DNA of 31,422 nt from a virus, in IMG/VR virus record IMGVR_UViG_3300045922_000987, positions 1-31,422 of that record; one strand, written 5' to 3'. Both the position numbers and the translations under genes were made by a program. Positions 1-31,422 of the stretch are shown piece after piece (the stretch's first letter is position 1; the number at the start of each line of letters is the position of its first letter). Below the pieces are notes generated by a model. It had not been told where the DNA came from. It did not search any database and saw nothing but the letters and a program-made list of their open reading frames with translations.

Positions 1-2
1 GT

Positions 3-680
3 CGCCAGGTCCGCAACAAGTACGGGGCGGTGTTGAAAGGCATCCTGCGGTGCGGCAGTTGTGAGGCAGGCATGGCCCACACCTACACGCAGAAGGCGCC
101 GAACAAACTCTACCGCTATTACGTGTGCGTGAACGCTCACCAGCAAGGTTACGACCAGTGCCAGACGAGGTCGGTGTCCGCGCCACAGATTGAGCAGGCC
201 GTCGTCGACCAGATCCGCGGCATTGCCGCGAATCCATCCGTGGTCGATGAGGTGGTCCGTCAGTTGGCCGAACAGCAGAGCATCCACCGGGAGGCACTCG
301 AACGCGAGAAGCGGGTGATGGAGAGGGAGTTGAGCCGTCTCGCGGCAGAGATCCCGAGCTACGTCCGGACGGGCGGAAAGCACGTCGCCGACAAGATGGC
401 GGAGTTGCAGGATCGAATTAATGTCCTGGAAGGGCAGTTGCGATCGGTGTGCGACCAACTCGCTGAGACTGTCGACCAGATCACCGATCCGGCGTCGGTG
501 CTCCGGGCTCTGCGGGAGTTCGACGTGCTGTGGGAGGAGATGAAGCCGCGCGAGCAGGAGAAGTTCGTCAAGACGCTCGTGGAGAAGGTCACCTACGACG
601 GGCGGACCGGCAAGGTGACGGTCGGCTTCCGGACGGCGGGGATCCGGCAGCTGTGTATCGATGTGAGGACCAGTAAATGA
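3..680 (+). CDS. Large serine recombinase, C-terminal part (5' end outside the window)
   Basis: The frame is open from the first bases of the window, so the catalytic N-terminal domain lies off the left edge; about 225 residues are visible. The visible part starts with the recombinase zinc-ribbon domain: a Cys-x2-Cys pair in LRCGSC, then cysteines in YYVCVNAHQQGYDQC. Two helical, probably coiled-coil stretches follow, and a C-terminal segment with LWEEMKPREQEKFVKTLVEK, typical of large serine recombinases. Such enzymes integrate and excise phages or other elements by recombining short att sites. The stop overlaps the start of the next gene by ATGA, so the two are probably co-translated. The family call is strong. 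Whether it is the integrase of this prophage or of another element is inferred from position only. Confidence 0.9.
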   Translation, partial: RQVRNKYGAVLKGILRCGSCEAGMAHTYTQKAPNKLYRYYVCVNAHQQGYDQCQTRSVSAPQIEQAVVDQIRGIAANPSVVDEVVRQLAEQQSIHREALEREKRVMERELSRLAAEIPSYVRTGGKHVADKMAELQDRINVLEGQLRSVCDQLAETVDQITDPASVLRALREFDVLWEEMKPREQEKFVKTLVEKVTYDGRTGKVTVGFRTAGIRQLCIDVRTSK

Positions 681-1132
681 AGCAGGAGTCGATAACCTTC
701 GAGATCGAGTTCAACCTGAAGCCGGGAGTGCGGGCCATTAACCGGCCCGGCGGCCAAAAGCCCAAGGAAGGGGCGGCACGAAGCCGCTTCGACCGATATC
801 CCCGTATCGTGCAAGTAGTCGCCCTCGCGATCCACTTTCAGGACATGCTGGAGCGGGGCGAGGTCCGGAACCACGCAGACCTCGCTCGCCTGGGTTGCAT
901 CAGCCGCGAGCGGATGAGCCAGATCATGATGCTCGGCTGGCTGGCGCCGGACATCCAGCAGGAGGTACTCAGCCTCCCGAAGACCCCGGGGGGCCGATTC
1001 CCGGTGTCGGAGACGAGGTTACGGTCGATTGCGCGGCTGCCATCATGGATAGAGCAGCGGACGGAATGGCAGGTTCTAGCCCAGAACTCGCCACAAGCGG
1101 AAACCGCTACTGCAAAGATTCAGACGGCGTAG
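677..1132 (+). CDS. Small HTH protein coupled to the serine recombinase
   Basis: A 151-residue protein that starts inside the recombinase stop codon (ATGA overlap), with GAGGA about 8 bases upstream of the ATG. Residues 65-100 look like a helix-turn-helix of the ParB/KorB kind: NHADLARLGCISRERMSQIM is followed by a segment rich in leucine and proline. The N-terminal 40 residues are basic and contain AINRPGGQKPKEG. I do not recognise a named family. The tight coupling suggests a DNA-binding partner of the recombinase, for example a directionality or att-binding factor or a repressor of the recombinase gene; this is inference. A hairpin terminator lies about 70 bases downstream. Confidence 0.75.
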   Translation: MKQESITFEIEFNLKPGVRAINRPGGQKPKEGAARSRFDRYPRIVQVVALAIHFQDMLERGEVRNHADLARLGCISRERMSQIMMLGWLAPDIQQEVLSLPKTPGGRFPVSETRLRSIARLPSWIEQRTEWQVLAQNSPQAETATAKIQTA

Positions 1133-1345
1133 CACCTTGACGTCAATCCCCGGAGGTGTATATTAAAGGTTCCTTATCTACCCCGTGTAGAAGGAGATCT
1201 GACGCCGCCCCAAAGGCGGCGTTTGTCGTCTCTCACCAGCATGTTCTTTGAAGGAAGAGGCAGGAGTTGCCGAAGGACCTTGCTACAACGCAGCAGACCG
1301 CCGCACTTCCATGTCGATAAGAGAACGAGAGACATAGAGGAAAAC
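1133..1345. other. Intergenic region between convergent genes, with an imperfect dyad
   Basis: This 213-base gap separates the recombinase operon from the oppositely directed unknown module. It contains an imperfect dyad around 1172-1192 (TCTAC, then five bases, then GTAGA), an orphan ribosome-binding-like AAGGAGAT with no start codon after it, and the terminator hairpin at 1202-1222. Sites next to serine recombinase genes are often attachment sites, so the dyad is a weak att candidate. I see no credible gene here. Confidence 0.4.
1202..1230 (+). terminator. Hairpin terminator after the recombinase operon
   Basis: A perfect 8-bp stem (ACGCCGCC at 1202-1209 with GGCGGCGT at 1215-1222) closes a five-base loop CCAAA. 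It is followed by TTGTCGTCT. It lies between converging genes and probably ends transcription of the recombinase operon. The T-run is short, so the efficiency of intrinsic termination is uncertain. Confidence 0.65.
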
Positions 1346-2818
1346 TCATCGTCTTGTTGTGTCTTTGTCCCCTGCTTCTGCAACTCGATGGCTCACCGAG
1401 GTTTCGAACAGCGTGCTCCAGAGCATTCGAGTGCGAGTGAATTGAAAGGGCGTGATCTCGAGTCCCATCCACTCCTGAAGTCGGAGCGCGAGGCGAAGGA
1501 TGTCTTTGTCGTCGCCTCGACGCGTCAGCTTGCCTCCGTTGCGAAGGAACTCCAGGAGTACTCGCCCCTCGGCGGTGGGGCGGCCCGTCTGGTCGGCCAA
1601 ACCGAGGGTGCGAAGGTCATATTCCTCCGTTCGGACGCCGAAGCGCTCCGCCGCCTCAAGATCGGTACGGGGTGCCGTCTCTTCCGAGATTGTCCTGGCG
1701 GCGAAGACCTCCTTGGTTCGAACGGAGATGGCGATACGGCCATCGGGCAGTTCCGTGAATCGGCATTCGTCCCACCGCTGTGGCTGCACCGGGAAACCGT
1801 CAGTGCGATCCAGGCTGATATGGAACAAGCACCGGTAGCCTCCGGTCCCGTGCATCGCGCGGATCGGATCGCCGTCGATGGGGAACACTGTCGATAGACG
1901 CTGCCGGAGGTCACTGACCTGCTTGCGGAAGTTGGCAGCCTGTTTGCCCGATGTTGTTCTACTGAGGGCCGGTGTCTGGCCGCCCTTACTCGCGAATAAG
2001 GAAAGGAGGTGCCACAGACGATCGTCCGGTCCTGACATCCCCATGTTCTCGAAGCCGAACTCTATTTCCCTTTCTCGAAGCCGCGCCACGATGCTGTGCT
2101 CCCGGACCACCAGACGGAGTTCGTCCCATGTTGCGTCTGCCGGGACCGGGAAGCTGACCACCGTTTTCGCTGGCGCGCTTTCTCCGTTCCGAGGCAGTGC
2201 GTCTGCAAGGTAATCGAGGTCGATGACAATGCGGTCGTACGTAATACTGGCTAGGTCGGCGAGGCGGAAGGCAGGCGACTTTCGTTCGGATGGCGTCTGG
2301 CAGGGAACCAGGATGACTGGCGAAGGCGCGTCCTCTATGTGGCGGCACTGATCCCAAAGCATGTGCGCGTCCTCGCGGGCGGCGCCGACGACGAAGAAGA
2401 AGTCGCGGAAGCGCCCGGCTACGTGGCGGCGGCCAAGAAACCAGACCCGACCGGGCAACAGGACGGAGTCATTGCCAATCAGCCCGAGCCCGCGGCGTGT
2501 TGCCTGGGCGATCGCATCGAGGTCGATGGCCCAGCGGCGGAGGCGCTCGATTGACACACTGGCGCCGCCGTTTTCAGGGCACGGGACGAACGGCGCCGAC
2601 CTGCCGGTGGTGGCGTTCTGGAGCCAGGCAACGTTTTCGACGTGACCGTCGCCGCATGCCTCGCAGCGGGCCCACGTCGCCCGGTCTGTTTCCTTCAGCA
2701 AGCCCAGGTTGCAGAGGAGTTCGAACTGCCCATGCAGCGCCCACTCGATCTCCTCCGCCGAAAAGACGGGCTCCTCGCACTCGGCGCGGGACCAGATGAC
2801 GCGGAGCAGATCACTCAT
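1346..2818 (-). CDS. Unknown protein B of two-gene module, Cys-rich N-terminus and winged-helix-like region
   Basis: A 490-residue protein of no family I recognise. Near the N-terminus are C52, C55, H59 and C80, spaced like a small zinc knuckle (RCEACGDGH, then FVPC). Residues about 265-336 look like a winged helix of the OmpR/SARP kind: a short helix LWHLLSLF, a recognition-like helix VSDLRQRLSTVF, then a beta wing ending GTGGYRCLFHISL. The C-terminal 90 residues are charged and helical. The start overlaps the stop of the 389-residue gene by eight bases, so the two are translated together. A DNA-binding sensor or regulator is a reasonable guess, but the biochemical role is unknown. The opposite strand is also open in places, but its translations are arginine-, leucine- and serine-heavy shadows. 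Confidence 0.75.
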   Translation of the reverse strand: MSDLLRVIWSRAECEEPVFSAEEIEWALHGQFELLCNLGLLKETDRATWARCEACGDGHVENVAWLQNATTGRSAPFVPCPENGGASVSIERLRRWAIDLDAIAQATRRGLGLIGNDSVLLPGRVWFLGRRHVAGRFRDFFFVVGAAREDAHMLWDQCRHIEDAPSPVILVPCQTPSERKSPAFRLADLASITYDRIVIDLDYLADALPRNGESAPAKTVVSFPVPADATWDELRLVVREHSIVARLREREIEFGFENMGMSGPDDRLWHLLSLFASKGGQTPALSRTTSGKQAANFRKQVSDLRQRLSTVFPIDGDPIRAMHGTGGYRCLFHISLDRTDGFPVQPQRWDECRFTELPDGRIAISVRTKEVFAARTISEETAPRTDLEAAERFGVRTEEYDLRTLGLADQTGRPTAEGRVLLEFLRNGGKLTRRGDDKDILRLALRLQEWMGLEITPFQFTRTRMLWSTLFETSVSHRVAEAGDKDTTRR

Positions 2819-3980
2819 CGTTTGCGATCCCCCAGTCGCGAAGGCAGCGGCGGAGGATCAGATCTTCGTCGCTGTCACGGAGAGAGCAACCGGCAGGATG
2901 CGTGATCGTGAAATTCACCGTCTTCGGCCGCTTCCGCCCGTTCTCGAACACCGCTTGGAAGGCCGCCTGTGTGACGCGGAACTTGTCGCGTGGCAACCGG
3001 GCCTCATTGAGGGCCTCGGCCACAAGATCGAGTGCGCTCTTGCGGGAGTTGCGACCGCCGGCGTCGAAGATAATGCGTCCGTCGTCGTTCCACTTTTGCA
3101 GCCGGATCGACTTCAGCCGAATGTACAGGATCTTGTCTTCGGGGCGTGTCGGGAAACGGAAGTGGGGGTTCAGCAGTGGCTGCAGGTCATATGGCGGCTT
3201 CGGAACACGCTTCGGTACTTCGTCGACACCCAGGACCGTCCGCGCGAAGATGCCGGCCAGGTTCTCGCGGACGTCGGCACTTCCCTCAGCGTAGAGTTCC
3301 GCAGTCCCGGTGTTGCGGTCGAACATGACCACAACTTCAAACGCCGGTTTCCATTCCTTGCGGGTGAAGTTGCCGTCCTCCTCGTAGCAGATCATCGTGT
3401 CGGAATAGTCGGCCGGGTAGGTGAAAAAGAAGTCGATGTGACTGGAGCGGACATAGTGCTCGACCTTGCAGTGCTCGCCGCGCCCCTGGGCCTCCTGGTA
3501 ATACCGCGAGACGGCCGCTCCGAACTGCTCGAGGGTGAGTTCGTTGATGGCCGGCGCCATCTTCGGCATCCCGTTGCGCTTCTCGGTCGACCGGCGAGGC
3601 AGGCTTTCCCAGTGCGCCAGCGCCTTCGCCTCCTCGAAGATCGCGGGGTGTTCGAGGAAAACCCGGAAGGCGCGCTCGTAGGAATTCGATTGCTTCTGCA
3701 CGGCATTGGTGAGGTCGACGCCGTGCTCGCGCGCCACCTGGATCAGCCAGGGAGTGTACTCGCGTGCCGCCATTTCCCACACCGCGCGGAATTGGCCGCA
3801 GATCTCCCGCGATTCCGCTTCCGGCAGTTGGATGATGGCGTCGTGGACAGCTTCGATACCCGTCTCGGAGAGCTGGTCCCACTGGATTTCTTGGAGTTGG
3901 CTTCGCTTCGCGAAGTAGTCCTGCAACAGTCCGTTTGGCACGTGCCGCAGAAACGCTTTGGGGGTGAAGTGCATGGGCAT
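2811..3980 (-). CDS. Unknown protein A of two-gene module
   Basis: A 389-residue protein with no recognisable family. I chose the ATG at 3980 (MPMHFTPKAF) because AGAGGA lies about seven bases upstream; the frame stays open to 4160 but the extra residues look non-coding. The first 150 residues are helical. The middle is rich in aromatic residues and strands (HIDFFFTYPADYSD, FEVVVMFDRNTGTAELYAEG), reminiscent of a small beta domain. The C-terminal 130 residues contain KILYIRLKSIRLQKW and end in a charged helix. No catalytic motif, signal peptide or membrane segment stands out. It is the first gene of a two-gene operon with the 490-residue gene. It faces away from the early phage genes and sits next to the recombinase, a common place for cargo such as superinfection or defence functions. 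That role is inference. Confidence 0.75.
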   Translation of the reverse strand: MPMHFTPKAFLRHVPNGLLQDYFAKRSQLQEIQWDQLSETGIEAVHDAIIQLPEAESREICGQFRAVWEMAAREYTPWLIQVAREHGVDLTNAVQKQSNSYERAFRVFLEHPAIFEEAKALAHWESLPRRSTEKRNGMPKMAPAINELTLEQFGAAVSRYYQEAQGRGEHCKVEHYVRSSHIDFFFTYPADYSDTMICYEEDGNFTRKEWKPAFEVVVMFDRNTGTAELYAEGSADVRENLAGIFARTVLGVDEVPKRVPKPPYDLQPLLNPHFRFPTRPEDKILYIRLKSIRLQKWNDDGRIIFDAGGRNSRKSALDLVAEALNEARLPRDKFRVTQAAFQAVFENGRKRPKTVNFTITHPAGCSLRDSDEDLILRRCLRDWGIANDE

Positions 3981-4220
3981 ACCGATCCTCTGGATGGACC
4001 GAGGCCAGCAGTACCCGAGCAAGCGTTTTACATGGCTGCCGGGAATTGGGGGGACCGGCCTGGAAAGTCCGGGGTGATTAACATGAGCCTCGATTCTAGC
4101 ATGGCGAACAGAAGGCGAAACTTTTCCACGAGCCAAGCGCCTGATGACACTCAGGATCAAGTGTTTGACTGGATCCTGCCTGTGGAAGCCTGTGGAAAAC
4201 TACCACTCGCGGGGGCGCGT

Positions 4221-4235
4221 TTGTGAGCTTCACAA
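4221..4235. promoter_or_regulatory. Operator-like dyad 1
   Basis: TTGTGAGCTTCACAA is a perfect dyad with six-base arms and a three-base centre. It shares the TGTGA/TCACA half-site with the dyad 117 bases downstream. It lies in the divergent gap before the early operon, where a phage repressor or activator would bind. The binding protein is unknown. Confidence 0.5.
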
Positions 4236-4338
4236 TTCCGTCGAGGGGTCCGGAGAGAAAAATTTGACCCGAGAGCAAAAATCTTCACCCGTCTTTTCAA
4301 TCACATAGCTTTCGCATCGCTCGCCCGCAGCTCCGGAA

Positions 4339-4352
4339 TGTGAAAGTTCACA
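4339..4352. promoter_or_regulatory. Operator-like dyad 2
   Basis: TGTGAAAGTTCACA is a perfect dyad with six-base arms around AG. It uses the same half-site as the dyad at 4221-4235 and lies 23 bases before the first early start codon. That position is suited to repressing the early operon or its leader. Confidence 0.5.
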
Positions 4353-4375
4353 GGAAGGGTAGCAGGGAAACCGAA

Positions 4376-4714
4376 ATGACTTCACCTGCTACGAACCCTC
4401 CGAAGCGGAATGAGGACGCCACCAAGGCGCCGCCGGCGATCACTGCGGCGCACGAGGCCCTCGTCCGCGACTCCTTTGACGACATTGCCTTGCTGGTCGG
4501 CTCCGCCGCCGCCATCTACAACCTCGACGACGACATCCTCTGGACGGTGATGAAGCGGCTCGACCGGATCCGCGTCCGGCTGCTCCGCAACCTGAGTGGC
4601 GCGACCGGGCGCGAGGAGTTTGAGCCGACTGCCGTTCGGCCGCCGCGAACTCACCCCGCCGTTGATGAATTCCTGGCACGCAATCGCGGCCGGATGGGGG
4701 AGAGCGCCGCATGA
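4376..4714 (+). CDS. Small unknown early protein
   Basis: A 112-residue protein starting at an ATG preceded by a purine-rich AGCAGGGAAA; an upstream in-frame GTG at 4340 falls inside the operator-like dyad and is less likely. Residues about 25-75 form an amphipathic helical region (AHEALVRDSFDDIALLVGSA and MKRLDRIRVRLLRNL). The C-terminus is basic and proline-rich. I do not recognise a family. It is the first gene of a long plus-strand operon and its stop overlaps the next start by ATGA. First genes of phage early operons are often small regulators or host-takeover proteins, but nothing in the sequence shows the role. Confidence 0.65.
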   Translation: MTSPATNPPKRNEDATKAPPAITAAHEALVRDSFDDIALLVGSAAAIYNLDDDILWTVMKRLDRIRVRLLRNLSGATGREEFEPTAVRPPRTHPAVDEFLARNRGRMGESAA

Positions 4715-5052
4715 TTCGCCCGACCGCTTTTCATGACCTTTCGCCGGAGCGCGCGCGGCTCGTGCGGCTGTTTCAGACGATCAACTTCGGACGGATCGAG
4801 GAACTGGAGATCCGTAACGGCGAGCCGCAATTCAGCCCATCACCGAGGGTCTTCGTCGAAGTGAAGCTCGATTCTGAAGATAGCCCGCGTCCGGAGTCGC
4901 GGCTCAGCGACTTCGCCTTGCGGCGTCCGATTGAGCGGTTCTTCGAGCAGGTCGCCCGTTTGGAAGACGGCACTATCGAGCGGATCGAGGTCCGGCACGG
5001 GCTGCCATTCCGGATGATCGTCGAGGCTGCGCCGGCGGGGGTGTTGTCATGA
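4711..5052 (+). CDS. Small unknown early protein
   Basis: A 113-residue protein with GGGGGAGAG ten or so bases before its ATG. It has a mixed alpha/beta look and two similar short strands, GRIEELEIRNGEPQF and GTIERIEVRHGLPF, which suggests an internal duplication of a strand-turn unit. No family is recognised. It overlaps both neighbours by ATGA, so it is translated with the 112-residue protein upstream and the sigma-like protein downstream. Confidence 0.65.
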   Translation: MIRPTAFHDLSPERARLVRLFQTINFGRIEELEIRNGEPQFSPSPRVFVEVKLDSEDSPRPESRLSDFALRRPIERFFEQVARLEDGTIERIEVRHGLPFRMIVEAAPAGVLS

Positions 5053-5573
5053 CGCCCGCCGCTGCCACCATCGATCCCTTCGCTCTCCAGCAAGCCGGGA
5101 TTCGCGCGAGCCAACTCGTCGCGTCTTTCGGTTTCCATCGCGCCGACTGGGACGATCTGCGCCAGGACTTACTGCTCGACTACTTGAAGCGCAGCCGCCA
5201 CTACCAGTCGGGGCGCGGCGAACACCGGGGCTTCATCTTCGGCGTCGTCCGAAATCGTGCCGCGCGTCTCGCCATCCAGAACGGCCGGCGTCCGACGTTC
5301 ATCAGCGGCGTCGACGACCGGGTGCTGATGCGGAACTCGTGCGCCTGCCTGGCAGAGCCGTCCGCGCCGATCGAACTGCAGATGGATGTGCGCAAGGTTG
5401 TCGCGTCCCTTCCGGAGCACCTGCGCGAGGTTGCCGTGCTGCTCAGCCGGATGTCGGTGGCCGAGGTGAGGCGGGAGACAGGCAAATCGCGGCCCCGGAT
5501 CTACCAGATGATCGGCGAGATCCGGCAGGCTTTTCAGGAAGCGGGCTTGGCACCCAGCGGAGGTGCTCGATGA
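5049..5573 (+). CDS. Sigma-70-like (ECF-type) protein
   Basis: A 174-residue protein with the two-domain plan of a small sigma factor. Residues about 28-80 resemble region 2: DWDDLRQDLLLDYLKR, then GEHRGFIFGVVRNRAARLA, matching the usual acidic DADDLxQ-like helix and the WLxxIxRN helix. Residues about 110-165 resemble region 4: VVASLPEHLREVAVLLSRM, then a helix-turn-helix SVAEVRRETGKSRPRIYQMI. The match is by pattern only and the -10 recognition residues are divergent. It could direct RNA polymerase to phage promoters, or be a sigma-derived regulator that no longer binds polymerase. Its position at the head of the replication operon fits a switch role. It overlaps both neighbours by ATGA. Confidence 0.7.
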   Translation: MTPAAATIDPFALQQAGIRASQLVASFGFHRADWDDLRQDLLLDYLKRSRHYQSGRGEHRGFIFGVVRNRAARLAIQNGRRPTFISGVDDRVLMRNSCACLAEPSAPIELQMDVRKVVASLPEHLREVAVLLSRMSVAEVRRETGKSRPRIYQMIGEIRQAFQEAGLAPSGGAR

Positions 5574-6592
5574 GCGCCGCCCCAATGGTGACGACGTATT
5601 CGATGTGGAGCCTGTTCCGGAACTGCCGGAAGGCGGTCGACTGGCGGTATCTGCAGAACCTTGCGCCGATCGAGCGGGACTGGAACCTGCACTTCGGATC
5701 GCTGATCCACGAGTGCCTGGAGATGTGGCATCGGGATCGTGAACTTGCGAGCGTGCTCGACCACATCGATCGCCGGTGCGCGGGCCGAGCGCAGGACGAG
5801 GACCAGCGCCAGGACTGGCACTACGCCACCGCCATGATGAAGGGCTACGCGGAGCGGTATGCCGTGGAGGAGTTCGAGGTGATCGCGCTCGAAGAGCCCT
5901 TCACGAACATGCCGATCGTGAATCCCGCAACGGGCGCTACCTCGCGCAGCTTCGTGTTGGCTGGCAAGGTGGATGGCATCGTCCGAATCGACGGCGACTA
6001 CTACCTGCTCGAACACAAGACAGCGGCGCAGCTTGGATCCGACTACCTGGAGAGGCTGTGGACCGATTTCCAAATCACGCTCTACGCCTGGTACCTGGAA
6101 CAGCGCTTCGGCTTCCAGATCACGGGGATCCTCTACAACATCCTGGTCAAGACGCGCCTGCAGCAGAGCCACGGCGAAACCGAGGAGGAGTTCGAAGCGC
6201 GGCGGGCCGAGTTGCTGGCCAAGTCGAAGACCGGCAGAACGGCGGCCAAGCGCAAGCTCCCTGAGACCGACGAGCAGTTTCAGCAACGGCTGGCGGAAAA
6301 GTACGCCGATCCGGCGATGTTTCACCGCGAGCGGCTCTATATCTCGCGTGACCGCTTCGCCGTCTTGCAGGCCGAGTTGTGGGAGCTGACCCAGTCCTTC
6401 CTCGATGCGCGCCGGCGCGGCGTCTTCTATCAGAACACCTCGTTCTGCTTCAACTACCAGCGGCCTTGTCCCTACTTCGCGTTGTGCCGTTCGAACGGCA
6501 ATCCCAACGTGATGGAGAACTTCTATCAGCGCGTCGAGCCGCATGAGGAACTCCGAGTTCTCACCGCCGGCGCAGTCACCCCAGCTTTCTGA
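5570..6592 (+). CDS. PD-(D/E)XK nuclease, Cas4/RecB-like with Fe-S cysteine set
   Basis: A 340-residue nuclease; the ATG at 5570 has a strong GGAGG upstream and overlaps the previous stop. The core motifs are all visible: H47 in FGSLIHECLE, D135 in AGKVDGIVRI, E148 and K150 in LLEHKT, and Q168 with Y172 in the following helix. C19 near the N-terminus and C293, C300 and C306 near the C-terminus are placed as in Cas4 and AddB enzymes, where four cysteines hold an iron-sulfur cluster. Such enzymes degrade or trim DNA ends, often with 5'-3' polarity, and in phages they commonly pair with an annealing protein. The Sak4-like ATPase lies immediately downstream, which supports a recombination role. 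Polarity and substrate are not shown by the sequence. Confidence 0.85.
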   Translation: MSAAPMVTTYSMWSLFRNCRKAVDWRYLQNLAPIERDWNLHFGSLIHECLEMWHRDRELASVLDHIDRRCAGRAQDEDQRQDWHYATAMMKGYAERYAVEEFEVIALEEPFTNMPIVNPATGATSRSFVLAGKVDGIVRIDGDYYLLEHKTAAQLGSDYLERLWTDFQITLYAWYLEQRFGFQITGILYNILVKTRLQQSHGETEEEFEARRAELLAKSKTGRTAAKRKLPETDEQFQQRLAEKYADPAMFHRERLYISRDRFAVLQAELWELTQSFLDARRRGVFYQNTSFCFNYQRPCPYFALCRSNGNPNVMENFYQRVEPHEELRVLTAGAVTPAF

Positions 6593-6605
6593 TCAAGGAG
6601 AAATC

Positions 6606-7358
6606 ATGCCACTACTGCCAACCGCCAAGACCCAACCGAAGCCCAACCTCGCGGATCTGACCGTGCTGGTGTATGGGCAAACGAAGATCGGCAAATCGAC
6701 GCTGTGCTCGAATGCCGACAACGCACTGTTCCTCGCCACCGAGCCTGGCCTCAATGCGCTCGATGTTTACCAGGCGCCGATCCAGACTTGGGAGGATCTG
6801 CTCAACGCGTGCGCGGAGATCGGAGAGGGAAAGCACCCGTTCAAAACCATCATCATCGACACGATCGACAACGCCTACAAGTTCTGCACCGATTACATCC
6901 TGCGGAAGTTCAAGGTTGAGCACGAATCCGATCTGGCCTACGGCAAGGGCTACGCGATCGTCAACAACGAGTTCCAGCGCGTGCTCACGAAGCTCGCGTT
7001 CCTGCCTTATGGGCTGTTCCTTATCTCGCACGCCAAGGAGATCGAGGTGGAGACGCGGACCGGCAAGTACACCCGCATTGTGCCGACGTTGCCCGACAAG
7101 GCGCGCAAGATCGTGCTGGGCATGGTGGACATGGTCCTCTTCTGTGACCTTGAGGTGGCCACCGGGGAAGACGGGGCCCAGAGTGTACGCCGCGTGATCC
7201 GCACGAAGCCCAGCCTCTACTACGAAGCCGGCGATCGCACGGGGCGGCTCCCCGAGACCATCGACCTCGATTTCCGCAAGTTCCTTGATGCCTTCAATAC
7301 TGCTGTGGCCCCGCTGAAACCGGCTGCCGCAGCGAAGGCGCCGGCGGCGGTCAAGTGA
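6606..7358 (+). CDS. Phage RecA-like ATPase (AAA_24, Sak4-like annealing protein)
   Basis: A 250-residue P-loop ATPase; AAGGAG lies five bases before the ATG at 6606. Walker A is GQTKIGKST at residues 24-32 and Walker B is TIIIDTID with D85. The size and pattern match the phage nucleotide-binding family that includes Sak4, a RecA-core protein that promotes single-strand annealing. The C-terminal 20 residues are an alanine- and lysine-rich tail. Its neighbours are a PD-(D/E)XK nuclease upstream and a DUF669 protein downstream. That gene order recurs in phages using Sak4-type recombination. The family call is strong; annealing activity is by family. Confidence 0.82.
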   Translation: MPLLPTAKTQPKPNLADLTVLVYGQTKIGKSTLCSNADNALFLATEPGLNALDVYQAPIQTWEDLLNACAEIGEGKHPFKTIIIDTIDNAYKFCTDYILRKFKVEHESDLAYGKGYAIVNNEFQRVLTKLAFLPYGLFLISHAKEIEVETRTGKYTRIVPTLPDKARKIVLGMVDMVLFCDLEVATGEDGAQSVRRVIRTKPSLYYEAGDRTGRLPETIDLDFRKFLDAFNTAVAPLKPAAAAKAPAAVK

Positions 7359-7380
7359 GTTCCCAACAGGAGAAGAAACC

Positions 7381-7839
7381 ATGAGTAAACATTCGATTGA
7401 TCTCTCGCAGTTCGATGATGGATTCCGCAGCGAGCAGCCCGAGGAGCGTAGCGATTTCGAGAGCGTGCCTGATGGCAAGTACCAGGTCAACGTGGAGAAG
7501 GTGGAACTGACCGAAGCGCAGTCGACCGGAAACCCGATGATCAAGTGGACGCTCCGTGTCATCGCGCCGAAATTCGTCAACCGCCTGATGTGGCGGAACA
7601 GCGTGATCACCCACAACACGCTGAAGTACGTCAAAACCGATCTGCACTTGTGCGGGCTTGATCTGGAACGGATCTCCGAATTGCCCAAACACTTGAGCAA
7701 GCTGCTGGACGTCAAGCTCGAGGTCACCAAGCGCACCAAGGGCGACAACGAGAACATCTTTTTCAATCGCCGCATCGACACCAGCCGCGAGCCGGGCAAA
7801 TTTCGCCAGGACGCCGGGGATGCCCTTGTCCCGTTCTGA
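7381..7839 (+). CDS. DUF669 protein, probable single-strand DNA binding
   Basis: A 152-residue protein with CAGGAG seven bases before its ATG. It carries the DUF669 pattern: SVPDGKYQVNVEKVELTEAQ, then GNPMIKWTLRVI, and later KLLDVKLEVTKR. These read as the strands of an OB-like fold. The protein ends in an acidic and aromatic tip, GDALVPF, similar to the DDDIPF tip through which SSB proteins recruit partners. DUF669 proteins travel with Sak4-like ATPases in phages, as here. It probably coats single-stranded DNA for recombination or replication; that function is inferred. The end overlaps the ERCC4 nuclease gene by 20 bases. Confidence 0.8.
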   Translation: MSKHSIDLSQFDDGFRSEQPEERSDFESVPDGKYQVNVEKVELTEAQSTGNPMIKWTLRVIAPKFVNRLMWRNSVITHNTLKYVKTDLHLCGLDLERISELPKHLSKLLDVKLEVTKRTKGDNENIFFNRRIDTSREPGKFRQDAGDALVPF

Positions 7840-8275
7840 GGAATCAGCTGCCACCATCGTCATCGACACCCGCAAACAGGAGCCATATTCGTTCGATCCC
7901 CGGCTGGCGGCTGCCGTGCGGCGAGCACTGCCGGCCGGGGACTACTCCATCGAGGGCTTCGAAGGTGAGGTCGCTGTTGAGCGTAAGTCTCTCGACGATT
8001 TTGTCGGGACGGTAGTCCATGCCCGGGCTCGATTCCGCCGGGAGTTGCGTGTGCTGGCCGGTTACCGGGCCACCTGTGTGGTGGTGGAGGCCAGTGTCGC
8101 CGACGTACTCCAGCGGCGATATCGAGGTGATGCCCACCCGAATGCAGTGATCGGCAGTGCTCTGTCGATCATCCTCGACTACCGCATCCCGGTGTTCTTC
8201 TGCGGCAATCGCCAGGCCGCTTGCCAGTTCACGCAGGCATACCTGCTTGCGGCGCGAAGGAGGTGGGATCGATGA
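7820..8275 (+). CDS. ERCC4-domain nuclease (XPF/Mus81 type)
   Basis: A 151-residue nuclease domain. The motif set of the ERCC4 family is complete: IDTR with D16, GDY at residues 40-42, and the signature VERKSLDD, giving E54-R55-K56 and D60. There is no C-terminal helix-hairpin-helix of the kind found in full XPF proteins; the adjacent RecD2 protein carries one instead. Such nucleases cut branched DNA such as flaps, forks or recombination intermediates. The gene overlaps the DUF669 gene by 20 bases and the RecD2 start by ATGA, so it is part of the recombination operon. Which structure it cuts cannot be seen. Confidence 0.87.
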   Translation: MPLSRSEESAATIVIDTRKQEPYSFDPRLAAAVRRALPAGDYSIEGFEGEVAVERKSLDDFVGTVVHARARFRRELRVLAGYRATCVVVEASVADVLQRRYRGDAHPNAVIGSALSIILDYRIPVFFCGNRQAACQFTQAYLLAARRRWDR

Positions 8276-10449
8276 CAGCAGACCGCACATGCATCCGCGG
8301 CACCGTGGAGACGGTGTTCTATTCGGGGCCGACGTTCAGCGCCGGACGGCTTCGGACTTCTGAAGGCGAGGATGTGAAATTCGCGGGTCGGGTATTCGTG
8401 CGAACGAGCGATGCCGTCAGGTTGGAAGGGCGGTGGGTGAACCATCCGAAATATGGCTGCCAGTTCGAGGCGGACTGTATGGGGCACGACCTGGAGATGG
8501 ACCCCGAGGGGCTGGCCAACTTCCTCGCCAATCACCCCGACGTCAAGGGCATCGGACCCGCGAAAGCGCGGCTGATTGCGGACCGGTTCGGCCGTGAGTT
8601 TGACCAAGCAACCCGCAACCGGCCAGAGGAGATTGCCGCCACGGCGAAGGTTCCGGTCGAGACTGCGATGGAGTTGCAGCGGATCTGGATCGCCAACAGC
8701 GAATTCAATACAGCGATGGCGTACCTTGCGGCGTTCGGACTGACCCACCATCAGGTCACGACGCTGGTCCGGAAGTTCGGCAGCCAAGTGGTCCCGATCT
8801 TGGAGAGCGATCCGTACCTCCTGGTGCGCGAGATTCCAGGCTTCGGCTTCAAGCGCGTGGATAAGATCGCGCGCAAGATGGGCACGCCCAAGGATCTGCC
8901 GTCGCGCATCCGCGCGGGGCTGCACTACTGCGTCCTCGAAGCTCTGGACAACGGCGACTGCTGGGTCGAATACGAGGATCTCCTTAACCGGGCCAACACT
9001 CTGCTGGTGATGGACAGCCTCGACAGCCGTGAGGTGATCGAGACCCATCTGGAAGCTCTGCTCACGGAAGGGCGCCTGATCTCTCATGCCTTTGAGCGGC
9101 TCGTGGTTGCCGATCCGGAGATCCATCGCATGGAAGCGGAGCTCGCCACTGTCTTGAGGGCGGGTGCGGCAAGCAGCCCACATTCGGTTGCCGATGTCGA
9201 TCGATTGCTCGATGCCGAGGGAGGCGAGCTCAATGCCGAACAGCGCCAGGCTGTGAGGAATGCACTGACGTACTCCATCTCGTTGATGACAGGCGGCGCG
9301 GGCAGCGGAAAGACCTATGCGGTTTCGACGATCGCCTCTATCGCCGAGCGGCTGGAACGGAAGGTTGTCCTTGCGGCTCCGACGGGCAAGGCGGCCAAGC
9401 GGCTGGAAGAGGTAGTGGGCATCGAGGCGAGCACGATCCACCGGCTCTTGGGCTTCAACGGCCACACCTATGCGCGCGATGCGCTCAACCCCGTCGAGGC
9501 CGACATCCTCGTCATCGACGAAGTCTCCATGGTGGATGTTCCGCTCGCCTGGCGGCTGTTCCAAGCGATCGACCGCTCGCGGACTGCAGTCGTGCTGGTC
9601 GGTGACCATAACCAATTGCCACCGGTAGGACCGGGGAATTTGCTCAGGGATCTGGTCCGTTCGGCGGCGATTCCAACAACCATCCTGACGCGAATCATCC
9701 GCCAGGCGGGGGTGTTGAAAGAGAACTCCACCGCGATCCTCGCTGGTGAGGTCCGGCCGACGTCGGATGTGCAGGTGGGCGCGCGCCGCCCTTGGTACGT
9801 CATCGACAAGTTCTCCGATCGGGAAGATGTCCGCAGAATGCTGCTCCTGTTGTTCGACGAGGTGTTGAGCGACCGGCTTGGGTACGACCTGATCCGCGAT
9901 GTCCAGGTGCTAACGCCAACGCACAAGGGTCCGCTCGGCACGGCGGAGTTGAACGTAGCCCTGCAACAGCTTTTGCAGAAGCGGCTGTACGGGATCACTG
10001 TTCCGCCAGTCGATCCCAACCGTCGGCCGCCGCTCTACGCCGGCGACAAGGTGATTCAGACGAAGAACGTCTACGAGTTGGGCGTGATGAATGGCGCGAT
10101 GGGTGTTGTGCTGGAGGTTCGATCGGATGGTTCGCTGTCGATCGACTTCGATGGCAGGCCGGTGGAGATCGATGCCGGGTCCGATGCCATCGGAAACATC
10201 CACCTGGCTTACGCGACGTCGATCCACAAAGTGCAGGGCTCGGAGTTCCCGTGTGCCGTTGTGATCGCCCACAAATCGCACTCCTTCATGCACCATCGCA
10301 ACCTGCTGTACACGGCAGTGACGCGTGCGAAGGAGTCGGTGATCATCCTGGGTGACCGGTGGGGCATCGACAATTGCGCGAACAAGCGACAGGTGGATCG
10401 GCGGAACACCTTCCTTTCTTTCCTGCTCGAGGGGGATCGTGATCGATGA
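8272..10449 (+). CDS. recD2: RecD2-type SF1B DNA helicase
   Basis: A 725-residue helicase, the usual RecD2 length; the ATG at 8272 has AAGGAGG eight bases upstream. The N-terminus has an OB-like segment and a helix-hairpin-helix KGIGPAKARLIADRFG at 92-107, with a second one near IPGFGFKRVDKIA. Walker A is GGAGSGKT at 341-348, Walker B is VIDEVSMVD with DEVS at 416-419, and the C-terminal motif YATSIHKVQGSEFP is present. RecD2 unwinds DNA 5'-3'. Phages carry it in replication modules. It overlaps the ERCC4 nuclease upstream and the primase downstream by ATGA, so the three are made together. Confidence 0.93.
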   Translation: MTADRTCIRGTVETVFYSGPTFSAGRLRTSEGEDVKFAGRVFVRTSDAVRLEGRWVNHPKYGCQFEADCMGHDLEMDPEGLANFLANHPDVKGIGPAKARLIADRFGREFDQATRNRPEEIAATAKVPVETAMELQRIWIANSEFNTAMAYLAAFGLTHHQVTTLVRKFGSQVVPILESDPYLLVREIPGFGFKRVDKIARKMGTPKDLPSRIRAGLHYCVLEALDNGDCWVEYEDLLNRANTLLVMDSLDSREVIETHLEALLTEGRLISHAFERLVVADPEIHRMEAELATVLRAGAASSPHSVADVDRLLDAEGGELNAEQRQAVRNALTYSISLMTGGAGSGKTYAVSTIASIAERLERKVVLAAPTGKAAKRLEEVVGIEASTIHRLLGFNGHTYARDALNPVEADILVIDEVSMVDVPLAWRLFQAIDRSRTAVVLVGDHNQLPPVGPGNLLRDLVRSAAIPTTILTRIIRQAGVLKENSTAILAGEVRPTSDVQVGARRPWYVIDKFSDREDVRRMLLLLFDEVLSDRLGYDLIRDVQVLTPTHKGPLGTAELNVALQQLLQKRLYGITVPPVDPNRRPPLYAGDKVIQTKNVYELGVMNGAMGVVLEVRSDGSLSIDFDGRPVEIDAGSDAIGNIHLAYATSIHKVQGSEFPCAVVIAHKSHSFMHHRNLLYTAVTRAKESVIILGDRWGIDNCANKRQVDRRNTFLSFLLEGDRDR

Positions 10450-13184
10450 GTGCTCCCGTGGAGGTGCAAGAGTATTACCGGCGGCTGACCGATTTAGATA
10501 TCGGCGAGCTGGCGCGTGAACTGCTCGACGGCCGGATCATGCAGGAGTCTGACCGGACGCTTTTCTGCGACTGTCCGAACCACCGCAGCCAGTCGCAGCG
10601 TTCACTGCACGTCATGCTCGATCGGCAGGGCTGGTATTGTTTCGGCTGCGGTGTTGGCGGCGACGTACTCCAACTTGTCGAGTTCGTCCGGTTCGGGGTC
10701 GTCACGCGCGGCCGATCGGGAGCGATGCCCGAATCGCACCGGCAGGCCCGCGACTTCCTCGCCGAACGCGTCGGGCTTCCCTCCCTGTCGCGCCTTGGCC
10801 GCAACGCTGAGGAGATCTCCGAGGTCGAGGAGGAACACCGCCTCAGCCTTCGGGTGCGGGAAGCGTTAACGGCACTGGCCGACGTGTATCACCAACGGTT
10901 GATCGGGAACGCCGAAGTGCTCGGATGGTTTCAAGCGAAGTACGGCATTGGGTTCGAGACCACTGCAAGGCTGAAGATCGGTTTCGCGGACAACGCGGAA
11001 CCCAGTCCTGCGCGTGTCCTTCAAGAAGGCCCCAGTGCTTTCAGCCTGCGGGAACTGACTGCCACTTCGGCATTCCGGCCAACGGCGCAGGACGGTGTCG
11101 TTCCTTTCTTTGATGGGCGTATTGTGTTTCCGTATTGGAGCCGCGGGCATGTCGTCTTCATGATTGGGCGCCGGACTCCATGGACACCAGAGTTCGAGTG
11201 GGAGAAGTCCAAGTACAAGAAGCTGCCTGTCCGGAACGACCGAAACAACAGCCACGTAGCGCTGTGCATCCGGAACGATGTTCTGTACAACGAAGACGTG
11301 CTGGTCACGCGCCCGGAGCGGGTCGTCATCACCGAGGGGGTGACCGACTGCATTTCGCTCATGGAGAAGGGCTTCCCTGCGGTATCGCCCGTCACCGTGC
11401 AAATCCGCGACGCTGACTGGGATCGACTCCTCCCGAAGCTCGCCGGCGTGAAGACCGTGTTCATCTGCCAGGACAACGAGGTCTCGCAGGCCGGTACACA
11501 AGGCGCGCTGAAGACGGCGCGCATCCTTGCCGAACACGGTATCGCAACGCGCGTGGCCATCTTGCCGTTGGGGGACAAGCAACTCGCCGCACGCCAGGCA
11601 TTGGCATCGGCGCCAGCTGACAGCTCAGAAACACAGCGGCTACTGGCGGAGGCGAAGATCGACGTCAACGAGTTCTTCGCCTCGGGCAAGACAGCGGCTG
11701 ATTTCGAAGCCATCCTCACCGCCGCCCAAACGCCGCTCGAGATGGCAATCGCGAAGCTGCAGCCCGGTGCGCAGGACCTGGCGACGCTACTCGACCCGAT
11801 CCTGGCCGAGGTCCATCAACTCGATCCCATCGAGCAGCCGCGCTACCTGAAGCTGATCCAGGCGAAGTGTGGCAAGGGACAACTCCCGATGTCGGCATTG
11901 CGGCAGCAGATGAAGGTGGTCCGGATTGACACTCCGCGAGGGAGCCGATCGCGCCAGCAATCCGCCGCAGCCGCCAAACCGGGCGTGCAGTCATGGCGCG
12001 ATTCCCTTCTACTCAACCTGAACGGGACAGTGAAACCAGTGCTCGCCAACGCGATCACGGCGCTTCGGTGCGCGCCCGAGTGGTCGGGTGTCCTCGCCTA
12101 CAACGAGTTCGCCCACTTCAACGTCATTCAGAAGCCTGCGCCATGGATGACGCCGGACGCCAGTTTACCGGTGGATTGGTGCCCGAATGACGACATTCTG
12201 GCGACCGATTGGCTGCACCACCAGGGCATCTACGTGTCGGTGGAAAGTGCGGCCCAGGCAGTGGAGTCCGTCGCGCGAGAGCGGCTATTCCATCCGGTCC
12301 GCGAATATCTCAAGAACCTGACGTGGGATGGATCACCGAGGCTTCATCTCTGGCTGTCGGACTATCTGGGCGTTCCCCCGTCACCTTATGCTGCAGCGGT
12401 CGGATCCAGGTGGATGATCTCAGCGGTGGCTCGCGTGTTCGAGCCGGGCTGCAAGGCGGACTGCTGCCTGATCCTCGAAGGCGAACAGGGCATCCGGAAG
12501 TCCACCGCCCTGCGCATCCTCGCCCAGCCGTGGTTCACCGACGAGATCGCCGACATCGGCTCGAAGGATGCTGCGCTGCAGACCCGTGGTGTCTGGGTGA
12601 TCGAGATCGCTGAGTTGGACTCGTTGTCCCGGTCCGACATCGGCAAGATCAAGGCGTTCATGAGTCGCGGCGCCGATCGCTTCCGTCCTCCTTACGGGAA
12701 GCGGCCCATCGAGTCACCGCGCCAGTGTGTTTTTGCCGGCAGCGTGAATCATGCAGCCTACCTGCGTGACGAAACCGGTGGGCGCCGATTTTGGCCGGTC
12801 GAATGCAAAGCCCCGGTGATCGATGTCGAGTCGCTGGCGGAGAACCGGGATCAGCTCTGGGCCGAAGCGACAGCGCTGTATTTCGATGGGAAACCGTGGT
12901 GGCTCGATTCGGTGGCTCTCAACCGCGAAGCGGCTCAGGAGCAGGCTGAGCGGTACGAAGGCGACCCATGGGACGAACTGATCCTCGAGTGGGCGGCAGG
13001 ACGCGACTCCGTATCGATCGCTGATGTCCTCAGCATGTGCCTCGACAAGAAGAAGGACATGTGGACGCAATGGGACCGCAATCGCGTGGCGCGTTGCCTG
13101 CGGGCGAATGGGTGGACACGCTTCAATGCCGGATCGCGCGGCGCAAGAGAGTGGCGGTATCGGCGGCCAACATTCGCGGAGTGA
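10446..13184 (+). CDS. Primase-helicase: CHC2 zinc finger, Toprim-like and VirE-type ATPase
   Basis: A 912-residue three-part replication protein. Residues 41-68 are a CHC2-type zinc finger (C43, H46, C65, C68; QGWYCFGCGVGGD). A Toprim-like core follows: RVVITEGVTD with E297, then VFICQDNEVSQAG with D343. The C-terminal half is a virulence-associated E (VirE) ATPase: LTWDGSPRLHLWLSDYLG, Walker A GEQGIRKST at 679-687, Walker B VWVIEIAELD, then FAGSVNHAAYLRDETGGRRF. It would prime and unwind phage DNA. Toprim normally shows DxD where this has DNE, so the metal site may be altered. The repeat array begins five bases after its stop, which suggests a link to an origin. It overlaps recD2 by ATGA. 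Confidence 0.9.
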   Translation: MSAPVEVQEYYRRLTDLDIGELARELLDGRIMQESDRTLFCDCPNHRSQSQRSLHVMLDRQGWYCFGCGVGGDVLQLVEFVRFGVVTRGRSGAMPESHRQARDFLAERVGLPSLSRLGRNAEEISEVEEEHRLSLRVREALTALADVYHQRLIGNAEVLGWFQAKYGIGFETTARLKIGFADNAEPSPARVLQEGPSAFSLRELTATSAFRPTAQDGVVPFFDGRIVFPYWSRGHVVFMIGRRTPWTPEFEWEKSKYKKLPVRNDRNNSHVALCIRNDVLYNEDVLVTRPERVVITEGVTDCISLMEKGFPAVSPVTVQIRDADWDRLLPKLAGVKTVFICQDNEVSQAGTQGALKTARILAEHGIATRVAILPLGDKQLAARQALASAPADSSETQRLLAEAKIDVNEFFASGKTAADFEAILTAAQTPLEMAIAKLQPGAQDLATLLDPILAEVHQLDPIEQPRYLKLIQAKCGKGQLPMSALRQQMKVVRIDTPRGSRSRQQSAAAAKPGVQSWRDSLLLNLNGTVKPVLANAITALRCAPEWSGVLAYNEFAHFNVIQKPAPWMTPDASLPVDWCPNDDILATDWLHHQGIYVSVESAAQAVESVARERLFHPVREYLKNLTWDGSPRLHLWLSDYLGVPPSPYAAAVGSRWMISAVARVFEPGCKADCCLILEGEQGIRKSTALRILAQPWFTDEIADIGSKDAALQTRGVWVIEIAELDSLSRSDIGKIKAFMSRGADRFRPPYGKRPIESPRQCVFAGSVNHAAYLRDETGGRRFWPVECKAPVIDVESLAENRDQLWAEATALYFDGKPWWLDSVALNREAAQEQAERYEGDPWDELILEWAAGRDSVSIADVLSMCLDKKKDMWTQWDRNRVARCLRANGWTRFNAGSRGAREWRYRRPTFAE

Positions 13185-13317
13185 AGGTGTGTTCCAGTCT
13201 CACCCCGTGTTCCAGTCGGTGTTCCAGTCGCGTGTTCCAGTCTAAGTGCCTTGTTTTCAAGGCGGTGTTCCAGTGTTCCAGTCATTCAACGCGCGCGCAC
13301 GCGAGAGAGGAATTGAA
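13185..13317. repeat. First repeat cluster: six same-strand copies of GTGTTCCAGT
   Basis: Six exact copies begin at 13189, 13207, 13219, 13232, 13265 and 13273. The last two overlap to form an 18-base doublet. The start-to-start spacings are 18, 12, 13, 33 and 8 bases. Most copies are followed by C. A purine-pyrimidine alternating stretch (ACGCGCGCGCACGCG, 13289-13303) follows. Spacing is too irregular and too short for CRISPR. The position right after the primase-helicase gene suggests replication iterons or operators. Confidence 0.85.
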
Positions 13318-14118
13318 ATGCATAGTTCCACCACCCGGATCGACACACACGGTTCAAATTTTTATGGAAAGAGTACAGAACCCGTCTGCGCGACTGGAAC
13401 ACTGGAACACGGGCCACAAAGTCTATTGCCATCAGAGACTTCCGGTGTTCCAGTAAAGTCCGGCGCTGATTCTGAGACTGGAACACTGGAACACCAATCG
13501 CAGGTTGAGATGTTCGTATCGACTTGCCTGCGAACGTGGACCACCGACCAGCCACAAATCTTCGCGCGTGATGTTCAGATCAACGACACCGCTTACCGAC
13601 GCCTCGACCCTGAGTATTTCGCCTGGCTCCGCTCGAAGATGACGATGGCGAAGCTGGCCGCCAATGCCGGGCAACTCAACCGCGATGAGTTCGATTCGCT
13701 CCGGGCGAGGTTCAACATCATTCAGGATTGGGCCATCCGTCGATTCGGCGAGCCCGCATTGCTGGAAGGTGTCCGCGGCCTCGACACGCAAACCTACACG
13801 CCGCCAGTCGCCGAACCGGATTCTCCTCCGCAGCCGAGCCGACCCGCAGAGGCAGTAAAGGACACCGTCCTGGCGAAGGTCGATGCGATCCGAGAGCGAG
13901 CAGTGAGCCTGGGATGGACCACGGACCAACTCTACGCCACAGGCCCGTCCGGCAGGTTTGGCGTCTCTTACGACCGCGGCCTGGTTTGCTACCTGAAACC
14001 TCACGACGAGATTGGTGAGGTTACGAGCCAGTCGATCGAGATCATCCTGCCCAATGGTGTGCGGCAGCGGTTCTACAACATGCTCGTCGAGCAGCCATGG
14101 ATTACACGCCTCCGTTGA
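13318..14118 (+). CDS. Unknown phage protein with repeat-encoded N-terminus
   Basis: A 266-residue reading; AGAGAGG lies seven bases before the ATG at 13318, which decides this start. A shorter start at 13510 (MFVSTCLRTWTT) is possible, because the first 64 residues are low in complexity and overlap the second repeat cluster, which encodes GTLEH twice. The part from about residue 65 looks like a genuine folded protein: a helical region (YFAWLRSKMTMAKLAANAG, then NIIQDWAIRRFGEPALLEG), a proline-rich linker (PPQPSRPAE), and a C-terminal domain with GRFGVSYDRGLVCYLKPHDE and IEIILPNGVRQRFYNML. I recognise no family. It follows the primase-helicase and may work at the repeats, by position only. 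Confidence 0.65.
   Translation: MHSSTTRIDTHGSNFYGKSTEPVCATGTLEHGPQSLLPSETSGVPVKSGADSETGTLEHQSQVEMFVSTCLRTWTTDQPQIFARDVQINDTAYRRLDPEYFAWLRSKMTMAKLAANAGQLNRDEFDSLRARFNIIQDWAIRRFGEPALLEGVRGLDTQTYTPPVAEPDSPPQPSRPAEAVKDTVLAKVDAIRERAVSLGWTTDQLYATGPSGRFGVSYDRGLVCYLKPHDEIGEVTSQSIEIILPNGVRQRFYNMLVEQPWITRLR
13393..13494. repeat. Second repeat cluster: inverted doublets of GTGTTCCAGT
   Basis: Four inverted copies (ACTGGAACAC) begin at 13393, 13401, 13477 and 13485, as two overlapping doublets, with one direct copy at 13445. The 19-base word GACTGGAACACTGGAACAC is exact at 13392-13410 and 13476-13494, and its inverse is exact at 13265-13283. The inverted doublets could fold against the direct doublet as long hairpins. 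An AT-rich patch (13353-13370) lies between the two clusters, as in origins that melt beside iterons. Confidence 0.85.
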
Positions 14119-14285
14119 TTGCTGAGTAGACAGTTTGCCGATCGCGTGAGTATCTATTGTCAGGGGCTCGGTTCGATAGGCCGGCGCAAAGCGCACCCTC
14201 CGGAAGAATCTCCTACAACGGATACCGAGAGACGGGACTCTCACCAATCTCCTTCCCTGTGCTGTCGTACCCGAAGTGTGCCTTG
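14119..14285. other. Intergenic region without a clear gene
   Basis: 167 bases between the unknown repeat-region gene and the 111-residue gene. A reading frame starting with TTG at 14157 runs into the downstream gene, but its first 43 residues look non-coding and have no ribosome binding site. A GGTTCGA word at 14170-14176 resembles a tRNA T-loop but has no matching stem. Nothing else stands out. Confidence 0.4.
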
Positions 14286-14621
14286 ATGAAGCCTGACCAG
14301 AAGATCCCCTACTATGCGCCGGATGGACGGTCGCTTGGATTCCGTACTGCCGAGGCAGCCAAGCGGTTGATCGACGGCGGATTCGTGAAGCCGTCCTACG
14401 GACGCAAGGGCCACTTGAAGGCTATCTGGTTGCGGCGCGAGGACGGCACGAGTCCGGTTGAGGCACGCGTGAAGCTCGGCACACGCTACAGCTTCATCGA
14501 GACGCTGGAGAACGGTCGCTGCTGGAGGCTTCGGAAGCTCAGGTTGCGCGATGAGGATGGCGTCGAGTTTAACGTCGAGCCGGCGTTCTTCTCGGTGGTG
14601 CAGGGATGCGTAGCCCGATGA
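14286..14621 (+). CDS. Small unknown phage protein
   Basis: A 111-residue protein (MKPDQKIPYYAPDGRSLGFR) with a strand-rich middle and C-terminus: GRKGHLKAIWLRRED, then KLGTRYSFIETLENGRCWRL, ending DEDGVEFNVEPAFFSVVQGC. The ribosome binding site before the ATG is poor, so an upstream start cannot be excluded. No family is recognised. Its stop overlaps the start of a 37-residue basic peptide by ATGA. It lies between the replication genes and the methyltransferases. Confidence 0.6.
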   Translation: MKPDQKIPYYAPDGRSLGFRTAEAAKRLIDGGFVKPSYGRKGHLKAIWLRREDGTSPVEARVKLGTRYSFIETLENGRCWRLRKLRLRDEDGVEFNVEPAFFSVVQGCVAR

Positions 14622-14731
14622 CGAGCCGCAAGCCCAAGCAAGGTGGACGCTTCATTGCCTGGATGCGCGGCGCGTTCACGAGCCGGTCGGCGAGTCGGCC
14701 CAAGCGGCGGCCGCGCCGTAAGGCACGTTGA
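14618..14731 (+). CDS. 37-residue strongly basic peptide
   Basis: A short frame that starts by ATGA overlap with the previous gene and ends TGA at 14731. It reads MTSRKPKQGGRFIAWMRGAF, then a tail of arginine, lysine, serine and proline ending KARR-like. Thirteen or so of 37 residues are arginine or lysine, with no acidic residue. The translational coupling and clean frame support a real gene. A DNA-binding or polymerase-binding mini-protein is possible; the function is unknown. Confidence 0.45.
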   Translation: MTSRKPKQGGRFIAWMRGAFTSRSASRPKRRPRRKAR

Positions 14732-14845
14732 GGTCCATTGGGTCCTCGGAAGAGGCTCTGGGCGGCGGGTGAGACGATTGCACGCTGAGCCTAGCGGCTG
14801 GACTGAATTTCCGGTTGACAGGTTGACACTCCGGTTGACGCGAAC

Positions 14846-16111
14846 GTGACTTTCGCTTCCGTTTGTTCCGGCATCGAAGCAGCAACGGTTGCCTGGGAGC
14901 CCCTTGGCTTCCGTGCAGCCTGGCTGGCCGAGATCGATTCGTTTTGCTCTGCGCTGCTGGCGCACCACTATCCCGATGTCGAGAACCGTGGCGATTTCAG
15001 CCGGATTGACCGGGGATCGGGCGCAATCGACGTTCTGGCCGGAGGAACTCCATGCCAGTCGTTTTCAGTCGCCGGAAGACGAGGCGGCCTGGAGGACGCA
15101 CGCGGTAACCTGGCCATCGAGTTTTGCCGCCTTGCTGGCAGACTCCGGCCTCGCTGGATCCTCTGGGAAAACGTCCCCGGTGTTCTGTCGTCGAACGGCG
15201 GACGGGACTTTGGTTCCATCATCGGGGCGCTGGCAGAACTCGGGTATGGTTGCGCCTGGCGAGTGCTGGACGCTCAGTTCTTCGGAGTGCCCCAGCGACG
15301 CCGTCGCGTCTTCGTTGTCGGACACTTTGGAGACTGGCGGCGTGCCGCGGCGGTACTACTTGAGCGCGCGGGCCTGTGCCGGAATACTCCGGCGTGCCGC
15401 AAAACGCGGGAAACAGTTGCCAGCGGTTCTGTACGTGGCGCTGAGGTCGGTCCTTTTGGAGGCCGGTTTACGGACCTAGCTCCGACGCTCGATGCGCGGT
15501 GCAAGGACAGCGCGATCCGAAATCAGATTGGCCTGCTGGTGTTCGGCGGCGGGAACACATCGGGGGTGATCGACGTCGCGACAGCACTGACCCATCACGG
15601 GGTGCGCCAGGATTTCGATACGGAGACGTTCGTCGCGCACACGCTTCGTGGTGACGGATTTGACGCCAGTGAGGATGGGACGGGGCGCGGCACGCCGATT
15701 ATTCCGATGGCTTTTTCATCAAAGGACCACGCCGCGGATGCAGGTGGGACGGCGCCGACTCTCCGGGCGATGCCGCACCATACGAGCCACTCGAATGGCG
15801 GCGGCCAGATCGCAGTCTGTGTTCAGGAAGGTCAAACAGGAGTTCGGGAGTACGAAACTGCGGGAACGGTACGGTCTGACGCGCCCGGTTCACAGCGGGG
15901 AGGGAGCCTCATCCGTGATCGTTATGCGGTGCGGCGGCTGACGCCGCGCGAGTGCGAACGGCTGCAGGGATTTCCGGACGACTACACGCTGATCCCGTAT
16001 CGCGGCAGACCTGCCGCAGATGGGCCAAGGTATCGAGCAATCGGAAACTCAATGGCTGTTCCGGTCATGCGGTGGATCGGCCGGAGGATGCAATTGGTGG
16101 ATGCGCTGTGA
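14846..16111 (+). CDS. DNA (cytosine-5) methyltransferase
   Basis: A 421-residue C5-methyltransferase. The motifs are in the classical order: FASVCSGIEAATVAW (SAM binding, residues 3-17), GGTPCQSFSVAG with catalytic C70, ENV at 108-110, QRRRRVF at 150-156, LTPRECERLQGFPDDY at 365-380, and AIGNSMAVPV at 398-407. The variable target-recognition region spans about 165-355. It starts at GTG 14846; the frame is closed by a stop at 14816-14818 and no ATG is available. It would methylate C5 of cytosine in a short site, protecting phage DNA or changing expression. No partner restriction enzyme is nearby, so it is a solitary phage methylase. Its stop overlaps the next gene by GTGA. Confidence 0.93.
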   Translation: MTFASVCSGIEAATVAWEPLGFRAAWLAEIDSFCSALLAHHYPDVENRGDFSRIDRGSGAIDVLAGGTPCQSFSVAGRRGGLEDARGNLAIEFCRLAGRLRPRWILWENVPGVLSSNGGRDFGSIIGALAELGYGCAWRVLDAQFFGVPQRRRRVFVVGHFGDWRRAAAVLLERAGLCRNTPACRKTRETVASGSVRGAEVGPFGGRFTDLAPTLDARCKDSAIRNQIGLLVFGGGNTSGVIDVATALTHHGVRQDFDTETFVAHTLRGDGFDASEDGTGRGTPIIPMAFSSKDHAADAGGTAPTLRAMPHHTSHSNGGGQIAVCVQEGQTGVREYETAGTVRSDAPGSQRGGSLIRDRYAVRRLTPRECERLQGFPDDYTLIPYRGRPAADGPRYRAIGNSMAVPVMRWIGRRMQLVDAL

Positions 16112-17568
16112 TTGCGGCACTACTCAGACAGACTGAATTGTGGCCTGTGGAGCGGCTCGTGCCGTACGCCCGGAACCCGCGGACCCACAACGAGCAGCAG
16201 GTGGCGCAGATTGCCGCTTCGATCATGGAGTTTGGCTTTAACAACCCCATCCTGGTGGACTCGCAGGCTGGCGTGATTGCGGGCCATGGACGGTTGCTCG
16301 CGGCGCGGAAGCTGGGGATGGCGAGCGTGCCGGTGATCGTGCTGGACCACCTCGACGAGAATCAGCGACGGGCGTACCTCGTCGCGGACAACCGGCTGTC
16401 GGAGCTTGCGGGTTGGGACTCGGAGTTGCTGGCGCAGGAACTGAAGGAGCTTTCGGAAGCTGGGTTCGACGCGACACTCGCCGGTTTCGACGCCAAGGAG
16501 ATCGACGATTTCATCGCGTCGCTGGAACGAGGAAGCGAGGTCGCTGAGACACAGCAAGCTGAGGCGCCTATACCGGAGGTGCCGGAAGAGGCGGTGACAC
16601 GCCCCGGTGATCTGTGGTTGATCGGCCCCCACCGCCTGATCTGTGGCGACTGCCGGGATGCGGCTATTGTGTCGCGGCTCTTCGAAGGGCGGAAGGCCAA
16701 CGTGGTGGTCACCTCGCCGCCGTATGCCACGCAGCGGCAATACGACCCGTCGAGCGGTTTCGAACCCGTGCCGCCGGAGAAGTACTCCGCCTGGTACCGG
16801 GCCGTTGCGTCAGCGATCGAGTCCGTGCTGGCTCCTGACGGATCCTACTTCCTGAACATCAAGGCGCATGCCGAGGACGGCGAACGGCACACCTACGTGA
16901 TGGATCTGGTGCTGGCTCACAAGCGGCACTGGGGTTGGCGGTTCGTCGATGAACTCTGCTGGCGCAAGACGGACGACGGTGTGCCGGGCGGCTGGAACAA
17001 CCGCTTCAAGAACGCGTGGGAGCCGATCTTCCACTTTTCGCGGGGCCGCACGATCAAGTTCAACCCCCGAGCCGTCGGGCACTGGTCGGATGACTGTTTC
17101 GACTACTCGGCGGACAATCCTAGGTCGACGTCCGGAAGCGGACTCCTGGGAACTGGCCCTCGTGGCGCGGCGGCGGACAAAGGCAAGAACCATGGCGCTT
17201 GGCAGACTACGCGCCGCAACGCGAACGACATGGAAGGCCGGCGCGGTGGAGTGGCCCGGCCATCGAACGTGATCGAGGCCAAGACCGAGTCGAGCCAGGG
17301 ATCGCACTCCGCGCCTTTCCCACGAGCCATTCCGGAGTTCTTCATCAAAGCATTCACCGATCCCGGTGATCTGGTCTTCGATCCGTTTACCGGGAGCGGG
17401 ACCACCCTCGTCGCTGCCGCGCAACTTGACCGCATGGGCCACGGCGTCGAGATCAGCCCGGCCTACTGCGACGTGATTTTGCGGCGGCTCGAGGAAGCGC
17501 TCAACCTTACGCCTGTCCACGCCGCGACAGGCCAACGTTTCTCAACTCAAACCCCTTCGAAGGAGTAA
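16108..17568 (+). CDS. ParB-domain DNA methyltransferase, SPPY type
   Basis: A 486-residue fusion starting at GTG 16108, inside the previous stop codon. Residues about 10-95 are a ParB/Srx-like domain (PVERLVPYARNPRTH, then VIAGHGRLLAARKLG). The methylase follows: motif IV SPPY at 203-206, then motif I FTGSGTT at 427-433, the beta-class order of N4-cytosine or N6-adenine enzymes. SPPY is commoner among N4-cytosine enzymes, so N4C is favoured but not certain. The insert between the motifs (about 300-410) is large, rich in glycine and arginine, and probably holds target recognition. ParB-type domains in such enzymes may help bind DNA or hydrolyse nucleotides. A related enzyme with DPPY lies 1.2 kb downstream. 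Confidence 0.9.
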   Translation: MIAALLRQTELWPVERLVPYARNPRTHNEQQVAQIAASIMEFGFNNPILVDSQAGVIAGHGRLLAARKLGMASVPVIVLDHLDENQRRAYLVADNRLSELAGWDSELLAQELKELSEAGFDATLAGFDAKEIDDFIASLERGSEVAETQQAEAPIPEVPEEAVTRPGDLWLIGPHRLICGDCRDAAIVSRLFEGRKANVVVTSPPYATQRQYDPSSGFEPVPPEKYSAWYRAVASAIESVLAPDGSYFLNIKAHAEDGERHTYVMDLVLAHKRHWGWRFVDELCWRKTDDGVPGGWNNRFKNAWEPIFHFSRGRTIKFNPRAVGHWSDDCFDYSADNPRSTSGSGLLGTGPRGAAADKGKNHGAWQTTRRNANDMEGRRGGVARPSNVIEAKTESSQGSHSAPFPRAIPEFFIKAFTDPGDLVFDPFTGSGTTLVAAAQLDRMGHGVEISPAYCDVILRRLEEALNLTPVHAATGQRFSTQTPSKE

Positions 17569-17574
17569 TCACAC

Positions 17575-18033
17575 ATGCCCGAAGTAGCTACCCCGAACCA
17601 GGCCGAGCGGGAGTTCGAAACCGCCTCGGACGAGTTCTTCAAGAACCAGAGCCAGGTCAACGCCGGTTACGGCAATGTCCTTTTCGCCAACATCAAGCGG
17701 ACCTACGACGAGTACCAGCAGGAATCGCTGGAGTCGATCAAGCGCAACCGCACCATCGTGGACAAGCTGGTCTCCGACGCGCAGCAGTTCGACAACCAGC
17801 GTCAGGTGATCGCCAACCAGGCGCTGCAGAACGCCGTCGAGACTTCCAACATGGTGGCCAAGCAGGCCGTGCGCCACTCGGACATCGCCATTGACAACCA
17901 GTGGAACCCGGTCCAGCAGGGCGCGGCCGACACGATGCTCGCGCGCACGATGACCATCGATGACGCGAGCCTCAAGGCGATCGGCTCGGTGGTCGCCGCG
18001 GCGGTCGCCGAAGCGCTGTCCAATCGCAAGTAG
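17575..18033 (+). CDS. Helical small phage protein, unknown
   Basis: A 152-residue, almost fully helical protein with AAGGAG ten bases before the ATG. It is rich in Asn, Gln and Ala, with heptad-like stretches (QRQVIANQALQNAVETSNMV) and an alanine-rich C-terminal helix (GSVVAAAVAEAL). There is no signal peptide or membrane span. The composition is loosely like small self-assembling proteins such as R-body subunits, but the match is too weak to call. A strong hairpin terminator follows, so it ends the transcript that began with the methyltransferases. Confidence 0.7.
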   Translation: MPEVATPNQAEREFETASDEFFKNQSQVNAGYGNVLFANIKRTYDEYQQESLESIKRNRTIVDKLVSDAQQFDNQRQVIANQALQNAVETSNMVAKQAVRHSDIAIDNQWNPVQQGAADTMLARTMTIDDASLKAIGSVVAAAVAEALSNRK

Positions 18034-18054
18034 TCCTTCTCCCCCGCCGCCAGA

Positions 18055-18099
18055 GAGGGGCGGTCCTGATTCCTCCGCTGGGCCGCCCCTCGCCTTTTC
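18055..18099 (+). terminator. Intrinsic terminator hairpin
   Basis: A 12-bp stem with one G-U pair (GAGGGGCGGTCC at 18055-18066 with GGGCCGCCCCTC at 18080-18091) closes a 13-base loop and is followed by GCCTTTTCT. It lies 21 bases after the stop of the helical protein gene. The stem is very stable. Some transcription may pass, since the next plus-strand gene starts only 20 bases further on. Confidence 0.75.
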
Positions 18100-18111
18100 T
18101 GAGATTCACCC

Positions 18112-18474
18112 ATGGCCGACACAAGCCGCTTTGCCGTCGAAGCCCGTTCGCTCGGGAAGGTTGCCGTCGCCGTGCCAGGTTCGCCGGTGCGCGTCACGGT
18201 CGACGAAAACCTGCGCGCCGTGCGGATGCGATTCGCTCCCTTGATCGGGGAGACCGGGCGCATGTTCCTGGGTGTGGCCGGGATGAACAAGGCGACGGGT
18301 GCGGGCGTGATCAAGGAGTTCTGGCCCACAGGCGTCGGTGGAGGGGTGGCCGACGAGCTGGTCCTTGAATCAGCGCACGGACTCCGGCCTGCGGATTACT
18401 GGATCGACGCCAATGTTGCCGGCGAGGGGCTGCTCGTAGCGTACTGGGTCCCGACACCGTACTGGGCGCCATAA
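18112..18474 (+). CDS. Small unknown phage protein, beta-rich
   Basis: A 120-residue protein dominated by strands and glycine turns: VAVAVPGSPVRVTVDE, then GETGRMFLGVAGMNKATGAG, then ADYWIDANVAGEGLLVAYWV. This composition is typical of accessory virion or host-surface binding proteins, but no named family is recognised. It starts just after the terminator and is followed by a small hydrophobic protein. The ribosome binding site is weak (GAGATTCACCC). Confidence 0.65.
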   Translation: MADTSRFAVEARSLGKVAVAVPGSPVRVTVDENLRAVRMRFAPLIGETGRMFLGVAGMNKATGAGVIKEFWPTGVGGGVADELVLESAHGLRPADYWIDANVAGEGLLVAYWVPTPYWAP

Positions 18475-18547
18475 TCCCATGCTGCGCGAACTGCGGATCG
18501 GGCTGCGGCTGCGACCGATTATGAACAGGTTTCAGGAGTTGACCAAG

Positions 18548-18748
18548 ATGAAGTTCTCTGTGAATGTTGCCATCCAGATGCTGGCGCTTGCCGCTCAGGG
18601 TCTGAACGCCACGATGGAACTGTTGCCCGGTCGCGGCAAGTTCTGGGCGATGGTCGGGCTGTCTGCGGTGCAAGGCGTGACGGCCGTGCTCGCCCACTTC
18701 GCAAACCCTGACGGCACGCCGGCGCAGGTTGCCTACCTCAAGAAGTGA
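18548..18748 (+). CDS. Small hydrophobic phage protein ending in NPDGTPA motif
   Basis: A 66-residue protein; CAGGAG lies nine bases before the ATG at 18548, which favours it over in-frame starts at 18479 and 18521. A mildly hydrophobic stretch (FWAMVGLSAVQGVTAVLAHF) could be one membrane segment or a buried helix. It ends NPDGTPAQVAYLKK, an ending I have seen in small phage proteins of unknown role. It overlaps the next methyltransferase by GTGA. A holin-like role is conceivable but not supported by charge or topology. Confidence 0.6.
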   Translation: MKFSVNVAIQMLALAAQGLNATMELLPGRGKFWAMVGLSAVQGVTAVLAHFANPDGTPAQVAYLKK

Positions 18749-20004
18749 ACACCGATCTCCAAATCGAGCGCTGGTCCGTCGATCGGCTGATTCCGTATGC
18801 CCGCAATGCGCGTACGCACAGCCCGGAGCAGGTCGCGCAGATTGCTGCGTCGATCGCGGAGTTCGGCTGGACGAATCCCATCCTCGTCGGTGCCGATGGC
18901 GTCGTGATCGCCGGCCACGCCAGGCTGCTGGCCGCGCGAAAACTCGGAATCTCCGACGTTCCGGTCATCGTTCTCGATCACCTCAGCGATTCACAACGCC
19001 GCGCGCTGGTCATTGCTGACAACCGCCTCGCGCTGAACGCAGGTTGGGATGAAGAGATGCTGCGCGTCGAACTCGAGGCGCTGCGCGAGGATGAGTTCAA
19101 CCTGGATCTGCTTGGCTTCGGCGTCGATGAGATGGATGCACTGCTCGCGGAACCGGAAGCCGCAATCGCCGGCAACACGGACGACGATGCGGTCCCGGAG
19201 ACGCCCGAAACCGCGGTGACGGTGCCCGGCGATGTCTGGCTGCTCGGGGATCATCGGCTGCTTTGCGGCGACGCCACGCAGATCGATTCCGTGGAGAAGG
19301 TGCTGGCCGGGGGACTCGCGGACATGGTCTTCACCGATCCGCCCTACAACGTGAACTACGGGGCGACGATGAAGAACAAGTTGCGCGGCAAGAAACGGAA
19401 GATCGCCAACGACAACCTCGGCGACGGCTTCGAACAGTTCCTCCGCGATGCGTGCACAAACATCCTGACGGTCACCAAGGGCGCGGTCTACATCTGCATG
19501 TCCTCGTCCGAGCTGCACACGCTGCAGAAAGCGTTCCGTGATGCGGGCGGCCACTGGTCCACGTTCGTCATCTGGGCCAAGAACACCTTCACCATGGGCC
19601 GCTCCGATTACCAGCGGCAGTACGAGCCGATCCTCTATGGGTGGAAGGAAGGCTCGGACCACTTCTGGTGCGGAGCCCGCGATCAGGGGGACGTCTGGTT
19701 CGTCAAGAAGCCCGTCTCCAATGACCTGCATCCGACGATGAAGCCGGTTGAACTGGTGGAGCGCGCCATCCGCAACAGCAGCAAGAGCCGGGACACTGTG
19801 CTCGATCCGTTTGGCGGTTCGGGATCGACGCTCATTGGCTGCGAGAAGGCGGGCCGCCAGGCGCGGCTGATCGAATTGGAGCCGAAGTATTGCGACGTGA
19901 TCGTCCGGCGCTACCAGGAGTTCAGCGGGAAAGAAGCCACACTCGAGGCGGATGGCCGGCGGTTCGCAGACTTGGCCGCCGAACGCCTGGGAGTAGCGGC
20001 ATGA
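18745..20004 (+). CDS. ParB-domain DNA methyltransferase, DPPY type
   Basis: A 419-residue enzyme starting at GTG 18745 inside the previous stop. Residues 8-95 are a ParB-like domain that aligns with that of the SPPY enzyme almost without gaps (WSVDRLIPYARNARTH, then VIAGHARLLAARKLG). The catalytic part has motif IV DPPY at 198-201 and motif I FGGSGST at 356-362, the beta class expected for N6-adenine methylation. It looks like a sister of the upstream enzyme that kept the N-terminal domain but carries another catalytic domain. The short insert with LRGKKRKI may contact DNA. It would protect or mark phage DNA at a second sequence. The stop overlaps a frameshifted small gene. Confidence 0.92.
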   Translation: MNTDLQIERWSVDRLIPYARNARTHSPEQVAQIAASIAEFGWTNPILVGADGVVIAGHARLLAARKLGISDVPVIVLDHLSDSQRRALVIADNRLALNAGWDEEMLRVELEALREDEFNLDLLGFGVDEMDALLAEPEAAIAGNTDDDAVPETPETAVTVPGDVWLLGDHRLLCGDATQIDSVEKVLAGGLADMVFTDPPYNVNYGATMKNKLRGKKRKIANDNLGDGFEQFLRDACTNILTVTKGAVYICMSSSELHTLQKAFRDAGGHWSTFVIWAKNTFTMGRSDYQRQYEPILYGWKEGSDHFWCGARDQGDVWFVKKPVSNDLHPTMKPVELVERAIRNSSKSRDTVLDPFGGSGSTLIGCEKAGRQARLIELEPKYCDVIVRRYQEFSGKEATLEADGRRFADLAAERLGVAA

Positions 20005-20163
20005 ATCGCCCGTTGCCGCCGGGAGATTGCGGCTATCGAGGCGGAGATCCGGGCCGGGAATCCGGATCTGCAAGGCCTTTGCTTGGGGTTGTCGGACTGG
20101 TCAACTGAACTGCGCATCCTGAAACGTCTACCGTGGAGAACCACATTCTTCTTCAAGTCGTGA
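20001..20163 (+). pseudogene. Frameshifted small phage protein
   Basis: The methyltransferase stop overlaps an ATG at 20001 by ATGA, but that frame gives only 35 odd residues. In the next frame 20020-20163 encodes a natural-looking protein: REIAAIEAEIRAGNPDLQGL, then CLGLSDWSTELRILKRLPW. That frame has no ATG, GTG or TTG start. Removing one C from the run near 20019 would join the two frames into a 52-residue protein starting MNRPLPREIAAIEAEI. The pattern resembles small conserved phage proteins. It is therefore a gene with a one-base insertion, or a sequencing error. The next gene overlaps its end. Confidence 0.5.
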
Positions 20164-20399
20164 TTCCGGCCATTGGTCTTGTCTCCGGGCTGATCGCGAC
20201 CTACGTGAGCCTGCAGAACCGGGCACTGCTGGCCGAGGTCCGCAGGGAACTGGCCGAGTTGGAAAACAGGATCATCTTGCGGATCAACGGAACCTACGCG
20301 CGGACATCGGAGGTGACGATCCGTGAGGAGGCGATCAAGGAGCGGATTGCGCGGCTGGAAGGAAGAGACGCCGCCGACCGTGAGATCGGCGGCGTGTGA
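20133..20399 (+). CDS. Small membrane-anchored coiled-coil protein
   Basis: An 88-residue protein starting at GTG. Residues 5-27 (ILLQVVIPAIGLVSGLIATY) form one clear membrane span. A charged helical, probably coiled-coil, tail follows (EVRRELAELENRI, then REEAIKERIARLEGRD). This layout resembles phage accessory membrane proteins, such as small holin or spanin partners or superinfection factors. No family is recognised. No endolysin is adjacent, so a lysis role is only a possibility. The 3' end forms a strong hairpin. Confidence 0.65.
   Translation: MENHILLQVVIPAIGLVSGLIATYVSLQNRALLAEVRRELAELENRIILRINGTYARTSEVTIREEAIKERIARLEGRDAADREIGGV
20350..20395 (-). terminator. Hairpin between convergent genes
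   Basis: A perfect 10-bp stem (ACGCCGCCGA at 20368-20377 with TCGGCGGCGT at 20386-20395) closes an eight-base loop. Read on the minus strand it is followed by the pyrimidine-rich CTCTTCCTTCC, so it can end the minus-strand operon that stops at 20415. It also lies inside the end of the 88-residue gene and may limit plus-strand transcription. Confidence 0.5.
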
Positions 20400-20414
20400 G
20401 GAAGGATGTTGCTG

Positions 20415-20987
20415 TTACGCCTTGATCCGGTAGGCGCGGGCGCCTTCGGGCGTCTTGAGGGACTCGACCGTGAGGCCCATCTTTTTGCCGAGCGCACCGG
20501 AGAGGAAGCCGCGCACCGAATGCGCCATCCAGCCGGTTTCGGACATGATTTCCTGCAACGTGGCGCCTTCGGCTCGGCGCAGCAGTTCGATGACGATGGC
20601 TTTCTTCGAGCCTTCGCGCGCGTCCTTGGGGGTGGCGTCCTTGGCCGCCTTGGCCTTCTTCGGCGCGGCGTTGCTTACAGTGATTGGGGCGGCGTGTTGC
20701 GCCGGGGCGGGCGTCAGGGCCTGGATGGCGCGCCAGATCCGTCCAACCGCCGTCTTGCGGTCCGTGAACTTCTTGACCGGCTTGAGGTCGCCGAAGGGCG
20801 GGACGCCAGCGAAACTATTCCATGTCTCGACGAAGCGGCCGATCGGCCACTGGCTCGTCAGGTTGGCGAGTTCCTTCTCGGTGGCGAAAGTGCCTTCCGT
20901 GGATCCGACGCGGTAGTTCAGCGCGTCCTCGAGGGCGGCAAACGCCGTGATGTTGTTGTCGGTGTCGATTACGAACGTGGTGTTCAT
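20415..20987 (-). CDS. DUF3489 protein
   Basis: A 190-residue protein with AGGAG about eight bases before its ATG. The C-terminal 65 residues are the DUF3489 domain: GSKKAIVIELLRRAEGATLQ, then EIMSETGWMAHSVRGFLSGA and a short wing (GLTVES, EGARAYRI), which reads as a winged helix. The N-terminal part (FVIDTDNNITAF and PIGRFVETWNSFAGVPPFGD) matches the arrangement usual in proteobacterial and phage copies. A lysine- and alanine-rich linker joins the two. The function is not established; DNA binding is likely. It is the last gene of a three-gene minus-strand operon. Confidence 0.85.
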   Translation of the reverse strand: MNTTFVIDTDNNITAFAALEDALNYRVGSTEGTFATEKELANLTSQWPIGRFVETWNSFAGVPPFGDLKPVKKFTDRKTAVGRIWRAIQALTPAPAQHAAPITVSNAAPKKAKAAKDATPKDAREGSKKAIVIELLRRAEGATLQEIMSETGWMAHSVRGFLSGALGKKMGLTVESLKTPEGARAYRIKA

Positions 20988-21002
20988 GGGTGAGTCTCCT
21001 GT

Positions 21003-21230
21003 CTATCGGGTCATACCGGCGATCTTGTCGTCCGGGGTGATGCTGAGGTTTTTCAGATAGCCGCTGGCGAGGCGTGCCCAGCCAAACGGCGTCGAGATTT
21101 CGTGGCGAGCGGCGATGCGGCTCAACTTGATGCGGTGCGTGCCGTTGTCGAATTCCTTCTTGAGGTGGCCCCAGCGGTCGAGCTTCCAGCCGTTCCGCGT
21201 GGCCCAGGTGATCAGTTCGTTGCGGGTCAT
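21003..21230 (-). CDS. Small unknown protein of the DUF3489 operon
   Basis: A 75-residue basic protein: MTRNELITWATRNGWKLDRW, then GHLKKEFDNGTHRIKLSRIA, then ARLASGYLKNLSITPDDKI. A helix, three strands and a helix are suggested, loosely like the HicA or double-stranded RNA-binding fold, but the HicA histidine motif is missing. It starts two bases after the stop of the upstream 87-residue gene and ends 15 bases before the DUF3489 start, so the three are one operon. Confidence 0.7.
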   Translation of the reverse strand: MTRNELITWATRNGWKLDRWGHLKKEFDNGTHRIKLSRIAARHEISTPFGWARLASGYLKNLSITPDDKIAGMTR

Positions 21231-21232
21231 GT

Positions 21233-21496
21233 TCAGTACTCCAGTCCTTTGGCGTCGACCGCGCTGCGATCGCCGAGGTCGGCGAGGACGTAGGCGAGCT
21301 GCTCGGTGATCCGGCCGAGGTCGCCCGGGTAACCCCAGTTGGTGGGCTCGGCGGCCTGCTCTTTCTGGTGGGCAGCCAGGCGGCTGGCGATGCGCTTCAG
21401 CAGGTCCTGCGCTTCGGCGTGGCGTTCGGCGTAGCAGGCTGCGGCGGTCTGTTTGGTGGCTTGTGATTTGGTGTTCCTCATCGCGAACCCATTCAT
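21233..21496 (-). CDS. Small helical protein, first of the DUF3489 operon
   Basis: An 87-residue protein read from MNGFAMRNTKSQATKQ; a start at 21481 (MRNTKSQ) is equally possible, and further upstream residues look non-coding. It is helical (ERHAEAQDLLKRIASRLAAH), with a central NWGYPGDLGRITEQLAYVLA. No family name is known to me. It faces away from the terminase genes across a 75-base gap, which must hold promoters for both directions. Confidence 0.65.
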   Translation of the reverse strand: MNGFAMRNTKSQATKQTAAACYAERHAEAQDLLKRIASRLAAHQKEQAAEPTNWGYPGDLGRITEQLAYVLADLGDRSAVDAKGLEY

Positions 21497-21571
21497 CACT
21501 TCGTTCCGCTGAACAAGCAAGCAGAATCGAACAACTGAATCTCTCGACGTTTCAAACAGATCGGGGCATAA

Positions 21572-22060
21572 ATGTCGGATCGGCTGATGACACAGGCGGA
21601 GTACGCGCGGCACCGCGGCAAGAGCCGCCAGTACATCAGCCGCCTGGCCAAGGCTGGCGTGCTGGTGATGCGGGCGGGCAAAGTCGATGTCGCCTCATCC
21701 GACGCGGTACTGGATGATCGCCCGGAGCCGGTTTCGGAGCGCGTAACCTCCAGCCCGGCCGAGGTTGCGCCAGCCGGGACGACCTTCGCCCAAGCTAAGA
21801 CCGCCGACATGGTGTTCAAGGCCAAGCTGCGAAAGATGGAATACGACGTCCGAATGGGCAAGCTGGTCGAAGCGGAACTGGTCAAGCAGCGCTGGTCGGC
21901 GGTTCTGCGGCTGATCGTGGACCGGATCCTCGCCTGGCCGAACCGGCTGGCGCCCGAAGTGGCAGCTTTGACGGACGAACGACAGGTGCGCGAGGCGATT
22001 CTGCGCGAGGCGCGCGGGTTGATCAACGATCTGCGGTCGGAAGTACAGTATGCGCGTTGA
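21572..22060 (+). CDS. Terminase small subunit (Nu1-like)
   Basis: A 162-residue protein with an N-terminal winged-helix or MerR-like HTH (MTQAEYARHRGKSRQYISRL, then AKAGVLVMRAGKVDV), as in lambda Nu1. A middle helix (ADMVFKAKLRKMEYDVRMGK) and a C-terminal helical region follow, which in this family contacts the large subunit. It would recognise the packaging site and start DNA packaging. The next gene, a gpA-type large subunit, overlaps it by 11 bases, which confirms the call. Confidence 0.85.
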   Translation: MSDRLMTQAEYARHRGKSRQYISRLAKAGVLVMRAGKVDVASSDAVLDDRPEPVSERVTSSPAEVAPAGTTFAQAKTADMVFKAKLRKMEYDVRMGKLVEAELVKQRWSAVLRLIVDRILAWPNRLAPEVAALTDERQVREAILREARGLINDLRSEVQYAR

Positions 22061-23882
22061 AGAGATCCAGATTCTGGCGGCAGAGGTGCTAGCGCCGCCG
22101 CCCGATCTGACGGTTTCCGAGTGGGCGGACCAGAACCGGCGGCTGTCGTCAGAATCCGCGGCAGAGAAAGGCGAATGGCGGACGGACCGGGCGCCGTATC
22201 AGCGCGCGGTGATGGACGCGATGGGCCCGAACAGCCCCTTCGAGACGATCGTGATGATGTGGGCGGCCCAGTCGGGCAAGAGTTCGCTGCTCGAAAACTT
22301 CCTCGGCTACGTGATCGAGTTGGATCCGGGCCCGGTGCTACTGGTAGAGCCGCGTGAGGTCGACGCCGAGGCTTTTTCCAAGGACCGGCTTGCCCCAATG
22401 CTGCGCGATACGCCGTCGTTGGGCGGCAAGGTGGCGGATGCGCGGTCGCGCGATTCGAACAATACGATTCTGCACAAGAAGTTCCTGGGCGGGAGCATCA
22501 CGTTGGCCGCCGCGAATTCGCCGGCGGGCCTTGCCATGCGGTCGATTCGCTACTGCCTGCTCGACGAGGTGGACCGGTATCCGGCGAGCGCCGGCAGTGA
22601 AGGCGATCCGGTCAACCTCGCCATCACACGCACGGCGAACTTCTGGAATCGAAAGGTCGTGCTGTGCTCGACGCCGACCACCAAGGGCGCGTCGCGCATA
22701 GAGCATGCCTGGCTCAACTCGAACCAGCAGAGTTACTGGGTGCCATGTCCGCACTGCGGCGGGTTCCAGGTGCTGCGTTGGGAAAATCTGATCTGGCAGA
22801 AGGGCGATCCCGAACGGGCGCACTATCGCTGTGAGCATTGCTCGGGCGAGATCCACGATTGGCAGAAGCACCAGATGCTGAAGGCTGGAGAGTGGCGCGC
22901 CGCGCGGCCGGAAGTCACCGACGTCGCGGGCTTCTGGATCAACGGGCTGTACTCGCCGTGGCGCAAGTGGGGCGCACTGGCGAAGAAGTTCCTGGTCGAC
23001 AAGCAGTCGATCGAGACGTTGCGGGAGTTCGTCAACACCGTGCTGGCCGAGCCGTGGGACGACGCCGCGGAGACGTCGGTTGATCAGGCGACTGTCATGG
23101 CGCGCCGTGAGCATTACCGCGCGGCCGTTCCGTTCGGCGCGGTGGTGTTGACCGTCGGTGTCGACGTCCAAAAGGATCGCCTCGAGATGGAACTCGTCGG
23201 CTGGGGCCGAGGTGAGGAGAACTGGTCGATCGAATACCGGGTGCTGCCGGGCGACCCATCGGGCGCGCTGGTTTGGCAGGAACTGGATACCTACCTCGAA
23301 CGCCGATGGCCGCATGAGACCGGCATTTCCTTGCCCGTGGCCGCCTGTGCAATCGACGCAGGGTACGAGTCGCAGGCTGTTTACGAGTTCTGCCGGACGC
23401 GCTATCACCGGCGGATCTTTGCGGTGAAGGGCAAGGGCGGTCCGCTGCCCGTTTGGCAACGAAAGCCGACGTCGAAGAACATCCGCGCTGAGAAGCCGTG
23501 GATTGTCGGTACCGATACGGCCAAGGAGACGGTCTATGGCCGGCTGAAGAATCCAACGCCTGGAACGCCGGGATACTCGCACTTTCCCGCCGAACGCACG
23601 GAGACCTACTTCGAGCAGCTTCTTGGTGAGGTGCTGGTCACGACCTACGCGAAGGGCCAGCCGAAGCGGGAATGGCGGCCGAAGCCGGGCGTTCGGCAGG
23701 AAGCCTTGGACGCGCGGGTGTATGCCTACGCCGCGCTGCGAGCGCTCATCTCGATGGGGCTGTCGCTCGACAACGAGGCCGACCGGATCCTGGCAACCGG
23801 GAGACCGCAGCCGGTACCCGACGACGATCCCGATCGCGTGCGGTGGCTCGGGGACCGGAGAAAGAACTGGTTGTCGCGATGA
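22050..23882 (+). CDS. Terminase large subunit, lambda gpA type
   Basis: A 610-residue packaging motor and nuclease. Near the N-terminus are LTVSEWADQNRRLSSESA and the Walker A-like AAQSGKSS at 72-79; Walker B is CLLDEVDRYP with D172-E173. Two zinc-type pairs follow, C233/C236 (VPCPHCGG) and C261/C264 (CEHCSG). The C-terminal nuclease has VGVDVQKDRLEMELVGW with D372, and AIDAGYES with D436. The gpA family cuts concatemers at cos sites and pumps DNA into proheads, so cos packaging is expected. The stop overlaps the next start by ATGA. Confidence 0.95.
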   Translation: MRVEEIQILAAEVLAPPPDLTVSEWADQNRRLSSESAAEKGEWRTDRAPYQRAVMDAMGPNSPFETIVMMWAAQSGKSSLLENFLGYVIELDPGPVLLVEPREVDAEAFSKDRLAPMLRDTPSLGGKVADARSRDSNNTILHKKFLGGSITLAAANSPAGLAMRSIRYCLLDEVDRYPASAGSEGDPVNLAITRTANFWNRKVVLCSTPTTKGASRIEHAWLNSNQQSYWVPCPHCGGFQVLRWENLIWQKGDPERAHYRCEHCSGEIHDWQKHQMLKAGEWRAARPEVTDVAGFWINGLYSPWRKWGALAKKFLVDKQSIETLREFVNTVLAEPWDDAAETSVDQATVMARREHYRAAVPFGAVVLTVGVDVQKDRLEMELVGWGRGEENWSIEYRVLPGDPSGALVWQELDTYLERRWPHETGISLPVAACAIDAGYESQAVYEFCRTRYHRRIFAVKGKGGPLPVWQRKPTSKNIRAEKPWIVGTDTAKETVYGRLKNPTPGTPGYSHFPAERTETYFEQLLGEVLVTTYAKGQPKREWRPKPGVRQEALDARVYAYAALRALISMGLSLDNEADRILATGRPQPVPDDDPDRVRWLGDRRKNWLSR

Positions 23883-24058
23883 AAGTACGCAGTCAAACGC
23901 AGGCTCAGGCGAGCGTGTGGGAATACCTCGTCGTCACAGGCGACGCGGAATCGACGGAGATGCTCGCCGGGTATGGGGTCCAAGGCTGGGAGCTCGTCTC
24001 TGTCGTTCGGGAGTTCGGTACCCGCGCGACGTTCTACTTCAAGCGGAGGCGCACGTAG
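23879..24058 (+). CDS. Small DUF4177-like protein
   Basis: A 59-residue protein with the DUF4177 look: WEYLVVTGDAESTEML, then GVQGWELVSVVREFG and a final FYFKRR strand. The function of this family is unknown. It sits between the terminase large subunit and the gpW-like protein, overlapping the former by ATGA and directly abutting the latter. Longer readings in the same frame begin inside the terminase gene and are rejected. Confidence 0.75.
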   Translation: MKVRSQTQAQASVWEYLVVTGDAESTEMLAGYGVQGWELVSVVREFGTRATFYFKRRRT

Positions 24059-24262
24059 GTGGCTTGGACGCAGCAGCAACTTGACGCCATCGAAGCCGCG
24101 ATCGCCAGCGGTGAGTTGACCGTTCGGTTTGGCGATCGTACGGTCACCTACCGTTCCATGGATGAGCTGCTGCAGGCACGCGCGGTGATCAAGGAGAGCA
24201 TCAGCGCCTCCGCCGGCACGAGCACCGAACGTTTCAGCTTCGCCCAAACGTCAAAAGGATGA
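24059..24262 (+). CDS. gpW-like head-to-tail joining protein
   Basis: A 67-residue protein starting with GTG immediately after the previous stop. It reads AWTQQQLDAIEAAIASGELT, then VRFGDRTVTYRSMDELLQAR: a helix, a two-strand hairpin and a second helix, the gpW fold plan. gpW seals the portal after packaging and carries the tail attachment site. The size is that of lambda gpW (68) and the position before the portal is also lambda-like. The start of the portal gene overlaps its stop by ATGA. Confidence 0.82.
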   Translation: MAWTQQQLDAIEAAIASGELTVRFGDRTVTYRSMDELLQARAVIKESISASAGTSTERFSFAQTSKG

Positions 24263-25746
24263 ACTGGCTCGACCAAGCGATCACCTGGGTTTCGCCGGAG
24301 GCGGGACTGCGCCGTTTGCGCGCGCGCCGGGCCGCAGATCTGGTGCGCCTGGCTTATGAAGGTGCGCGCAATGACCGGCGAACCGGCGGCTGGGTGACCG
24401 CGGGCAACTCGGCCAACGCGGAAATCGGCATTGCGCTGTCGAAGCTGCGGGAACGCTCGCGGGATCTGATCCGGAATAACGCGTACGCGGCACGGGCGGT
24501 GGCAGAGATCGTTGGCAATGCGGTCGGCACCGGCATCACCGTGCAGGCACGCAGCGGAAGTCCTGACCGGGACCGGCAAATTAACGAAGCCTGGTCCGTT
24601 TGGGCGGAGCAATGCGATGCGGATGGGCAACTCGACTTCTCGGGCATCCAGGCGCTTGTGGCAAGGACCGTATTCGAGAGCGGCGAGTGCCTGGTTCGCT
24701 TCCGGCAACGCCGCGCAGGAGACGGTTTGGCGATCCCGCTGCAATTGCAGGTGCTGGAACCGGACTTCCTCGACCAAACGAAGACGCAGAAGACAGCCTC
24801 AGGCTACATCATCCAGGGCGTAGAGTTCGACCTGGTCGGGCGGCGCCTCTACTACTGGCTGTTTGGGCAGCACCCGGGCGATATCGTGCAGACAGGCGTC
24901 CGTGGTTGGGCAGGGTTGCAGTCCGTTCGCGTGCCGGCGTCCGAGGTTCTCCACATCTACAGGAAGGACCGGCCCGGCCAAGTCCGCGGGGTGCCGTGGT
25001 TGGCGTCCGTCATTGTCACGCTCCGCGATCTCGACGAGTACGAGGAAGCCGAACTGGTTCGGAAGAAGATCGAGGCCTGCTTTGCTGCGTTCGTCACGCA
25101 GCCGCAGGGGCCGGAAGGGCCAACCATCGCGCCGGCCACGCCGGATCCTGCCACGGGCAAGCGGGTCGAGAGTTTCGAGCCTGGCATGATCGAGTACCTC
25201 AAGCCCGGCGAAGAGATTTCGTTTGCGGCACCGTCGGCGTCGGCTGGCTATCGCGACTTCATCGCCGCGAAGCAGGCGCAAATCGCGACGGGCCTGCAGT
25301 TGACTTACGAGCAACTCACCGGCGACCTCTCGCGGGTGAACTATTCGAGCTATCGCGCTGGGCTCCTCAGCTTTCGCAATGGCATTGAAGGGTTCCGCTG
25401 GCTGACTTTCATCCCGATGTTTTGCACGCCGGTGTGGCAGCGGTTCGCACAGATTGCGAGTGTCGCCGGCGTCATCAATGATCCAGACCCCGTCCCCGCT
25501 GAGTGGACCCCGCCGGGATTCGGCAGCGTCGACCCTTACAAGGACTCGGTGGCGACGCTAAACCGGCTGAGAACCGGCACGCTCACCCTGCGCCAGGCGA
25601 TCGCCGAACAGGGCTACGACCCCGACGCGCAACTCGACCAGATCGCAGAGATCAACCGGGTACTCGATGAGCGCGGCATCATCCTCGACTGCGATCCGCG
25701 GCGCGTGACCCAGACTGGCACGCAACAGAAGGAACTGAACCAATGA
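24259..25746 (+). CDS. Portal protein, lambda family
   Basis: A 495-residue portal protein. The N-terminus RLAYEGARNDRRTGGW and SNAEIGIALSKLRERSRDLI, then NNAYAARAVAEIVGNAVGTG, is the classical start of the lambda gpB family. The middle has LEPDFLDQ, VEFDLVGRRLYYWLF and VLHIYRKDRPGQVRGVPWL. A later segment, LTYEQLTGDLSRVNYSSYRA, is also typical. It forms the dodecameric ring through which DNA enters. It overlaps the gpW gene and the protease-capsid gene by ATGA. Confidence 0.95.
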   Translation: MNWLDQAITWVSPEAGLRRLRARRAADLVRLAYEGARNDRRTGGWVTAGNSANAEIGIALSKLRERSRDLIRNNAYAARAVAEIVGNAVGTGITVQARSGSPDRDRQINEAWSVWAEQCDADGQLDFSGIQALVARTVFESGECLVRFRQRRAGDGLAIPLQLQVLEPDFLDQTKTQKTASGYIIQGVEFDLVGRRLYYWLFGQHPGDIVQTGVRGWAGLQSVRVPASEVLHIYRKDRPGQVRGVPWLASVIVTLRDLDEYEEAELVRKKIEACFAAFVTQPQGPEGPTIAPATPDPATGKRVESFEPGMIEYLKPGEEISFAAPSASAGYRDFIAAKQAQIATGLQLTYEQLTGDLSRVNYSSYRAGLLSFRNGIEGFRWLTFIPMFCTPVWQRFAQIASVAGVINDPDPVPAEWTPPGFGSVDPYKDSVATLNRLRTGTLTLRQAIAEQGYDPDAQLDQIAEINRVLDERGIILDCDPRRVTQTGTQQKELNQ

Positions 25747-27623
25747 CCGAACAGATCACCCGCGAACGGCTGGCGGCCGAGTTCGAAGCGCTGTCGCCAG
25801 CCGGGCGCGAAGACCGCACGGCGACGCTCACCTGGTACACCGGTGCTTCCGTGCGCCGCTTTGATGGGCGTGGCGCCTTCGAGATGCGCTTCTCCATGGA
25901 GCCGGGCGCGATCCGCATGGGTCGCATGGCGAGCGGATCGGCGCCGCTGCTGAACTCCCACCGCGATTTCACTGTGGATGACGTGATTGGCGTGATCACC
26001 AACGCGTGGGTCGAGAACGGACACGGGAAAGCGACGGTCCGCTTCTCAAAGCGCGCCGATGTGGATCCGATCTGGCAAGACGTGCAGGACGGCATTCTGC
26101 GCAATGCCTCCATGGGTGTCGCGATTCACGCCGTCGAGGATGTGACCCCGAAAGGCGCGAGTTTGCGCCAGGTGCTCGTCACCGACTGGGAGCCGGAGGA
26201 GATCTCCCTGGTGCCTATCGGTGCCGACCCGGGCGCTGGATTTCGATTTGGACGGGCCGAAAGCCCAAAGGAGCAGACGATGGACGAAACCACTGTCATC
26301 GACACGGGCGAACAGGCCCGCGCCGAGATCAATGTGGATGCCGAGCGCCAGGCCGCAGCGTTGGCCGAGCGCACGCGCATCCAGGAACTGGAGAAAGTCG
26401 GGCGCGCCGCAGGCCTCGACGCGAAGTTGGTCGCGCAGCACGTTGGCGCGGGCACCTCGCTCGAGGAGTTCCGCCGTATTGCGCTGGACGAACTGGCCAA
26501 CCGCAGCGAGGCCACGCCGATCCGCAGTGCCGCCGCCGTGGTGACGCGCGACCAGGCCGACACGCGCCGCGCCGGCATCACGGCCGCACTTTTGCACCGC
26601 TACGATCCGGCCGTATTCCCGCTGCAGGACGACCTCGGTCGGGACTGGACGGGGCAGACGCTGCTCGATCTTGCGCGCGAATGTCTGGAGGCTGCCGGCA
26701 CGGGTACCCGGCGCATGGCGCGTCACGAGGTGGCGAAGCTCGCGCTTTCGACCTCCGACTTCCCGAACATCCTCGCCGACGTCGCCAACAAGACACTGCG
26801 TCAGGCGTATGAGGCCTATCCGCGCACGTTCCTGCCGTTCTCGCGCCGGCGCTCGGCGGTGGACTTCAAGAACATCAACGCGGTGCAGTTGGGCGAGGCT
26901 CCGTCCCTGCAGAAGGTCAACGAGAAGGGCGAGTTCACGCACGGGTCGATCGCCGAATCGAAGGAGACCTACAAGCTCGCTACCTATGGCCGGATCGTCT
27001 CGATCACGCGCCAAACGATCATCAACGACGATCTGAGCGCTTTCACGCGCATCCCTGCCGGGTTCGGCGTGGCGGCGGCGACGCTTGAAAGCGATACGGT
27101 GTGGGGCATCATCACCTCGAACCCGGCGATGGGCGATGGCGTGACGCTGTTCCATGCCAACCACGCAAACCTCAACACGGGCGCGGGCAGCGCGCTGGGG
27201 CTGGCCGGCCTCGGCGCGGGCATGGCGGCGATGGCCAAGCAGAAGGGTCTGGACGGCGTCACGGTGTTGAACGTGCAGCCGCGCTACCTGGTCGTGCCGG
27301 TGGCGTTGCAGCTCACGGCGTTTCAAATGATCGCGCCGAACCTCGCGCCGGCGAAGTCGGCCGATCTCGTGCCCGAGTACATCCGGGCGTTGACGCCGAT
27401 CGCCGAACCCCGCCTCGATGCAGCCAGCACGGCGGCTTGGTACCTCTTTGCCTCGCCGGATCAGATCGACACCGTCGAGTACGCCTACCTCGAAGGCCAG
27501 GACGGAGTGTACATCGAGACCCGGCAGGGCTTCGACGTCGATGGCGTCGAGATCAAGGCGCGCCTCGATTTCGGGGCGAAGGCCATCGACTGGCGCGGCA
27601 TGCAGAAGAACGTCGGCAGCTAA
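25743..27623 (+). CDS. Prohead protease fused to scaffold and major capsid protein
   Basis: A 626-residue fusion. Residues 1-170 form an HK97-type (U35) prohead protease: LLNSHRDFTVDDVIG with H73, ILRNASMGVAI with S123, then EISLVPIGADPGA. Residues about 180-300 are helical and charged, suiting a scaffold. The rest is a major capsid protein (SRRRSAVDFKNINAVQLGEA, TYGRIVSITRQTIINDDLSA, LFHANHANLNTG). AAGGAA lies seven bases before the ATG. A second start with a strong AAAGGAG at 26280 (M180) could make the scaffold-capsid part alone. The protease would cut itself and the scaffold after prohead assembly. Confidence 0.92.
   Translation: MTEQITRERLAAEFEALSPAGREDRTATLTWYTGASVRRFDGRGAFEMRFSMEPGAIRMGRMASGSAPLLNSHRDFTVDDVIGVITNAWVENGHGKATVRFSKRADVDPIWQDVQDGILRNASMGVAIHAVEDVTPKGASLRQVLVTDWEPEEISLVPIGADPGAGFRFGRAESPKEQTMDETTVIDTGEQARAEINVDAERQAAALAERTRIQELEKVGRAAGLDAKLVAQHVGAGTSLEEFRRIALDELANRSEATPIRSAAAVVTRDQADTRRAGITAALLHRYDPAVFPLQDDLGRDWTGQTLLDLARECLEAAGTGTRRMARHEVAKLALSTSDFPNILADVANKTLRQAYEAYPRTFLPFSRRRSAVDFKNINAVQLGEAPSLQKVNEKGEFTHGSIAESKETYKLATYGRIVSITRQTIINDDLSAFTRIPAGFGVAAATLESDTVWGIITSNPAMGDGVTLFHANHANLNTGAGSALGLAGLGAGMAAMAKQKGLDGVTVLNVQPRYLVVPVALQLTAFQMIAPNLAPAKSADLVPEYIRALTPIAEPRLDAASTAAWYLFASPDQIDTVEYAYLEGQDGVYIETRQGFDVDGVEIKARLDFGAKAIDWRGMQKNVGS
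26267..26282 (+). promoter_or_regulatory. Internal ribosome binding site and start inside the protease-capsid gene
   Basis: AAAGGAG at 26267-26273 stands six bases before an in-frame ATG at 26280. Initiation here would give a 447-residue protein that lacks the protease domain, as lambda makes Nu3 from inside gene C. It falls exactly at the junction between protease and scaffold. It is a prediction from the site's strength and position. Confidence 0.6.
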
Positions 27624-27635
27624 GGAGAACTGCAC

Positions 27636-27977
27636 ATGAAGAACTACGTACAGAAGGGTGAAACCCTCACGCTCACTGCACCCTATGCCGTCAGCTCCGG
27701 CGGCGGGGCACTGGTCGGTTCCGTCTTCGGCGTCGCGGCCAGCGATTACGGCAACGGCGAAGAAGGCGAGTTTCAGGTCGAGGGCGTCTTCGACCTCACG
27801 CGCGAGACGGGCGCCAGCACCGGCTTCAGCCAAGGCGCCCTCATCTATTGGGACAACACCAACAAGCGCATCACCAAGACGGTCGGCACGAACAAGCTGA
27901 TCGGTGTGGCGGTGAAGGCCGCAGCCGATGGTGATGCCACGGGGCGCGTCCGGCTCAACGGAGCGTTCATCGCCTGA
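27636..27977 (+). CDS. DUF2190 protein, capsid-associated
   Basis: A 113-residue beta-rich protein with AAGGAG nine bases before the ATG, overlapping the capsid stop. It reads YVQKGETLTLTAPYAVSSGG, then GSVFGVAASDY and QGALIYWDNTNKRITKT, and ends ATGRVRLNGAFIA. This is the pattern of DUF2190, found next to major capsid genes and sometimes mislabelled as a RecA/RadA-like recombinase. A head decoration or stabilising role, like lambda gpD, is likely from position. Confidence 0.85.
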   Translation: MKNYVQKGETLTLTAPYAVSSGGGALVGSVFGVAASDYGNGEEGEFQVEGVFDLTRETGASTGFSQGALIYWDNTNKRITKTVGTNKLIGVAVKAAADGDATGRVRLNGAFIA

Positions 27978-28276
27978 TGAGCTTCGCGGAATCGACAGCC
28001 CGGCTGGACGAGGCCTGCCTGCGCGTCTTCGGCAAGGACGTCACGTACCTGCCGCAGGCGGGCGGGCAGACCACCATTCGGGGAGTGTTCGAGTCCACGC
28101 GAGAACCCGAAGACGCCTCTCCCGGCGTCTACGCGGTGCTATTCGTTCGGCTGGCTGACCTGCCGGCTGCCCCGCTACGAGGCGACGAGGTAGTGATCGA
28201 CGGCACCACTTACAAAGTGTTCGAGATCGAGGCAGACACGAGCGGAAGCGCCGTTTTGCGGATGCGGCAGGTATAG
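27977..28276 (+). CDS. Head-tail adaptor, gpFII-like
   Basis: A 99-residue protein sharing one base with the previous stop (TGATG). It starts with a helix (SFAESTARLDEACLRVFGK) and continues as strands with TTIRGVFESTREP and RGDEVVIDGTTYKVFEIEAD, ending AVLRMRQV. This matches small head-tail connector proteins (the gpFII and tail-attachment families). Position between the capsid and the tail completion genes agrees. It would sit below the portal and join the tail. Confidence 0.75.
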   Translation: MSFAESTARLDEACLRVFGKDVTYLPQAGGQTTIRGVFESTREPEDASPGVYAVLFVRLADLPAAPLRGDEVVIDGTTYKVFEIEADTSGSAVLRMRQV

Positions 28277-28278
28277 CG

Positions 28279-28734
28279 ATGGCGACGGTTCGGGTCTATC
28301 AGAAGAAGCAACTGCGGCTCGACCTGCTCAACTTCCGCCAGAACCAGATGTTCAAGGTAGGCAATGTCGGCGTGGCAGCCGTGAAGAACCGGCTGTCCGC
28401 TGCGCAGGGCCCCGCCGACAGCCCGGCCAAGCCGCTCACCAAACGCTACGCCATCCGGAAGACAAAGCTCGGCAAAGGCAACCGCCGCACGCTGTCGCTC
28501 ACCGGCGACATGCTGCGCAACTTCATGGTCCGGACCGTGAGCGAGAACAAGGCCAAGGCGAGCCTCAGCACGCGCAAGGACCGCATCAAGGCTTGGATCA
28601 ACCAGAAGATCGAGCCTTGGGTGGTGCTGTCGCCCAAGAACCGGGCGGCGGTGACTGAGGCAACACGCCGCATTCTGATCGAAATGAAACCACGGATGGT
28701 GATCGAACGACTGCTGGGCGGCAAACAACGATGA
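28279..28734 (+). CDS. Tail completion protein, gpZ-like by position
   Basis: A 151-residue very basic protein. It starts VRVYQKKQLRLDLLNFRQNQ and contains GNRRTLSLTGDMLRNFMVRT, a phrase typical of phage virion-morphogenesis and gp10-like tail completion proteins. The order is adaptor, this gene, then tail terminator, the same as lambda FII, Z, U. It would help finish the tail tip at the head side. The stop overlaps the next start by ATGA. Confidence 0.68.
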   Translation: MATVRVYQKKQLRLDLLNFRQNQMFKVGNVGVAAVKNRLSAAQGPADSPAKPLTKRYAIRKTKLGKGNRRTLSLTGDMLRNFMVRTVSENKAKASLSTRKDRIKAWINQKIEPWVVLSPKNRAAVTEATRRILIEMKPRMVIERLLGGKQR

Positions 28735-29204
28735 TTGATCCCTCGGAACTGGTCGATCGCCTGGTGACGCTGCTTCGGGACATCCCCGAACTCGTTGCGG
28801 AAATGGGTGGCGATCCCGAGCGCATCTACGCCTACCATGACCAGTACCCGAAGCGATCGAGTCTCGCCAATGCCATTCACACGATGCCGGCGCCGGGCAT
28901 CATGGCCGTCTGGCAGGGCACGCAGCCAGGCAGCTTCGGCACCGTTGATGTCTGGAAGCACCAGGTCACGCTGTACCTGCGCGCGCCCGAAACCTTCGAC
29001 AGCGATCCGCCGACCGCCTACTACCGTCTGTTCCGGCTGATCACGAAGGGCATCCCGGCGTCCGGCACCGCGCCGATGCTCTACACCACCGTGCATCCGT
29101 CCTGCCACCCGATGGACTTGCCCCTCATCCAGCGGCAAACCGACGCGGAGGGGCTCGATTACTTCGAAGTGCCGCTGACATTCACGGAGATGGGAGATGA
29201 ATGA
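28731..29204 (+). CDS. Tail terminator, gpU-like by position
   Basis: A 157-residue protein: an N-terminal helix (LVDRLVTLLRDIPELVAEMG), then strands including IMAVWQGTQPGSFG, WKHQVTLYLRAPE and YFEVPLTFTEMGD. This is the alpha/beta plan of tail terminators, which form a ring that stops tube growth. It lies directly before the tail tube gene. The call rests on order and fold pattern, with no specific motif. Confidence 0.68.
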   Translation: MIDPSELVDRLVTLLRDIPELVAEMGGDPERIYAYHDQYPKRSSLANAIHTMPAPGIMAVWQGTQPGSFGTVDVWKHQVTLYLRAPETFDSDPPTAYYRLFRLITKGIPASGTAPMLYTTVHPSCHPMDLPLIQRQTDAEGLDYFEVPLTFTEMGDE

Positions 29205-29373
29205 AACCGTTTGGATGCTGCCCCCGCACGGGCTGGGTGAACCACGCGAAGTGGAGGCGACGCCCACCGTGCTCGTGCCATTGATGAACGCTGGCTGGAG
29301 CCAGTGCCCGCCACCGGAGAAAGAAAACCATGTCGACGACGAGACTTCAAGAACTCCAGATCTGCTTCGGTAA
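29197..29373 (+). CDS. Small phage protein between tail terminator and tail tube
   Basis: A 58-residue acidic protein reading MNETVWMLPPHGLGEPREVE, then VLVPLMNAGWSQCPPPEKEN. It overlaps the terminator stop and the tail tube start, and its frame crosses both. The phrase EPREVEATPTVLVPLMNAGW is natural and recurs in small tail-region proteins. A competing 27-residue frame from ATG 29201 is rich in Cys and Arg and looks wrong. The function is unknown. Confidence 0.6.
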   Translation: MNETVWMLPPHGLGEPREVEATPTVLVPLMNAGWSQCPPPEKENHVDDETSRTPDLLR

Positions 29374-30370
29374 GCAGAAGCAGGCCGACATCGCCACGGC
29401 AAACACCGCCGTGCAGATGTGGCAACTGCGCAAGCTGAACGCGCAGCTCGCGAACCCAAAGCTCAACACCGAGAACGACGCCGAAGAGTTCGGCAAGGGC
29501 CACGAGTTCCCGACGCAGTCCTTCCAGACTTCGTGGGACGTGAACGGCACGCTTGAGAAGTATCTCGGTGCGGAGATCGGGGCCTGGGCCATGGCGTATG
29601 GGCTTGGCAAGGTCGTTAAGTCCGGAACGCTCCCCAACCTAACCTATACTTGCACGCCGCTCATGCCGGCCAACGGTGACTCGGCGGAACTGCCGTACTT
29701 CAGCTTCGTCGAGCAGATCCGCCCGGGCGCCGGCGTGGTGGTCGATCGCATGGCGGTCGGCTGCGTGGTGGAAGGCTGGACGATCACCATCGGCTCGGGC
29801 CCGGGGCGCGCCAACTCGAAGATCACGGTCGAATTCGTCGGCTCGGGCAAGTACGTCGAGCCCTCGGCCATCACCATGCCGGCGGCCACTGTGGAGAAAC
29901 TGCTGCCCTCGGCATCGCTGTTGCTGTCGATCAACGGCGTCAACTACGTCTCGAACAAGAACATCGTTTCACTCGAAACCTCGTGGAAGAACAACGTCCG
30001 GATGGATGGCGGCTTCTATCCGGGCTCCGGTTTCCAGACGCCAGGCGACGGCACAAGCGGCGCCATCCGCGGCCGCCTTGAGTTCGGCAACCGGCAAGGC
30101 ATGCTCAAGTTCGTCGCGCGGTTTGAGAACGGTTCGACGGAACTGACAAAGCTGAAGAACCAATCCACCGGCACGGCGGTAATCGGCCTCAGCTACGACG
30201 CCAACAACGCCCTCGATATCACCTGGCAGAAGGTATCCTTCGCAACCGCGGAACTGGGTGAGACCGACGGCATTGTCACGATTGCGGTCGACTGCCTGCC
30301 GATGTGGGACGCAACCAATGGAGTCGTCTCCGCTGTGGCGAAGTGCGGCGTGGACGGTATCTGCCAGTAA
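29330..30370 (+). CDS. Major tail tube protein
   Basis: A 346-residue protein with GGAGAAAG ten bases before its ATG. It is beta-rich: SFQTSWDVNGTLEKYLGAEI, GWTITIGSGPGRANSKITVE, SLLLSINGVNYVSNKNIVSL, and TAVIGLSYDANNALDITWQK. Siphovirus tube proteins have this look, and the gene follows the terminator and precedes the chaperone pair. It would polymerise around the tape measure protein to form the tail. It is larger than lambda gpV, so an extra surface domain is possible. Confidence 0.8.
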   Translation: MSTTRLQELQICFGKQKQADIATANTAVQMWQLRKLNAQLANPKLNTENDAEEFGKGHEFPTQSFQTSWDVNGTLEKYLGAEIGAWAMAYGLGKVVKSGTLPNLTYTCTPLMPANGDSAELPYFSFVEQIRPGAGVVVDRMAVGCVVEGWTITIGSGPGRANSKITVEFVGSGKYVEPSAITMPAATVEKLLPSASLLLSINGVNYVSNKNIVSLETSWKNNVRMDGGFYPGSGFQTPGDGTSGAIRGRLEFGNRQGMLKFVARFENGSTELTKLKNQSTGTAVIGLSYDANNALDITWQKVSFATAELGETDGIVTIAVDCLPMWDATNGVVSAVAKCGVDGICQ

Positions 30371-30382
30371 GGACCAAGCTCT

Positions 30383-31003
30383 ATGGAAACGAAGACTACT
30401 GTATTTGACGCGAGCAGCCCGGTGGCGGTGAACCTCCGGACGCCGGATGGCGTGAAGACGATCCGGGTGCGGTTCCCGACCGATGAGGAATGGATCGAGC
30501 GCCAGCGGAAGCGCAAGGTGATTGTGAAGCAACTGGGGCGTGGCGTTTCGGAAACGACCATCCCGGATTCCCAGGACATCGACGGCGCGCTGCTCGCCAA
30601 GATCCGAGTCGGCGAAGACGAGGGGCCGGTCGTCGATCCGTTCGAGGCCAGCCGCGTTATCGAACAACTCAGCCAGGCGGAGGTGGATGACGTCGCCTCG
30701 ATTGGCGACGGGTTCCGTGTGACGCTCCGAGTACTGGGCGGCACGGTGACCCATGAGTTGCGGATGCCTTCGGCGAAGGACGTTTTCGAATACCGCCGCG
30801 GCTTCGCACGCGTGCTTGACCTGCCCTACAACCGCCAGGAACTGGTTATCAACCTCGCGCCGGCGGCGACGCTGTTCAAGAAGCTGATTCAGTCGTCGGA
30901 CGGCTACGCAGGCGAAGTCCCGATCATCCACCAGGCCGTCGCCGTGAAAGCCGCGATTGACGCCCTCGATGCGGTCTTCCAGGAGGCCGGGGACCCAAAC
31001 TGA
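30383..31003 (+). CDS. Tail assembly chaperone, G-like (zero frame)
   Basis: A 206-residue protein with AAGGA nine bases before the ATG. Strands near the N-terminus (SSPVAVNLRTPDGVKTIRVR) lead into a helical, charged middle and end. It ends AVFQEAGDPN at a TGA. It lies just after the tail tube gene, the place of lambda gene G. The last codons form a slippery heptamer with an immediate stop, and the downstream frame lacks a start, so a share of ribosomes should make a longer G-GT-like protein (30383-31332). G and GT act as chaperones for the tape measure protein. Family identity is inferred from position and the frameshift signal. Confidence 0.75.
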   Translation: METKTTVFDASSPVAVNLRTPDGVKTIRVRFPTDEEWIERQRKRKVIVKQLGRGVSETTIPDSQDIDGALLAKIRVGEDEGPVVDPFEASRVIEQLSQAEVDDVASIGDGFRVTLRVLGGTVTHELRMPSAKDVFEYRRGFARVLDLPYNRQELVINLAPAATLFKKLIQSSDGYAGEVPIIHQAVAVKAAIDALDAVFQEAGDPN

Positions 31004-31035
31004 CGCCCGGGGAGTGGCCGGAGCAGCCCTCCCTG
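30981..31035 (+). promoter_or_regulatory. Programmed -1 ribosomal frameshift signal
   Basis: The heptamer C CCA AAC (30994-31000) is in phase with the zero frame and fits X XXY YYZ. The zero-frame stop TGA follows at once (31001-31003). Upstream, AGGAGG (30981-30986) could pair with 16S rRNA and stimulate slippage. Downstream, a seven-base spacer leads to a stem (31008-31014 with 31029-31035, one G-U pair), which can extend by three pairs past a bulge. All elements expected for -1 frameshifting are present. Confidence 0.8.
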
Positions 31036-31332
31036 CGCTTCCTCATTCATTGGGCGCTCCGCCGCGAGGAACTCTGCGATCCAGGCCTCTGCCCCGATGC
31101 TCCGGATGAAAGCGGGAGGTGCGATCATTGCCCGCTGGACAAACTGGATGCCGCTCAAACCTCTGAATCTGGACTGCTAATCCGGCGAGCGGTAGACCTT
31201 CGGGCAGCGCTGAAGCTGGGCGTGCGAATCGGCCTCCAAGAGATCGGGGCGGACGAGTTCAGCACAATCCTGATTCTCGACGAGGAGTGCGGGAAGCATG
31301 ATCTCGAAAAGATGCAGGCCAAGACTCCCTAA
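31000..31332 (+). CDS. T-like extension of the tail chaperone, reached by -1 frameshift
   Basis: An open frame of about 110 residues with no ATG, GTG or TTG start: it begins LTPGEWPEQPSLRFLIHWAL and ends at TAA 31330-31332. The in-frame stop upstream is at 30958-30960. It contains a four-cysteine knuckle (EELCDPGLCPDAPD, then RCDHCPLDKLD) and a helical C-terminus (VDLRAALKLGVRIGLQEIGA). It is the -1 frame extension of the 206-residue chaperone, giving a fusion of about 316 residues. Initiation at CTG 31000, a CTGA overlap with AGGAGG 13 bases upstream, is the alternative. The cysteine part may bind the tape measure or tube protein. Confidence 0.72.
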   Translation: MTPGEWPEQPSLRFLIHWALRREELCDPGLCPDAPDESGRCDHCPLDKLDAAQTSESGLLIRRAVDLRAALKLGVRIGLQEIGADEFSTILILDEECGKHDLEKMQAKTP

Positions 31333-31343
31333 CCGGCGGGCAC

Positions 31344-31422
31344 TTATGAAGCTCGCCGCTTGCCAAGCCCCTCGGCGATCATTGCAGTCACAAGAGTGTT
31401 GAGACTGACGCCTTCCTCCCTC
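31344..31422 (-). CDS. HicB-like antitoxin, C-terminal part (runs off the right edge)
   Basis: On the minus strand the last 25 residues of a protein are visible: REEGVSLNTLVTAMIAEGLG, then KRRAS and TAA. This is the ribbon-helix-helix end typical of HicB antitoxins, where SLN followed by a hydrophobic helix is characteristic. The rest, and a hicA toxin gene that normally lies upstream, would be to the right of the window. It faces the tail genes from the opposite strand, as expected for a cargo gene inserted between chaperone and tape measure. Only a short piece is visible, so the call is moderate. Confidence 0.6.
   Translation of the reverse strand, partial: REEGVSLNTLVTAMIAEGLGKRRAS

Follow-up and report, generated by a model that had tools for sequence, protein, structure and literature searches.

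Lambda RexA and its actinophage homologues are temperate-phage proteins of the RdgC/IML3-CHL4 fold group, each encoded in an immunity region beside a partner gene, and lambda RexA has been described as built on the scaffold of this group, as binding DNA non-specifically and as biasing the lambda switch (PMC11077077). The kinetochore proteins Chl4 and Iml3 structurally resemble RdgC and TBP (PMC4080450). The corresponding CENP-N/CENP-L pair (Chl4/Iml3) combines a helical N-terminal part with a TBP-like part and grips DNA, and RdgC is a host nucleoid protein that has no winged-helix partner. As for transcriptional control, CI/Cro-type repressors, which occur with ImmA, lie between the integration and the early modules and act on operators in the early leader, and the winged-helix regulators of the OmpR/PhoB family, together with CadC, use dyad operators by promoters.

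The locus compared with these systems here lies in a virus record from IMG/VR that is 31,422 bases long, was analysed over its whole length and is called the window. Beside a large serine recombinase it carries two overlapping genes, A and B (Table 1), which form a real, widespread and conserved two-gene module; that the module would be an undescribed system had been put forward in an earlier note, and it indeed has no described counterpart. The reading that fares best, with a chance judged slightly better than even, is that A and B together make up a two-subunit, DNA-binding regulator of early or lysogenic transcription, encoded between the integration functions and the early genes.

Table 1. 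Features of the A-B locus, with positions in the window
Feature	Position	Strand	Remark
Recombinase, C-terminal part (large serine recombinase, zinc beta ribbon)	1..680	+	cut by the left end of the window
g677, recombinase-associated HTH-like protein	677..1132	+	landmark across the slot from B
Cargo slot, empty, 213 bp	1133..1345	.	occupied in relatives
Gene B	1346..2818	-	490 aa, ATG start
Second winged-helix copy, B residues 343-478	1385..1792	-	hhalign against the first copy
First winged-helix domain, B residues 218-342	1793..2167	-	OmpR/PhoB-like structural match
Gene A	2811..3980	-	389 aa, ATG start; phrog_37634 member
O1, operator-like palindrome TTGTGAGCTTCACAA	4221..4235	.	
Conserved core AAAAATCTTC ... 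TTTTCAATCACATAGC between O1 and O2	4277..4309	+	
O2, operator-like palindrome TGTGAAAGTTCACA	4339..4352	.	centre 117.5 bp from O1; end 23 bp 5' of the e4376 ATG
e4376, first early-operon gene	4376..4714	+	112 aa; no Pfam match

The open reading frames agree with what the earlier note had described, namely proteins of 389 and 490 residues that overlap by eight bases (2811-2818) and face away from the plus-strand early operon. The ATG at 3980 is supported as the start of A because the relatives start at the same point. Between the window and its sibling L046, a provirus in the chromosome of Bryobacterales bacterium F-183 (A 94% identical), the differences at codon positions 1/2/3 number 16/7/67 in A and 52/41/157 in B, and the third-position excess, counted against three relatives, indicates that both proteins are under selection and evolve as coding genes. 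A long plus-strand reading frame antisense to A (2709-4226) was judged spurious, because codon bias places the coding frame in A, and an A-B fusion in L143, suspected from a single open frame at a contig end, was not relied on. Both proteins are mildly acidic, with a pI of 6.3 for A and 6.0 for B, which is a point against the regulator reading.

The proposal that neither protein belongs to a known family holds for the Pfam, NCBIfam and PADLOC profiles, none of which matched the window's A or B, but has to be amended for PHROGs, where A matches phrog_37634 over its full length (residues 5-387, E 4.4e-30), a family listed as being of unknown function, whereas the window's B has no match there. 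Sequence searches of phage and plasmid records for relatives of A and B returned none at E 1e-5 and chance matches only at E up to 10, and sequence-profile searches of the PDB with A and B gave no credible match.

The position of the sibling in the Bryobacterales F-183 chromosome identifies the host group as Acidobacteriota. Relatives of A occur both as parts of prophages and on phage contigs, in Acidobacteriota, Pseudomonadota, Planctomycetota and other groups, the A profile matching 35 of 349 Pseudomonadota genomes (10% of the sample) and 4 of 396 Acidobacteriota genomes. The loci compared comprised 38 related phage contigs, collected by a scan with the window's Sak4-like gene, and 28 bacterial-genome loci and 27 virus contigs, collected by scans with the A alignment. 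Whether the pair recurs in other integrated elements had been raised as a question, and it does so, linked, in many prophages: in each of the 56 primary loci in which the contig continues, the gene directly behind A on its strand is B, at a distance of -65 to +10 nt, and two more loci end at a contig edge. With the window's genes mapped onto the relatives, one arrangement prevails, recombinase - g677 - A - B - e4376 - e4711 - ..., in which all genes are co-directional. The window and seven phages close to it (L006, L007, L046-L049 and L051) differ in that the A-B block alone is inverted in place, so that the placement on the opposite strand, to which the earlier note had pointed, is a peculiarity of one subclade and not typical. 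The pair again adjoins a recombinase in Alphaproteobacteria; a LexA-like HTH gene precedes it in L158 and L159, and in L162 and L163 it is found with tyrosine integrases, beside restriction-modification genes.

The pair had also been placed in a cargo position beside the recombinase. It does adjoin the recombinase, but it is not cargo: by our own tally A-B occupies 22 of the 27 resolved slots among the Sak4-related phages, phages seemingly devoid of the pair carry a more distant A and B at the same site, and in four of the five slots held by something else inspection by eye recognised another protein, HTH-like at its C-terminal end. The true cargo slot is the next one, between B and the recombinase/g677. 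Since A-B keeps a fixed position and the cargo sits elsewhere, the possibility that the pair is optional defence cargo was ruled out, and the pair is a core module.

The structural model of A (mean pLDDT 82.7) predicts a helical N-terminal part (residues ~1-125) followed by two alpha/beta parts (~128-261 and ~263-389). CENP-N/Chl4 entries fill the top eight structural rows (Z 8.1-8.9; Foldseek E 1.8e-4 for CENP-N), the best Z of 8.9 bordering on the noise range of the search tool, and are accompanied by TBP (Z 7.6), RdgC (Z 7.2, residues 126-389 of A, rmsd 7.8 Å), CENP-L (Z 5.6) and RnlA (Z 5.1), RexA being absent among the matches listed. The likeness to CENP-N is one of fold alone, as CENP-N/CENP-L share 5-11% identity with A and a profile of 51 A sequences did not match any chain of CENP-N up to E 10, and it does not imply a segregation role for A. 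Similarly, Pfam, and with it the RdgC family PF04381, matched none of 12 A members, and hhalign gave a probability of 0.5% for A against RdgC and 0.4% for A against four RexA sequences. It has to be noted that RdgC against RexA, which are known fold relatives, itself reached only 0.1%, so that hhalign cannot decide on a sequence kinship of A with RexA or RdgC. On the basis of the model, A is predicted to have a CENP-N/TBP/RdgC-like fold, of the group to which lambda RexA belongs, as a resemblance of fold only.

In B, the cysteine-rich N-terminus to which attention had been drawn corresponds to a Cys3His set (C52, C55, H59 and C80) that is invariant in 31 long B proteins and lies in an N-domain of residues 1-215. 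The winged-helix-like region reported at 265-336 is likewise borne out, by a match of model residues 233-338 to winged helices of the OmpR/PhoB type (BaeR Z 6.3, CadC 6.0, VanR 5.9, PrrA 5.6, PhoP 5.5), a family that fills all top seven structural rows (Z 5.4-6.3) at scores of only about 6. It is followed by a homologous second copy, missed by the earlier note, so that the C-terminal part of B consists of one domain duplicated in tandem (hhalign of the halves 97.8%, E 9e-13). B differs from the OmpR/PhoB family in this duplication, in its Cys3His N-domain and in lacking both a receiver domain and a PF00486 match, Pfam having matched none of 13 B members. Weak matches to phage transcription regulators were obtained with B (phrog_836, E 0.0055; phrog_7950, 0.048; phrog_4583, 0.061). 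Other B proteins keep the N-domain and have the DNA-binding end swapped, with at least three other HTH-type C-terminal kinds, so that the C-terminal DNA-binding domain is interchangeable. The recognition-helix sequence of the first winged helix varies between the operator classes described below.

A and e4376 diverge from a shared region of 395 bp, and O1 and O2 lie in it. Every one of the eight inverted-subclade phages has dyads of the form TTGTGA...TCACAA at this leader, against a background of ~3 per 716 kb, and the window has one additional site with one mismatch. Phages with the usual gene order have other palindromes, likewise paired just 5' of e4376, such as CCGTGGAATTTTCCACGG, present twice in L017 and in L023, and AGGGTGAAAATTCACCCT, present twice in L042. 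The test for a pair was passed by 18 of 33 e4376 leaders, by 0 of 330 shuffles and by 0 of 30 relatives in which B or the slot gene is a different one; four more leaders (the window, L006, L007 and L046) carry a looser pair of the same two dyads and miss the strict test because their own two sites differ by several letters. The centres of the paired sites are mostly 107 bp apart (105.5-106.5 bp in three phages, ~117.5-119 bp in the window group and L050, 129.5 bp in L047), and these classes differ by steps of ~11 bp, or about one helical turn. The stretch between the sites includes a conserved core, GAAAAATCTTC ... TTTTCAA..ACATAGC, which may represent an early promoter or origin element; a sigma-70 promoter scan near O1/O2 found nothing above chance.

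The operator class requires the minimum number of steps on the trees of A, B, e4376, e4711 and g677, and fits worse on those of the nuclease and Sak4. As g677 and e4711 are also found in phages that have no palindrome pair, A-B (with the long B) and e4376 remain the companions of the operator in this clade, e4376 being present with the long, tandem winged-helix B and absent from short-B phages. Only B among them has a recognised sequence-specific DNA-binding fold, but e4376 co-occurs with the palindrome pair equally well, which speaks against the regulator reading. Among the distant long-B phages, L079-L082, L052 and L056 yielded no such palindrome pair, which is therefore no general companion of the long B, and none was found 5' of A in Alphaproteobacteria. 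The early operon also contains a gene for a sigma-70-like protein (5049-5573, plus strand; Sigma70_r2 E 0.0068, under the Pfam cut-off), which could be the reader of the O1-O2 core; as a reader of the operator it is disfavoured by the tree of its gene, on which the operator class takes 9 steps against a minimum of 6.

In the proposed mechanism, B would read a specific operator via its interchangeable C-terminal domain, and A, through its RexA/RdgC/CENP-N-type fold, would contact B and the DNA backbone and bridge two operator sites. The resulting A-B complex on O1 and O2, which are ~11 helical turns apart, would loop the early-operon leader, whereby early transcription would be controlled, most simply repressed, in a role of the CI or Cro type. 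A-B shares with the CI/Cro-type repressors the position between the integration and early modules and, as candidates, operators in the early leader, but consists of two obligate genes of other fold families and can coexist with an XRE/ImmA system. Such coexistence is seen in two alphaproteobacterial prophages (L157 and L164), where A-B heads the early operon, divergent from an XRE repressor and an ImmA-like peptidase; this arrangement suits the regulator reading, but A-B cannot then be the sole repressor everywhere. HTH_3, S24 and ImmA domains were absent from the window, from the F-183 provirus stretch and from four of five related contigs, records that may be incomplete. If the regulator reading is true, a wide range of temperate phages employs a regulator of two subunits, so far unannotated, where CI and Cro act, which would explain how prophages that have no recognisable repressor maintain lysogeny, and the RexA/RdgC/CENP-N DNA-gripping fold would have a second use in temperate phages, with concrete candidate operators. 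A more far-reaching version, clearly more doubtful and offered only tentatively, is that A-B is a CI-free phage switch in which a clamp of the CENP-N/RexA fold and a DNA reader with swappable domains loop two phased operators, as a prokaryotic relative of kinetochore CENP-L/N.

The main rival explanation, which is considered unlikely, is that of a replication initiation or recombination complex, with B as an origin-binding initiator, O1-core-O2 as the phage origin and A as an RdgC-like DNA clamp loaded there. Genes for Sak4, an SSB-like protein, a nuclease, a RecD-like protein and a primase-helicase adjoin the pair, the core is A-rich and flanked by two dyads, and the fold match of A to RdgC (Z 7.2) would suit a clamp; plasmid initiators also have tandem winged helices. 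However, unrelated DNA-binding ends are exchanged in B while the replication genes stay constant, the palindrome pair lies in the leader of the first early gene, just 5' of its start codon, the Sak4 and nuclease trees are not at minimum steps for the operator class, and around A-B no iteron array and no convincing tandem repeats were found.

Appreciably less probable is the second rival, a Rex-like superinfection exclusion in which A would be a RexA analogue made in the lysogen and B its partner or regulator. The fold group of A, the orientation of A-B in the window's subclade, where it is read away from the lytic operon, and the frequent defence-gene neighbours are consistent with it, but the invariant partner of A, B, is a DNA-binding protein with tandem winged helices, whereas RexB is a membrane protein. 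Moreover, A-B is co-directional with the early operon in most relatives and is nearly universal in its slot among its own phages, unlike optional exclusion genes. From the suggestion that genes so placed serve defence, exclusion or lysogeny, a lysogeny-type role survives as the best reading, whereas no PADLOC defence model matched A or B at E up to 10. The third-ranked and weakest rival, control of integration or excision, with A-B assisting the serine recombinase as an accessory complex such as a directionality factor, is improbable, for although the recombinase and g677 are always nearby in the primary clade and the architecture of B is of a DNA-binding kind, the palindromes lie at the early operon rather than at the recombinase, several relatives have a separate small excisionase-like HTH gene, and the integrases that accompany A-B in L162 and L163 are tyrosine integrases.

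The neighbouring genes, named by sequence reading unless a profile match is cited, are varied in the cargo slot. In L006 (400-3135) it holds the defence ATPase IetA (PADLOC E 6e-68) and a large subtilase-like gene, in L046 (12081-14026) a radical-SAM-like gene with a second, overlapping open reading frame, and in L056 a SIR2-like gene. The slot of L007 (1060-4644) encodes a 949-aa protein whose N-terminal part is CHAT-like and which contains TPR repeats, and, in the divergent direction, a papain-like peptidase of the C92 family; the two are a possible candidate for an undescribed defence pair. Three small genes, resembling those for a DUF433-type antitoxin, an aspartyl-protease-like protein and a short unknown protein, lie in the slots of L049 (11627-12668) and L051 (11621-12673). 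The slot of A-B itself is taken, at L020:3294-4115, L034:2676-3482, L013:4057-5046 and L030:5840-6664, by an unclassified protein family with an HTH-like C-terminus. Further along the window, at 14846-20004, a cytosine methyltransferase gene and two genes for ParB-like/DNA-methyltransferase fusions can be recognised by sequence reading, and two of these three methyltransferase-type genes fall within a stretch of ~14.8-17.5 kb that is absent from the F-183 provirus.

Follow-up and report, generated by a model that had tools for sequence, protein, structure and literature searches.

The array of short repeats at 13189-13494 of the window (the whole 31,422-nucleotide stretch analysed, from a virus contig) is very probably an iteron origin at which a soil phage starts replication, recognised by the primase-helicase whose gene lies immediately upstream. 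Sequence comparison brings together the array itself, a plan conserved among relatives, a tie to the primase gene, covariation between the repeated word and a loop of the primase, and an AT-rich core. Origins of this kind, served by a self-loading primase-helicase, are already known from SaPI Rep and P4 alpha; what is new here is a testable code linking iteron and wing, and a plan that outlives its words.

The iteron array and its core

Eleven exact copies of GTGTTCCAGT (seven on the plus strand, four on the minus) all lie inside 13189-13494, as a first-pass annotation of the sequence had reported. Its account of the layout also holds: six direct copies in 94 bases (13189-13282) precede two inverted doublets and one further direct copy, and a 19-base doublet occurs exactly three times, once direct and twice inverted. 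The array begins where that annotation placed it relative to the primase-helicase, whose stop ends at 13184, with the first copy running from the fifth base after. Elsewhere in the window, the word is matched with one mismatch or fewer at a single site (28085, one mismatch); 100 shuffles gave a mean of 1.29 and a maximum of 5 such matches. Copies of any 10-mer per 306 bases number 11 here and at most 2-4 in simulated sequence (first-order Markov, whole window). The features of the locus are listed by coordinates and strand.

10446..13184, plus: primase-helicase, 912 aa, candidate initiator acting on the array, with CHC2 zinc ribbon, Toprim_2, VapE-like helicase (PF05272) and C-terminal winged helix (Pfam and PHROGs)
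12951..13181, plus: C-terminal winged-helix domain, residues 836-912, candidate iteron-binding domain (AlphaFold2 model)
13125..13145, plus: wing residues 894-900 (NAGSRGA), Arg898 at 13137-13139, covarying with the word (mutual information; partial Mantel)
13189..13241, plus: left singles, four direct iterons starting at 13189, 13207, 13219 and 13232; spacing shared with L021, L031 and L045
13265..13283, plus: left doublet, inward-pointing, two words 8 bp apart; doublets of 8-10 bp are kept across word classes
13284..13391, no strand: origin core, candidate melting site, about 108 bp, AT 0.49 versus 0.37 for the window
13318..14118, plus: 266-aa open reading frame, its ATG in the core, its first ~60 codons traversing the right-hand iterons
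13353..13370, no strand: AT-rich patch, the AT-richest 18-mer in the window
13392..13410, minus: right doublet, inward-pointing, opposed to the left one; exact 19-base doublet
13445..13454, plus: lone iteron flanked by the two right doublets, exact word match
13476..13494, minus: outer right doublet, exact 19-base doublet

The AT-rich patch noted at first pass is the most AT-rich 18-mer of all 31,422 bases and is a probable DNA unwinding element. The alternating CG stretch also noted there runs from 13290 to 13303, inside the core. All 19 arrays measured have a core of higher AT content than the locus it belongs to. GC skew along the window makes no switch at 13.3 kb. The right half of the array falls within the 5' end of the next open reading frame, and GAGAGAGG, a Shine-Dalgarno-like run, precedes the ATG of that frame.

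The primase-helicase and its winged helix

The helicase is homologous to Rep/PriRep, and its closest solved relative is PriRep1 with double-stranded DNA (7pds), matched with E 1.3e-58 in sequence and 5e-22 in fold. Toprim primase, helicase and winged helix are joined in one chain, which is the P4 alpha-type plan. AlphaFold2 models residues 836-912 with a mean pLDDT of 85.6 and elements in the order helix-strand-helix-helix-strand-strand. Searched by fold on its own, this domain gives weak matches (best E 0.03), most of them to winged-helix DNA binders; MecI, BlaI-DNA and the FoxO1 DBD are among the matches, as is 7pds through its C-terminus.

Relatives sharing the word

Relatives were sought by scanning with the 18-mer doublet, and multi-copy arrays alone were counted because the doublet by itself also matches unrelated loci. 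Matches set aside include tandem 8-mers in Bacteroidales (L041), sites within genes of Sulfurimonas (L026, L047) and short phage contigs (L009-L019). The same array follows the same primase tail in two viral contigs (L020, L021), an Acidobacteria MAG (L036), Bryobacterales (L028 and isolate F-183, L045) and a MAG labelled Steroidobacteraceae (L031), with spacing the same as or close to that of the window (about 18, 12, 13, 33 and 8). L017 and L023 carry GTGTTCCAGT arrays 3' of the primase that are more divergent than those of the other relatives sharing the word. Two further arrays mix GTGTTCCAGT with variant words: that of L022 lies just 3' of the VapE-like helicase of an AT-rich phage, that of L024 just 3' of a gene with no PF05272 match, and both of these genes have a different C-terminal tail. 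In the Verrucomicrobiota L037 and L039, GTGTTCCAGT doublets are scattered through intergenic stretches with similar flanks, with no adjoining primase recognised, and perhaps form an unrelated intergenic repeat family.

The first-pass annotation had suggested that an iteron origin would be contradicted by absence of the repeats from relatives with the same replication genes, or by a repeat family spread over the host chromosome. The array is found beside the primase in close and distant relatives alike. The genome of Bryobacterales F-183 has 28 exact copies of the word: 10 make up a single array of 305 bp, and 18 occur one by one across 6.3 Mb, close to the count given by a reversed-word control (10). 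A host-wide repeat family is rejected on this count. The annotation's proposal of a replication origin with iterons is thus strongly supported.

A plan that outlives its words

A broader sample took in 58 viral relatives of the primase and, from a second scan, 43 helicase-domain matches, with contigs partly shared between the two. Where a relative's 3' side is complete, the primase is nearly always the site of the strongest 9-mer array in the locus. Most of these arrays lie 0-300 nt after the primase stop, some 1.2-2.7 kb downstream, and others within the final ~500 nt of the reading frame. In L075, L076 and L077, the array is wholly or partly within the 3' end of the primase frame, so the repeats encode the primase's C-terminal tail. 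An exact-word array near the primase gene was not found in L096, L107, L110, L144, L150 or L153-L157.

The word differs by lineage. The words include GTGTTCCAGT, GTGTCCCAGT, GGTCCACGT, TGGGGATCT and GGTGAAAGG; CTGGAACAC, CTGGAACCA, CTGGGACAC, CTGGGACGC, ACGTGGACC and ACGTGCACC; and AGATCCCCA, CCTTTCACC, CCTTCGCAC, CCTTTCTAC and ACCACCGCA, among others. Within one array the copies agree, and from one lineage to the next they have changed together along the whole array. What is kept is the plan: first direct singles, then a doublet spaced by 8-9 bp, an AT-rich core of ~100-115 bp, an opposed doublet and more copies. Facing doublets occur in 16 of 22 arrays of different lineages, with 0.56 expected under random placement; because the arrays are related by descent, this figure speaks for a plan conserved while words are replaced, not for 16 independent origins. 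L058 has kept its wing and its word positions while the words themselves have drifted. A degenerate-pattern scan for REWRYR recovered more winged-helix tails with an array directly 3' (L167, L189, L191, L208, L232), in a mixed set that also contained chance matches and tails lacking any array within 450 nt.

Covariation of word and wing

In a set of 17 lineages, the distance between words tracks that between wings once helicase distance is controlled (partial Mantel r 0.73, P 0.0002). In the same 17 lineages, partial Mantel tests found no word signal in the recognition helix (-0.04), the helicase (-0.04) or the segment preceding the recognition helix, and segment 852-874 retains a small one (partial r 0.22, P 0.017). 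The helix WTQxDxxRVARCLRAxGW is nearly constant between word classes; the wing (residues 894-900) is variable. L023 shares just 51% scaffold identity with the window, yet it keeps 9 of 11 wing residues (GPRGAREWRYR kept) and has the identical word. Five relatives (L061, L064, L067, L068, L072) share 79-82% of the scaffold with only 6-7 of 11 wing residues, and their words are different. At single-residue level, the consensus has G at word position 1 in 11/11 sequences with Arg898 and in 0/10 without it; L078, with Ala in place of Arg898, has mostly A instead of G there.

Mutual information alone fails to separate the primase from the 266-aa protein as reader, since faster-evolving proteins score high by descent; the partial Mantel tests and the cases of L017 and L023 were used for that reason. 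Covariation between word and wing supports recognition of the repeats by the C-terminal domain of the primase, and one short protein loop, the wing, probably reads the word. Among the binders proposed at first pass, the primase is the one favoured. The rule carries a prediction: a domain with the L061 wing should prefer GGTCCACGTC.

Known systems and isolate phages

The self-loading Rep helicases of staphylococcal pathogenicity islands (SaPI) are of the VapE type and have an iteron origin directly 3' of the helicase gene that is recognised by the C-terminal domain (PMC7581432). The window has in common with SaPI Rep/PriRep-type replicons a VapE-type helicase and short repeated words directly 3' of its gene that flank an AT-rich stretch. 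The primase part differs, being CHC2/Toprim (DnaG-like) here and AEP-type in SaPIbov1 and SaPI5 (PMC7581432). The right iterons of the window, unlike those of the SaPI systems, lie inside the next gene, and its hosts are probably soil Acidobacteriota. In P4 alpha, a winged helix binds origin repeats (PMC4234260); the likeness to P4 alpha, with Toprim-type primase, helicase and winged helix fused, is claimed for the domain plan only.

The GenBank record of the Streptococcus thermophilus phage Sfi21 labels a 302-bp non-coding stretch just 3' of the primase both an origin of replication and a phage inhibitory sequence, and this region is an infection-activated origin (PMC6356513). Within it, TTAGTTAC forms facing 8-bp doublets (60+, 68+ and 147-, 155-). 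Sfi21 resembles the window in placing the repeats just 3' of the primase gene, in having doublets of 8-bp spacing that face each other and in its AT-rich core; it differs in its word, in doublet distance (87 versus 129 bp in the window), in host and in primase architecture. Iteron plasmids likewise combine direct repeats with an AT-rich unwinding region. Their Rep protein is usually not itself a helicase; in the window, by contrast, the proposed binder is the helicase itself, and opposed doublets flank the core.

Exact-word counting in 14 isolate or complete phages with a VapE gene gave a clear array directly 3' of that gene in eight: Marinobacter PS3, Staphylococcus tp310-2, Sfi21, Kosakonia Kc259, Paenibacillus Bob and Pd_22F, Synechococcus S-LBS1 and Rhodobacter RcAqua. 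The array is weak in two (Acidovorax ACF1, NatCom_34192) and displaced by one gene in Pseudomonas Haddon. The same counting gave no array in the Bacteroides phages BU1-1 and BS162P3 or in NatCom_33527.

The downstream reading frame

The 266-aa protein has no family match in Pfam or PHROGs. Compared with L036, changes affect 2 of the 18 word codons and 32 of the 46 remaining codons in the N-terminal stretch (P 4e-5); the words are conserved inside a leader that otherwise changes fast. In distant homologues, the conserved part of the protein starts at about the end of the last iteron. In most relatives a homologue is the gene directly 3' of the array, also where array and primase have separated; none was detected in L017 or L023. 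An accessory role for the protein is possible.

Proposed mechanism and alternatives

From these elements we infer binding, melting, loading of a double hexamer and bidirectional replication. The C-terminal winged helix of the primase-helicase would bind words of 10-11 bp, with specificity set by the wing loop, and monomers would occupy the doublets (8-bp period) and the outlying singles. A hexamer would assemble at each inward-pointing doublet, the core would melt at the AT patch, and two helicases would load in opposite orientation. The fused Toprim primase would then lay primers, leading to bidirectional replication.

Linkage alone does not decide for the primase, because detached arrays (e.g. 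L086, L101) stay upstream of the 266-aa gene. Such arrays, and the position of the window's array across the start of the 266-aa frame, would suit a transcriptional operator for the downstream gene, bound by a phage regulator or by the primase, with replication starting elsewhere. That reading is nonetheless unlikely: arrays of the same plan occur where no 266-aa homologue was detected (L017, L023, L079, L136, L138, L141, Sfi21, PS3), the same layout is annotated as an origin in Sfi21, a promoter scan around the array found no sigma-70-like promoter, and word specificity tracks the primase wing. The large operator offered at first pass is less favoured. It is very improbable that the 266-aa protein, in place of the primase, is the iteron binder and the initiator or loader. 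Nearly all close relatives do have gene and array together, even where the primase lies 1.2-2.7 kb off, and some columns of the protein also track word class; however, the columns that score highest owe part of their coding sequence to the iterons, the protein belongs to no recognisable DNA-binding family, and it cannot be a general reader because L017 and L023 share the identical word with no detectable homologue.

The inverted copies could also be read as structured RNA or DNA cruciforms, with concerted word change as compensatory pairing. RNA of 13185-13500 is indeed more stable than shuffles (z -4.7), but this stability is a consequence of the inverted words being present, pairing ends at the word edges, and an Rfam search gave no family match. 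The direct singles, too, change in concert, and one arm could not pair with all of them; the words, moreover, covary with a protein loop. The cruciforms raised at first pass are less favoured, and structure as the explanation is highly improbable. ParB_N domains in the window bring to mind a partition centromere, which would serve the ParB-like methyltransferase fusions at 15952-17568 and 18745-20004. The array adjoins the primase, not these fusions, which are 2.5-5 kb away, and like arrays lie beside VapE genes with no annotated ParB in the stretch (PS3, tp310-2, Sfi21), making a centromere extremely improbable.

Implications and neighbouring genes

To our knowledge, the origins of most phages are unmapped. 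If the word-wing rule is true, the origin of a VapE-type phage and its specificity class could be read from sequence alone. Changes at Arg898 and at G1 would offer a simple bench test of origin recognition by a self-loading helicase, and origin-based phage exclusion, such as that by the Sfi21 inhibitory sequence, could be explained. The chances are about even that the matter extends further, with one origin plan (facing doublets of 8-9-bp period around a melting core of ~100-115 bp) common to phages of several bacterial phyla whose primase-helicases are VapE-type or related and with the wing loop setting the word residue by residue (Arg898 for G1), so that words and compatibility groups would be predictable from protein sequence alone.

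Elsewhere in the window, the two fusions of ParB_N with a DNA methyltransferase are paralogues within one phage, and a C-5 cytosine methyltransferase gene (14846-16111) stands beside them. The contig seems to be cut at its left end. The C-terminal part of an integrase (30-680; PHROG 95) and a sigma-factor-like protein (5049-5573; PHROG 1740) are also encoded, and these genes are consistent with a temperate phage.
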